49,143 bases of DNA from Acidobacteria bacterium RIFCSPLOWO2_12_FULL_66_21. Lineage in GTDB: Bacteria > Acidobacteriota > Vicinamibacteria > Vicinamibacterales > 2-12-FULL-66-21. The notes beneath the pieces are model-generated. The model saw nothing but the letters and a program-made list of their open reading frames with translations. It made no database searches and was not told where the DNA came from. This document shows, piece by piece, positions 1-49,143 of this stretch. Both the position numbers and the translations under genes were made by a program. Location: the NCBI GenBank assembly GCA_001767455.1, contig MELC01000064.1, positions 1 to 49,143 on the forward strand, given 5' to 3'. How positions within the stretch are numbered: position 1 is the first letter of the stretch; every line of letters starts with the position of its first letter.

Positions 1-128
1 AGCTTCGTGGTCTTCGTGCGTTGAAAGCCGTCGGCGCGGGCAGCGGGACACGACCGCTGGACCTCTCGACACGCTAAACAGAGACGTTGGGAGTTGGGCG
101 TTGGGAGTTGGGAGTTGACACGCCGCGC
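1..128. repeat. Word-repeat spacer at the left edge
   Basis: No gene is seen. Bases 3-20 repeat CTTCGTG twice, the same word as the array at 18820-18865. Bases 86-118 repeat GTTGGGAGTTGGG-type words four times, ending just inside the 3' end of the amidohydrolase. The arms that would pair with these words may lie outside the window. Confidence 0.6.
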
Positions 129-974
129 TCACCGGAAGATCCGCGCGGCGTTCTCATAGAGGATCTTGCGCCTGCTCTCGTCGCCCAGCGGCAGCGACAG
201 GAACTGGTCGACGTTGGCGCGCATGGAGGTCACACCGGGGCTGGGCCAGTCGGTGCCCCACACCGCCTTGTCGGCGATCTGCTCGAGGCGCGGGAAGTAC
301 TCCAGGAGCTTCGCCGGTGGAATGCCCGACAGCTCCAGCATCACGTTGGGATGCCGCCTGACGACGAAGAATGCCGCGTCCATCCACAACGGCCGGCCGC
401 CGTGCGCGAGCAGGATCGTCAGCTTCGGAAAGTCAATCGCGATGTCGTCCACGTCCATCGGATCGCCGAAGCGGCTGCGGGCGCCCGGGAAGACGGACGT
501 GCCCGTGTGGATGGTGACCGGGACCCCGCGTGTCTGTGCGCGGTCGTACAGCTCGGCGAGCTGCGGGTAGGCGTCCTGGTAGGCGTTGGCGCGGAACGCC
601 TGGTGCGGCGGATGTACCTTCAGGGCACGCGCGCCGCTGTCCAGGATGCGATCGACGGCGTCGCCAACCGCGGTGGTGAAGCGCGGATTGACCGAGCCGA
701 ACGCGATGAGCCGCGCGGGATCCGCCGACGCGTACCGCACCATCCAGTCGTTCACCTCGTCGGTGAACCCCATGATGTCCGGGCTGACGTAGTTCATGAG
801 GCCGACGCGCTCGATCCCGTCGGCATCCATCTTCCGCAGCAGCTTCGCGGGATCCTCGGCGTAGCCCTCCAGCTCCGCGCGGTTGGACTTCTTTCTCCAG
901 AACGTCTCGCGCACGTCCGGTTTCAGCATCTCGAAAGGCTGGATGTGAATGTGCAGGTCGATCACTCGATACAT
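129..974 (-). CDS. Amidohydrolase family protein (Amidohydro_2/ACMSD-like)
   Basis: A 281-residue metal-dependent TIM-barrel hydrolase or decarboxylase. It opens with the HxH metal motif of the superfamily (DLHIH, H8 and H10), followed by IHTGTS (H156), LAHGG (H191) and GTDWPSP (D242), the usual Amidohydro_2 ligand order. A TTG at 998 would add eight residues encoded by the intergenic word repeat, so I chose the ATG at 974, where the family motif begins. No clear Shine-Dalgarno site is seen. It is the last gene of the boxC-boxB-aldehyde dehydrogenase run, 171 bases after the dehydrogenase, which suggests a role in handling a ring-cleavage or aldehyde product. The substrate cannot be told from sequence; relatives include aminocarboxymuconate-semialdehyde decarboxylase and oxalomesaconate hydratase. 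Confidence 0.85.
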   Translation of the reverse strand: MYRVIDLHIHIQPFEMLKPDVRETFWRKKSNRAELEGYAEDPAKLLRKMDADGIERVGLMNYVSPDIMGFTDEVNDWMVRYASADPARLIAFGSVNPRFTTAVGDAVDRILDSGARALKVHPPHQAFRANAYQDAYPQLAELYDRAQTRGVPVTIHTGTSVFPGARSRFGDPMDVDDIAIDFPKLTILLAHGGRPLWMDAAFFVVRRHPNVMLELSGIPPAKLLEYFPRLEQIADKAVWGTDWPSPGVTSMRANVDQFLSLPLGDESRRKILYENAARIFR

Positions 975-1145
975 GAAGGGATCAACTCCAAACTCCAAAT
1001 TCCAAATTCCAAACGCACTCCAAACTCCAAAGCTGCAAACTCAAGAGGTTACATCAGTCAACAACTGAGGGTGCCTTTGGCGTTTGGCGTTTGGAGTGGC
1101 TTTGGAATTTGGAATTTGGAATTCGGCGCTTGGAGTTGTCGTGTC
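975..1145. repeat. Inverted word-repeat spacer (CCAAACTCCAAA / TTTGGAGTTTGG)
   Basis: The left arm (983-1040) is built of AACTCCAAA and ATTCCAAA words. The right arm (1076-1136) carries the complements TTTGGAGT and TTTGGAATTTGG. A core of about 35 bases separates them. The spacer lies between two genes of the same strand and would fold into a long imperfect hairpin in the operon transcript. The same family recurs between aceF and lpd at 12083-12248. Confidence 0.8.
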
Positions 1146-2591
1146 TCACAAGTTGAGATCGACCCAGACACTCTTGATTTGCGTGTAGTGCTCGAGGGCA
1201 TGCGCGCTCATCTCGCGGCCGAAGCCGCTCTGCTTGTAGCCGCCGAACGGCGCGGCGGTGTCGTACACGTTGTAGGTGTTGATCCAGACGGTCCCTGCCT
1301 GCAGGCGCCTGGCGAGGTGATGCGCCTTCTTGATGTCGCGCGTCCAGATGCCGGCCGCCAGACCATACGGCGAGGCGTTTGCCACGGCAACGGCTTCGTC
1401 GATGTCGCCGAACTCGATCGCCGCCAGGACCGGGCCGAAAATCTCCTCGCGCGAGATCGTCATCTCCGGCCGCACGTCGGCGAAGACCGTGGGCTGCACG
1501 AAATACCCCTTGCCGGTGCCGATGTCCGCGCGCGCACCGCCCGCCACGAGCGTGGCCCCTTCCGCCCTGCCGGACTCGATGTAGCGCAGCACCGTTTCCA
1601 TCTGCTTCTTCGACGACACCGCGCCGAAGCGCGTCTTCGGGTCCATGGGATCGCCGGGGACCATCTTCTTCGTCCGCGCCGCGAGCTTGTCGACGAACTC
1701 GTTCTTGATCGATTTGTCGACAAGCAGCCGCGACCCGGCCGCGCAGACTTCACCCTTGCCGTAGAAGATCCCGATCGTCGCGCCGCGGATCGCGGCTTCC
1801 ATGTCGGCGTCGGCAAGCACGATGTTGGGGGACTTCCCGCCCAGCTCGAGCGTGATCTTCTTGAGCGTGTCCGCCGCCCCCCGCATGATCCCTTTGCCCG
1901 TGTTCGTATCACCGGTAAACGCGATCTTGTCGATGCCCGGGTGCTCCACGATTGCCTGGCCGAGCTTCGACCCCGGCCCGGTGAGCACGTTGAGCACGCC
2001 GGGCGGGAGGCCCGCCTCGATCGCAATCTCGCCGAGCGCAATCGCGGTCAGCGGCGTCTGGCTGGCGGGCTTCAGGATGACGGTGTTGCCGCAGGCCAGC
2101 GCCGGCGCCACTTTCCACGCGGCCAGCAGCAGCGGGAAATTCCACGGCACGATGGCCGCGACGACGCCGAGCGGCTCGCGGAGCGTGTAGGTGAGGTAGT
2201 TGCCCTTGACGGGGATCGTCTCCCCCATCACCTTGTCGGACCAGCCCCCGAAGTACTCGAAGCACTCGGCGGCGGCGGGGATCTCGATGTGGCGCGACTC
2301 GCTGATCGGCTTGCCGTTGTGCAGCGTCTCCAGCCGCGCCACCTCGTCCGCGCGTTCGAGCAGGCGCTCGCCGAGCTTGCGCACCAGCCGGCCGCGCTCG
2401 CGCGCGGACAGCCTGCCCCACGGGCCGTCGAGCGCCGCCCGCGCGGCGGCGACCGCCGCGTTCAGATCGTCGGGGCCGGCCGACGCGACCGTCCCGATGA
2501 TTTCCTCGGTCGCCGGGTTGACGATCTCCATCGTGGCGCCCGATGCCGCGCGGCGCCACTCGTTGTCGATGAGGAGCTGCTTCTCTTCCAT
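1146..2591 (-). CDS. NAD(P)-dependent aldehyde dehydrogenase
   Basis: A full-length 481-residue ALDH. Visible features are PWNFP (N151), ILKPA (K174), the cofactor-loop motif FTGDTNTGK (225-233), the general base in LELGG (E249) and the catalytic cysteine in GKGEVCAAGS (C283). The C-terminal part has EEIFGPV and GGYKQSGFGRE. Overall it resembles betaine- or phenylacetaldehyde-dehydrogenase-type enzymes. Its position downstream of boxB and boxC suggests it oxidises the 3,4-dehydroadipyl-CoA semialdehyde released by BoxC, replacing the usual BoxD; that is inference. The ATG directly abuts the TAG of the 25-codon remnant at 2592-2669, so it may be translated by re-initiation. Confidence 0.93.
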   Translation of the reverse strand: MEEKQLLIDNEWRRAASGATMEIVNPATEEIIGTVASAGPDDLNAAVAAARAALDGPWGRLSARERGRLVRKLGERLLERADEVARLETLHNGKPISESRHIEIPAAAECFEYFGGWSDKVMGETIPVKGNYLTYTLREPLGVVAAIVPWNFPLLLAAWKVAPALACGNTVILKPASQTPLTAIALGEIAIEAGLPPGVLNVLTGPGSKLGQAIVEHPGIDKIAFTGDTNTGKGIMRGAADTLKKITLELGGKSPNIVLADADMEAAIRGATIGIFYGKGEVCAAGSRLLVDKSIKNEFVDKLAARTKKMVPGDPMDPKTRFGAVSSKKQMETVLRYIESGRAEGATLVAGGARADIGTGKGYFVQPTVFADVRPEMTISREEIFGPVLAAIEFGDIDEAVAVANASPYGLAAGIWTRDIKKAHHLARRLQAGTVWINTYNVYDTAAPFGGYKQSGFGREMSAHALEHYTQIKSVWVDLNL

Positions 2592-2669
2592 CTACCGTCC
2601 TGTGAACTCCGGTTTGCGCTTCTCGAGGTTGGCCTCGACAACGCTCACGCTGATCTTCTGGTAAGACAT
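2592..2669 (-). pseudogene. 25-codon enoyl-CoA hydratase remnant or mini-ORF
   Basis: An ATG-to-TAG frame of 25 codons that starts MSYQKISVSV and ends EANLEKRKPEFTGR. The first half resembles the N-terminus of a crotonase-fold enoyl-CoA hydratase. The second half resembles the C-terminal FLEKRKPxFxGR tail common in that family. I read it as a hydratase gene from which the middle has been deleted in frame, leaving both ends fused. Its stop codon touches the aldehyde dehydrogenase start, so it could now act as a translational leader. A chance ORF is possible, but the match of both ends to one family argues against it. Confidence 0.6.
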
Positions 2670-2733
2670 CGGGGTGTGTGCTGCCTTCTACGTGCGGCGA
2701 ACCGCGAGCCGCGGGCTGCGTTCTGCCTTCATC
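2670..2733. repeat. Short word-repeat spacer
   Basis: Contains TGCCTTCTACG, GCGAACCGCGAGCCGCGGGCTGCG and TGCCTTCATCCTACG words. CTTCTACG/TTCTACG also appears at 28940-28955 and GAGCCGCGAGCTGCGA at 13858-13880, so this is one member of dispersed word families. No gene seen. Confidence 0.55.
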
Positions 2734-4152
2734 CTACGCTTCTGTCCTGACGTACTCGAAATGGACCGGCTGCCGGTTGATACCACGGATAGGCGGCGCA
2801 ATGTAGTTGGCGAACTTGCCGGCCTCGTACACCGGCGTGGCCATGATGCTCAGCAGATACTCGCGGTCCGAGGGCGCCGGCAGCCACTCGTACTTGCGCC
2901 GCTCCCACTCCTCGGCGGAGAGAGGAGCGCCGGACGGGTCGAAGTGCAGCGACGAGAACATGCCGATGCCGCGGTTGAATTTCCGATCCGGCAGCCGCAG
3001 CCGGTCGGACATGCCGTGGCGCTCGAAGATCTTGTTCCAGCGCTGCACGCCCGCCTCGCAGTCGCCCACGTACCAGTCGCGCAGCACCTCGTTCATCGCC
3101 GTCCGCATCGGGATGGCCTTGCGCTCGATGCCGTTCGCCGCCGGCACGTCGAGCTCGTAATACGCCTCGCTGACCTGGTGGTCCTCCCACTTCTCTTCCT
3201 GCGCGCGCCCCTTCAGCCCGTTGCCGAAGTAGGACGCGGCGTTGGTCGAGATCTCGTTGCCGTGCAGATCGAGGCTGAGGCTGAACCACAGGTTGATGAA
3301 CTTCTGGATCGTGGGCAGATCGATGCCGCCGAGCGTCCGCACCTCTTCCGAGTAGCCCGCCTCGCCGAGCAACTGGCAGGTGCGCTCGACGATCCGCGCG
3401 ATCCCCGTCTCGCCGACGAACATGTGGTGCGCTTCCTCGGTCAGCATGAACCGCGTCGTGCGTGACAGCGGATCCAGCGAGCTCTCCGACAGCGACAGGA
3501 GCTGCGACTTGCCGTCGCGGTCGGTGAACATCGTGAACATGAAGAAGTCCAGCCAGTTCTCGATCGGCTCGTTGAACGCGTCGAGGATGCGCGGCTTGTC
3601 GCGATTGCCGCTCTGCCGCGCGAGCAGCTCCTCTGCCTCGTCGCGGCCGTCGCGGCCGAAGTACGAATGCAGCAGATAGACCATCGCCCACAGGTGACGG
3701 CCTTCCTCGACGTTCACCTGGAACAGGTTGCGCAGATCGTACAGGCTCGGGCAGCGCTGGCCGAGCCATCGCTGCTGCTCCACGCTCGCCGGCTCGGTGT
3801 CCCCCTGCGTGACGATCAGGCGGCGGAGCTGGTTGCGGAATTCACCCGGGACCTCCTGCCACACCGGCTGCCCCATGAAATCGCCGAACCCGATGCGGCG
3901 ATCGTGCACGGGGTCCGCCAGGAAGATCCCCCACCGGTACTCGGGGAGCTTGACGTACTCGAAGTGCGCCCACCCCGACGGATCCACGCTCACGGCCGTC
4001 CGGACGTAGACCTGGTGGTAGTCCTGGAACCCCTGCGGCCCCATGTCCCGCCACCATTGGATGTACTGAGGCTGCCAGTGCTCCAACGCGCGCTGCAGCC
4101 GCTTGTTGCTCGAGAGACCAACGTTGTTGGGGATCTTTTCGGCTGAGATCAT
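2734..4152 (-). CDS. boxB: Benzoyl-CoA 2,3-epoxidase, oxygenase component BoxB
   Basis: A 472-residue diiron oxygenase that converts benzoyl-CoA to its 2,3-epoxide in the aerobic hybrid (box) pathway. The full ligand set is visible: E120, E150 and H153 in NVEEGRH, D211 in MFTDRDG, and E240 and H243 in TEEAHH. As I recall them, these are the positions of the diiron ligands in characterised BoxB. Length is typical. The gene sits 109 bases downstream of boxC in the same direction. BoxB normally takes electrons from the ferredoxin-type reductase BoxA, which is absent from this window, so the donor must be encoded elsewhere or differ. The ATG at 4152 gives the normal N-terminus. Confidence 0.96.
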   Translation of the reverse strand: MISAEKIPNNVGLSSNKRLQRALEHWQPQYIQWWRDMGPQGFQDYHQVYVRTAVSVDPSGWAHFEYVKLPEYRWGIFLADPVHDRRIGFGDFMGQPVWQEVPGEFRNQLRRLIVTQGDTEPASVEQQRWLGQRCPSLYDLRNLFQVNVEEGRHLWAMVYLLHSYFGRDGRDEAEELLARQSGNRDKPRILDAFNEPIENWLDFFMFTMFTDRDGKSQLLSLSESSLDPLSRTTRFMLTEEAHHMFVGETGIARIVERTCQLLGEAGYSEEVRTLGGIDLPTIQKFINLWFSLSLDLHGNEISTNAASYFGNGLKGRAQEEKWEDHQVSEAYYELDVPAANGIERKAIPMRTAMNEVLRDWYVGDCEAGVQRWNKIFERHGMSDRLRLPDRKFNRGIGMFSSLHFDPSGAPLSAEEWERRKYEWLPAPSDREYLLSIMATPVYEAGKFANYIAPPIRGINRQPVHFEYVRTEA

Positions 4153-4261
4153 CGAACTAGCTCCCAGTTTCCGGCTTCCAGTTGCCAGCTTTCCGGTTCC
4201 CCCTCCGAAGCTGGAAGCTGGAAGCTGGGAGCTGGGAGCTGGGAGCTGGAAACCACCTGCT
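4153..4261. repeat. Inverted word-repeat spacer (CAGCT / AGCTGG)
   Basis: The left arm (4158-4197) has CTCCCAGTTTCCGG, CTTCCAG and TTGCCAGC words. The right arm (4206-4252) repeats AGCTGGAAGCTGGGAGCTGGG. It lies between boxB and boxC on the same strand and can form a hairpin in their joint transcript. Confidence 0.75.
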
Positions 4262-5920
4262 CTATACGCGATTGAAATCGAATTCGGGCCGCGACTGCGA
4301 TCCGTAGGCCGTCAGCGCGCCCTTCTCGCCGACGGCGTTCGGCCGCTGGAAGATCCAGTTCTGCCAGGCGGTGAGGCGGCCGAAGATCTTGGTTTCCATC
4401 GTTTCAGGACCGGCGAAGCGCAGGTTGGCTTCCATGCCGGTGAGCGCATCGGGCGAGAACGCGGACCGGCTTTCGACGGCCAGCCGCACCTCGTCGTCCC
4501 AATCGAGCTCGTCGGGCGCGAACGACACGAGGCCCACGTCGTGCGCCTGACGGGCGTCGAACGACGCCGTGTGCTGAAGCACCTCGGCGACCCGGGCGGG
4601 CTCGCCGAGAAACCGCGTCTGCAGCCGCGTGAGCCCGTTGCTCATCTGGAGCGGACCGGCGTTCATCGCCGACAGCCCGATCGTGTTCGGCTCGTCCGGA
4701 TCGTCGAGCATGTACGAGCGATCCGCGGCCAGCGCGAGCTCGAAGAGCGTGCCGGCGAAACAGCTTCCCGGCTCGATGAGCGCGAAGAAGCTGCGCGAGG
4801 TCAGGTCCATGCGCTTGAGCGTCCGCTTGACGAAGTGCACGATCTCACGCACGAGCCAGTGGTCCTGGTGCGCGGCGAGAGTCTCGTCGACGGCGAGCAC
4901 GGCCGCGGGGTCCCCCTCGGTCGTGACGAGGATGGTGCCGACGAGCGGCTCGTTGGCGCGCAGCCGCAGCAGGGCGTCATCGAGCTCACGGAACGCCCGC
5001 AGCGGCCAGTATCGATCGCCCGCGGCGACGATGTCGTCAGGCGTCGACGGATCGGTGCCTTCGGGGCCGCGCACCGTCATCGTCGCGACGCGCTTCGCGC
5101 GATCGATGTCCACCGACACGCTCGAGTAGCGCAGGCTGTCCTCGTTGACGGCCGGATTCAGCGGACCAAGGACAATCCCGGGGCCGGCCGCGGGCCGATC
5201 CGACGTCTGCGCCAGTTCCTGCGCGCGCGCGGCCACGCGCTGCTTGAACTGACTGGTGGGATAGACCGCATCCACGAGGCGCCACTCCACGGCGCGCTTC
5301 CCCTTGATGCCTTCTGCGACCGTGCCGAAGAAATCGGCGAGATCGCGGCGCACCTTCCGCTTGTCCACCACCCGCGTGAGGCCGCCGGTGCCCGGCAGCA
5401 CGCCAAGCAGCGGCGTCTCCGGCAGGCTCACCGCGGAGTTCCCGTCGTCGACCAGCATGATCTCGTCGCACGCGAGCGCCAGCTCGTAGCCGCCGCCGGC
5501 GCAGATGCCGTTGAGCGCGGCGAGGAACCTGATCCCGGAATGCGCGCTCGCATCCTCGATGGCGAGGCGCGTCTCGTTGGTGAACTTGCAGAAGTTCACC
5601 TTCCAGGCGTGCGTCGAGCCGCGGAGCATGAAGATGTTCGCGCCGGCGCAGAAGATGCGCTCCTTGAGACTGCTGATGACGACGGTGTGGACTTCCGGAT
5701 GCTCGAAGCGGATCCGCTGGACCGCGTCGGCGAGCTCGATGTCGACGCCGAGGTCGTACGAATTGAGCTTGAGCCGGTAATCGGGCGAGAGCCCGGCGTC
5801 CTCCTGCACGTCCATCCCCAGCGTGGCGATCGGGCCGTCGAACGTGAGCTTCCAGTGATGGTAGCGGTCTGGCGCCGTCTCGAAAGTGACCGATGGCTGC
5901 GGATTTGTCGCGATGCTCAT
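4262..5920 (-). CDS. boxC: 2,3-Epoxybenzoyl-CoA dihydrolase (benzoyl-CoA dihydrodiol lyase) BoxC
   Basis: A 552-residue crotonase-superfamily enzyme that opens the epoxidised ring, giving 3,4-dehydroadipyl-CoA semialdehyde and formate. It starts near MSIATNPQPSVTF and shows the crotonase oxyanion regions ERIFCAGANIFML and NGICAGGGYELALACDE, followed by SLPETPLLGVLPGTGG. The long second half (from about residue 260) lacks these motifs and is normal for BoxC, which is about twice the size of a simple hydratase. First gene of the minus-strand operon. A TTGACA at 5957-5952 and a weak TACGCT at 5933-5928, seven bases before the ATG, form a plausible promoter overlapping the region shared with the divergent regulator. 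Confidence 0.95.
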   Translation of the reverse strand: MSIATNPQPSVTFETAPDRYHHWKLTFDGPIATLGMDVQEDAGLSPDYRLKLNSYDLGVDIELADAVQRIRFEHPEVHTVVISSLKERIFCAGANIFMLRGSTHAWKVNFCKFTNETRLAIEDASAHSGIRFLAALNGICAGGGYELALACDEIMLVDDGNSAVSLPETPLLGVLPGTGGLTRVVDKRKVRRDLADFFGTVAEGIKGKRAVEWRLVDAVYPTSQFKQRVAARAQELAQTSDRPAAGPGIVLGPLNPAVNEDSLRYSSVSVDIDRAKRVATMTVRGPEGTDPSTPDDIVAAGDRYWPLRAFRELDDALLRLRANEPLVGTILVTTEGDPAAVLAVDETLAAHQDHWLVREIVHFVKRTLKRMDLTSRSFFALIEPGSCFAGTLFELALAADRSYMLDDPDEPNTIGLSAMNAGPLQMSNGLTRLQTRFLGEPARVAEVLQHTASFDARQAHDVGLVSFAPDELDWDDEVRLAVESRSAFSPDALTGMEANLRFAGPETMETKIFGRLTAWQNWIFQRPNAVGEKGALTAYGSQSRPEFDFNRV

Positions 5921-5951
5921 CCCGTCCAGCGTACTTGCGGATTCCCGGCAC

Positions 5952-6001
5952 TGTCAAGGCACTATAGTTCATGAGTATTGCGTGATTGTGTAATATAGTG
6001 C
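5952..6001. promoter_or_regulatory. Divergent boxC/boxR promoter and operator
   Basis: The 87-base gap between boxC and the regulator is AT-rich compared with its surroundings. It holds a perfect 8-bp inverted repeat, GCACTATA (5959-5966) and TATAGTGC (5994-6001), with 27 bases between. On the minus strand TTGACA (5957-5952) lies beside the left arm. On the plus strand the right arm overlaps a -10-like TAATAT/TATAGT (5991-5999) that precedes the regulator ATG by 8-11 bases. Binding of the regulator to both arms would cover both promoters. BoxR/BzdR operators contain TGCA elements; TGCAC is present at 5999-6003. Confidence 0.6.
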
Positions 6002-6007
6002 ACAAAG

Positions 6008-6751
6008 ATGGCAGACGACATCCTGCGGGCGCTGGGACGGCGGGCACGGGCCGTTCGGCTGGAGCGCGGCTGGACGCTGCGGGACGTGGCCGAACGCTCG
6101 GGCGTTTCCCCCAGGTTCCTGGTGCAGCTCGAAGCGGGCCGCGGCAACATCTCGATCAAGCGGTTGGCAGACGTTGCCGGAGCGCTGGAGACCACGCCGG
6201 CCGCTCTTCTGTCGCCGTCCGACGAGCCGACTCAGCCGGTGATTTCGCTGCTTGGCCTGCGCGGTGCCGGGAAGACGACCGTGGGCCGCCGGCTGGCGCG
6301 CCGCCTCCACGTCCCTTTTGTCGAGCTGGATCGCCGCATCGAGCGCGCCGCGGATCTCAGCCTCGGTGAGCTCTTCTCCCTGCACGGGGAGGATTTCTAC
6401 CGGCGTCTCGAACGCGAGGTCCTCAACGAAGTGCTCGCGGAGAAACGCGGCATGGTCATCGCGACCGGCGGCGGCATCGTGACCTCGCCGGAAACCTACG
6501 CGCTGCTCCGCCGCTGGACGGTGACCATCTGGCTTCGGGCCAAACCCGAAGCCCACTGGAACCGCGTCGTCCGGCAGGGGGATCGCCGTCCGATGGCGGA
6601 TCATCCGCAGGCGCTCGCGGACCTGCGCCGGCTGCTCGCCGCCCGCGAGCCGCTGTATGCCATGGCCGATCACACGATCGACAGCTCCGGATTGTCGATC
6701 GACAAAGTGGCCGACGCCGCCGCCCGCATCGCGGCGGCGCATACTGCATGA
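6008..6751 (+). CDS. boxR: BoxR-type regulator: XRE HTH fused to a shikimate-kinase-like domain
   Basis: A 247-residue fusion. Residues 10-65 form a lambda-repressor-type HTH (LGRRARAVRLERGWTLRDVA ... SGVSPRFLVQLEAGRGNISI). Residues 78-240 form a shikimate-kinase-like domain with Walker A GLRGAGKTT (83-91), ELDRRIE, GEDFYRRLE and ATGGG. This architecture is that of BoxR/BzdR, repressors of benzoyl-CoA catabolism that sense benzoyl-CoA or its products through the kinase-like domain. Divergent orientation next to boxC supports the role. It is unlikely to be a biosynthetic shikimate kinase because of the HTH. Start at the ATG 6008, very close to a -10-like box, so the mRNA leader may be only a few bases. 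Confidence 0.92.
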   Translation: MADDILRALGRRARAVRLERGWTLRDVAERSGVSPRFLVQLEAGRGNISIKRLADVAGALETTPAALLSPSDEPTQPVISLLGLRGAGKTTVGRRLARRLHVPFVELDRRIERAADLSLGELFSLHGEDFYRRLEREVLNEVLAEKRGMVIATGGGIVTSPETYALLRRWTVTIWLRAKPEAHWNRVVRQGDRRPMADHPQALADLRRLLAAREPLYAMADHTIDSSGLSIDKVADAAARIAAAHTA

Positions 6752-6808
6752 CGAAGTCGATAGTCGATAGTCGATGGTCGATGGTCGATCACGGTCCTCG
6801 TGCCCGTG
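6752..6808. repeat. GTCGATAGTCGAT word array
   Basis: Repeats of the word AGTCGAT/GGTCGAT run from 6756 to 6789, between the convergent boxR and NAD(P)-binding genes. The same word appears at 10457-10474, 10596-10607 (complement) and 49075-49095. Confidence 0.75.
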
Positions 6809-7762
6809 TCAGGAAAGATACGATGCGGATCGATTGCCTCGCCGGCCGAGCTCGCTTGCGTAGCGCCTGCCGAGATCCGCTGCGTGTTCCCGGGCCCATT
6901 CGCTCAACTTCGTCGTCCCCGCCGGCGGCGAGTTTGTGACCAGCAGATTCGCCATCAGTCCGGCGATTTCGTCGCGGGTCAGAAGGACGTCGCGCACCGC
7001 GCAGCCGAGCACGACGGCGATCCAGTGGCCGGCCCATGGCGGAACCGATACGATCGGCCGGCGGCGCTCGATGATGTCCCCGAGGAGAGTGACGAGTTCG
7101 CGGTACGAGAATGTCTCGGGTCCAATCGCATCGACGATCGTGTTGACACTGGATTGGCCCTGCTCCACCGCAAGCGCCGCGAAATCGTCGACGTGAATCG
7201 GCTGCAGCCGGTAATCCCCCGATCCAAACACCGCAAACAACGGGAAACGGCGGAGCGCCCACGCGATGTTATTGATGAGGATGTCTTCGCGTCCAAAGAG
7301 CACCGCGGGACGAAGGATCGCGTACGGCAGGCCGCTTGCGACCAGGCTGCGTTCGAGTGCAGCCTTGCCCCGGAAGTACTCCAGCGGCGACTGTTCCGAA
7401 GGGTTCGTGATGCTGACATGGACGACGCGGCGGACTCCGGCGCGCGTCGCCGCCGCAAAGAGCAGGCGGGTGTTGGCGACGGCTTCAGCGTGAGTGAATC
7501 CTCGGTGGTTGAAACGCACCCAGTACGTGTTGTAGAGCACGTCGGCCCCGCGGAGCGATTCAACGAGCGCCTCCTGAGCGGCGAAACGCAGCGGCCGGAC
7601 GTCAACGCGCGCGCCGAAGTCATGCGCGCGCTGCGGCGAATTCGTCAGCGTCCTGACGGCTGCGCCCTGAGCGAGCAACCGGGCAGCGATATAGCGCCCC
7701 GAGTAGCCAAAGGCGCCCGTGACAACGTGAAGCTTCCCGGAATCAGCTCGCACGACCCACAA
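6809..7762 (-). CDS. NAD(P)-binding NmrA/SDR-type epimerase-like protein
   Basis: A protein of about 317 residues with an N-terminal Rossmann fold (VVTGAFGYSGRYIA, a GxxGxxG motif near residues 16-22), RRVVHVSITNPS, and FRGKAALE in place of the classical YxxxK. It resembles atypical SDRs of the NmrA/NDUFA9 type, which bind NAD(P) and often act as reductases, epimerases or redox sensors. The start is uncertain: TTG 7762, GTG 7756 and GTG 7753 all lie inside the 3' end of the upstream esterase gene, so the two overlap by up to 20 bases and are probably translationally coupled. Substrate unknown. Confidence 0.82.
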   Translation of the reverse strand: MWVVRADSGKLHVVTGAFGYSGRYIAARLLAQGAAVRTLTNSPQRAHDFGARVDVRPLRFAAQEALVESLRGADVLYNTYWVRFNHRGFTHAEAVANTRLLFAAATRAGVRRVVHVSITNPSEQSPLEYFRGKAALERSLVASGLPYAILRPAVLFGREDILINNIAWALRRFPLFAVFGSGDYRLQPIHVDDFAALAVEQGQSSVNTIVDAIGPETFSYRELVTLLGDIIERRRPIVSVPPWAGHWIAVVLGCAVRDVLLTRDEIAGLMANLLVTNSPPAGTTKLSEWAREHAADLGRRYASELGRRGNRSASYLS

Positions 7763-8633
7763 CTTGGCAGATCCTGCTGAGCGTCTCCCCTTCCCCCATC
7801 CTCTTGTTGCATGTCATGTCTTGATCGTCTCTCCTTCTCTCTTGCCTACTTCGCGCTACCCACCGCATTCCCTCCTGTGCGATGGCAGCCGGCACCTCGT
7901 GCCTGCCGTCGAACTCGCGGTAGGTGACGTCATACCCGTCTTTCCGCAGTCCGGGGACGATCGCGCGGCTGCTGTGATCGATCGGCAGGATCGGATCGGA
8001 CTTGCCGTGCGAGATGAAGACGCGGGGCCTGCCATGACGCGAGCCATCGATGATGAACCCCGGAGAGAACGCGAGGACGCGGCGGAAGAGATCCCCGTTG
8101 ATCAGCCCGAGCGACAGCGCGTAGGTCGCGCCGTCGGAGAAGCCACCGACGGCCAGACGCGCGGGATCGATCGCGATCATGCCGAACACGCGCGCCAGCG
8201 CGCGATCGAGAAACATGACGTCCGCGCCAAAGCCGTCGCGGATGCCATCCCACGTCGACCCGCGCGAGTCGGGCGCCAGCACTCCGAGGCCCGCTTCCCC
8301 GGCTGCCTCGCCCACGCGTCGGAGAACGCCCCCGGCGCCGCCGCCCGCGCCGTGCAGGAGCACGAGCAGCGGAACCGGTCCCGGTGAGGCGTTTCGTGGC
8401 AATTGGAGGATCGCGTCGCGCGGGCTGGCCAGTCCGAGCGCGTGTGTTCCGGCGCCCGCCGTCCCGCTCTCGCGCGGCGTTGCGCCGGGCCGGGCGGTGA
8501 GCCTCCCCTGCGCTGACGGAGCGGCGTCGATCACGCGGCACAAGCCCTGGAAAACGTATCCGGCGAACAACCCGCCCGCCATTACGCCGAACTGCCGGCG
8601 TGTCATGCCCGCGGCGTCGCCGGACTTTTTCAT
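7743..8633 (-). CDS. Exported alpha/beta hydrolase (esterase/phospholipase-like)
   Basis: A 296-residue hydrolase with a twin-arginine-type signal near the N-terminus (TRRQFGVMAGGLFAGYVF, residues 11-28), so it is probably folded before export. The fold shows LLVLLHGAGGG (oxyanion loop), the nucleophile elbow GGFSDGATY, an acid in HGKSDPILP and the histidine in DGRHEVP, the order of Ser-Asp-His carboxylesterases and PHB-depolymerase-like enzymes. The C-terminal 35 residues after the catalytic His are basic and not typical; they overlap the start of the next gene. Substrate unknown. The array of 11-bp repeats at 8651-8716 lies just upstream. Confidence 0.85.
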   Translation of the reverse strand: MKKSGDAAGMTRRQFGVMAGGLFAGYVFQGLCRVIDAAPSAQGRLTARPGATPRESGTAGAGTHALGLASPRDAILQLPRNASPGPVPLLVLLHGAGGGAGGVLRRVGEAAGEAGLGVLAPDSRGSTWDGIRDGFGADVMFLDRALARVFGMIAIDPARLAVGGFSDGATYALSLGLINGDLFRRVLAFSPGFIIDGSRHGRPRVFISHGKSDPILPIDHSSRAIVPGLRKDGYDVTYREFDGRHEVPAAIAQEGMRWVARSRQERRRDDQDMTCNKRMGEGETLSRICQVVGRAS

Positions 8634-8650
8634 CGCGCGCCCTCCCTCGG

Positions 8651-8716
8651 GGTCAAACCCCAGTCTGACCCCGGTCTGACCCCGGTCTGACCCCGGTGCG
8701 ACCCCGGTCTGACCCC
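8651..8716. repeat. Six 11-bp tandem repeats (GGTCTGACCCC)
   Basis: Six adjacent 11-bp units starting at 8651, 8662, 8673, 8684, 8695 and 8706. Three are exactly GGTCTGACCCC; the others differ by one to two bases. Each unit contains the near-palindrome GGTCTGACC. The period equals about one helical turn. The array fills the gap between the esterase start and the end of the MBL-fold gene. Confidence 0.9.
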
Positions 8717-8723
8717 GGCGGCC

Positions 8724-9425
8724 CTAAGCGGCTGTTTCGCCGGGCTTTAAGACGAGCACGTCGATGCCGTGCGGCTCGACGAGGTGACGCAGGCGGTCCG
8801 GCGTGCCGGTCAGTACCGGGAACGTGCCGTAGTGCATCGGCACGACCTGTCGTACGCCGAGCATACGCGCGGCAATCGCCGCGGCCTGCGGCCCCATCGT
8901 GAAGTGATCGCCGATCGGCAGGAACGCGATTTCCGGCTTGTGCATCTCGGCGATGAGACGCATGTCCCCGAAGATCGCCGTATCACCGGCGAAGTAGAAC
9001 GTCTGCTCGTTCTCCATCTTCACGACGAAGCCGGCCGCCTGGCCGAGATATACCGTCGTGTCGTTCTCGACAGTGCTGCTCGTGTGGACCGCAGGCACCA
9101 TCGTGATCTCCAGACCGGCGACCGTGACCGTGCCGCCGATGCCCATGCCCTGCACGTTGTGCAGGCCCTTGCGCTCGAGCCAGAGCGCCAGCTCGTAGAC
9201 CGCGAGGATCGGCGCACCCGTCGATCGCGAGACGCCGACGATGTCGCCGGCGTGATCGGAGTGGCCGTGTGACAGCAGGATCACATCCGCGGAGGCGATC
9301 CGCTTCTTGTCGGGCGGACACATCGGATTCCCCTCGAGCCAGGGGTCGGTGACAATCCGCTTGCCGCCCGGTGTGGTGATGACGAAGGTCGCGTGACCGA
9401 GCCACGTAATAGAAAGGCGGGACAT
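8724..9425 (-). CDS. Metal-dependent hydrolase, MBL fold (UPF0173 type)
   Basis: A compact 233-residue metallo-beta-lactamase-fold protein. It begins MSRLSITWLGHATF and carries the HxHxDH motif SHGHSDH (H53, H55, D57, H58), H114 in PAVHTS, D148 in FAGDTA and H198 in PMHYG, a complete dinuclear metal site. Length and the motif LGHATFVI fit the UPF0173/YtkL-like group of uncharacterised hydrolases. A longer reading through the lipA region is antisense to lipA and was discarded. The ATG at 9425 follows a TATACT hexamer by seven bases, so transcription may start almost at the start codon. Physiological substrate unknown. Confidence 0.92.
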   Translation of the reverse strand: MSRLSITWLGHATFVITTPGGKRIVTDPWLEGNPMCPPDKKRIASADVILLSHGHSDHAGDIVGVSRSTGAPILAVYELALWLERKGLHNVQGMGIGGTVTVAGLEITMVPAVHTSSTVENDTTVYLGQAAGFVVKMENEQTFYFAGDTAIFGDMRLIAEMHKPEIAFLPIGDHFTMGPQAAAIAARMLGVRQVVPMHYGTFPVLTGTPDRLRHLVEPHGIDVLVLKPGETAA

Positions 9426-9432
9426 AGGGGCC

Positions 9433-9440
9433 AGTATAAT
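9433..9440. promoter_or_regulatory. Superposed divergent -10 boxes (lipA / MBL hydrolase)
   Basis: The sequence AGTATAAT reads TATAAT on the plus strand (9435-9440, toward lipA) and TATACT on the minus strand (9438-9433, toward the MBL gene). The two -10 boxes overlap by four bases, the arrangement of symmetrical bidirectional promoters. lipA would then have a leader of about 105 bases that includes the 20-bp tandem repeats. Confidence 0.55.
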
Positions 9441-9520
9441 GAAAGGTGCTGAGGGGTGCTGAAAGGTGCTGAGGGGTGCTGAAAGGTGCTGAGGGGTGCT
9501 GAAAGGTGCTGAGGGGTGAT
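9441..9520. repeat. Four 20-bp tandem repeats in the lipA leader
   Basis: The unit GAAAGGTGCTGAGGGGTGCT occurs at 9441, 9461, 9481 and 9501; the last copy has a single change. A degenerate continuation runs to about 9530. The complement of the same word (CACCTCTCAGCACC) ends the window at 49126-49143. Confidence 0.95.
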
Positions 9521-9551
9521 CAGGGGTGCTCGCCAGGACGATAGACGACGC

Positions 9552-10475
9552 ATGACGACCGCTCCATTGACGTTCCACCGGGGCCGGAAGAAACGGGCTG
9601 ACGAGCTGCCACGGCAGGCGAAGCCCGAGTGGCTGAAGGTTCGGGCGCCAGGCTCGGAGAACTACCACCGGCTCAAGGGGCTGAGGCGCACGCTCGGACT
9701 GCACACGGTCTGCGAAGAAGCCAACTGCCCCAACATCGGCGAGTGCTGGCACCACGGTACCGCCACGTTCATGATCCTCGGCGACACCTGCACGCGCTCG
9801 TGCGGCTACTGCAACGTGCTGCACGGCACGCCGAAGCCGGCGGACCAGGACGAACCCGTGAAAGTCGCGAGCGCGATCCAGTCGATGGATCTGGAGTACG
9901 TCGTGGTCACCTCGGTCGACCGCGACGATCTCGCGGATTGCGGCGCCTCGCACTTTGCGCGCACGATCGCGGAGACGCGCGCGCGCGTGCCGCGGTGCCG
10001 CATCGAAGTGCTCATCCCCGATTTCAAGGGTGACGAAGCGTCGCTCCGCACCGTGCTGGATGCGCGGCCCGATATCCTGAACCACAACATCGAGACCGTG
10101 CCACGCCTGTATCGGATGGCCCGGCCCGGCGGCCGCTACGCCCGCGCGCTGGAATTGCTCGACCGCGCGCGCACCTATGCCCCGGCCGTCCCCACGAAAT
10201 CCGGGTTGATGGTCGGCCTCGGGGAAGAGTGGGACGAGGTCGTCGCGACGCTGCACGACCTCCGCGCCGCTGGCTGCCAAATCGTCACCATCGGCCAGTA
10301 CCTCCGCCCGTCTCTCGCCAACCTGCCCATGACGCGGTACTACTCACCCGGCGAGTTCGCCGAGCTGAAGCGGCTCGGGCTCGAGCTGGGCTTCGGGCAC
10401 GTCGAGTCCGGCCCGCTCGTCCGGAGTTCGTACCACGCACACGAACAATCTCAGTCGCTAGTCGATAGTCGATAG
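9552..10475 (+). CDS. lipA: Lipoyl synthase
   Basis: A 307-residue radical-SAM enzyme that inserts two sulfurs into octanoyl groups on lipoyl domains. It shows both cluster motifs: the auxiliary CxxxxCxxxxxC (C54, C59, C65 in CEEANCPNIGEC) and the SAM CxxxCxxC (C80, C84, C87 in CTRSCGYC). The terminal serine ligand lies in VRSSYHA near the end. ATG 9552 gives the usual N-terminus; an ATG at 9516 would add repeat-encoded residues. The last seven or so residues (QSLVDSR) and the stop are encoded by the word repeat GTCGATAGTCGATAG, so the repeat has shaped the C-terminus. It faces the lpd-aceF-aceE operon, whose E2 needs its product. Confidence 0.97.
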   Translation: MTTAPLTFHRGRKKRADELPRQAKPEWLKVRAPGSENYHRLKGLRRTLGLHTVCEEANCPNIGECWHHGTATFMILGDTCTRSCGYCNVLHGTPKPADQDEPVKVASAIQSMDLEYVVVTSVDRDDLADCGASHFARTIAETRARVPRCRIEVLIPDFKGDEASLRTVLDARPDILNHNIETVPRLYRMARPGGRYARALELLDRARTYAPAVPTKSGLMVGLGEEWDEVVATLHDLRAAGCQIVTIGQYLRPSLANLPMTRYYSPGEFAELKRLGLELGFGHVESGPLVRSSYHAHEQSQSLVDSR

Positions 10476-10594
10476 TCAGAATCACGAAGTCAAAGTCACA
10501 AAGTCCACGTCACAGGCGCCAACCCCGGCTTGGACTCGTGTGACTTCGACTGCGTGACTTCGACTGCGTGTGACTTTGACTCGTGTGACTTTGA
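10476..10594. repeat. Inverted word-repeat between convergent lipA and lpd
   Basis: The left arm (10457-10510) reads AGTCGATAGTCGATAGTC, CACGAAGTCAAAGTCAC. The right arm (10548-10607) reads the complement: GTGACTTCGACTGC (twice), GTGTGACTTTGACT (twice) and ACTATCGACTATCG. The core holds GGCGCCAACCCCGGCTTGG. It would fold into a long hairpin on both converging transcripts and may serve as a bidirectional terminator, although no T-run is present. Confidence 0.8.
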
Positions 10595-12082
10595 CTATCG
10601 ACTATCGCGTCTGGGCCGATAGATGTGCGTGGCGTGGCCGAAGAACACGTCGGCCGCTTCCATGAAGGTCTCGGACAGCGTCGGATGGGCGTGGATGCTG
10701 AGGCTGACATCCTCGGCGCTCGCGCCCATCTCGACGGCGAGCACCCCCTCGGCAATCATCTCGCCCGCTCCGCGACCCACGATCCCCACGCCAAGCACGC
10801 GGCCCGACGTCGGATCCAGTACCAGCTTCGTGAGCCCGTCGGTCCGATCGATGGTAATCGCACGGCCCGAGGCCGCCCACGGGAATCGCGTCACGGCGAC
10901 CTCGCGCTTCTGCTGCTGCGCGTCGTTCTCCGTGAGGCCGCACCACGCCAGCTCGGGATCGGTGAAGACGACGGCGGGAATCGCGAGGGGTTCGAAGGCG
11001 GTCTTCCGGCCGGCGATCGCGTCGACGGCGACCCGCGCCTCGTGCGAGGCCTTGTGCGCGAGCATCGGCTCTCCGGCCACATCGCCAATCGCGTAGATGG
11101 ACGGCTCCGCCGTCCGCCGGCTGCCGTCCACTTCGATGAAGCCCCGCGGGGTCATCTTGACAGCGGTACGATCGAGGCCCGGCACGTCGCCATTCGGCCG
11201 GCGCCCGATCGCCACGAGCACGCGTTCGAACGTCCGCTCCTTCGGCTCCCCTCCCCCCTGGCCTGAGCCTGTCGAAGGCTGGCCCGAGCCTGTCGAAGGC
11301 TGGCCTGAGCCTGTCGAAGGTTCGAGCGTCACGGCAATACCGCCCTTCACCTCTTTGATCCCCACGACCTTGGTGTCGAGCAGCACCGCGTCGGTGATCC
11401 GCTCGATGCGCTTCGCGAGAACGTTGACGAGATCGCGGTCCGCGCCGGGCAGCAGGCCGCCGGTCATTTCCACGACCGTGACCCTGGTGCCGAGGGCCGC
11501 GTAGACACTGCCCAGCTCGAGGCCGATGTAGCCGCCGCCGACCACGAGCAGCGACGCCGGGACGTCGGGCAACTCCAGCGCGGCGGTCGAGTCCATCACG
11601 CGCGGGCTGTCGACGGAGAGTCCCGGAATGGTCGTCGGACGCGAGCCGGTGGCGACGATCGCGTGCTCGAAGGTGAGCGTCTCGGCCTGCTTCTCCCCGT
11701 CCCTGGTGATCTCCAGGGTCCGCGCGTCGCGAAACGCCGCGCGCCCCTGCACGTAGGTGATCTTGCGCTGCTTCGACAACTGGCCGAGACCCCCGGTGAG
11801 CCGATCGACCACCTTCGACTTGAACGCGCGCAGGCGATCCACGTCGATCGACGGCGCGCCGAACGACACCCCCCACGCCTCTGCGTGCTTCGCCTCGTTG
11901 ACGACGCCGGCGACGTGCAGCAGCGCCTTTGACGGGATACAGCCGCGATACAGGCAGACGCCGCCGGGATTGACGGCCGGATCGATGAGGGTCACTCGCA
12001 GGCCGCGGTCCGCGGCATAGAAGGCGGCCGCATAGCCGCCGGGGCCGGCTCCGATCACGACAACTTGGGTCGACAGAGACAT
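10595..12082 (-). CDS. lpd: Dihydrolipoyl dehydrogenase (E3) with a repeat-encoded loop
   Basis: A 495-residue flavoprotein disulfide reductase, the E3 of the adjacent PDH complex. FAD motif VVVIGAGPGGYAA (7-19), redox pair C43/C48 in GVCLYRGC, NAD motif VVGGGYIGLE (180-189), AIGRRPN, and the C-terminal acid-base motif HAHPTLSE. Residues 255-275 are three copies of PSTGSGQ encoded by three 21-bp units (11258-11320); this stretch is absent from ordinary E3 proteins and falls in a loop of the NAD domain. ATG 12082 gives the standard N-terminus; the upstream ATG/GTG region is word repeat. Third gene of the aceE-aceF-lpd operon. Confidence 0.96.
   Translation of the reverse strand: MSLSTQVVVIGAGPGGYAAAFYAADRGLRVTLIDPAVNPGGVCLYRGCIPSKALLHVAGVVNEAKHAEAWGVSFGAPSIDVDRLRAFKSKVVDRLTGGLGQLSKQRKITYVQGRAAFRDARTLEITRDGEKQAETLTFEHAIVATGSRPTTIPGLSVDSPRVMDSTAALELPDVPASLLVVGGGYIGLELGSVYAALGTRVTVVEMTGGLLPGADRDLVNVLAKRIERITDAVLLDTKVVGIKEVKGGIAVTLEPSTGSGQPSTGSGQPSTGSGQGGGEPKERTFERVLVAIGRRPNGDVPGLDRTAVKMTPRGFIEVDGSRRTAEPSIYAIGDVAGEPMLAHKASHEARVAVDAIAGRKTAFEPLAIPAVVFTDPELAWCGLTENDAQQQKREVAVTRFPWAASGRAITIDRTDGLTKLVLDPTSGRVLGVGIVGRGAGEMIAEGVLAVEMGASAEDVSLSIHAHPTLSETFMEAADVFFGHATHIYRPRRDSR
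11258..11320. repeat. Three 21-bp in-frame repeats within lpd
   Basis: Units of CTGGCCTGAGCCTGTCGAAGG-type sequence at 11258, 11279 and 11300; the middle copy has one change. The length is a multiple of three, so each copy adds seven residues. The word CCTGAGCCTGTCG also occurs at 27453-27470 inside the start of the YpdA-like gene. Confidence 0.93.
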
Positions 12083-12248
12083 GACGTTGACAACTCCAAA
12101 CGCCAAACGCCAAACTCCAAATAGACTACAAACTCCAAAACGTCAAACGCCCACCGCCAACCGCCAACCGCCCAGAATTGCATGTTTCCGTTTGGGATTC
12201 GAAGTTTGAAGTCTGGAATTTGGAGTTTGGAATTTTGAGTTTGGAGTT
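12083..12248. repeat. Inverted word-repeat between aceF and lpd
   Basis: The left arm (12090-12165) repeats CCAAACTCCAAA, CCAAACGCCAAACG and CCAACCGCCAACCG. The right arm (12187-12247) repeats TTTGGAGTTTGG and TTTGAAGT. This is the same family as 975-1145 and again lies between cotranscribed genes. Confidence 0.8.
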
Positions 12249-13688
12249 CTACAGCGAAAGCAAGAAAGGCTGCTCGAAGGCTTCGGCCACCCAACGCAGG
12301 AAGCGCGCGGCGTCGGCTCCGTCGATGACGCGATGATCGTAGGAGAGCGACAGCGGAAGCATCAGCCGAGGCTCGAAGTCCCCGTCGCGCCCGTCGCTCC
12401 CGTCGCGCCACACCGGCGCGTGGCTGCCACGCGAAATCCCGAGGATCGCGACCTCCGGCCAGTTGATGATGGGCGTGAACGCGGTTCCGCCGATGCCGCC
12501 GAGGTTCGTGATCGTGATGCCGCCACCCTGCATCTCGTCGAGCGACAGCTTGCCGGCGCGCGCCTTCTCCGACGCTTTCGCCAGTTCGATCGACAGTTCC
12601 AGGATCCCTTTGCGGTTCACGTCGCGGATGACGGGAACGAGGAGCCCGCGGTCGGTGTCGACCGCGACGCCCACGTGGATCGCCTTCTTGTAGACGATCT
12701 CCCGGCGCGCCATGTCGACCGAGGCGTTGACCTGCGGGAACCGCACGAGCGCGCCCGCGACCACCTTCAGCGCGATCGCGGTGACGGTGAGCTTGCCGCC
12801 GTCCTGCTCCGCCTGCGCCGCATACTTCTGCCGCAGCCGCTCGACCTCGGTGATGTCCGCCTGGTCGTGCTGCGTCACGTGCGGTATCGCGTTCCACGCG
12901 TGGCTCAGATGCTCGGCGGTCTTCCGGCGGATGTTGCTCATCGGCCGCCGTTCGACCTCGCCCCACTTGCTGAAGTCCGGCAAGGGGATGGCCGGCGCGC
13001 CCACGCCGGCGCCGCCGGTCAGCGCGTGCTTGACGAACGCTTCCACGTCTTCGACGGCAATGCGCCCGCCGGGACCCGTTCCGCGCACCTGTCGAATGTC
13101 CACGCCGAGCTCGCGCGCGAGGCGCCGCACGGAGGGCGCGGCCGCGGCTGCCGGCCCGCTCTCGGCCTGCGCGGCCGGCTGCGCGGGTCCCGGCGCCGAA
13201 GCCGCCGGGGCGCCCCTCGCGCCGCGCGTGATCTCCACCACCTCGCCGCGGCGCGCCGTTCCCCGCGGCTCCTCCGCCTGCTCGGCCTGGCCCGGCGACT
13301 TCTGCGACAGGCCCCCCTCTTCAGGCGCTCCGACCGGCTGCGGTTTGGGCTTCGCGCCGCGATCGGCCGCCTCGGCCTGCTTCGCCGGGGGCGCCGCCTT
13401 CTCCTTGTCTTTCTCGTTCCCGGGCTCCGCACCCTTTGCTGCCGCGCCCGCGCCCTCTTCCACCGTCAGCACGACGTCGCCCACCTTCACGCGCTGACCC
13501 TGCTCGACCCGGATCTCGGTGACGGTCCCTGCCACGCTCGACGGCACCTCGATCGTGGCCTTGTCGGTCTCGAGCTCGAGGATCGGCTGGTCCTTCGCGA
13601 CCGTGTCACCCTGCGAGACGAGGAGGCGGACGACATCGCCCGCGGTGACGTTCTCGCCAAGTTCGGGGATCTTGAAGTCTGTCGCCAT
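12249..13688 (-). CDS. aceF: Dihydrolipoyllysine-residue acetyltransferase (PDH E2)
   Basis: A 479-residue E2. One N-terminal lipoyl domain (1-78) carries the lipoylated lysine K43 in ETDKATIE. A flexible Ala/Pro/Glu/Lys-rich linker (about 79-183) follows, then a peripheral subunit-binding domain (184-220, [13 protein letters not shown] ... GTGPGGRI) and the catalytic acetyltransferase domain ending with [15 protein letters not shown] (H452). A single lipoyl domain is the short form of the protein. The frame is open upstream to 13814, but family homology begins at ATG 13688. It lies between aceE and lpd on the minus strand, separated from aceE by a 252-base hairpin-forming spacer. Confidence 0.96.
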
Positions 13689-13940
13689 TTCAGTCGTCTT
13701 CCTGTCTTGAGGGCACGGAGGTGACGGAGGACACGGAGCAAACCCTCGCACGGAGGCGCGGAGATCACGGAGACGCACGGGGCTGCCCGCCACGGCCGGT
13801 CTGGCGCCGGCCATTGGTTGCCTGGCCGGCGTTGTGAGACGGTCCCAGTCACGAGCTGCGAGCCGCGAGCTGCGAAACTCCGTGCTCCTCCGTCTCTCCG
13901 TGTCTCCGTGTGATCGTCTCCGCGGCCTCCGTCGCCTCCG
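13689..13940. repeat. Composite inverted-repeat element, CACGGAG type
   Basis: Outer arms: CACGGAGGTGACGGAGGACACGGAG words (13710-13780) against CTCCGTGCTCCTCCGTCTCTCCGTG words (13880-13940). The core contains a perfect 9-bp hairpin, CGCCGGCCA (13805-13813) and TGGCCGGCG (13823-13831), plus GAGCTGCGAGCCGCGAGCTGC at 13853-13873. No gene seen. It resembles the elements at 18650-18870 and 19740-20015. Confidence 0.75.
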
Positions 13941-16616
<2,676 letters not shown>

Positions 16617-16704
16617 GTCTATACCCAGCTGTCGGGCTACCGGCTTCCTCCCGCCAGCTCGTGCGCTTCGTTCTCCTCGTCCCTGTTGTCCGCTCTCTGT
16701 CTGT

Positions 16705-16728
16705 GACTACAATCCAGTTATTGTAGTC
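16705..16728. promoter_or_regulatory. 9-bp inverted repeat with TACAAT on both strands (aceE / M49 divergent promoter)
   Basis: GACTACAAT (16705-16713) and ATTGTAGTC (16720-16728) are perfect inverted arms around CCAGTT. Each arm contains TACAAT, a good -10 box, one facing the peptidase gene and one facing aceE. The site can be a symmetrical divergent promoter, an operator, or both. The half-site ACTACA resembles BlaI/MecI half-sites, but the spacing is larger than in those operators. Confidence 0.5.
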
Positions 16729-16790
16729 CCGCGGTGCGACCGGCGACCAGCCCGGCCACAGGGCGCCCGCGGTTCGTGCGAGTGCTTCTC

Positions 16791-18602
16791 ATGAAACGAT
16801 TTGCGTCAGCCCCAGCCCTCATCATTGCCGCCGCGGCGTTCGCCGCGGCATTCTCCAGCGTCTACGGGCGGGTTCGTCGTGGCGGAGACAATCCCATGCA
16901 ACAACCGGCGCAGCAGGCGGGACCCCTCCCCACCTTGTCCGAGCTCCAGTCGATGACCGCGCGGTTCGCACCGGCCGACATCAGCGCCGATCTCACGGCG
17001 CTCGCGGCGCGCGAGCGGCAGGCGCTGGCCAAGCTCGTCGAGGCCGCCAAGCTCATGGACAGCCTGTTCCTCCGCCAGGTCTGGTCCGGCAACGACGCGA
17101 TGCTCCAGGACCTCGCGCGGCGCACCGATCCGCTCGGCCGCGCGCGGCTGCACTACTTCCTGATCAACAAGGGGCCGTGGTCGCGACTCGATGACAACAG
17201 GGTGTTCGTCCCGGGGGCGCCCGCCAAACCCGACGGCGGGAACTTCTATCCTATCGGCTCGAGCAAGGCGGACATCCAGAAGTGGATCGACGGGCTGCCG
17301 CCCGGCCAGAAGGAGCCCGCGACCGGGTTCTTCACCGTGGTGCGCCGCGGCCCGAACAACACGCTGGTTGCCGTGCCCTACAGCCTGGAATACCAGGCGG
17401 AGCTGGCGCACGCCGCGGGCCTGCTGCGGGAGGCCGCGGATCTGACGGCGCAGGCGACGCTGAAGAAGTTCCTGACGGCGCGCGCCGACGCGTTCCTGTC
17501 GAACGACTACTACGCCAGCGACGTGGCGTGGATGGAGCTGGACGCCTCGATCGAGCCGACGATTGGGCCGTACGAGGTGTACGAGGACGAGTGGTTCAAC
17601 TACAAGGCCGGGTTCGAGGCCTTCATCACCGTCCGCGACGAGGCGGAGTCGAAAAAGCTGCAGGCGTTCTCGGCGCATCTCCAGGACCTCGAGAATGCGC
17701 TGCCGATCGATCCGGCGCTGCGCAATCCGAAGCTCGGCGCGCTGGCGCCGATCCGCGTCGTCAACGTCGTGATCGCGGCGGGGGACGCCAACAGCGCCGT
17801 GCAGACGGCGGCGTTCAACCTGCCGAACGACGAGCGCGTGGTGAAGGAGAAGGGCACCAAGCGCGTCATGCTGAAGAACGTGCAGGACGCGAAGTTCAAC
17901 ATGGTGCTCGTGCCGATCTCGAAGGTGGCGCTGCCGGCGGCCGACCAGAAGAACGTCTCGTTCGAGGCGTTCTTCACGCACATCCTGATGCACGAGCTGA
18001 TGCACGGCCTGGGGCCGCACTTCGTCTCAAACGGCGGGGCCCCCAACACCCCGCCTAGCTCGTCGCTCGCGGGGGCCCCTGGCCCCGCTCCGCTCCTCGC
18101 CCAGCGTGAACCCTTTCGTGGAGCCACCGTGCGACAAGCACTCAAGGAAACCTACAGCACGATCGAGGAAGCCAAGGCGGACGTGTCAGGTCTGTGGGCG
18201 CTGAGGCAGCTCGCCGATCGCAAGCTGATCGACCCGGCGATCGCGAAGACGATGTACACGACGTTCCTCGCCTCCGCGTTCCGGTCGATTCGTTTCGGGC
18301 TGAACGAGGCGCACGGGCGCGGCATCGCCATACAGCTCAATTACCTGCTCGACGCCGGCGCGTTCACGGTGATGCCCGACGGCACGTTCAGCGTGGATGA
18401 CGCGAAGATCGCGGGCGCCGTGACCGCGCTGACACGGGACATCATGATGATCGAGGCGCAGGGCAGCTATTCGAAGGCGAAGGACCTGATCGAGCGCCTC
18501 GGCGTACTGCGGCCATCGGTGAAGAAGGTGCTCGACAAGCTCACCAGCGTGCCGGTGGACATCGAGCCGAGGTTCACGAGCGTTGACAAGCTCGGATCCT
18601 GA
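16791..18602 (+). CDS. Exported M49-like zinc peptidase
   Basis: A protein of 603 residues starting MKRFASAPALIIAAAAFAAA, a signal peptide or membrane anchor. Zinc ligands are visible as HELMH (401-405, in ILMHELMHGLGPH) and EEAKAD (459-464), the HExxH plus EExxxD arrangement of dipeptidyl-peptidase III-like M49 enzymes. Between the two ligand motifs lies a low-complexity stretch (415-444, GGAPNTPPSSSLAGAP ...) encoded by GC-rich inverted-repeat DNA that is probably an insertion. It probably trims oligopeptides in the periplasm; substrate not known. A GTG at 16734 would extend the N-terminus but misplace the signal. Divergent from aceE. Confidence 0.85.
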   Translation: MKRFASAPALIIAAAAFAAAFSSVYGRVRRGGDNPMQQPAQQAGPLPTLSELQSMTARFAPADISADLTALAARERQALAKLVEAAKLMDSLFLRQVWSGNDAMLQDLARRTDPLGRARLHYFLINKGPWSRLDDNRVFVPGAPAKPDGGNFYPIGSSKADIQKWIDGLPPGQKEPATGFFTVVRRGPNNTLVAVPYSLEYQAELAHAAGLLREAADLTAQATLKKFLTARADAFLSNDYYASDVAWMELDASIEPTIGPYEVYEDEWFNYKAGFEAFITVRDEAESKKLQAFSAHLQDLENALPIDPALRNPKLGALAPIRVVNVVIAAGDANSAVQTAAFNLPNDERVVKEKGTKRVMLKNVQDAKFNMVLVPISKVALPAADQKNVSFEAFFTHILMHELMHGLGPHFVSNGGAPNTPPSSSLAGAPGPAPLLAQREPFRGATVRQALKETYSTIEEAKADVSGLWALRQLADRKLIDPAIAKTMYTTFLASAFRSIRFGLNEAHGRGIAIQLNYLLDAGAFTVMPDGTFSVDDAKIAGAVTALTRDIMMIEAQGSYSKAKDLIERLGVLRPSVKKVLDKLTSVPVDIEPRFTSVDKLGS

Positions 18603-18908
18603 AATACTGGCGTCAGCCGCCGCACCGCTGCACGCGCCGACGGTCTTGCGTCACGAAGGACATGAAGGACACGAAGACGGATCCCGCTCGTGATGCAGGG
18701 TGCCATCGAGCGCCGGCCCCGTGGAGTTCTTGGGCCGGCGTCGCAGGACGCGCGTCGCGCGGCTCGATGGCACCCCGCCACGCGACAGCCGCCAGCGTGC
18801 GCCACATCTTCTTCTGATCAGTCTTCGTGTGCTTCGTGTGCTTCGTGTGCTTCGTGCCGTGGGCCGTGGTCAGGGGGGGCGTGAGGGTGTACAGCCAGCG
18901 AATCTGAA
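18603..18908. repeat. Composite inverted-repeat element, CACGAAG type
   Basis: Outer arms: GTCACGAAGGACATGAAGGACACGAAG (18651-18677) against CTTCGTGTG words repeated four times (18823-18860). Inside lies a perfect 14-bp inverted repeat, GGGTGCCATCGAGC (18698-18711) and GCTCGATGGCACCC (18762-18775). It encloses a second perfect hairpin, GCCGGCCC (18712-18719) and GGGCCGGC (18732-18739), and the 10-bp palindrome GACGCGCGTC. No gene seen. Confidence 0.85.
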
Positions 18909-19718
18909 TCAGGCCATCGAGCCGACGACGCTGACGGCGATGTCCGGTCGATCGGTGATGATCGCCGACACGCCCCATCGCACCAGCCGTCGGATGTCGT
19001 CCGCGTCGTCGACTGTCCAAACTTTCACCGGGATGCCCGCGCGACGCGCGTGCGCGATGAAGCGGGGGGAGATGATCCTGGTGCGCCCTGAGGCCTCCGG
19101 CACCTGCAGCTCGCGGTAGGCGGTGGCGCCGAGCGGCCAGCGCACCCACGATCGGTAGAGCGCCCAGCGCGCTTCCTCGCGCGACGCGCCCGTGGGAATC
19201 CGCGGCTCGTACCTGCGCGCGGCGTGCAGGACGCGCCAGCCGAACGAGCCCAGCGAGACGCGATCCAGCGCGCTCGCGCGGCGCACTTCGTCAATCGTGC
19301 GATGCGCGAGCTCGGGCTCGTTGACCTTCAGTTCGATGATGAGCGGGACGTTCGTGTAGCGGGCCAGGACGTCACGCAATCTTGGGATCCGGAAACCGGC
19401 GCCGCGAAACGGACACGGCGCCGGATCCGGCGTCAGCGGCTGAAAGCGATACCCGGCATCCAGGCGCGCCAGCTCGTCGGCGGTGTGGTCGGCGAGCGCC
19501 CCGGTTCCGTCGGTCGTCCGATCCAGTGTCCGGTCGTGGTGGATCACCACGACGCCGTCGCGCGAGAGGTGCACATCGAATTCGAGCGCGTCCGCTCCCA
19601 CCGCAAGCCCGTGATCGAAAGCGGCAATCGTGTTCTCCGGCCGCAGGCGCGCGCCGCCGCGATGCGCGTACACGAGCGGCCGGGTCACGCCGGCTGGCGG
19701 ATGGGTTGGGGGGAACAC
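18909..19718 (-). CDS. Glycerophosphodiester phosphodiesterase
   Basis: A 269-residue GDPD/UgpQ-type TIM-barrel enzyme that cleaves glycerophosphodiesters to glycerol-3-phosphate and an alcohol. It shows YAHRGGARLRPENT (catalytic H and metal-binding region), LEFDVHLSRDGVVVIHHD and RTTDGTG near the N-terminus, all hallmark motifs, and the C-terminal KVWTVDDADD. No signal peptide is seen, so it is probably cytoplasmic. The start is GTG 19718, six bases after a TAAGAT hexamer (19730-19725), suggesting a leaderless mRNA. The gene is flanked on both sides by branched inverted-repeat elements. Confidence 0.94.
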   Translation of the reverse strand: MFPPTHPPAGVTRPLVYAHRGGARLRPENTIAAFDHGLAVGADALEFDVHLSRDGVVVIHHDRTLDRTTDGTGALADHTADELARLDAGYRFQPLTPDPAPCPFRGAGFRIPRLRDVLARYTNVPLIIELKVNEPELAHRTIDEVRRASALDRVSLGSFGWRVLHAARRYEPRIPTGASREEARWALYRSWVRWPLGATAYRELQVPEASGRTRIISPRFIAHARRAGIPVKVWTVDDADDIRRLVRWGVSAIITDRPDIAVSVVGSMA

Positions 19719-20035
19719 ATGCGCATCTTACCCCGGGAGCGCGCGGAGAACCGGGAGCACGCGGAGACAGGATCACACGGAGACACGGAGCTCACGGAGA
19801 CGCACGGAGGAGGGGCGGCTGGCTCCGCCGCGCTCCGCGCGGTGAGGCGATCTGAGATCGCCTCCAGCGCCGGCCACGGACGTCAAAGAGGCCGGCGCGC
19901 AGCCAGCCGCCCGCATCCGCCGGCTGAGCAGTTCCTCCGTGCTCCCCCGTGCACTCCGTGCCTCCGTCCAAAGGTTGTGCTCCGTGGCCACCGTCTTCTC
20001 CGTGGACTCCCAAACCCCGGTGGTAATATCGATGA
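19719..20035. repeat. Composite branched inverted-repeat element, CACGGAG type
   Basis: Outer arms: GAGAACCGGGAGCACGCGGAGACA and CACGGAGACACGGAG words (19740-19810) against CTCCGTGCTCCCCCGTG words (19934-20010). Inner stem GGCGGCTGGCT (19814-19824) pairs perfectly with AGCCAGCCGCC (19901-19911). That stem encloses hairpin GAGGCGATCT/AGATCGCCTC (19844-19864), hairpin GCGCCGGCC/GGCCGGCGC (19867-19898) and a smaller CCGCG/CGCGG hairpin near 19827. The result is a multi-branch junction. No coding frame is convincing. Confidence 0.85.
20024..20029 (+). promoter_or_regulatory. -10-like TAATAT six bases before the ATPase ATG
   Basis: TAATAT is followed by six bases and the ATG at 20036, so transcription would begin at or next to the start codon. 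The spacing is the same as at 28183-28188, 28850-28855, 44294-44299 and 19725-19730. Confidence 0.5.
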
Positions 20036-21568
20036 ATGTCATCCGCTGCCGTCCGTCCCACCACCCTCGGCGAATTGCGCGCGGCGGTCGAGCGCGGCCA
20101 GATCCGCCGCCGCTCCGTGAAGGATGAAGTCCGCGAGAACCTGATCGCGCGGCTGCGGATGAAGGCACCGATCTTCCCCGGCATCATCGGGTACGACGAG
20201 AGCGTGATCCCGCAGATCGTCAACGCGATCCTGTCGCGCCACAACTTCATTCTGCTCGGACTGCGCGGGCAGGCGAAGAGCCGCATCCTCCGCGCGCTGA
20301 CCACGCTGCTGGACGAGGAGATCCCCGTGGTCCCCGGCTGCGAAATCCACGACGACCCGCTCGCGCCGCTGTGCGCCGCGTGCCGCGCGCGCGTGCGGGC
20401 CGAAGGGGACGCGCTGAGGGTCGCCTGGCTCGGGCGCGACGCGCGGTACGTCGAGAAGCTCGCGACGCCCGACGTCACGATCGCGGACATGATTGGCGAC
20501 CTGGATCCGATCAAGGCCGTCCGCGCCGGCCTGCATCTCTCCGACGAGCTGACGATCCATTACGGACTGTTGCCCAGGGCCAACCGCGGCATCTTCGCGA
20601 TCAACGAGCTGCCGGACCTCGCGGGCAAGATCCAGGTCGGCCTGTTCAACGTCCTCCAGGAAGGGGACGTCCAGATCAAGGGCTACCCGGTGCGGCTGCC
20701 GCTCGACGTCCTCGTGGCGTTCAGCGCGAACCCGGAGGACTACACCGCGCGCGGCAAGATCATCACGCCGCTCAAGGACCGGATCGGGTCCGAGATTCGC
20801 ACGCACTATCCCGTGACGCGCGGCCACGCGATGGCGATTACCGCGCAGGAAGCCTGGCTGCAGCGGCACGCCGGAGGCGCCGATCACCCGGTGGTGCAGA
20901 TCCCCGAGTTCGTGCGCGAGCTCGTCGAGGAGGTCGCGTTCCAGGCCCGGCAGGACGCCAAGGTCGATCGCCGCTCGGGCGTGAGCCAGCGGCTGCCGAT
21001 CTCGCTGCTCGAGAACGTCGTGTCGAACGCGGAGCGCCGCGCGCTCGTCGCGGGCGAATCGATCTCGGTCCCGCGCGTCACCGACATCTACGCCGCGCTG
21101 CCCGCCATCACCGGGAAATTCGAGCTGGAGTACGAGGGGGAGCTGCGGGGCGCGGACAACGTCGCGCGCGACATCATCCGCTCGGCCGTCGGGAGCATCT
21201 TCAGCGGCTATTTCGCCGGCGCCGATCTGCAACAGGTCACCGAGTGGTTCGATCTCGGCGGCACGCTGCACATCGACGACACGCTGGACGCGCGCGAGCT
21301 GCTCGCGCGGACCCAACAGGTGCAGGGGCTGCTCGAGCTGGTCGGTCAAATCGGGATCGGCACGGACACGCCACCGCCGGTCGTCGCCTCTGCCGTCGAT
21401 TTCATTCTCGAAGGGCTCTACGCGCTGAAGAAGATCAGCCGCACGGACGAATGGCAGTACCAGGGCGCGGAGCCCGCGCGCCGGCCGATCCGCGCCGCGG
21501 CGCCAGACCCGACGCTCGATCGCGAGCTGCCGCTGACGGGGACGTCGAAGAAGAAGTACTACAACTGA
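20036..21568 (+). CDS. MoxR/magnesium-chelatase-type AAA+ ATPase
   Basis: A 510-residue AAA+ protein. Walker A is GLRGQAKS (75-82). The Walker B position reads [10 protein letters not shown] (186-195), with Asn in place of the usual Asp before the Glu. [12 protein letters not shown] is the sensor-type motif of the chelatase-I clade. Three cysteines and a histidine at 102-116 (CEIHDD, CAAC) form a possible small metal site inserted after Walker A. It precedes a vWA protein on the same strand, the standard MoxR-vWA pairing in which the ATPase remodels or loads metal into a client. The client is unknown. No Shine-Dalgarno site is visible; the ATG lies six bases after TAATAT. Confidence 0.88.
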
Positions 21569-21570
21569 CG

Positions 21571-21810
21571 CTGAGGCAGCCCTGAAGGGCTGCGCTACGG
21601 CTGAGGCAGCCCTGAAGGGCTGCGCCGCGGGTGAGGCAGCCCTGAAGGGCTGCACTACGGCTGAGGCAGCCCTGAAGGGCTGCGCCGCGGGTGAGGCAGC
21701 CCTGAAGGGCTGCGCCGCGGGTGAGGCAGCCCTGAAGGGCTGCGCCGCGAGTGAGGCAGCCCTGAAGGGCTGCGCCGCGGGTGAGGCAGCCCTGAAGGGC
21801 TCCGCTACTC
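21571..21810. repeat. Eight 30-bp tandem palindromic (REP-type) repeats
   Basis: Eight adjacent units of exactly 30 bp start at 21571, 21601, 21631, 21661, 21691, 21721, 21751 and 21781. Each contains GCAGCCCTGAAGGGCTGC, a 7-bp stem with a TGAA loop. Only the linker (GCTACGG/CGCCGCGGG) and the last copy vary. A ninth, inverted-sense palindrome (GCAGGGCTTCAGCCCTGC) follows at 21826-21843. The array separates the ATPase from its vWA partner. There are no unique spacers, so it is not a CRISPR. Confidence 0.95.
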
Positions 21811-21850
21811 GTTCGTATCTGTAGCGCAGGGCTTCAGCCCTGCCAACGTT

Positions 21851-23155
21851 ATGAAGTATCGCTATTCGAAATTCGCCGGCGAGGAGCTCGACGAGCTCGA
21901 TCTCGAGGAGCTGCTGTCGCGGCTCTCGGATCTGCTGCTGTCGAGCGGCTTCGAGGATCCGTACGGCATGCCGGCCGGCGACCAGTCGATGCAGTCCCTG
22001 CACGACGCGATCCTGGAAGCGATCCTCAACGGCGGCCTGCTGTCGGACGAGACGCTCGAGAAGCTGCTCGGGAAGGACTGGCAGGACTCGCAGGACGCCG
22101 AGTCGCGTCTCGACGAGCTGGTGCAGAGGATCATCGAGCGGCTCGAGAAGCAGGGCTACGTGACGACCTCGCCCGACCTCGAGGCCGAGCGCGAGCGCCG
22201 CGAGCGCGGCGCGGGATCCGGCGGCGGCGAAGCCGAATACAAGTTCGAGATCACGGACAAGAGCCTCGATTTTCTCGGCTATCGCGCGCTGCGCGATCTG
22301 CTCGGATCGCTCGGCAGGAGCAGCATCGGTCGGCACGACACGCGCGAGATGGCCACCGGCATCGAGGCCAGCGGCGCGTCGAAGCCCTACGAGTTCGGCG
22401 ACACGCTCAACCTCGACGCGAGCGGGACCATTCTGAACGCGGTCGCGCGGACGCGGGCGCAAAAGGGGCCTGTCCCCACCGGAGATGCCGAGGTGGGGAC
22501 AGGCCCCCTATACACTGGCGCCCTTTCAATCGACTACGAAGACCTGATGGTCGTGCAGGGCGAGTATCAGAGCTCCTGCGCGACGGTGCTGATGCTCGAT
22601 TGCAGCCACAGCATGATCCTCTACGGCGAAGATCGGTTCACCCCCGCCAAGCGGGTCGCGCTCGCCCTGGCGAATCTGATCCGGCTGCAGTATCCCGGAG
22701 ACGCGTTGAAGGTGGTGCTCTTCCACGATTCGGCCGAGGAGATCGCGCTCGGCCAGCTCGCCCGCGCGAAGGTCGGCCCCTACTACACGAACACCCGCGA
22801 AGGCCTCCGGCTCGCCCGGCGCATTCTCGAGCGCCAGCAGAAGGACATGCGGCAGATTGTCATGATCACGGACGGCAAGCCGTCGGCGCTGACGCGCCCC
22901 GACGGCCGCATCTATCGCAACGCGTTCGGCCTCGATCCCTTCATCGTGTCCGAGACCTTCGCCGAGGTCGCGGCGTGCCGCAAGGGGGGTATCCTGATCA
23001 ACACGTTCATGCTCGCGCGCGATCCGGATCTCGTCAGCTTCGTCCGCAAGGTCGCCGAGATCTGCCACGGCAAGGCCTACTTCACCACGCCGCGCACGCT
23101 CGGGCGCTATGTGTTGATGGACTACATGGACAAAAAGACCAGGACCATTCACTAA
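21851..23155 (+). CDS. vWA-domain protein, partner of the MoxR-like ATPase
   Basis: A 434-residue protein with an acidic, Leu-rich N-terminal region (1-120) and a C-terminal von Willebrand A domain. The metal-ion-dependent adhesion site is visible as DxSxS in LMLDCSHSM (D250, S252, S254), with [10 protein letters not shown] completing it. Such proteins work with AAA+ ATPases like the one upstream, usually in metal insertion or complex assembly. Residues 204-222 are encoded by a perfect 16-bp inverted repeat (22465-22507) inserted in frame just before the vWA fold. ATG 21851 has no strong ribosome site; it probably depends on the upstream transcript. Function unknown. Confidence 0.85.
22465..22507. 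repeat. 16-bp inverted repeat inserted in the vWA gene
   Basis: GGGGCCTGTCCCCACC (22465-22480) and its exact complement (22492-22507) flank the loop GGAGATGCCGA. The insert keeps the frame and adds about 19 residues rich in Gly, Pro and Thr. Confidence 0.93.
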
Positions 23156-23401
23156 TCGTCATTGCCGACTGGCGATTGCAGAGTGCCGATTGACGGGTTG
23201 TCGATTGGTGAGTGCCGATCGACGGATTGCTGATTTCCGATTGGGGGGAACATGATAGAGAGCTGGGCATCAGCGGGCGCCGTCCAACGTGGCTCACCAT
23301 TCGCCAATCGCCAATCCGTCGATCGGAAATCGGCATTCGTCAATCCGTCAATCGGCAATCGCCAATCGCCAATCGGCAATCGGCAATTGACGTAGACAGA
23401 G
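23156..23401. repeat. Inverted word-repeat (CGATTG / CAATCG)
   Basis: The left arm (23163-23247) repeats GATTGCAGAGTGCCGATTGACGG-type words. The right arm (23288-23391) repeats the complement: CGCCAATCGCCAATCC and CAATCGGCAATCG. The core (23248-23287) is unique. It would fold into a hairpin of about 230 bases between the vWA and LON genes. No gene is seen here. Confidence 0.85.
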
Positions 23402-24034
23402 ATGCTGCCCCCCACCCTCCCCATTTTCCCCCTGCCCAACGTGGTGCTCTTTCCCAACGTGTCCCTGCCGCTGCATATTTTCGAGCCCCGGTACCTGGAC
23501 ATGGTGGGAGACGCGCTGAATGGCGACCGGCTGATCGGGATGGTGCTGTTGCGCCCGGGGTGGGAGGCGGACTACGAAGGGCGGCCGGCGGTCTATCCGA
23601 TCGGCTGCGCGGGGCTGATCGCGCACGCCGAATCGCTCCCTGACGGCCGGTACAACATCGTCCTGCGCGGGCTCGAGAAATTCCGCGTCACCGGCGAGGA
23701 CGCCAGCCGAAGCTACCGCATCGCGCAGATCCAGCCGATCCTCGAAGCGTTGAACGACAAGGAACGCGAGACGGTCCGCAGCGAACGGCGGCGCCTCGAG
23801 GCGCTGCTGGTGCCGCAGCCGGCGGGCCGCGGCGTCGATCCGAAGGTCCCCCCTTCCATGCCCGACGAGGACCTCGTGAACACCCTGGCTCAGTACCTGG
23901 AGCTGGAACCGGTCGAGAAGCAGGCGCTGCTCGAACGCGACGGCCTGCTCGCCCGCTGTCGATCGCTCATCGAGTTGCTCGAAATGAAGGTGATCGTCTC
24001 CCAACACAAGTGGGGGGGCGAGGGGATTCACTGA
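23402..24034 (+). CDS. Stand-alone LON substrate-binding domain protein
   Basis: A 210-residue protein matching the N-terminal substrate-binding domain of Lon protease. It opens with LPIFPLPNVVLFPNVSLPLHIFEPRY, and GRYNIVLRGLEKFRV follows; the C-terminal part is helical and charged. There is no AAA+ or Ser-Lys protease domain, and the ORF ends normally, so this is the known short LON-domain family rather than a truncated protease. Such proteins are thought to be adaptors; no function is established. Start at ATG 23402 after the word-repeat spacer; no clear Shine-Dalgarno site. Confidence 0.9.
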   Translation: MLPPTLPIFPLPNVVLFPNVSLPLHIFEPRYLDMVGDALNGDRLIGMVLLRPGWEADYEGRPAVYPIGCAGLIAHAESLPDGRYNIVLRGLEKFRVTGEDASRSYRIAQIQPILEALNDKERETVRSERRRLEALLVPQPAGRGVDPKVPPSMPDEDLVNTLAQYLELEPVEKQALLERDGLLARCRSLIELLEMKVIVSQHKWGGEGIH

Positions 24035-24468
24035 AGATCGTTGCTCGTTACTCGTGGCTCGTTCTTCCTTCCTCGAGCCACGAGCCACGGCACTTATGTA
24101 CTGCGGTCGGTTATGTCCGGTCAGGTCCAGGCGAGGTCGCTCCCTGGCGGCTCAAGTGACGTCCTCCTGCGCGTTGCCCTTTTGAAGGGGTGTGCCGAGC
24201 GAGAGCACATCCCGACGGCTAGTAGACACTGCGCGACTCGGGACCTATCTCGGCGAGCCATCCCGCGTTACCGCTCGCGTCACCGTGCGCCGCTGCGCCA
24301 CACCAGCAACCTTACTTCTCTGCAGGCGTGGCGCGGATTGTGGTTCCAATCGTCTGGGGCACCGCTCCGTGGACCCAAGCCGACTGCCTACGTCCATTGC
24401 CTGCACGGCGCAGCAGCGCGACTCAGCGCGTCGGGCTAGCGGGTCCGACATTCCGGGTTCTGGTCAGC
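24035..24468. other. Gene-free gap; likely left end of the decayed mobile element
   Basis: 24037-24090 holds the inverted word GTGGCTCG / CGAGCCAC. From 24091 the sequence changes character: TTATGT occurs at 24094-24099 and 24111-24116, 17 bases apart, on either side of ACTGCGGTCGG. Paired motifs of this kind can be recombinase recognition sites at an element end; that is inference. The rest (24120-24468) holds no convincing gene, RNA or repeat. Confidence 0.4.
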
Positions 24469-25197
24469 TCAGATTTGCTTGATGTTCACACCTACGCTTA
24501 TTGAATTGCTCGACGATGGCAACGACACGCTGTCCACCTTGAACTTTGATCCAAGAACCGGCACGGAGGCGACCAGCTGCGACGCGTCAAACACGTACGC
24601 TAATTGATTCGCCAGCGCTGCGTTTGCAATCCGTTCGAGCGGGATCTTATCGAGGATGGGGTAATCGAGCCGCAGGCGGTCGAAAGCGGCCTGGACCGCG
24701 ACCAGGGGGCCTCTTGCGCTCACATCAGCGTGAGCCTCAGCCGCCACATCGAGCGAAACTGTGATCGCCGCGATCCGGTCGCACTTGATGACTTTCTCCC
24801 ATTTGAAACACCAGTTGTAGCAGTTCCACCAAGGGTACTTAGCCCACAGCTCAGCCCCGGCGGTCACGTTCACCGTGACGCCTTTGAGGTCAATCCGCGG
24901 TGACGCCAACGTGATTGACGGTTTCTTCTTGACCACCACTCGCAAGTAATTGCACCAAGCGATCAGGTCCCAGTCGCCAAGCGTCTTGACAAGGTCGGAA
25001 ATGCCACCACCGAGAACCTTTTCAAGCTCTTTGCGCGGTGGTCCTTCGTAGTCGTCGCCAGATCCTTCGAGGGCGTCCAGAACACGTCGGTGCTGCTCGA
25101 TCACCGAGCCGCTAAATGAATAGACCCCGTCAAAAACACTGTGGTTAGAGCGTTGACGATCGCCTTTCTTGACGTAATCGAGCGCCTTCGTGAGCAA
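24469..25197 (-). CDS. Hypothetical protein, probably lacking its native 5' end
   Basis: About 242 residues with no family I recognise. The frame is open upstream of the TTG at 25197 (CNSSKEKAEL...) until it meets the end of the recombinase fragment at about 25222, so the native N-terminus was probably lost at that junction. Features are a Lys/Asp-rich N-terminal region, a Trp/Cys cluster (WWNCYNWCFKW) near the middle and a Ser-rich beta-like tail ending VGVNIKQI. It lacks signal or membrane segments. Base composition is lower in GC than neighbouring genes, consistent with transfer along with the recombinase remnants. Confidence 0.5.
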   Translation of the reverse strand: MLTKALDYVKKGDRQRSNHSVFDGVYSFSGSVIEQHRRVLDALEGSGDDYEGPPRKELEKVLGGGISDLVKTLGDWDLIAWCNYLRVVVKKKPSITLASPRIDLKGVTVNVTAGAELWAKYPWWNCYNWCFKWEKVIKCDRIAAITVSLDVAAEAHADVSARGPLVAVQAAFDRLRLDYPILDKIPLERIANAALANQLAYVFDASQLVASVPVLGSKFKVDSVSLPSSSNSISVGVNIKQI

Positions 25198-25219
25198 CTC
25201 CGCTTTCTCTTTCGAGGAG

Positions 25220-26107
25220 TTACACGTTGGTCGTGTCGATCGAGGCGTGATCCAGCCACGCGCGGATCGTGTTGATGTCCACGCCCGCGCGGAGTAACTG
25301 CGTCGCGGTCGTGTGTCGGATGACGTGCGGGCTGATCGTTTTCTTGGCGAGCGTTGGGCATACGATGGCGGCGTCGGTCACATACCGTGTGACGGTCGCG
25401 TGCACGACAAACCGCGTGACGGGCATTCGCCGCCGGTTACGGAACACGGGCTCGTCCGGCGATCGTCCTGACGTCAGCGCCAGCAGCGACGTCATGGTCG
25501 TGGGCCAGAGCGGACAGTGTCGTGTCTTCCCTCCCTTGCCGACGAGCCGCACCGAGCCAGACCCATCAGATCGAACGTCGAGATCGCGAATGGAGACGGC
25601 CGCGGCCTCGCTGGCGCGCGCGCCGGTGTTGTAAAGGAACAACAGGACGCCGTGATCCCGACGGCCTTGCTCGGTCGTGCGGTCCGGAGCGGCCAGGAGC
25701 GCGTCGATCTCGGGCTTGTCGAGGTAGCACAGGCTCGGCCGGTCGTATCGTTTGAACGGCACGGCACGGACCTCGCCGCACCAGGGAATCAACTCCCGGC
25801 AGCGCTCGCCGACGAACGTCGCGAGCGCATGGATCGCGGCTAATCGCTGATTGCGCGTCCTGACGCCACAGCCGCGGCGCTCTTCGACGTGACGAAGAAA
25901 GCCGCGCACCACATCTGCCGACACCTCGGTCACGACCAACCGATCGACGGCCGTCCTGTGGCGATCGGCCGCAAACGGGATCAAGAGTCGAAGCGTGTCC
26001 CGATAGCTGCGCTGGGTATTGCGGGAGAGGTTGCGTTCCACGACGAGATGCTCGAGGAGGAACCGACGGACCCAGCTGCCCAGCGGTACGCCGTCATGCG
26101 TCTTCAT
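25220..26107 (-). pseudogene. Tyrosine recombinase truncated at the nucleophile (RIT-like, downstream member)
   Basis: A recombinase fragment of 295 codons with an N-terminal SAM-like domain (SRNTQRSYRDTLRLLIPF) and a catalytic domain with TGARASEAA (Arg I), SPHVIRHTTATQLL (His-x-x-Arg II) and IRAWLDHASIDTTN. The frame stops at DTTNV-TAA, exactly where the tyrosine of the TTNxY motif should be. The following DNA continues into the orphan gene in another frame, so this is a rearrangement junction rather than only a point mutation. The ATG overlaps the end of the upstream recombinase by 14 bases, the tandem-overlap layout of recombinase-in-trio (RIT) elements. Confidence 0.8.
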
Positions 26108-26472
26108 GTGGCCCTCCCGGAATGGCGTACTTCAAGAACCGAAGACCAGCCTCCATCGTCAACTCGGACGTCATACACAGGCACCGCTGCGTTTCCTTCA
26201 CGCTGCAGTGGCCGAGGTACGTAGAAAGGTGCGGCAGGAGTCGCTGTACGTTTTTGCCCTGGCGGTACCAACTGACCAATCGATTCATCGCGAACGTGTG
26301 CCGAAAATCGTGCAGCCGCGGGCGGAACGTGCGGCACGCTGGGCGCTCCAGGCCGGCCTGCTCTCGCACGCGTTTGAACACCAACTCCGCGGTCTGACGG
26401 GAGATGGACCGCCCGTGGCGATCGGACAGAAACGGCGCGTCGGCGCTTATGTGCTTCAGAACATGAGCGCAT
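26094..26472 (-). pseudogene. Tyrosine recombinase C-terminal fragment with Cys at the nucleophile position
   Basis: Only the last 120 or so residues of a recombinase remain. LHDFRHTFA (His-x-x-Arg) and HLSTYLGH are intact. The next motif reads KETQRCLCMTSEL where relatives have a W-Y-L-type sequence, so the nucleophile appears replaced by Cys (TGC instead of TAC). The 5' part is missing: the fragment begins at the 3' end of the YpdA-like gene, near 26456-26487, marking the right junction of the element. It runs into the downstream recombinase with a 14-base overlap. Both copies look inactive. Confidence 0.75.
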
Positions 26473-27523
26473 GTATCGCTTTTATCACCTGTTCCCCATG
26501 AAAGCGTCCGTTTTCGATGAAGATTCGGCCGCTTCGCACCCCCGCGACTACCGCGCCTGCCACGTAAAGGCCCGGCACGCTGGTTTCGAAGGTCTGCGGA
26601 TCGAAGGACGGCCCTGACGTCTCCGGGTCGAGGGCGACCCCGGCCGACTGCAGCAGCGTGGTGTCCGATCGATAGCCGGTCAGCAGGAACACCGCGTCGG
26701 CCGGCAGCTCCTCTCGCGCGCCGTCGCGCTCGACGACGACGGTCGTCGGGCGGATCTCCACGAGCCGCGTCTCGAAGCGCGCGGCGATGGTGCCTTCCTT
26801 GATCCGGTTCTCGATGTCCGGCTTCACCCAGTATTTGATGGAGTCGCCGAGCGCCGGCCGCCGGTGGACGATGGTCACCTGCGCTCCGGCGCGATAGAGG
26901 TCGAGCGCGGCTTCCGCCGCCGAGTTCCTGCCGCCGACGATGATGACGCGCTTGCGGAAGAACGGATGCGGTTGCGTGTAGTAGTGCGACACGTGCGGAA
27001 GGCCTTCTCCGGGCACACCGCACTCGTTCGGGAAGTCGTAGGCACCGGTGGCCATCACGACCGTGCGCGAACGCAGCGCGCGCCGGACGCCGCGGGTTGA
27101 CTGCGTGTCCACGACGAACGAGCCGGCGGCGTCCGGCACGGACGGCTCGCGCGTGATGGCCGTCACGGCTTCGTCGAACACGATGTCGAGCTTGAACAGA
27201 TCGGAGACGCGGCGGTAGTAGCGCAGCGCTTCGAGCCGCGTGGGCTTGTCGTACGGGCTCACGAACGGCACGTCGCCGATCTCCATCAGCTCCGGTGTCG
27301 TGAAGAACACCATCCCGGTCGGATAGTGCAGCAGCGAGTTGACGAGCGCGCCCTTCTCGATCACCTGGTAATCGAGGGCGTTGCGGCTGGCGGCGATGGC
27401 TGTCGCCAGGCCGGCCGGGCCGGCCCCCACGATAATCACGTCCCGAAGGGGCCTGCCCTGAGCCTGTCGCCCCTCGACGCTGCCCGGGACGGCCCTGAGG
27501 TCCTCGAAGGGTCGAAGGGTCAT
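26456..27523 (-). CDS. YpdA/Bdr-like FAD-dependent oxidoreductase
   Basis: A 355-residue thioredoxin-reductase-fold flavoprotein without a CxxC active site. It has DVIIVGAGPAGLATA (FAD), RVIIVGGRNSAAEAAL (NADP-type second Rossmann motif) and GLYVAGAVVAG. These features match the YpdA family, in which Bacillus/Staphylococcus members reduce bacillithiol disulfide. The first 27 or so residues are encoded by a CCTGAGCCTGTCG-type repeat, and no start codon lies at the family's usual start. The last residues (HALMF) lie at the recombinase junction, so the native C-terminus may have been replaced. The ATG overlaps the upstream gene's stop (ATGA), indicating coupled translation. Confidence 0.88.
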   Translation of the reverse strand: MTLRPFEDLRAVPGSVEGRQAQGRPLRDVIIVGAGPAGLATAIAASRNALDYQVIEKGALVNSLLHYPTGMVFFTTPELMEIGDVPFVSPYDKPTRLEALRYYRRVSDLFKLDIVFDEAVTAITREPSVPDAAGSFVVDTQSTRGVRRALRSRTVVMATGAYDFPNECGVPGEGLPHVSHYYTQPHPFFRKRVIIVGGRNSAAEAALDLYRAGAQVTIVHRRPALGDSIKYWVKPDIENRIKEGTIAARFETRLVEIRPTTVVVERDGAREELPADAVFLLTGYRSDTTLLQSAGVALDPETSGPSFDPQTFETSVPGLYVAGAVVAGVRSGRIFIENGRFHGEQVIKAIHALMF

Positions 27524-28176
27524 TTCTTTCGTGTCCTCGGAGGGGGCGCCGGCCGGTACTCGATACGCACATGACTGACGAGGGCGACGGGACGTCCGGG
27601 GCTGGCGATCTCGTGGCCGGCGGCCGTCGTCGCGTCGAGCACTTCACCCAGGAGGCTGACCTGCTCGACGCCGGCTGGAATCGTCACGGCGATCTGCTCG
27701 CGGCCGATCGGCGCGACCGCCTTGACGCCGCCCGGACCGGCGCCGCCGGAGATGCGCTCGTGCAGGTCCCGCGCCGCGCGGAACTCGCTCTGCACCGCGG
27801 CGCGGCCGAGCAGTTCACTTTTCATCGACAGCACCCCGATGACGGCGGTGTACTTCGCGTAACCGCGGCCCGCCCGGATGTCCTCCTCGGAGTAGGTATG
27901 CCGGTTGTGCAGCTCGAACAGGAGACTGGCCGGACCCGCGTGACTGGGAATCGTGACGATCACGCCCTGGGCGGGATCGCGGCCGGCGAGCACGAAGCAG
28001 TACGAGGCGCCGGTCTTCACGCCGGTCCCGAGCGACTCGGGACACTTGAGGTCGGCGGGGTCGGTCTTGAGCGGCACGGCGGCCGGCTTCTTCACAGGCG
28101 CGCGGCGGCGCTGCGCGGAGACGGCCCCCGGCGCAGCCAGCGATGCGATCAGCAGCAGTAGTACAACACGACGCAT
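27520..28176 (-). CDS. Hypothetical exported protein
   Basis: A 218-residue protein with a clear signal peptide (MRRVVLLLLIASLAAPGAVSA, cleavage expected after about residue 21), then a basic linker (QRRRAPVKKPAA) and a beta-rich body containing two cysteines (KCPESLG, SYCFVLAG) that could form a disulfide. It is probably periplasmic. I recognise no family. The ATG lies six bases after TATACT (28188-28183), suggesting a leaderless transcript, and its stop overlaps the YpdA-like start by four bases, so the two genes probably form a unit. Confidence 0.75.
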   Translation of the reverse strand: MRRVVLLLLIASLAAPGAVSAQRRRAPVKKPAAVPLKTDPADLKCPESLGTGVKTGASYCFVLAGRDPAQGVIVTIPSHAGPASLLFELHNRHTYSEEDIRAGRGYAKYTAVIGVLSMKSELLGRAAVQSEFRAARDLHERISGGAGPGGVKAVAPIGREQIAVTIPAGVEQVSLLGEVLDATTAAGHEIASPGRPVALVSHVRIEYRPAPPPRTRKK

Positions 28177-28182
28177 CTTTGC

Positions 28183-28188
28183 AGTATA
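28183..28188 (-). promoter_or_regulatory. -10-like TATACT six bases before the exported-protein ATG
   Basis: On the minus strand TATACT is followed by GCAAAG and the ATG at 28176, the spacing expected for transcription starting at the initiation codon. Confidence 0.55.
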
Positions 28189-28240
28189 GCAACCGGGGCG
28201 GGGGCCGCTGAAACGCAGAAGGTAGGACGTGGAATCCGCG

Positions 28241-28843
28241 TCAGTCTGTGATGCACGCCATGCCGGCGAGCGGGGTCTTCATGGATCGCTCGACGAGCTC
28301 GGGCCGCCTGATCAGCTCGAGAAACTCCATGCGCGTCCGCGCGTCCTCTCGAAACACGCCGAGCATCGCGCTGGTGATCGCGATCGAGTTCTGCTTCTCG
28401 ACCCCGCGCATCGACATGCAGAGATGCGCCCCCTCCATCACAACGGCGACGCCGAGCGGCTGGATCTTTTCGAGCAGCGTGTCGGCAATCTGGTTGGTGA
28501 GCCGCTCCTGCACCTGGAGGCGCCGCGCGAAGATCTCCACGAGGCGCGGGATCTTGCTGAGACCGATCACACGGCCCTGGGGGATGTAGGCGACGTGGCA
28601 CCGGCCGAAGAACGGCAGCATGTGGTGCTCGCACAGGCTGTAGAAGTCGATGTCCCTGACGATCACCATCTCGTTGTAGTCGACCGTGAACAGCGCGTCG
28701 TTCAGCACTTCGTCGATGTCGGCCGCGTAGCCGCTCGTGAGGAAGCGCAGCGACTTCTCGACCCGTTTCGGCGTGTTGACCAGCCCTTCGCGCCTCGGGT
28801 CCTCGCCCAGCTCGGCGAGCATCTGGCGGATCAGGTCCTGCAT
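28241..28843 (-). CDS. folE: GTP cyclohydrolase I (FolE)
   Basis: A 200-residue enzyme that converts GTP to dihydroneopterin triphosphate, the first step of folate/tetrahydrobiopterin synthesis. Zinc ligands are C71 and H74 in [10 protein letters not shown] and C142 in [28 protein letters not shown] and QERLT are the central family motifs. An ATG at 28858 is also in frame, but TACAAT overlaps it and ends six bases before the ATG at 28843, so a leaderless start at 28843 is preferred. It appears monocistronic. Confidence 0.95.
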
Positions 28844-28849
28844 GTGCGT

Positions 28850-28855
28850 ATTGTA
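28850..28855 (-). promoter_or_regulatory. -10-like TACAAT six bases before the folE ATG
   Basis: On the minus strand TACAAT, then ACGCAC, then the ATG at 28843. This decides between the two in-frame starts of folE. Confidence 0.55.
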
Positions 28856-28858
28856 CAT

Positions 28859-28951
28859 CGCGCCCCCAGGACACAGAGTCCGCGGAGCGCGATCGGTTAC
28901 AAAGAAATGCAGAACGTAGAATGTCGAATGCTGCGTTCTACGTTTCGCCCT
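28859..28951. repeat. Short inverted repeat (GAACGTAGAA / TTCTACGTTT)
   Basis: GCAGAACGTAGAATGTCG (28910-28927) faces CTGCGTTCTACGTTTCG (28932-28948); nine of ten stem bases match. It lies just beyond the end of the hydroxyacyl-CoA dehydrogenase gene and could terminate its transcript. Related words occur at 2680-2730. Confidence 0.65.
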
Positions 28952-29800
28952 TCAGTACTTGTAGAAGCCCTGCCCCGATTTCCGGCCGGTCCGGCCGGCG
29001 AGCACCATGCGCTTGAGAAGCGGCGGCGGCGCATACGCCGGCTCGCGGTACTCCTCGAACATGATGTTCGCGATGTAGTAGGTCGTGTCCAGGCCGACGA
29101 AGTCGAGCAGCGTGAAGGGCCCCATCGGGTAGCCGCATCCGAGCTTCATTCCCTTGTCGATGTCCTCGATCGTGCCGAGCCCGTGCTCGTACGACCGAAT
29201 CGCGTCGAGCAGATACGGAACGAGCAGCCGGTTCACGATGAACCCGGGCTTGTCCGGCGCGGTGATCGGCTCCTTGCCGAGCGACTGCGCGAACGCAAAC
29301 GTCTTCTGATAGGTGTCGTCGCTCGTCGACAGGCCGCGGATGACTTCCACCAGCTTCATCAGCGGGACCGGATTGAAGAAGTGCAGGCCCCCAAACCGGT
29401 CGGGCCGCTTCGTCTTCGACGCCAGCTCGGTGATGCAGAGCGACGACGTGTTCGAGCAGAAGATCGCGTCGGCGCCCACCAGCGCGTCGAGCGCCGCGAA
29501 CGCCTTCGTCTTCTCCTCGACGTTCTCGATGATCGCCTCGACGATCAGATCGCAGTCCTTCAACCCCTCGAAGCCGGTCGTGCCCGACAGATTGCCGAGC
29601 GTCGTGTTCTTCGCCTCCTCGGTCACCTTGCCCTTCGCAACGCCGTCGGTCAGGAACTTCTGAATCCGCCCCATGCCGCGGTCGAGAAAGCCCTGCTCGA
29701 CTTCGCGCACGATCGTCTTGTACCCTGCCGCCGCCGACACCTGCGCAATGCCCGAGCCCATGAGGCCGCAACCCAAAACGCCAACAGTCTTGATAGCCAT
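28952..29800 (-). CDS. 3-Hydroxyacyl-CoA (3-hydroxybutyryl-CoA) dehydrogenase
   Basis: A 282-residue single-domain-pair enzyme (Hbd/PaaH size) that oxidises L-3-hydroxyacyl-CoA with NAD. It has GVLGCGLMGSGIAQ (NAD motif), CSNTSSLCI, GLHFFNPVPLMKLVEV (catalytic His), DKPGFIVNRLL and GCGYPMGPFTLLDFVGLD. It precedes a thiolase on the same strand, 124 bases away across a REP pair, which makes a beta-oxidation or acetoacetyl-CoA role likely. A role in 3-hydroxyadipyl-CoA oxidation after the box pathway is possible. AGAGG lies about eight bases before the ATG. Confidence 0.95.
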   Translation of the reverse strand: MAIKTVGVLGCGLMGSGIAQVSAAAGYKTIVREVEQGFLDRGMGRIQKFLTDGVAKGKVTEEAKNTTLGNLSGTTGFEGLKDCDLIVEAIIENVEEKTKAFAALDALVGADAIFCSNTSSLCITELASKTKRPDRFGGLHFFNPVPLMKLVEVIRGLSTSDDTYQKTFAFAQSLGKEPITAPDKPGFIVNRLLVPYLLDAIRSYEHGLGTIEDIDKGMKLGCGYPMGPFTLLDFVGLDTTYYIANIMFEEYREPAYAPPPLLKRMVLAGRTGRKSGQGFYKY

Positions 29801-29816
29801 TTCGTACCTCTATGAA

Positions 29817-29895
29817 GGCAGCCCTGAAGGGCTGCGCAACAGATCTCGCGGTGTCTCGAGAACTACGTGATGTTGCGCAGCCCTTTAGGGCTGCC
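29817..29895. repeat. 25-bp inverted REP pair
   Basis: A 25-base arm (29817-29841, containing GGCAGCCCTGAAGGGCTGCG) and its complement (29871-29895) differ at one base, around a 29-base core. Each arm is itself a palindrome, so the pair can form one long stem or two hairpins. A third partial copy (CAGGGCTGCCGTGGATCTT) follows at 29908. It belongs to the family of 21571-21810. Confidence 0.9.
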
Positions 29896-29924
29896 GTGGA
29901 TCTTTTCAGGGCTGCCGTGGATCT

Positions 29925-31103
29925 TCACACCGTTTCGACAATGGCCGCGATCCCCTGCCCTCCGCCAATACAGGCGGTTGCCAGCCCGCGTTTCGCGCCG
30001 CGGCGCCTCAGCTCCAGCGTCAGCGTGAGCAGCAGGCGCGTGCCGGACATCCCGAGCGGATGCCCGAGCGCGATGGCGCCGCCGTTGACGTTCACCTTGT
30101 CGCGGTCCAGGCCGAGGTCCTTCTCGACAGCCAGGTATTGCGCGGCGAACGCCTCGTTGACCTCGATCAAATCGATGTCCTTCAGCGTCAGGCCGGCCTT
30201 CTGAAGCACGAGGCGCGTCGCGGGCGCGGGGCCCATCCCCATCAGCGTCGGCTCGACGCCGACGTACGCCCAGTGCGCCAGGCGCGCGAGCGGCTTCAGG
30301 CCGTGCGCCTTCACGCCACGCTCCGACGCGAGCAGCAGCGCCGCGCCGCCGTCCACGATCCCCGACGCGTTCCCCGCCGTCACGCAGCCGTTCTTGCTGA
30401 AGGCCGCCGGCAGCTTCGCCAGCACCTCCATGGTCGTCTCCGGCCGCATGTGATCGTCCTGGGCGAAGAGCTCGACGCCCTTGCGCGACTTGAGCTCCAC
30501 CGGCACGATCTCCTCGGCGAAGCGGCCGCTCTTCCACGCCTGATCCGCGAGCTGCTGGCTGCGAATCGCGAAGCGATCCTGCTCGTCGCGCGAGACGCCG
30601 TACTTCGCGGCGCAGTTCTCCGCCGTCACGGCCATCGTGCAGCCGCAGTGCGTGTCGAGCAGCCCCGCCCACAGACTGTCTTCGAGCTGGCCCTGCCCCA
30701 GGCGCAGCCCCGAACGCAGGCCACGGATCACGTGCGGCGCCTGGCTCATGTTCTCCATGCCGCCGGTGAGGACGACGTCGGCTTCACCGAGGAGAATCAT
30801 CTGGCCGCCGCTGACGGCGGCTTGAATGCCGGAACCGCACAGGCGGTTCACCGTCAGCGCAGGAACCTCCACCGGCACGCCGGCCTTGACACCGACGTGA
30901 CGCGCGCCGTAGATCGCATCCGCGCTGGTCTGCATCACGTTGCCGAAGACAACGTGCTGCACCATCTCCGGCGTGACGCCGGTCCGCTCCATCGCCGCCC
31001 GCGCCGCGATGGCGCCAAGCTCGATGGCTGAAACGTCCTTCAGCTTGCCCACGTACTCCGCCATCGGCGTGCGGGCGCCGCCAAGAATGAAGATGTCTGA
31101 CAT
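29925..31103 (-). CDS. Thiolase (acetyl-CoA C-acetyltransferase)
   Basis: A 392-residue thiolase with the acyl-accepting cysteine C89 in NRLCGSGIQA, GGAIALGHPLGMSG (His) and ACIGGGQG (second Cys). It begins SDIFILGGARTPM. It catalyses reversible condensation or cleavage of 3-oxoacyl-CoA. It lies directly before the hydroxyacyl-CoA dehydrogenase on the minus strand and 42 bases after the IPMDH-like gene. Chain-length preference, including 3-oxoadipyl-CoA, cannot be judged from the sequence. The ATG at 31103 gives the family start. Confidence 0.95.
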   Translation of the reverse strand: MSDIFILGGARTPMAEYVGKLKDVSAIELGAIAARAAMERTGVTPEMVQHVVFGNVMQTSADAIYGARHVGVKAGVPVEVPALTVNRLCGSGIQAAVSGGQMILLGEADVVLTGGMENMSQAPHVIRGLRSGLRLGQGQLEDSLWAGLLDTHCGCTMAVTAENCAAKYGVSRDEQDRFAIRSQQLADQAWKSGRFAEEIVPVELKSRKGVELFAQDDHMRPETTMEVLAKLPAAFSKNGCVTAGNASGIVDGGAALLLASERGVKAHGLKPLARLAHWAYVGVEPTLMGMGPAPATRLVLQKAGLTLKDIDLIEVNEAFAAQYLAVEKDLGLDRDKVNVNGGAIALGHPLGMSGTRLLLTLTLELRRRGAKRGLATACIGGGQGIAAIVETV

Positions 31104-31145
31104 GAGGCCCTCTCGAGTAAGGTCGGCGAGGCCGAGAGCCCCGCC

Positions 31146-32195
31146 CTACGATGGGATGTTTGCCGCTATGAAGTCGCCGGTTTCCTTCGTGCCGAGCTTC
31201 CCGCCGATATCCTTCGTGACGTTTCCCGACGCGACGGCCTGTTCGACCGCCGCTTCCATGGCGCGCGCCTGGGTCTCGAGCCCGAGCGTCTCGAGCATCA
31301 GCGCGGCGGACAGAATCGCGCCGACCGGGTTCGCGACGTTCTTGCCTTCGTACTTCGGCGCGGAGCCGTGCACGGGCTCGAACATCGACGTCTTCCCCGG
31401 GTGCAGGTTGCCGGAGGCCGCCATGCCGAGGCCCCCCTGCAGCTGCGCGCCAAGGTCCGTGATGATGTCGCCGAACAGGTTGTTCGTGACGATTACTTCG
31501 AACTGCCCCGGGTCCTTGATCATGTACATCGTCAACGCATCGATGTAGTAGTGCGTGGCCGTGATGCCCGCGTACTGAGCGGACAGCTCGCGGAAGACGC
31601 GCTGCCAGAGCGCGTGCCCCTGCTGCATGGCGTTGCTCTTGTCCGCCATGCAGACCTTCGTCAGGCCGCGCGCCCTCGCGTACTCGAACGCGTGCAGGAT
31701 GATCCGGTGGACGCCCTTATAGGTGTTCAGCTCCTCCTGGATCGCGATCTCGTCCTCCGTGCCCGCCTTGAACCGGCCGCCGATGCTCACATACAGCCCT
31801 TCCGTGTTCTCGCGGAACACGGTGAAGTTGACGTCCTTCGGGCCACGGTCCTTCAACGGACACAGCCGCGCGTCGAGCAGCCGGATCGGCCGGTAGTTGA
31901 CGTAGAGATCCAGCTCGAAGCGCGTGCCGAGCAGGATGTCGCGCGCGTGCCGCATGTCGGGGATGCGCGGATCGCCGAGCGCCCCGATGAACACCGCGTC
32001 GAACTGGTCGCGCAGCATTGTGTAGCCGTCGGGCGGCACGCTGATGCCCGTCTCGAGAAAGTAATCCGCGCCCCAGGGCAGGTGCTCGAGGTCGAGCGTC
32101 TTGCCGTACTTGCTCGCAACCGCCTTCAGCACCTTGACGGCTTCGACGGTCACGTCTTTTCCGATTCCGTCGCCAGGTATCACTGCTATACGCAT
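31146..32195 (-). CDS. Isopropylmalate/isocitrate dehydrogenase family enzyme
   Basis: A 349-residue beta-decarboxylating dehydrogenase. It starts RIAVIPGDGIGKDV and shows ENTEGLYVSIGG, a catalytic Lys in MADKSNAM, the metal Asp region TNNLFGDIITDLGAQLQGGLG and the cofactor segment EPVHGSAPKYEGKNVANP. It oxidises a 2-hydroxy-3-carboxylate such as 3-isopropylmalate, homoisocitrate, tartrate or isocitrate. No leuC or leuD neighbours are present, so I do not assign leuB. It sits between two thiolase genes, an odd context that may reflect simple co-transcription. Confidence 0.88.
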   Translation of the reverse strand: MRIAVIPGDGIGKDVTVEAVKVLKAVASKYGKTLDLEHLPWGADYFLETGISVPPDGYTMLRDQFDAVFIGALGDPRIPDMRHARDILLGTRFELDLYVNYRPIRLLDARLCPLKDRGPKDVNFTVFRENTEGLYVSIGGRFKAGTEDEIAIQEELNTYKGVHRIILHAFEYARARGLTKVCMADKSNAMQQGHALWQRVFRELSAQYAGITATHYYIDALTMYMIKDPGQFEVIVTNNLFGDIITDLGAQLQGGLGMAASGNLHPGKTSMFEPVHGSAPKYEGKNVANPVGAILSAALMLETLGLETQARAMEAAVEQAVASGNVTKDIGGKLGTKETGDFIAANIPS

Positions 32196-32312
32196 GTAAT
32201 AAAAGCTCCCCGTCGCTGGCAGCAGGCAGCAGGCGGCTGGCAGTGGATCACGCTGTCACGCTGACAGCGCGACAGTTGGACTCACTGCCTACTGCCTGCT
32301 GCCCGCTGCCTG
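32196..32312. repeat. Inverted word-repeat (GGCAGCAG / CTGCTGCC)
   Basis: The left arm (32214-32243) is GGCAGCAGGCAGCAGGCGGC; the right arm (32284-32315) is CTGCCTACTGCCTGCTGCC and CTGCCTGCT. The core contains CGCTGTCACGCTGACAGCG, itself an inverted repeat (CGCTGTCA / TGACAGCG). It lies between same-strand genes. Confidence 0.8.
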
Positions 32313-33521
32313 CTACTCCCGTTCCAGCGCCAGTGCCATCCCCATTCCCCCACTCACGCACAGCGTTGCAAGCCCGCGTCTGACCTGGCGCCGCTGCATT
32401 TCGTACAGCAGCGTGACCAGGATACGCGCGCCGGTGCAGCCGATCGGGTGGCCGAGCGCGATGGCGCCGCCGTTGACGTTCAGCTTCTCCAGCGGAATCG
32501 GCTCGTCGCGCAAGACAGCCAGCACCTGCGGGGCGAACGCTTCATTCAACTCGAAGAGGTCGAAATCGTCCAGTGCGAGGCCGGTGCGCGCGAACAGCTT
32601 GCGCATGGCGGGCACCGGGCCGATGCCCATTCTCCTGGGATCGACGCCGGCCGACGCCCAGCCGAGGATCCGCGCGAGCGGCGTCACGCCGAGCGCCTGC
32701 GCGCGCGCGGCGCTCATGAGTATGAGGGCCGCGGCGCCGTCGGTGATGCCCGACGAAGTGGCGGCGGTGATGATGCCCGCGTGTCCTTCGACGGATCCGA
32801 ACACCGGCGAGAGCCTTTTCAGCATCGCGAGCGTCGTGTCCGGCCGCGGATGTTCGTCCGCATCCGTCACGACCGCGCGTCCCTTGGCGTCGGTCGCGGA
32901 CACCGGCGCGATCTCGTCGCGGTACCGCCCCTCGGCGACCGCGCGCGCGGCGCGCCGCTGCGTCTCGACGGCGTACGCGTCGGACTCGTCGCGCGTGATG
33001 CCGTATTCGCGCGCGAGGACCTCCGCGGTCTCGCCCATGATCATCGACGAGAGCGGGCACGAGAAGCCGTCGCGATACATGGCGTCCACGAGCGTGAAGT
33101 TGCCCATGCGATGCCCCCATCGCGCGTCCTCAGAGTCGACGAAATACGGCATGCGGCTCATCGACTCCATGCCGCCGGCGACGACGACCTCGGATTCGCC
33201 GAGCACGATCGACTGGGCGGCGCCCGCCACCGCCTGCATGCCCGACGCGCACGCCTTGTTGATCGTCTGCGCGGGGACACCGTCGGAGAGGCCGGCGCGC
33301 CGGACGACCTGGCGCGCGGGGTTGGGGCCGGACCCGGCCTGCCGGCCGTGCCCGAACAGCAGTTCGTCCACGGCCTGAGGGTCCACCCTGGCCCGATCGA
33401 GCGCAGCGCGAACCGCCACGGCACCCAGCTCAGCCGGGTGGACATTTCGAAATGCGCCGCCATACCGCCCGATAGGCGTACGCGCAGCACCCACAATCAC
33501 GACCTCGGAAACGGGAGACAT
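32313..33521 (-). CDS. Thiolase (acetyl-CoA acyltransferase), second copy
   Basis: A 402-residue thiolase with INKACASGMQA (C91), GGAIALGHPIGCTGARI and a C-terminal LCVSGGMGMAL. It differs clearly from the thiolase at 29925-31103, so this is not a recent duplication. It begins VSEVVIVGAARTPIGRYGG. It may serve a different chain length or a dicarboxyl-CoA. First gene of the minus-strand run that continues through the IPMDH-like enzyme. A TATGAT (33535-33530) lies eight bases before the ATG, giving a nearly leaderless start. Confidence 0.95.
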   Translation of the reverse strand: MSPVSEVVIVGAARTPIGRYGGAFRNVHPAELGAVAVRAALDRARVDPQAVDELLFGHGRQAGSGPNPARQVVRRAGLSDGVPAQTINKACASGMQAVAGAAQSIVLGESEVVVAGGMESMSRMPYFVDSEDARWGHRMGNFTLVDAMYRDGFSCPLSSMIMGETAEVLAREYGITRDESDAYAVETQRRAARAVAEGRYRDEIAPVSATDAKGRAVVTDADEHPRPDTTLAMLKRLSPVFGSVEGHAGIITAATSSGITDGAAALILMSAARAQALGVTPLARILGWASAGVDPRRMGIGPVPAMRKLFARTGLALDDFDLFELNEAFAPQVLAVLRDEPIPLEKLNVNGGAIALGHPIGCTGARILVTLLYEMQRRQVRRGLATLCVSGGMGMALALERE

Positions 33522-33750
33522 AGCCCGTGATCATAGCCGCGGATGGCCACGGACGGATGAAAACCACGGAAGACACGGAAACAGCCAGATCAGTTGTTTC
33601 TCCATGTTTGTCCGTGGTTGTGATCTCTCCGTGGCCTTCCGTGGTGCCCGATCCACGGATCCGGATCCGTGGAGCAGGAATTAACCAACCGGCTGGATTC
33701 AGCAACCCCTTCGGTGGCACTAAGGTCATGAAAACATGAGCTTTATTTAA
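33522..33750. repeat. Inverted word-repeat (CCACGGA / TCCGTGG) and 22-bp palindrome
   Basis: The left arm (33540-33586) carries GGCCACGGACGGATG, CCACGGAAGACACGG. The right arm (33611-33650) carries TCCGTGGTTGTGATC and CTCCGTGGCCTTCCGTGG. At 33652-33673 lies a perfect 22-bp palindrome centred on GGATCCGGATCC with CCACGG flanks. No gene seen. Confidence 0.85.
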
Positions 33751-33758
33751 TTGATGCA

Positions 33759-33775
33759 TTGGCACTGGGAGTGCA
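33759..33775 (+). promoter_or_regulatory. Sigma-54-like -24/-12 promoter
   Basis: TTGGCAC, five bases, then GTGCA matches the TGGCAC-N5-TTGCA consensus with one mismatch and correct GG-to-GC spacing. It lies about 145 bases upstream of the TonB receptor ATG. GCACT-GGG-AGTGC within it is also a small inverted repeat, so an operator is an alternative. Confidence 0.5.
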
Positions 33776-33919
33776 CTTATGATGTGGCGTAATCAAGCAA
33801 GTGTCATTGTCACCAATCGGGTGGGATCTCCGACAAACGACTGCGTACGCAGATTCGTGTACGACGGAGGCGAAAGCGCTCGTCAACGCGGGGTCGTCCC
33901 GGTATCGAGGAGGATGTTA

Positions 33920-36900
33920 ATGAGAAGTCGCAGCACGGCACTCGTGGGAGTGCTTCTGTGCGTTCTGGCGTTTGCCGGCGGGGCCTACGCACAGGAGCAG
34001 ACCGGTGCCATCCAGGGCACGGTCAAGGACGCGTCGGGTTCGGTGCTCCCCGGCGTCACCGTCGAGGCACGCAGCCCCGCGGCCGTCGGTGTCAGCAACG
34101 CGGTCACGGACACCCAGGGTATCTACCGGTTCCCGGCGCTCCCGCCTGGAACGTATGAAGTAACGGCCACGCTCCAGGGCTTCGCCCCGGCCAAGGTCGG
34201 TGACGCGGTCGTCACCCTGGGCAAGATGCTCACGATCGATCTCGTCCTGAAGATCGCGGGCGTGTCCGAGCAGGTCACGGTCACCGGCGAGTCGTCGCCG
34301 CTCATCGACGTCAAGCAGAACGCCGCGTTCGCGACGATTCAGCGGACGACAATCGAGCGCATTCCCAAGGGGCGCGACTTCACCTCCATCCTCCGCCAGG
34401 CGCCTGGCGCGCAGGAAGAGTCGAAGTCCGGTGGTATCCAGGTTGACGGCGCGTCCGGTTCCGAGAACCGGTTCATCATCGACGGCATGGACACCACGCA
34501 GCTCCAGAACGGCACGTCGGGCAAGACCATGCTCCTGGACTTCGTCCAGGAAGTGCAGGTCAAGTCCTCCGGCTACAACGCGGAGTTCGGCGGCGCCACG
34601 GGCGGCGTCGTCAACGTGCTGACCAAGTCGGGCAGCAACAACTTCCACGGCCAGGCCGGCACGTACTTCCAGAACGACAGCATGTACGGCAAGCGCCGGA
34701 CGTTCGCCCGGTTCAATCCGGAGAATTCGGCGACCCGTGAGACCGGGCTCGTCAACCCGAACACCGACTGGACCTACACCAGTCCGCTCGGCGACTTCGG
34801 CGGCCCGATCATGAAGGACAGGCTGTGGTTCTACGCGGGCGTCGGCTACACGAAGAACAACTACACGCGCGACGCGATCTTCAAGACGGACCCGTCCAAG
34901 ACGAACCGGCATTTCACCTGGTGGGACGACGCCAAGTACTACAACTACAACATCAGCACGCAGGTCTCGAACAACCTGCGCGTGAAGTTCACCGGCTCGA
35001 ACCAGCGGAACGCCAACCGCCGGACGGCGCCCCCGCTGCAGCCGGACAATGCTGTGGACCTCGTCGCCAGCACCATCTATCCGAGCGGCGTGCCGAGCAA
35101 GGGCATGACGCTGAGCCCCTTCGACAATATTGGCGGCGTGATCAACCAGACGGCGTTCGACAAGCGCTGGGTGAGTCAGGGCAGCAACTCGACCAACGAC
35201 GTGTTCTCGGGAAACGTGGACTGGGTCATCAAACCCACGTTCTTCGTGAACGTCTCGGCCGGGTCGTACCGCACCAACGGCACCACGCCGCCGGAATTTC
35301 GCGGCGATCAGATTGTCCACACCTTCAGCGGAGCAAATTCCGACTCGGAGATGACGAGCAAGGGATTCCCAACCGTCCCGGCGCAGTTCCAGCAGCCGAG
35401 CGGATACGCCGACAACCCCTCGTCGTCAGGCACGGTCCGGAACATCTTCACGCGCCGGTTTCTGAACGCCAACGCGACGTTCTTCGCCTCGATGAAGGGG
35501 CAGCACACGTTCAAGACCGGCATGCGGTTCGAACGGTTCGGCAACGACGTCCTCAACGGCAACGCCAAGCCTCGCGTCACGGTTTTCTGGGGTCAGTCCT
35601 ATACGAACCCCGACACGAACGTGACCTCGTCCGGCAAGTACGGCTACTACACCCTGAACCAGACCGGCACGATCGGCAAGGTGTTCTCGAACAACTACTC
35701 CTTCTGGGTGCAGGACAGCTGGGACGTGACGTCGCGGTTGACGATCAACGCCGGCGTGCGGACAGAGAACGAGCACGTCCCGTCGTTCAAGGACCAGAAG
35801 CAGTTCCCAGACGCGCTCAGCATCACGTTCGGATTCAAGGACAAGATCGCGCCGCGCCTGGGCTTCGCCTACGACGTGAAGGGTGACGGCAAGTGGAAGA
35901 CCTACGGCAGCTACGGCTGGTTCTACGACATCACCAAGCTCGAGCTGCCGCGGGGATCCTTCGGCGGCGACCACTGGGTCGATTACACGTGGACGCTGGA
36001 CGATCCGGATTTCACGAAGATCCAGTGCGGCGAAGGCACGACGGGCTGCCCGGGCAGGTTCATCGGGCCGGGTAACGGCTACGACTTCCGCCACAGCTCG
36101 AACCAGACGGATCCGTTCTTCGAGGAGTACTTCAACCGTCCGGGCATGACGGGGATCGACCCCAACATGAAGCCGGTGAAAACCGGTGAATTCACGGGCG
36201 GCGTCGAGCACGAGCTGAATCCGCTCATGTCCCTCGGCGTGCGGTACGTCCACAAGTGGATGTTCCGGACGATCGAGGACGTGGGCATCCTCTACAAGGG
36301 GGTCGAGGACTACCTCATCTCGAACCCCGGCGAGGGGCTCGCGGTCAACATGGAGCCGCAGTTCCCGAACGCGGTCGTGCCGAAGCCGAAGCGGAATTAC
36401 GACGGACTCGAGTTCCGCCTCAACCGCCGGTGGTCGAACAACTGGACCGCCCAGGTCAGCTATCTGTACAGCCGGCTGTATGGCAACTACTCCGGCCTGG
36501 CCAGCGCGGACGAGAACGGCCGCGTGAGCCCGAACGTGAACCGGTACTTCGATCACACTGTCATGGCGTACGGCGCCGAGGGCAAGGTGATCTACGGACT
36601 GCTCCCGACCGACCGTCCGCACACGGTGAAGGTGTACGGCGCCTACGACTTCAAGTGGGGCACCGCGGTCGGCGCCAACTGGTTCATCGAGAGCGGCACG
36701 CCGCAGACCACAGTCTTTCTGTTCAGCGGCTACCCGGTGCACGCACTCGGGCGCGGCGATCTGGGCCGCTCGCCGGTGCTGTCGCAGCTCGACCTGAACA
36801 TCAGCCAGGAATTCAAGCTCCCCGGCCGCACCCGGGTCCAGTTCCTGCTGAACATCGACAACGTGCTGGATCAGGACACGTGGACGAACCTGTACGCGCC

Positions 36901-37129
36901 GCGTGGCTACGGGCCGCAAAAGTACGTCGCGAAGACCGGCGCAGCCGGCAGCGGCGTCGTCCTGAAGGCGCCGTTCCCCGAGCTGCTGGCGGGTCCGTAC
37001 GATCCGGAGGCGCTCGTAGCGTCGTTCATCGCGGGGGGCGGCAACCTGATGCTGAACCCGTTCTACACGTTGCCGAACTCGTTCCAGGGCCGGCGAGAGA
37101 TGCGCTTCCAGGCGAGGATCACCTTCTAA
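33920..37129 (+). CDS. TonB-dependent receptor with carboxypeptidase-regulatory domain (Oar-like), copy 1
   Basis: A 1069-residue outer-membrane protein. The start is decided by GAGGAGG (33907-33913) six bases before ATG 33920; upstream codons are not typical. A signal peptide (1-25, ending GGAYAQ) is followed by a CarboxypepD_reg-like Ig fold (about 27-115: GAIQGTVKDASGSVLPGVTV ... PGTYEVTATLQGF), then a plug (IDGMDTTQL, FVQEVQVKSSGYNAEFGGATGGVVNVLTKSG) and a long beta-barrel ending with Phe (MRFQARITF), the usual outer-membrane terminal signature. Oar-like receptors import unknown large ligands, perhaps glycans or peptides. A terminator follows at 37154-37186, so it is probably monocistronic. 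Confidence 0.93.
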   Translation: MRSRSTALVGVLLCVLAFAGGAYAQEQTGAIQGTVKDASGSVLPGVTVEARSPAAVGVSNAVTDTQGIYRFPALPPGTYEVTATLQGFAPAKVGDAVVTLGKMLTIDLVLKIAGVSEQVTVTGESSPLIDVKQNAAFATIQRTTIERIPKGRDFTSILRQAPGAQEESKSGGIQVDGASGSENRFIIDGMDTTQLQNGTSGKTMLLDFVQEVQVKSSGYNAEFGGATGGVVNVLTKSGSNNFHGQAGTYFQNDSMYGKRRTFARFNPENSATRETGLVNPNTDWTYTSPLGDFGGPIMKDRLWFYAGVGYTKNNYTRDAIFKTDPSKTNRHFTWWDDAKYYNYNISTQVSNNLRVKFTGSNQRNANRRTAPPLQPDNAVDLVASTIYPSGVPSKGMTLSPFDNIGGVINQTAFDKRWVSQGSNSTNDVFSGNVDWVIKPTFFVNVSAGSYRTNGTTPPEFRGDQIVHTFSGANSDSEMTSKGFPTVPAQFQQPSGYADNPSSSGTVRNIFTRRFLNANATFFASMKGQHTFKTGMRFERFGNDVLNGNAKPRVTVFWGQSYTNPDTNVTSSGKYGYYTLNQTGTIGKVFSNNYSFWVQDSWDVTSRLTINAGVRTENEHVPSFKDQKQFPDALSITFGFKDKIAPRLGFAYDVKGDGKWKTYGSYGWFYDITKLELPRGSFGGDHWVDYTWTLDDPDFTKIQCGEGTTGCPGRFIGPGNGYDFRHSSNQTDPFFEEYFNRPGMTGIDPNMKPVKTGEFTGGVEHELNPLMSLGVRYVHKWMFRTIEDVGILYKGVEDYLISNPGEGLAVNMEPQFPNAVVPKPKRNYDGLEFRLNRRWSNNWTAQVSYLYSRLYGNYSGLASADENGRVSPNVNRYFDHTVMAYGAEGKVIYGLLPTDRPHTVKVYGAYDFKWGTAVGANWFIESGTPQTTVFLFSGYPVHALGRGDLGRSPVLSQLDLNISQEFKLPGRTRVQFLLNIDNVLDQDTWTNLYAPRGYGPQKYVAKTGAAGSGVVLKAPFPELLAGPYDPEALVASFIAGGGNLMLNPFYTLPNSFQGRREMRFQARITF

Positions 37130-37153
37130 TCCTCGTCCCGACGCGTTTTGCAC

Positions 37154-37186
37154 AGGCCCTCCGGGGAAACCCGGAGGGCCTTTTTT
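37154..37186 (+). terminator. Rho-independent terminator of TonB receptor 1
   Basis: A GC-rich stem (GGCCCTCCGGG / CCCGGAGGGCC) with a GAAA loop is followed by TTTTTT at 37181-37186, 25 bases after the receptor stop codon. Confidence 0.95.
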
Positions 37187-37260
37187 CGCCCGCCTTCGCG
37201 CCACGAAACTCATCGTGCTACGGCGCGGCAGGCCCTTTTCACATTTCGTCATGTTTCGTG

Positions 37261-39259
37261 GTGAAATTGCCCCGTCCGAATCGGTCGCGAGTGTCTGCTG
37301 GCGTTCGTTCTGGTTGCGGTCGTCTTCTGGATTTACCGGCCGGTTCTCACCGCCGAGTACAGCTGGGATCACGATGCCTATGTGGCGGAGAACTTGAACC
37401 TCCAGGACTGGCATGGGCTCACGCGGATCTGGCTGGCCCCGTACAGCCCGCCCCGGTATTACCCGCTGGTGTTCAGTTCCTTCTGGGTCGAGCGCCAACT
37501 GTTCGGTCCTTCGAGCACATCTCACCATGTCGGCAATGTCGCTCGCGCTCCACGTTGCGAACGCACTGCTCCTGTGGGTGACGCTTCGGTCATTGAAGGT
37601 ACGAGGGGCATACTTCATTGCGTTTCTGTTCGCCGTGCACCCCGTGCACGTCGAGTCCGTCGCCTGGATCACGGAACGAAAGAACCTGCTCTCCACTTTC
37701 TTTTCTCTACTCGCCCTGATCGTCTACCTCCGATGGGCATCGGCTCGGCACGTGCGATGGTATTTCTTCAGCCTCGTCCTGTTTCTGTGCGCGCTGTTGA
37801 GCAAAACGGTCGCGGCGACACTGCCGGGCGTGATTCTGATCGTCGTCTGGTGGAAAGGGAAGATCACCGCCGCTGACGTGCTCGCGCTCGTGCCATTCGC
37901 CGCGGCGGGACTGCTCTTCGGCGCCGCCACTGCCTGGATAGAAGTGCACCACGTCGGTGCGGTCGGACGGACTGGACGCTCAGTCCGCTGGAACGCGTCC
38001 TCGTGGCCGGGCGTGTTGTGTAGTTCTACGCGCTCAAGCTTCTCTGGCCGCACCCGTTGATCTTCATCTACCCGCGTTGGCAGATTTCCAGCGCGGACGC
38101 CGTCGCGTATCTGTATCCGCTCGCCGCTGTGGCTGCGATCGCGGCGCTCTTCACCTTTCGATACCGCATCGGAAGTCAGCCGTTCGTTGCCGTCGCGTCC
38201 TTCGCTCTCTCGCTGGTTCCAGCGATGGGTTTCTTCAATGTGTACCCCATGCGCTTCTCGTTCGTGGCCGACCACTTTCAGTACTTCGCGAGCATCGGGA
38301 TTATTGGTCTCGCTGCCGGCGCTGGCCACAGCCTGCTGGAGCGGATGCGGCTGCGGGTACTACGGGTGCCTCTGGGCGCCGCTCTTGTGGTGGCGCTCGC
38401 CCTCACAGCTCGTGTGGAGACGGCCAAGTACAAGAGCGCTGAAGCCCTCTGGCATGACACGATCGCGAAGAACGCCGACGCATGGATCGCGCACAACAAC
38501 CTGGGGAATCTGCTCCTTCAGCAGCGGCGATTTCCAGAAGCCGCCACGCACTTCGAACAGGTTCTTCGCGTCAGACCGGACGTCGCCGCCGCGCACAATA
38601 ATCTCGGGGCAGCCCGGTATGGCGAGGGTGCTGTCGACGCCGCCATGGCATCGTACGAATCCGCGGTGCGGCTCGATCCTGGTTACGCCGAGGCATGGAA
38701 CAACCTCGGGGTTGCCCGCGCGGCCGCGGGCCAGTATGCGGAAGCGATGCAGGCGTACAGGAGCGCCCTGGCACTCGATCCGAACTACGCGATGGCGCGA
38801 TTCAACCTGGGGAATGCATTCCTGCGAATGGGGAACTCCGATGCGGCGAATGCCGAGTATCGCGAGGCCATCTGGCTCAAACCCGACCTCGCGGCGGCCC
38901 AGTTCAGCCTCGGCCTGAATCTGCTCACGGAAGGGAACCCAACTGAAGCCGCCCCGTTCCTCGAAACGGCGTTTCGCCTGAGGCCGGATTTTGCGGTGGG
39001 CTACTTCCAAGTGGGGAACGTGCAGTTGCAGCACGGGGACGCGAAAGGCGCGGTGCGAAGCTACTCCGCCGCAATAGCAATCAAGCCTGATTACGCCGAG
39101 GCGTACTGCAATCGCGGCAGCGCCCATCTTCGGCAAGATGAGGTGCCAAAGGCGATCACGGACTACCGGGAGGCGCTCCGCCTTCGGCCGGACTATCACC
39201 TCGCCGCGGCTGGCCTGAAACAAGCGATCGAGTCCAGCGAGGGGCAGCGCAGGCGGTAG
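37261..39259 (+). pseudogene. Broken TMTC-like membrane glycosyltransferase with TPR tail
   Basis: Homology to an O-mannosyltransferase-like (TMTC/ArnT-type) multi-spanning protein with a TPR tail runs across three frames. The N-terminal piece reads WIYRPVLTAEYSWDHDAYVAENL, then shifts near 37520 into LALHVANALLLWVTLRSL ... HPVHVESVAWITERKNLLS, and shifts again near 37970 into DWTLSPLERVLVAGRVV. There TAG (38021-38023) replaces the expected Trp codon before FYALKLLWPHPLIFIYPRW. The beginning also appears shifted (GTG 37261). The last 400 codons (38057-39259) are intact and encode several membrane segments and about eight TPRs (AWIAHNNLGNLLLQQ ...), which might still be translated alone. Several independent lesions indicate a decaying gene. 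Confidence 0.85.
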
Positions 39260-39279
39260 CGCTCGGGTGTGTCCGTGTG

Positions 39280-39296
39280 TGATATCATTGCTATCA
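39280..39296 (+). promoter_or_regulatory. Probable operator of the FitAB/VapBC-like module
   Basis: TGATA (39280-39284) and TATCA (39292-39296) are inverted arms around TCATTGC, 30 bases before the antitoxin start. RHH antitoxins usually repress their own operon at such sites. Confidence 0.45.
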
Positions 39297-39326
39297 ATAC
39301 TGGAGCGCCACAGAGGAAGAGAAGTC

Positions 39327-39560
39327 ATGGGACAGTTGATCGTTCGAAACGTCGATGACGATCTCATTCGGGCGTTGAAGGTGCGGGCCGGGGAAAAAGG
39401 ACGGTCCGCAGAGGCGGAGCACCGCGAGATCCTGCGCGACGCGCTGGTGCCGCGGCGCAACGGGAAGACCCTGAAAGATGCCCTCCTGGACATCCCCACC
39501 GGTGGCGAAGACGCCGACTTCGATCGGCCGCGGGACCTCGGCCGCCGGACGAAATTGTGA
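39327..39560 (+). CDS. FitA-like ribbon-helix-helix antitoxin
   Basis: A 77-residue protein starting MGQLIVRNVDDDLIRALKVRAGEKGRSAEAEHREIL: a short beta strand followed by two helices, the Arc/MetJ fold of FitA-type antitoxins. The C-terminal half (NGKTLKDALLDIPTGGEDADF) would wrap the toxin. AGAGGAAGAG provides a ribosome site before ATG 39327. The stop overlaps the toxin start (GTGA). Confidence 0.9.
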   Translation: MGQLIVRNVDDDLIRALKVRAGEKGRSAEAEHREILRDALVPRRNGKTLKDALLDIPTGGEDADFDRPRDLGRRTKL

Positions 39561-39970
39561 CCTACCTGCTCGATACCAGCGTCGTCGCCGAGCTGCGCAA
39601 GGGCTCCCGGGCCAATCCCCACCTGCGCGCCTGGTTTGCCGCGCTGGCGCCGGACGCGATCGTGTTGAGCGTCCTCACCATCGGCGAGGTTCGCAGAGGC
39701 ATCGAGCGCGTCCGGCGGCGCGATCCGGCGGCGGCCAAAGCGCTCGATCGCTGGCTTCGCCGCCTGCTCGTCGATCACGGCGACAGGATCGTCGGCATCG
39801 ATCGTCAGGTGGCCGAAGAATGGGGCCGCCTGAACGTGCCGGACCCGCTGCCGGTGATCGATGGCCTCCTGGCGGCGACTGCCACGGTTCATGGCCTCGT
39901 GCTCGCGACTCGTAACGTCGGGGACGTCGCCAGGTCTGGCGCCGAAGTCGTGAATCCGTTCGAAGCGTGA
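39557..39970 (+). CDS. PIN-domain ribonuclease toxin (FitB/VapC type)
   Basis: A 137-residue PIN toxin. Acidic residues occur as YLLDTSVVAEL (D6), TIGEVRRGIE, PLPVIDGLLAATA and a final ATRNVGDV, the metal site of VapC/FitB RNases, which cut tRNA or rRNA when freed from the antitoxin. It starts at GTG 39557 inside the antitoxin stop. It ends eight bases from the end of the convergent second PIN toxin. Confidence 0.93.
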   Translation: MTYLLDTSVVAELRKGSRANPHLRAWFAALAPDAIVLSVLTIGEVRRGIERVRRRDPAAAKALDRWLRRLLVDHGDRIVGIDRQVAEEWGRLNVPDPLPVIDGLLAATATVHGLVLATRNVGDVARSGAEVVNPFEA

Positions 39971-39978
39971 CGGAGGCG

Positions 39979-40401
39979 TTATGGCCGGACGGAAAACCCG
40001 AGCGCGGCCGCGGCGGCCGTGAGCCGCTCGTCGAAACACACGAACGGCCGCTGCCGCGGCCGTTCCCGGCACCACACCAGCGCGGCGCCAAGCTGCGCGG
40101 CATCCGCCGCGCGAACACCGTGCGCATCGGGCAGGTCCTCCGCGAGCGACCGGACCTTCTCGGTCGGAAGGATCTCATCCCAGGCGATGCGAAGCTGCCC
40201 GAGCAATCTCACCGCGCTGGCGCGCTCCTCAGGAGTCAGGCGTCCCTCGCGAACGAGTCGCGCGAACGCGCTTCGCGCTTCGAGCGGCGTGCCCCACCAG
40301 ACGACCATGCGCGTCAGCTCGCGGCGCAGGCGGCGGCCCTGCGCAGTCGCTGGTTGCGAGCAACACAGGGGAACGATGGCGCTCGCGTCCCAGAACGCCA
40401 T
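39979..40401 (-). CDS. PIN-domain toxin, second module
   Basis: A 140-residue PIN protein: MAFWDASAIVPLC (D5), TPLEARSAFARL (E41), VRAADAAQLGAAL and CFDERLTAAA supply the acidic site. The sequence is unlike the toxin at 39557-39970, so the modules are independent. ATG 40401 is preferred; a GTG at 40407 would overlap the antitoxin stop as GTGA. An upstream-extended frame is antisense and was discarded. Confidence 0.88.
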   Translation of the reverse strand: MAFWDASAIVPLCCSQPATAQGRRLRRELTRMVVWWGTPLEARSAFARLVREGRLTPEERASAVRLLGQLRIAWDEILPTEKVRSLAEDLPDAHGVRAADAAQLGAALVWCRERPRQRPFVCFDERLTAAAAALGFSVRP

Positions 40402-40403
40402 GG

Positions 40404-40688
40404 TCACTTCCCGTCGCGATCCGCGCTCACGGCGGCCACGGCCGCCCGGCGCGTCACGCGCGAGCGGCGCGCCTTCCAGAACGACGATGCGAGTGCGCCC
40501 GAGCCCTTTCGCATGAGGCCGGCGGCGACGAGCGCCAGATCGTCGGCGTCCTGATCGCCGAGCGCGAACGGAACGATCCTCGCGATGGGGCGCTGGCGAT
40601 CGCGCACGACGATTTCCTCGCCGGCCCGGACCTCGCGCAGGTAGCGCGTGAGGTGGTTGCGAAGGTCGGCAATGTTGGTGCTGCGCAT
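40404..40688 (-). CDS. Phd/YefM-type antitoxin
   Basis: A 94-residue antitoxin with MRSTNIADLRNHLTRYLREV followed by GEEIVVRDRQRPIARIVPF, the conserved Phd/YefM N-terminal DNA-binding fold. The basic C-terminal tail (WKARRSRVTRR) would contact the toxin or DNA. A perfect 9-bp-arm palindrome lies ten bases upstream of the ATG. Confidence 0.9.
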   Translation of the reverse strand: MRSTNIADLRNHLTRYLREVRAGEEIVVRDRQRPIARIVPFALGDQDADDLALVAAGLMRKGSGALASSFWKARRSRVTRRAAVAAVSADRDGK

Positions 40689-40697
40689 GGAACCTCG

Positions 40698-40718
40698 ATA
40701 TGGCTATGATAGCCATAT
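40698..40718 (-). promoter_or_regulatory. Operator palindrome of the Phd/PIN module
   Basis: ATATGGCTA (40698-40706), TGA, TAGCCATAT (40710-40718): perfect 9-bp arms directly before the antitoxin gene, typical of Phd autoregulation. Confidence 0.75.
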
Positions 40719-40860
40719 TGGCACGGCCGCGACAAATTGTGACGGACCGCCCATGACCATGCCGCATCGAATCGGCCCGGCATGACCCCGCACATCTCGA
40801 CACGGCGAGGAAGGCGCGCCTTGTCCGCGGCGCAACAGAGACCAGGTAGAATCTGGGCGG

Positions 40861-41010
40861 ATGGCAACGACCAGCAAGCGGGCGACTCGCGCCGCCGGCC
40901 GCGCGAGTCGCCCGCAGCCTGGGCCCAGTGTCAAACAGCGCGGTGGCCGCCGCTGGTCCACCTGGCTGGTCGCTGCCGCGCTCTTGCTGGCCACGCTGGC
41001 CGCGTATCAG
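40861..41010 (+). pseudogene. 5' remnant of a second TPR/glycosyltransferase-type gene
   Basis: From ATG 40861 the frame reads a basic Ala/Arg/Lys-rich stretch and then one hydrophobic segment, WLVAAALLLATLAAYQ, the usual beginning of TMTC-like proteins. Beyond about 41010 the similarity ends and the DNA becomes the AT-richer leader of the next TonB receptor. The frame happens to stay open into that receptor, but the receptor's own ribosome site and signal peptide start at 41263. This is probably a gene start cut off by rearrangement. Confidence 0.45.
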
Positions 41011-41262
41011 TCGCCTGGGCGACGGGAACGACATTCCCTTCTTTTTCGTTTTTCGCACACCGTTCGCGCGCGACCACTCTCTCTGCGATTGGATCCAGTA
41101 CACAGGATTTTGAATTCAGATGGCCCAGAATTGTTCGGTTCGGGTCGGATAGGCGTGCATGTATTAGACATTTCGGAACTTCGGCGCCGGGCATTCATTT
41201 TGTGTACGCGAAGCCGTCCACATGTACTTCAGGGAACACATCGTTCAGAGGAGGTCCAACTC
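41011..41262. other. Leader region of TonB receptor 2
   Basis: A 252-base gap with lower GC than its surroundings and no gene. It ends with AGAGGAGGT (41247-41255), the ribosome site of the receptor. No -35/-10 pair or riboswitch-like structure could be defended. Confidence 0.5.
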
Positions 41263-44169
41263 ATGAGAAGGCTCAGAGGGCGCGCGTGGCTGTGGCTCGC
41301 AGGCGCCCTCATCGTCACGACCGCGTCCTGGGTCCAGGCCCAGACGACGGGAAGAATCTTCGGGCAGGTCCTCGACGCACAGGGCGCGGCGGTGCCGGGC
41401 GTGACCGTGACCGCAACGAGCCCCGCGCTGCAGGGCACTCAGGTCGCGACCACCGACGGCCAGGGGAATTTCCGCTTCCTCAGCCTCCCGCCTGGAAAGT
41501 ACACCGTAAAGGCCGATCTGAGCGGATTCAAGCCCGCGCAGCAGACGAACGTCGACGTCGGGCTCGATCGGACGGTTGACGTCGCGCTCACCATGCAGGT
41601 GGCCGGCGTCACCGAGGCGGTGACCGTGCAGGGCACGTCCACCACCATCGACACCACGTCGACGGTCACGGGCGTGAACGCCAACGCCGAGCTGTTCAAC
41701 CGCATCCCGGTCCGCCGCGACTTCTACGCGGTCGCGCGCATCGCGCCCGGGACGGTCGACGACGCGTCGGGGACTTCCGTCTACGGCTCGACGGGTGCCG
41801 AGAACCAGTACATCATCGACGGCCTCAACACGACGGGCGTCGAGCTCGGCGACAGGGGCAAGACGCTGAACTTCGACTTCGTACAGGAGGTCGAGGTGAA
41901 GACGGGCGGCCTGCCGGCGCAGTACGGGCGCATGACGGGCGGCGTGATCAACGTGATCACGAAGAGCGGCAGCAACGCCTACCGCGGATCGCTCTTCGGG
42001 TTCGGTGAGGGCGGCGCGCTGCAGAGCGACGACGCCACGCGCGACAAGCGGCCGCAGACGACGACGCAGGTGAACGACATTTCGAGCCGCGGCGACTTCG
42101 GCGGAGAGATGGGCGGGTTCATCGTGAAGGATCGCCTGTGGTTCTTCGGCGCGTACAACCACGTGAAGGAAACCACCGACACGACGATCATCCGCGAGCT
42201 GACGGCCCCGCTGAGCCCGGCCGTGAACGACAAGATTCCCACCAAGCTCTCGCGCGATCTCTTCGCCGCGAAGCTGACGCTGAAGGTCGGACGCGGGAAC
42301 ACGTTCAACGGCACCGTGATGGGCGACCCCACCACGAGAGACGGCGCGGTCTTCGCGATCGCCGGACCGTCCACCACCTGGAGGGGCGAGCGCGAGACGG
42401 GCGGCACGGACATCGTCGGCAAGTACGACGGCGTGTTCGGCAGCCGGCTGCTGATTCAGGGCCTCGCCGCGCGACACAAGGAAAAGGACAACACCACTGG
42501 CGAGGGACGGAACATCCCGAACTCGATCGACGCGACGGTCAGCCCGAACATCGTCACCGGCGGGTTCGGGTTCTTCCAGGACCAGGTGTTCACCCGCGAC
42601 GTGTACAAGGCGGACGTCACCACGTTCCTCGGATCGCACGAGATCAAGTTCGGCGCCGACTACGAGCACATCCAGGCGGTGAACAACAACTACAACGGCG
42701 GCGCCGGCCAGCGTATCTACAAGCTCGTCGCGTCCGACGGGTCGTTCTATTACCGGCATCGCTTCTACCTGGACGACAAGGTGGCCGGGTTCAACAGGGA
42801 CGACGAGAGCACGTGGCAGATCGCCGTGCCGCTCACGGCGGAGCCGGATTCGCGCAACACCTCCTTCTACGTGCAGGACTCGTGGCGGATGGGCGCCGGC
42901 TTCTCGCTGAATGCCGGCATCCGCTGGGAAGGCCAGGACGTGCGGTCGCGCGATCGCGTGTCGGCGTTCAAGCTGTCGGACAACTGGGGCCCGCGCATCG
43001 GCTTCGTGTGGGACGCCACGCGGGACGGCCGCAGCAAGCTGTACGGGAACTGGGGCCGGTTCTACGAGAGCGTGCCGATGGACATCAACATCCGCGCGTT
43101 CGGCGGCGAGATCCAGTGCTTCTGCTACAACAGGGATCCGAGTCCGACGAATATCTTCAACGATGCCGCCGTGCGTCGCGTCGGCCTCCTCGGCGGCAGC
43201 ACGGAGGCCGTGGACCCGGATCTCAAAGGCCAGTACATCGACGAATGGCTCGTCGGCGCGGAGCGCGAGCTGGGTGGCAACCTCGTCGCGGGCGTGAAGG
43301 TGACGCACCGCAAGCTTGGGCGCGTGATCGAGGACTTCCTGATTCCCTCGGCCGGCGAGTATTTCATCGCGAACCCGGGCACCGGCATCGGCAAGGAGAT
43401 GGGCTTCTACGACTACGTGCACACCGCCGAGGCGCCGACGCCGCGGCGCGTGAGCACCTCGTTCGAGGTCAACGCGCGGAAGCGGTTCTCCAACAACTGG
43501 CAGTTCCTCGCGAGCGCCGTGTTCAGCAAGCTCGAAGGGAACTACGACGGGACCTTCCAGGCCTCCACCGGCCAGCTCGATCCGAACATCAACTCGGCGT
43601 TCGACTACGCCGACTTCCTGGTGAACGCGGACGGGAAACTCAGCAACGATCGGACGGTACAGCTGAAGCTGGACGGCAGCTATGAGTTCGGCAGCGGCGT
43701 GGTGAAGGGGCTGAACATCGGCCTGTCCACCCGGTGGCTGTCCGGACCGCCGATCAACGCCTACGGTTACTCGTTCGCGTACCAGAACTGGGAGTACTAC
43801 CTGGTGCCGCGCGGATCGCTCGGGCGCGGTCCCGCGGACTGGGAGTCCGACCTCCAGCTCCGATACCCGATCCGGTTCGGCGGCAACCGCCAGGTCACCG
43901 TGCTCGCCGACATCTTCAACGTGTTCGATCGCCAGGCGATCAACAACCTGGACCAGCGGTACAACCTGATTCAGGACGCGGAGTGCGGCGGCATCCCGTT
44001 CGACATCTGCAACGGGGACGGCGGGATCGCGACGACCGGCAACAACCTGACCCCCGCGGGGGTGCTGTCGGACCCGCGCGCGACGGCATCGAATCCGGAC
44101 TACCTGAAGAAGGGGATCGGATTCACGCAGCCGCGCAGCATCCGGTTCGGCGTCAGGTTCAACTGGTAA
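41263..44169 (+). CDS. TonB-dependent receptor with carboxypeptidase-regulatory domain (Oar-like), copy 2
   Basis: A 968-residue outer-membrane protein. ATG 41263 follows GAGGAGG (41248-41254) by eight bases and opens a signal peptide ending WVQAQ. An Ig-like CarboxypepD_reg domain (TGRIFGQVLDAQGAAVPGV ... PGKYTVKADLSGF) precedes a plug (YIIDGLNTTGVELG, FVQEVEVKTGGLPAQYGRMTGG) and a barrel ending in Trp (IRFGVRFNW). It is diverged from copy 1 but shares its domain order. The ligand is unknown. A strong terminator lies at 44256-44287. Confidence 0.93.
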   Translation: MRRLRGRAWLWLAGALIVTTASWVQAQTTGRIFGQVLDAQGAAVPGVTVTATSPALQGTQVATTDGQGNFRFLSLPPGKYTVKADLSGFKPAQQTNVDVGLDRTVDVALTMQVAGVTEAVTVQGTSTTIDTTSTVTGVNANAELFNRIPVRRDFYAVARIAPGTVDDASGTSVYGSTGAENQYIIDGLNTTGVELGDRGKTLNFDFVQEVEVKTGGLPAQYGRMTGGVINVITKSGSNAYRGSLFGFGEGGALQSDDATRDKRPQTTTQVNDISSRGDFGGEMGGFIVKDRLWFFGAYNHVKETTDTTIIRELTAPLSPAVNDKIPTKLSRDLFAAKLTLKVGRGNTFNGTVMGDPTTRDGAVFAIAGPSTTWRGERETGGTDIVGKYDGVFGSRLLIQGLAARHKEKDNTTGEGRNIPNSIDATVSPNIVTGGFGFFQDQVFTRDVYKADVTTFLGSHEIKFGADYEHIQAVNNNYNGGAGQRIYKLVASDGSFYYRHRFYLDDKVAGFNRDDESTWQIAVPLTAEPDSRNTSFYVQDSWRMGAGFSLNAGIRWEGQDVRSRDRVSAFKLSDNWGPRIGFVWDATRDGRSKLYGNWGRFYESVPMDINIRAFGGEIQCFCYNRDPSPTNIFNDAAVRRVGLLGGSTEAVDPDLKGQYIDEWLVGAERELGGNLVAGVKVTHRKLGRVIEDFLIPSAGEYFIANPGTGIGKEMGFYDYVHTAEAPTPRRVSTSFEVNARKRFSNNWQFLASAVFSKLEGNYDGTFQASTGQLDPNINSAFDYADFLVNADGKLSNDRTVQLKLDGSYEFGSGVVKGLNIGLSTRWLSGPPINAYGYSFAYQNWEYYLVPRGSLGRGPADWESDLQLRYPIRFGGNRQVTVLADIFNVFDRQAINNLDQRYNLIQDAECGGIPFDICNGDGGIATTGNNLTPAGVLSDPRATASNPDYLKKGIGFTQPRSIRFGVRFNW

Positions 44170-44250
44170 CGTGAGGCAGGGATGATCTACGTCCGGCAGG
44201 GCTAAAGCCCTGCGCCACCGATCCCGGTAGCGCAGCCCTTTAGGGCTGCC
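44170..44250. repeat. REP-type palindromes after TonB receptor 2
   Basis: GGCAGGGCTAAAGCCCTGCG (44195-44214) and GCGCAGCCCTTTAGGGCTGCC (44230-44250) are two palindromes of the GCAGCCCT/GCAGGGCT subfamilies also seen at 21571-21843 and 29817-29895. Confidence 0.85.
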
Positions 44251-44255
44251 TTGTA

Positions 44256-44287
44256 GGCCGGGGCTCTAGAGCCCCGGCCCCTTTTTT
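44256..44287 (+). terminator. Rho-independent terminator of TonB receptor 2
   Basis: A perfect 24-bp palindrome (GGCCGGGGCTCT / AGAGCCCCGGCC, 44256-44279) is followed by CC and TTTTTT (44282-44287). Confidence 0.93.
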
Positions 44288-44293
44288 CAAGGG

Positions 44294-44299
44294 TATGAT
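44294..44299 (+). promoter_or_regulatory. -10-like TATGAT six bases before the phosphatase ATG
   Basis: TATGAT, then CCCCAC, then ATG 44306. It lies directly after the preceding terminator, so a new transcript starting at the initiation codon fits well. Confidence 0.6.
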
Positions 44300-44305
44300 C
44301 CCCAC

Positions 44306-46285
44306 ATGCGCACACGCGCGCTGCTGATCGCAGCGCTCCTGATGGCCGCCGCGATCGTGTTTGCGTGGGCGCGCCGCGTACCCCATCGGCCGGATGCCGC
44401 CGACGGCCGCGCGGGGGCGCCGCGGGCGATCGGCGATATCGCGAGCAGGGCGATCGCCGGCAAACGCGTGATCTTCATCGGGCTGGACGGCGCCGACTGG
44501 TCGCTGCTCGATCAGTACATGGCGCGCGGCGTCATGCCGGAACTGGCGAAACTCGTCGAGACGGGCGCGAGCGGTTCACTCAAGACGCTCCAGCCCCCGC
44601 TGTCGCCGCTCGTCTGGACGACGATGCTGACGGGCACGAGCCCGCTGCAGCATCGCATCCTCGACTTCCTGCACGTGAATCCGGTGACCGGCAAGCGCGA
44701 GCCGATCACGAGCGACGAGCGCAAGGTCCCGGCGATCTGGAACATGGCCACGTACGCCGGCAAGCGTGCGGGCGCGTTCGGATTCTGGGCCACGTATCCG
44801 GCGGAACCGGTCAACGGCGTGCTCGTGTCGGATCGACTCTTCGCGTTTCTCTACGGCGAGCAGAGCCCTCCGCCGGGCGTGGTCTCTCCCGCGTCGCTCG
44901 ACCAGTGGGCACGCGACGGGCTGCAGCGTGCGCAGCAACGGGTCGGCTACGCGGAGGTCAGGGCCATCCTGCCGTGGCTCACCGAGAGCGAGTTCCGCGG
45001 CGCCGCACAGATTGTCGATCCCTATTCACATCCGGTCAGCGGGCTGCGACGCATTCTCATTGAGACGAGCGTGTACGAGTCCCTGGGACGTGACTGGTTC
45101 ACGAGAGAGAAGCCCGATCTGCTGCTCGTGTACATCCAGGGGACGGACAGCGTCGGGCACGTATTCGCGCCGTATGCTCCGCCGCGGCAGCCCTCGGTCT
45201 CCGCCGCGGACTACGAACGATACAAGGATGTGCCGGAGCATTACTTCGCCAGGATCGACCGGCTGCTCGGCGAGTACGCCGCGCTTGCCGCGTCCACCGG
45301 AAGCGTGCTCATGATCGCCTCGGATCATGGATTCCTGTGGGGTGAAGGAAGGCCGGAGACCCTGTCGAGCGCCGCGAACGTCACCGCGGCGAAATGGCAC
45401 TCGGACACGGGAATCTACGTGATTGTGGGACCCGGCATCGAGGCCACCCGGGGGCATCACGCCTCGGGCAGCGTCGATCAGGTCTGCGCGACACTCGCAT
45501 CGCTCGCCGGCCTGCCGCCGGGAAAAAACGTGGCCGGACCGCCCCTTCCTGGCGTGGCACCGATCGACGCGGAGGCCGTAGACTATGCGGCCCACTTCAC
45601 CCCCGCGCCAATCCCACCGTCGCGCGCGGCAGATTCGAACCCGGAAAACGAAGAGGCGCTCGCCAAGCTCCGCGCGCTCGGGTACATCGGCGCGAGCGAA
45701 GGACACGGCCGGCCTGTGGGCACACGAACCGCCGGCTCGTTGAACAACGAGGGGCTCCTGCTGAAGCAGCAGGGGAAACAGAAGGAGGCCATCGAGGCGT
45801 TCGACACCGCGCTCGTCGTCGATCCGAATCTCGCCTCGGCGCTGTGGAATCTCAGCGATCTCCTGTACGCGCGCAACGAGTCGCTCGACAAGTCGGATGC
45901 CCTGTTGATCCGCGCCTTCGCGAACGGCCTCCCCGAAGGGACGAGATTCCTGATCGGACGCGCCATCGCCTACCAGCGCAACGGCCGTGTCGATCGCAGC
46001 ATCTCGCTGCTGGGCCAGGCCGCGGCGGCGCGGCCGCAGGATCCGGAGGTCTGGCTGTTCCGCGGCCGCTACCGCGTCGAGCAGGGGGACTGCGCCGCGG
46101 CGATCGGCGATTTCCGCCGGGCGGCGCGGTTCGCGCCGGCCAATCCCGCTGTCTACGCGTCGCAGGGTCTCGCGGAGCTCTGCGCGGGCGACAGCCGGGC
46201 GGCGCGCGCGAGCTTCGAGCGGTCGCTGCAGCTCGATCCCAATCAGCCGAAAGTACGCGAATACCTCCGGGGGAGGATCCCATGA
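44306..46285 (+). CDS. Alkaline-phosphatase-superfamily phosphodiesterase with TPR tail
   Basis: A 659-residue protein with an N-terminal signal or anchor (MRTRALLIAALLMAAAIVFA). The phosphodiesterase/nucleotide-pyrophosphatase-like domain shows the metal Asp in IFIGLDGADW (D61), the nucleophile region LVWTTMLTG (Thr 105/106), IQGTDSVGH and SDHGF, completing the metal sites. From about residue 480 to the end are TPRs (SLNNEGLLLKQQGKQKEAIE ...). This combination of periplasmic hydrolase and TPR suggests action on a phosphorylated glycan or lipid headgroup. The ATG overlaps neither neighbour upstream; its stop overlaps the next start (ATGA). Confidence 0.88.
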   Translation: MRTRALLIAALLMAAAIVFAWARRVPHRPDAADGRAGAPRAIGDIASRAIAGKRVIFIGLDGADWSLLDQYMARGVMPELAKLVETGASGSLKTLQPPLSPLVWTTMLTGTSPLQHRILDFLHVNPVTGKREPITSDERKVPAIWNMATYAGKRAGAFGFWATYPAEPVNGVLVSDRLFAFLYGEQSPPPGVVSPASLDQWARDGLQRAQQRVGYAEVRAILPWLTESEFRGAAQIVDPYSHPVSGLRRILIETSVYESLGRDWFTREKPDLLLVYIQGTDSVGHVFAPYAPPRQPSVSAADYERYKDVPEHYFARIDRLLGEYAALAASTGSVLMIASDHGFLWGEGRPETLSSAANVTAAKWHSDTGIYVIVGPGIEATRGHHASGSVDQVCATLASLAGLPPGKNVAGPPLPGVAPIDAEAVDYAAHFTPAPIPPSRAADSNPENEEALAKLRALGYIGASEGHGRPVGTRTAGSLNNEGLLLKQQGKQKEAIEAFDTALVVDPNLASALWNLSDLLYARNESLDKSDALLIRAFANGLPEGTRFLIGRAIAYQRNGRVDRSISLLGQAAAARPQDPEVWLFRGRYRVEQGDCAAAIGDFRRAARFAPANPAVYASQGLAELCAGDSRAARASFERSLQLDPNQPKVREYLRGRIP

Positions 46286-47055
46286 CCATGAATCGAACGC
46301 TGTGCACGTGCCTGATCGTGCTGGCGGCGGCCGTACTCGCGGGGGCCCAGCCGCGGACCGCAGCAGAGCTCTTCCGGTCGGGCATGGAAGCCCTGGCCGC
46401 CGAACACTACGACGAGGCCGAGCAGGACTTCCGCGCCGCCGTCAAGATGGATCCGCTGTACGACGCGGCGTTCTACGGTCTCGGCCAGGTCTACATGGCA
46501 ACGAAGCGGTACGAGCGCGCGGTGCAGGCCTATCTCGATTCGCGCGAGGCGTTCAAGGCCGCGACGGCCGCAGAAGCGATGCAGGGCGCCGAATCGGACC
46601 GGCGGCTGAAGGACCAGATCCTCGCGCTGAAGGACTACGTCCGCAACCTGGAGCGCTCGGTGAGGAGCGGCAACGCGGCGTCGGCGCGCGCGGCCATCGA
46701 TCGCAACAACGAACAGATCCGCCAGCTCGAATCGAGGCTGGGACGGAAGGTCGGCGCGCCCACGCCGCCGATCCCGGCGGGCCTCTCGATGGCGCTCGGC
46801 AGCGCGTACTTCCGGGTGAACCGGGTGGCCGACGCGGAACTCGAGTACAAGGCCGCCATCCAGGTGCACCCGAGGTTCGGCGAGGCGCACAGCAACCTCG
46901 CGGTCGTCTACCTGGTCACCGGCCGGATCGAGGAGGCGGACAAGGAGATCGAAGCGGCGAAGAAAGCCGGGTTCCACGTGAACCCGCAACTCGAGCAGGA
47001 CATCCGCGCGCGAAGAAAAGCGATCAAGCTAGACGGAGGCGGACTCTTCGGCTGA
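46282..47055 (+). CDS. TPR-repeat exported protein
   Basis: A 257-residue protein with a signal peptide (MTMNRTLCTCLIVLAAAVLAGAQ) and TPR units at about 27-90 (AAELFRSGMEALAAEHYDEA) and 175-235 (GLSMALGSAYFRVNRVADA ...), with a charged helical linker between. It is probably periplasmic and a scaffold for the coupled phosphatase. It starts four bases inside the phosphatase stop (ATGA); ATG 46288 is an alternative. Its last 27 bases overlap the end of the convergent histidine kinase gene. Confidence 0.85.
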   Translation: MTMNRTLCTCLIVLAAAVLAGAQPRTAAELFRSGMEALAAEHYDEAEQDFRAAVKMDPLYDAAFYGLGQVYMATKRYERAVQAYLDSREAFKAATAAEAMQGAESDRRLKDQILALKDYVRNLERSVRSGNAASARAAIDRNNEQIRQLESRLGRKVGAPTPPIPAGLSMALGSAYFRVNRVADAELEYKAAIQVHPRFGEAHSNLAVVYLVTGRIEEADKEIEAAKKAGFHVNPQLEQDIRARRKAIKLDGGGLFG

Positions 47056-49047
47056 GGGCAGCGCGAGCCTGAAGCACGCGCCACGCGCCGACTGGACGAG
47101 CTCCAGCGTGCCGCCGTGCGAGGTCGCGATCCCGTGCGAGATCGACAGGCCGAGCCCGGTACCCTGGCCGACCTCCTTCGTGGTGAAGAACGGCTCGAAA
47201 ACGCGGCCGCCGAGTTCAGCACTGACCCCCGGTCCGGTGTCCTCGATCTCCACGACCCGCTCCCGCGCGGTCGCGCGCGTCCGGACGGTAATCCGTCCCT
47301 CGTGTGCCGCAGACAGAATCGCCTGCTCCGCGTTCAACAGCAGGTTGAGGACGACCTGCTGGATCTCGTCGCGGTTCACGAGCGCGGGAACGCCGTCACG
47401 CGCCAGCGAGAGATCGACCGAGATGTTCCGCTGCCGCAGGTGATACCGCCGCAGCCCCACCGTGTCCCGCACGATGTCGTTCAGGTCGGTCGTCGCGCGG
47501 TCCGTCGTGGTCCGCCGCACGAAGGACAGCAGGTTGCGGACGATCTGCCCCGCCCGACCGGCTTCCCGCCGCACGATCTCGAGGTCCTGGCGGTCCGGCG
47601 CGTCGGGGTCCTGCTCGAGCATCAGTTCCACGGATCCGACGATCGACTGGAGCGGGTTGTTGATTTCGTGCGCGACGCCGGCCACGAGCTCGCCGATGGC
47701 CGAGAGCCGCTCGCTCTGCACGAGCTGCTCGCGGAGGCGCAGTTCGTCGGTGATGTCGCGCTCGACGCCGACGAAGTGCGTGAGGGCGCCGCCGGCGTCC
47801 TTGAGCGGCGTGACCGTGCACGAAGCCGGAAACGTCGACCCGTCTCGACGCCGCCGCACCACCGTGCCCCGCCAGACGCCGCGCTCAGCGACCTCGCGCG
47901 TGACATCCGCGTTCAGCTGTTCCACACCCTTCTCCATCAAATCCTGGATGGTGAAGCGCGCCAGCTCCTCGCGCGAGTAGCCGAGCGCGCGCACGAACGC
48001 GTCGTTCGCGAGCTCGAACCTGCCGTCCGCGCGCGTAATCAGGATCAGGTCACCGGTCTGCTCGGTGGCGGCCGCGAGCAGGCGCATGCGCGAGTCGGCG
48101 CGATCCAGCTCTCCTCCCTGTTCGGCAAGCCGCAGCGTGAGGATCCCCAGGCCCGCGACAGTCATCACGCTTGTCAGCAGCGCGCGGAACAGATCCGCGG
48201 TCTCGAGAAGCGGGTGGAGATGCAGGACGGAATAGCCGACGAGCGGAATCGTCAGCACCGGAATCGCCGACACGACCGTGTGAACGATGTGGGCCGGGAG
48301 ATGAACGCCAGGCGGCGGCGGGGAGGCCGGAGCCACGAACGCGGCGCGGGCGTAGAACAGAAAAGGCGCGAACCAGGCCACCTGTGCCAGCGTCACCGCG
48401 GACGGGCCCGCGGCGCCCGGGCCCACGGCAAGGGGCAGGATCAGGCCGAGGGCCGACCCGGCGGCAATATAGCCGTATGTCTCGCCCCAGGGCGTGCGCC
48501 ACCCGAAGTACAGCGCTGCCAACGCGCCGCAGGCGAGCAGCAGGCGGTTGCCTTCGAGGAAGGCGAGCAGCGTCGGCTGCGCCTCACCGGCCGTAACCAC
48601 GAGACTCGGCACGAAGACGAAGTAGGCGTAGAGAAAGATGCCGAGCAGGCCGTAGCTCGCGATCAGCAGCCCGGCGGGGCCCGCCTCGTCGCGTCGCGGG
48701 CCCAGATGCGGACGAGCGAGGAACGCCACGAGCGGCCCGAGGCTGCCGCACACCGTGAACACGGTGTACCACCCGGACCACGAGGCTGTCGTTTCGTGCA
48801 CCGAATCGGCCGCCGCGCCCGCGTGTCCGAGCGCCCAGAACGCCACGCCAAAGGCAAACGTCTGCCAGAAGAGGCGCTGGCAGCCGGCCCACTCGAGCCG
48901 CCGGCGGCCGATGATGCCGAGGAGAACAGCCGCGGGAACCAGGAGGCCCGCATTGGAGAAGACGGAGAGGGCGAGGGGACGGCCCTGGAGGGCCCATGCC
49001 CCCGCCACATACAGGACGATATACGTCGCTCCGACCCAGTACGCCAA
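47029..49047 (-). CDS. Membrane PAS-domain sensor histidine kinase
   Basis: A 672-residue hybrid-free kinase. About eight hydrophobic segments fill residues 1-305 (a 7TM-like sensor). A PAS domain (about 320-435, TGDLILITRADGRFELANDAF ... GVERDITD) is followed by HisKA with phospho-accepting H460 in GVAHEINNPLQ, then HATPase with an N-box (QQVVLNLLLNAEQA), DTGPGV and FFTTKEVGQGTGLGLS. It resembles NtrB/AtoS-type kinases. No response regulator is in the window. The start appears to be TTG 49047, eight bases after TAGAAT (49061-49056). Its 3' end overlaps the TPR gene tail to tail. Confidence 0.93.
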   Translation of the reverse strand: MAYWVGATYIVLYVAGAWALQGRPLALSVFSNAGLLVPAAVLLGIIGRRRLEWAGCQRLFWQTFAFGVAFWALGHAGAAADSVHETTASWSGWYTVFTVCGSLGPLVAFLARPHLGPRRDEAGPAGLLIASYGLLGIFLYAYFVFVPSLVVTAGEAQPTLLAFLEGNRLLLACGALAALYFGWRTPWGETYGYIAAGSALGLILPLAVGPGAAGPSAVTLAQVAWFAPFLFYARAAFVAPASPPPPGVHLPAHIVHTVVSAIPVLTIPLVGYSVLHLHPLLETADLFRALLTSVMTVAGLGILTLRLAEQGGELDRADSRMRLLAAATEQTGDLILITRADGRFELANDAFVRALGYSREELARFTIQDLMEKGVEQLNADVTREVAERGVWRGTVVRRRRDGSTFPASCTVTPLKDAGGALTHFVGVERDITDELRLREQLVQSERLSAIGELVAGVAHEINNPLQSIVGSVELMLEQDPDAPDRQDLEIVRREAGRAGQIVRNLLSFVRRTTTDRATTDLNDIVRDTVGLRRYHLRQRNISVDLSLARDGVPALVNRDEIQQVVLNLLLNAEQAILSAAHEGRITVRTRATARERVVEIEDTGPGVSAELGGRVFEPFFTTKEVGQGTGLGLSISHGIATSHGGTLELVQSARGACFRLALPSAEESASV

Positions 49048-49143
49048 GCGGACGAATTCTACACGTCGTCAGCCGATAGTCGATAGTCGATAGTCAAAAT
49101 CCTGGTCGACGGTCACACCCCCTCAGCACCTCTCAGCACCCTC
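49048..49143. repeat. Word-repeat spacer at the right edge
   Basis: GATAGTCGATAGTCGATAGTC (49075-49095) repeats the word of 6756-6789 and 10457-10474. CTCAGCACCTCTCAGCACCCTC (49122-49143) is the complement of the 20-bp unit at 9441-9520. It lies upstream of the kinase gene and continues beyond the window. Confidence 0.75.

Follow-up and report, generated by a model that had tools for sequence, protein, structure and literature searches.

Introduction

In the hairpin telomeres of AAV-type viruses, short sites for protein binding are repeated in tandem along a stem from which side hairpins branch; these telomeres are viral, have two such side hairpins and work with an HUH Rep protein. Among bacterial palindromes, the REP (GTAG/CGTC) measures 20-40 bp and carries a GTAG or CGTC tag that stays unpaired, and Acidobacteria are named among the published hosts of REP/RAYT/TIRtron systems in the excerpted text of the same source (PMC3733652). 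MITEs have been proposed from a PD-(D/E)XK_2 element in Thiomargarita, a family different from GxxExxY (PMC4853749, in excerpt). Arrays of much shorter units have also been described between genes, namely the heptamers GGGAATC in Xanthomonas (PMC4692102) and TAACTGA in Beggiatoaceae (PMC4679880); the Xanthomonas heptamers often form inverted pairs (70 and 75 cases; PMC4692102), and the available portions of both papers discuss G-quadruplexes, slippage and regulation (PMC4692102, PMC4679880).

Here we compare with these systems a palindromic element in a window of 49,143 nucleotides, the whole stretch of DNA that was analysed (contig MELC01000064.1 of Acidobacteria bacterium RIFCSPLOWO2_12_FULL_66_21). 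Probably, if by no means certainly, the element is a palindromic mobile DNA element in a gene-less, MITE-like form, derived from elements that encode a GxxExxY protein.

Results

A cloverleaf between inverted arrays of short units

The element occupies ~280 bp between two genes (Table 1), to the second of which Pfam assigns no more than a marginal Sigma54_activat match (20.4 bits against a cut-off of 20.2). Its two outer arms are separated by ~120 bases, and their best ungapped pairing, 19777-19811 with 19933-19967, is 83% complementary. Between them, the strand GGCGGCTGGCT (19814-19824) pairs perfectly with AGCCAGCCGCC (19901-19911) and closes a core of three hairpins. The arms, perfect stem and three hairpins thus lie exactly where a preliminary description, made from the sequence, had placed them, with the stem 12 bp rather than 11 bp long. 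Four of the seven pairs of hairpin 1 are invariant among 28 copies, and hairpin 2, shortened in the window, is much longer in full copies, where it includes a conserved CAARCA/TGYTTG portion. The window copy was absent from the training sets of both covariance models used below; R1 recovered it (Table 1), as did R2 (57.6 bits).

Table 1. Positions of the element, its parts, related elements and neighbouring genes in the window
Feature	Position	Strand	Detail
Left outer arm, degenerate 8-9-nt CACGGAG units (outer units CGCGGAG)	19733..19809	+	arm-pattern exact match at 19776-19807
Closing stem, 5' side, 12 bp	19813..19824	+	
Cloverleaf core	19817..19908	+	model R1: 70.8 bits, E 4.3e-14 (window), 5.7e-12 (genome)
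Hairpin 1, CCGCGC-TCC-GCGCGG, 3-nt loop	19828..19842	+	CCGCGC 19828-19833 / GCGCGG 19837-19842
Hairpin 2, shortened here	19844..19864	+	10-bp arms 19844-19853/19855-19864, one-base loop
Hairpin 3, GCGCCGGCC...GGCCGGCGC	19867..19898	+	9-bp arms 19867-19875/19890-19898
Closing stem, 3' side	19901..19912	+	
Right outer arm, CTCCGTG units, inverted relative to left arm	19932..20012	+	pattern match 19937-19968, 3 mismatches
Second element	18652..18856	-	CACGAAG arm 18652-18676; CTTCGTG arm 18823-18856
Third, decayed element	13709..13953	-	CACGGAG arms 13709-13786 / 13878-13953
Glycerophosphodiester phosphodiesterase gene (GDPD, PF03009), divergent	18909..19718	-	outside the element
MoxR-like gene (per the preliminary description)	20036..21568	+	outside the element

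RNA folding of 19730-20015 gave -182.3 kcal/mol on the plus strand (z -9.9) and -196 on the minus strand (z -10.2), and none of 200 dinucleotide shuffles was as good on either strand, in agreement with the earlier claim that such an arrangement is not expected by chance. The core alone (19810-19915) also folded better than shuffled sequence, with z -5.9 under RNA parameters and z -6.2 under DNA parameters. Across the whole window, Rfam returned 0 matches at gathering score and a tRNA search found none.

The preliminary description had missed that the element is repeated, even within the window, which holds a second cloverleaf and a decayed third copy. The core of the second, at 18700-18773 on the minus strand (R1, 38.3 bits), lacks hairpin 2. 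The likely core remnant of the third (13794-13845) scores 23.1 bits, which is within the window background (a 24.0-bit match lies at 29791-29917), so this call rests on its arms and on reading of the sequence.

Several other features of the window were recorded. A tyrosine recombinase gene (PF00589, PF02899) lies at 25220-26107, ~5 kb from the element. Tandem arrays include an 11-bp unit ACCCCGGTCTG repeated 5.6 times (8657-8718), a 20-bp unit TGAAAGGTGCTGAGGGGTGC (9440-9530) and, 3' of the MoxR-like gene, 7.8 copies of a 30-bp unit TGAGGCAGCCCTGAAGGGCTGCGCCGCGGG (21572-21805). An array related to this last unit interrupts hairpin 2 of an element copy elsewhere in the genome (L148, G000:C72:21647).

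Dispersed intergenic copies in the host genome

The window's own genome (G000; 6,475,179 bases in 91 contigs) yielded 64 matches in a DNA search, the best at 92% identity across query 1-60. Model R1, built from 14 full copies in this genome other than the window copy, identified at least 49 distinct places at E≤1e-3, training copies included; this count, obtained by merging 96 rows at E≤1 by hand, is a floor, since 150 of 11,923 candidates were scored. A search for the arm pattern with up to three mismatches returned 39 forward and 39 reverse places, mostly as facing pairs, and the reversed control returned 0; some of these places are other arrays rather than elements (for example, three on contig C19).

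The copies share an architecture of arms, a variable spacer, a closing stem (often GCCGGTCTGG/CCAGACCGGC) and three hairpins, of which the first is CCGCGC..GCGCGG, the second is long and the third is CGCCGGCC..GGCCGGCG. Besides the shortened hairpin 2 of the window copy, further deletions occur in other copies. Two subfamilies could be distinguished: one combines CACGGAG arms with a GGTCTGG-type stem; in the other, the arms consist of CACGAAG units, the stem is of the GTGCCGTCGAG type and hairpin 2 differs. The coupling is imperfect, as one copy (L053) joins CACGAAG arms to a core closer to the first type. At L010/L035 (G000:C29:73504-73661), CACGAAG units form the left side and CTCCGTG units the right, which gives this copy the look of a recombinant between the subfamilies.

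Judged against our own codon-usage gene calls, 55 of 58 copies lie outside called ORFs (L061 overlaps one), and many fill nearly the whole gap between two genes. The 52 copies with a called neighbour on both sides (six of the 58 were omitted for want of one, and the ORF-overlapping L061 was retained) sit in 29 tandem, 13 convergent and 10 divergent gaps, similar to the 83 tandem, 29 convergent and 36 divergent gaps of at least 100 bp in the genome (p 0.62). With no preferred gene arrangement, the element behaves neither as a typical terminator nor as a regulator of one gene.

Patchy distribution and lineage-specific presence

Within the family, R1 matched 7 of 12 genomes at E≤1e-4 in a patchy manner, with 38 rows in G010, 12 in G001 and none in the complete genome G008. 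In these genomes, the same cloverleaf recurs between arms of other units (CGCAGAG, CACGGAT and AACGAAG types), in largely different sequence. The single hit in G007 (L085), one of the seven, does not on reading resemble the cloverleaf family. Across the order, R1 matched 8 of 162 genomes at E≤1e-9; a phylum-wide search with R2, in which eight candidates were scored per genome, so that its result is a floor of low sensitivity, matched at least 6 of 396 genomes, with matches confined to this order. Two closely similar gene-less elements lie 0.3 kb apart in direct orientation in G010 (L087 and L092; G010:C38:128889-129501).

The GDPD/MoxR-like gap allowed the orthologous site to be compared. By eye, the element was not found in the 520 bases upstream of the MoxR-like gene in nine other family genomes, and on this ground a conserved regulator of that gene was rejected as a candidate. 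In L159 and L165, where the gap is short, it reads CATCTTA, 17 nt, GGTAATAT; in G000, the element sits between CATCTTA and GGTAATAT. G001 holds a different inverted array, of GTTCACG units, in the same gap. A second site was provided by an element in G079 that contains a GxxExxY gene: its right flank was found in 7 of 8 other genomes of the genus at 84-88% identity, with matches beginning at query 1824-1831. At that point, G078 has a gene-less CACGGAG pair and G080 a period-7 array, and neither array nor pair was seen by eye in 420 bases of the other five flank-bearing genomes. Insertion here means lineage-specific presence, as read from comparison of orthologous sites, and not movement seen. 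Both edges are bracketed at the GDPD/MoxR-like locus and the right edge at the G079 locus, with flanks too diverged for a target duplication to be read from them.

The different arrays that occupy one and the same gap (GTTCACG arms in G001, the period-7 array in G080), together with the variation of arm unit and length between copies, would fit an origin in which slippage and template switching built up the palindromes and arrays where they now stand. We regard such non-mobile growth as highly improbable, because dispersed copies share sequence beyond structure, as in the best DNA match above, and because arm unit, closing stem and hairpin 2 mostly travel together in two subfamilies.

Pairing appears constrained as palindromic DNA

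Alignment of the 14 full copies (window copy excluded) revealed changes on both sides in 21 of 55 consensus pairs, and a sequence-only alignment of 28 cores from six genomes revealed them in 38 of 51. In the latter, 281 cells were changed on both sides, compared with 86 in shuffles and at most 55 with partners slid, and 91.0% of cells were paired, compared with 72.5% in shuffles and 30-42% with partners slid; the structure was derived from the same alignment and is therefore favoured over its slid versions, but the effect is nevertheless large. The preliminary description had proposed folding both strands against shuffled controls and seeking compensatory changes with a covariance model in related genomes, and had held that shuffled-like energy or absent covariation would speak against it; with z near -10 and compensatory changes found, the outcome favours a real structure. 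These changes could stem partly from template-switch repair of palindromes.

The type of mismatch bears on whether the structure acts as DNA or RNA. Single-stranded RNA structure should tolerate G.U more than A.C. Among 47 copies, Watson-Crick pairs made up 95.2% of paired cells, and the remainder comprised 30 G.T, 36 A.C and 52 others; for each copy a single strand was counted, which left 47 of 78 aligned matches, nine of 56 sources, all shortened copies, had no match at its threshold, and the underlying alignment (A2) was fitted to the R1 structure and so leans toward pairing. That G.T and A.C are equally rare makes the constraint look like that of palindromic DNA rather than of a single RNA strand. 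In 24 copies in tandem context, the transcribed strand showed 15 G.U against 11 A.C (p 0.56), and cores were oriented with the genes in 16 and against them in 8 (p 0.15). Two column pairs of hairpin 2 in alignment A1 form an exception of their own, being mostly A.C or G.T within near-perfect stems: 50/93 in 9 of 14 copies and 60/83 in 13 of 14. The latter pair belongs to the conserved CAARCA/TGYTTG portion, and in alignment A3 it is A.C or G.T in 16 of the 28 cores.

Very low folding energy, strong covariation and the many copies that nearly fill an intergenic gap are all features expected of a structured RNA, be it a cis-regulator, a terminator or a processed RNA of a neighbouring transcript. 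We nonetheless rejected this candidate as very unlikely, given that no Rfam family matches in the window, that wobble pairs show no strand bias even on the transcribed strand, that gene junction types resemble those of the genome, and that the element is not conserved at the MoxR-like gene.

GxxExxY nuclease genes lie between arms of the same kind

Scanning named genomes for CACGGAG arms returned at least 115 stretches from many phyla. The interiors between CACGGAG or CACGAAG arms from other taxa (27 of the matches listed) differ widely; L200 and L233 hold a GxxExxY gene between their arms, and an HMM detected such a gene in 6 of 234 loci fetched by arm patterns.

Genes of PF13366 (GxxExxY, a PD-(D/E)XK nuclease family) occur in 62 of 162 genomes of the order, and their flanks were compared with those of PF05635 and Y1_Tnp genes and of random windows. 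Inverted repeats scoring at least 36 flank 34 of 48 GxxExxY genes, 42 of 49 PF05635 genes, 8 of 17 Y1_Tnp genes and 2 of 200 random windows. Arrays resembling C[AG]CNRA[GT] stand on both sides of 23 of 48 GxxExxY genes (25 of the 48 thus miss this strict test), 0 of 49 PF05635, 0 of 17 Y1 and 0 of 100 random windows, whereas period-7 arrays flank 0 of 48, 20 of 49, 0 of 17 and 0 of 100, respectively; thresholds and unit expression were set after both families' flanks had been viewed, so these counts describe rather than predict. A lag measure assigned period 8 or 9 to 12 of the 34 strong GxxExxY inverted repeats and no period to 22, and period 7 to 35 of the 42 strong PF05635 repeats. For these tests we dropped GxxExxY row L443, which duplicated the gene of L431, a further one of the 49 then left that had less than 100 bp of flank, one duplicate PF05635 row (L484, the same gene as L468; kept in the core search, hence 50 loci for 49 genes) and four of 21 Y1 loci at contig ends; the arm-type test used the first 100 of the 200 random windows.

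The cloverleaf itself also occurs at these genes. Model R2, built from gene-less cores only, found cores at E≤2e-5 in 9 of 49 GxxExxY loci and in 0 of 50 PF05635 loci (p 0.0012; best PF05635 match E 4.6e-4), leaving 40 of 49 GxxExxY loci with none at that threshold. Four of the nine have a core on each side of the gene; seven come from genomes that contributed no training sequence and the other two from G010. In 400 kb of other G000 sequence, R2 gave two cores at E≤1e-4. In the phylum search, which was blind to the gene, 3 of 9 listed cores outside G000 fall within 200 bp of a GxxExxY gene (G079:C13, G079:C5 and G082:C22), for which a simple length argument puts chance at ~2e-7. A crude scan for cloverleaves by fold alone gave no separation, with 6 of 48 GxxExxY, 2 of 49 PF05635, 2 of 17 Y1 and 6 of 100 random windows positive (p 0.20).

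In G010, the arm of a locus with both a GxxExxY gene and its own core (L432) aligns with 7 of 10 gene-less arms of the same genome over 35-85 nt, and most of these alignments include AACGGAT..CGAAGCAACG. Such shared arms are consistent with mobilisation in trans by a parental enzyme.

GxxExxY matches were also present in eight records of a plasmid collection, and arms of this kind were seen in all four inspected: CCACAGAGGACGCAGAGGACACGGAGG..CTCTGTGACCTCTGTGTCCTCTGTGG after radA in a Bacteroides finegoldii record, CACGCGAAGGCGCGAGGACGCGAAG..CTTCGCGGCTTCGCGTG between fabD and fabG in a Sphingomonas parapaucimobilis record, CACAGAGA..CTCTGTG in a Bernardetia record, and a small CGCAGAG-unit palindrome on each side of the gene in a Gemmatirosa record. 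Phage records gave no GxxExxY match and viral contigs no confirmed relative.

Two other partners could be envisaged. The palindromes might be mobile through a host enzyme or another transposase, with GxxExxY a passenger such as a defence nuclease. Consistent with this, the search of G000 and G001, which both have cores, gave neither a GxxExxY hit at E≤1e-10 nor a first-look candidate, and the gene is scarce between arms, being held by one (L200) of the 27 interiors from other taxa and by the six HMM-positive loci above; G008 has three GxxExxY genes, yet no core match. Against it, arm type in the loci tested tracks protein family without overlap (the 23 of 48 and 0 of 49 above, with period-7 arrays at 0 of 48 and 20 of 49), and one would not expect arm sequence to depend on a passenger, so that we hold a passenger role to be unlikely.

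The other envisaged partner is a Y1 (HUH) transposase of the RAYT/TIRYT group, which would make this a REP-type element. The element is palindromic, intergenic and of high copy number, Y1_Tnp genes occur in 10 of 12 family genomes, and the excerpted part of PMC3733652 includes acidobacterial genes among published TIR-flanked Y1 genes. Paired arms of the element type were, however, found at 0 of 21 Y1 loci in a first scan and 0 of 17 in a second, 8 of the 17 have strong inverted repeats of their own, and G001 contains cores with no Y1_Tnp match; a Y1 partner was rejected accordingly and appears scarcely probable.

GxxExxY has a predicted nuclease fold

Across 41 GxxExxY sequences, six residues (G13, E18, D58, K70, N99 and F100) never vary, and E68, Q82 and Y86 are close to invariant. 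Of these, D58, E68, K70, Q82 and Y86 fit the arrangement D...ExK...QxxxY, which we take to be the active site of a RecB/Cas4-type PD-(D/E)XK nuclease. A structure model from five sequences reached a middling pLDDT of 76; its best structural match, with a Foldseek E of 0.01, was Cas4 SSO0001 (Z 9.2, rmsd 3.8 over 98 residues). Foldseek gave nothing at E 0.001 or better, and a PDB sequence search with the protein returned no match. The model supports a nuclease fold, and activity is predicted. An Hjc-like resolvase was discarded as the nearest fold, as Hjc scored lower (Z 7.0), in the middling range among other matches. Because Cas4 outranks Hjc, cutting of junctions by GxxExxY is something we infer.

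PF05635 genes lie between heptamer arrays

In the PF05635 loci (L452-L501; four-helix-bundle, 23S rRNA IVP), inverted arrays of exact 7-mers flank the gene, and none of the 50 loci has an rRNA match. G000 has a copy of the gene in L482. PF05635 with its 7-mer arms looks like a second, parallel element family, one that may explain intergenic heptamer repeats. In the excerpted text of PMC4990558, the Coxiella IVS is reported to have three tandem heptamers ahead of the S23p ORF, which fits the 7-mer arms found here.

The window also contains inverted pairs, mostly of period 7, at 984-1126, 4159-4247, 10463-10607, 12092-12248 and 23161-23380, with units such as AACTCCA/TGGAGTT and GAAGCTG; no PF05635 gene was noticed inside these five pairs. 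To the eye, the unit at 4159-4247 is similar to the arms around the G000 copy of the PF05635 gene.

Discussion

Our analysis presents the element as one of many dispersed copies of a DNA cloverleaf, for which we infer both mobility and a role of the GxxExxY nuclease. The preliminary description had left open a structured RNA or a hairpin mobile element; the mobile half has gained from the dispersed copies, the empty site in the nine relatives compared and the arms around nuclease genes, and the RNA half has lost ground to the lack of an Rfam match in the window, the 30 G.T against 36 A.C and the lack of a tie to one gene or one gene arrangement. With no gene in the window copy and none detected in G000, only a gene-less derivative is possible, and the window copy would be a relic, or else its mover is something that the analysis did not find. 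That no GxxExxY gene was detected in G000 is the main weakness of the explanation.

A plausible mechanism can be outlined. Exposure as single-stranded DNA during replication, or cruciform extrusion, would let the closing stem and the three hairpins form a four-way DNA junction standing on a long stem built of repeat units. The GxxExxY nuclease would bind the array of its own 8-9-nt units and cut at or near the junction or at the base of the stem, and cutting would start excision, copying or insertion into intergenic gaps, with gene-less copies either moved in trans or left as relics. Arms and core would then be constrained at the level of DNA, through recognition and possibly through correction of the palindrome by template switching, rather than as RNA of a neighbouring gene; such correction could add to the clean pairing.

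A wider generalization is more tentative, and we hold it as somewhat less probable than its opposite: a superfamily of bacterial mobile elements that end in inverted arrays of a short degenerate unit instead of a fixed terminal repeat, each kind of array being recognised by its own small protein. GxxExxY nucleases would read 8-9-mers, in some lineages together with a DNA cloverleaf cut as a four-way junction, PF05635 proteins would read exact 7-mers, and gene-less copies of both would make up much of the intergenic excess of heptamers and near-heptamers. If this is true, GxxExxY and PF05635, named by a motif or by one old context, gain a role as partners of element ends, and a RecB/Cas4-like nuclease acting on a DNA four-way junction joins the known modes of moving DNA. 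It also offers a testable answer to the abundance of bacterial intergenic 7-9-nt arrays, often inverted pairs. For annotation, elements that sit between promoters and genes or in operon gaps are easily mistaken for terminators or RNAs.

The preliminary description knew of no named family, and none was found for the element in the open-licence literature either. Judged by title and the opening of the abstract, none of the texts found there on GxxExxY, PF13366, PDDEXK_3 or TIGR04256 concerns repeats, and searches on the arm strings, on repeats of cloverleaf or palindromic form and on proteins of the four-helix-bundle or IVP kind gave no recognised account of the element. Arms of the same kind around the gene of a likely nuclease suggest a kind of mobile element without a description found in that literature.

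Comparison with known systems

MITEs are the closest parallel, being short, gene-less and dispersed, with inverted termini and with relatives that carry a gene between similar termini, and the window element is likewise gene-less, with many dispersed copies and inverted ends. Unlike MITEs, it ends in degenerate 8-9-mer arrays rather than in one terminal inverted repeat, its interior is a four-way junction, and its gene partner is a small PD-(D/E)XK protein rather than a DDE or HUH transposase. REP, BIME and REPIN sequences with RAYT, and TIRtrons, resemble it in being palindromes between genes and in their association with a small enzyme gene, which they adjoin or surround, but the element is much longer, forms a cloverleaf, has a partner of another enzyme fold and has no Y1 gene with such arms among the loci tested; its three hairpins in a closed junction inside arms, over ~280 bp, fall outside the definition of a REP. 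The 23S rRNA IVS with S23/IVP (PF05635) similarly places an inverted-repeat stem around a small ORF. The element differs from PF05635 arrays in its 8-9-mers, as opposed to exact 7-mers, and the 50 PF05635 loci contain no R2 core at E≤1e-5; moreover, the ~120 bases between its arms leave no room for a PF05635 ORF, so the window element is not a 23S rRNA IVS. Its likeness to the AAV-type telomeres is an analogy only. The Xanthomonas and Beggiatoaceae heptamers share with it the character of unexplained intergenic short-unit arrays, often inverted pairs in Xanthomonas, but have a unit length of 7 and, in the available portions of both papers, no proposed gene partner (PMC4692102, PMC4679880). Among the GxxExxY-associated arm elements, a class defined here, the window copy has both the arms and the cloverleaf and stands as a member without a gene between its arms.
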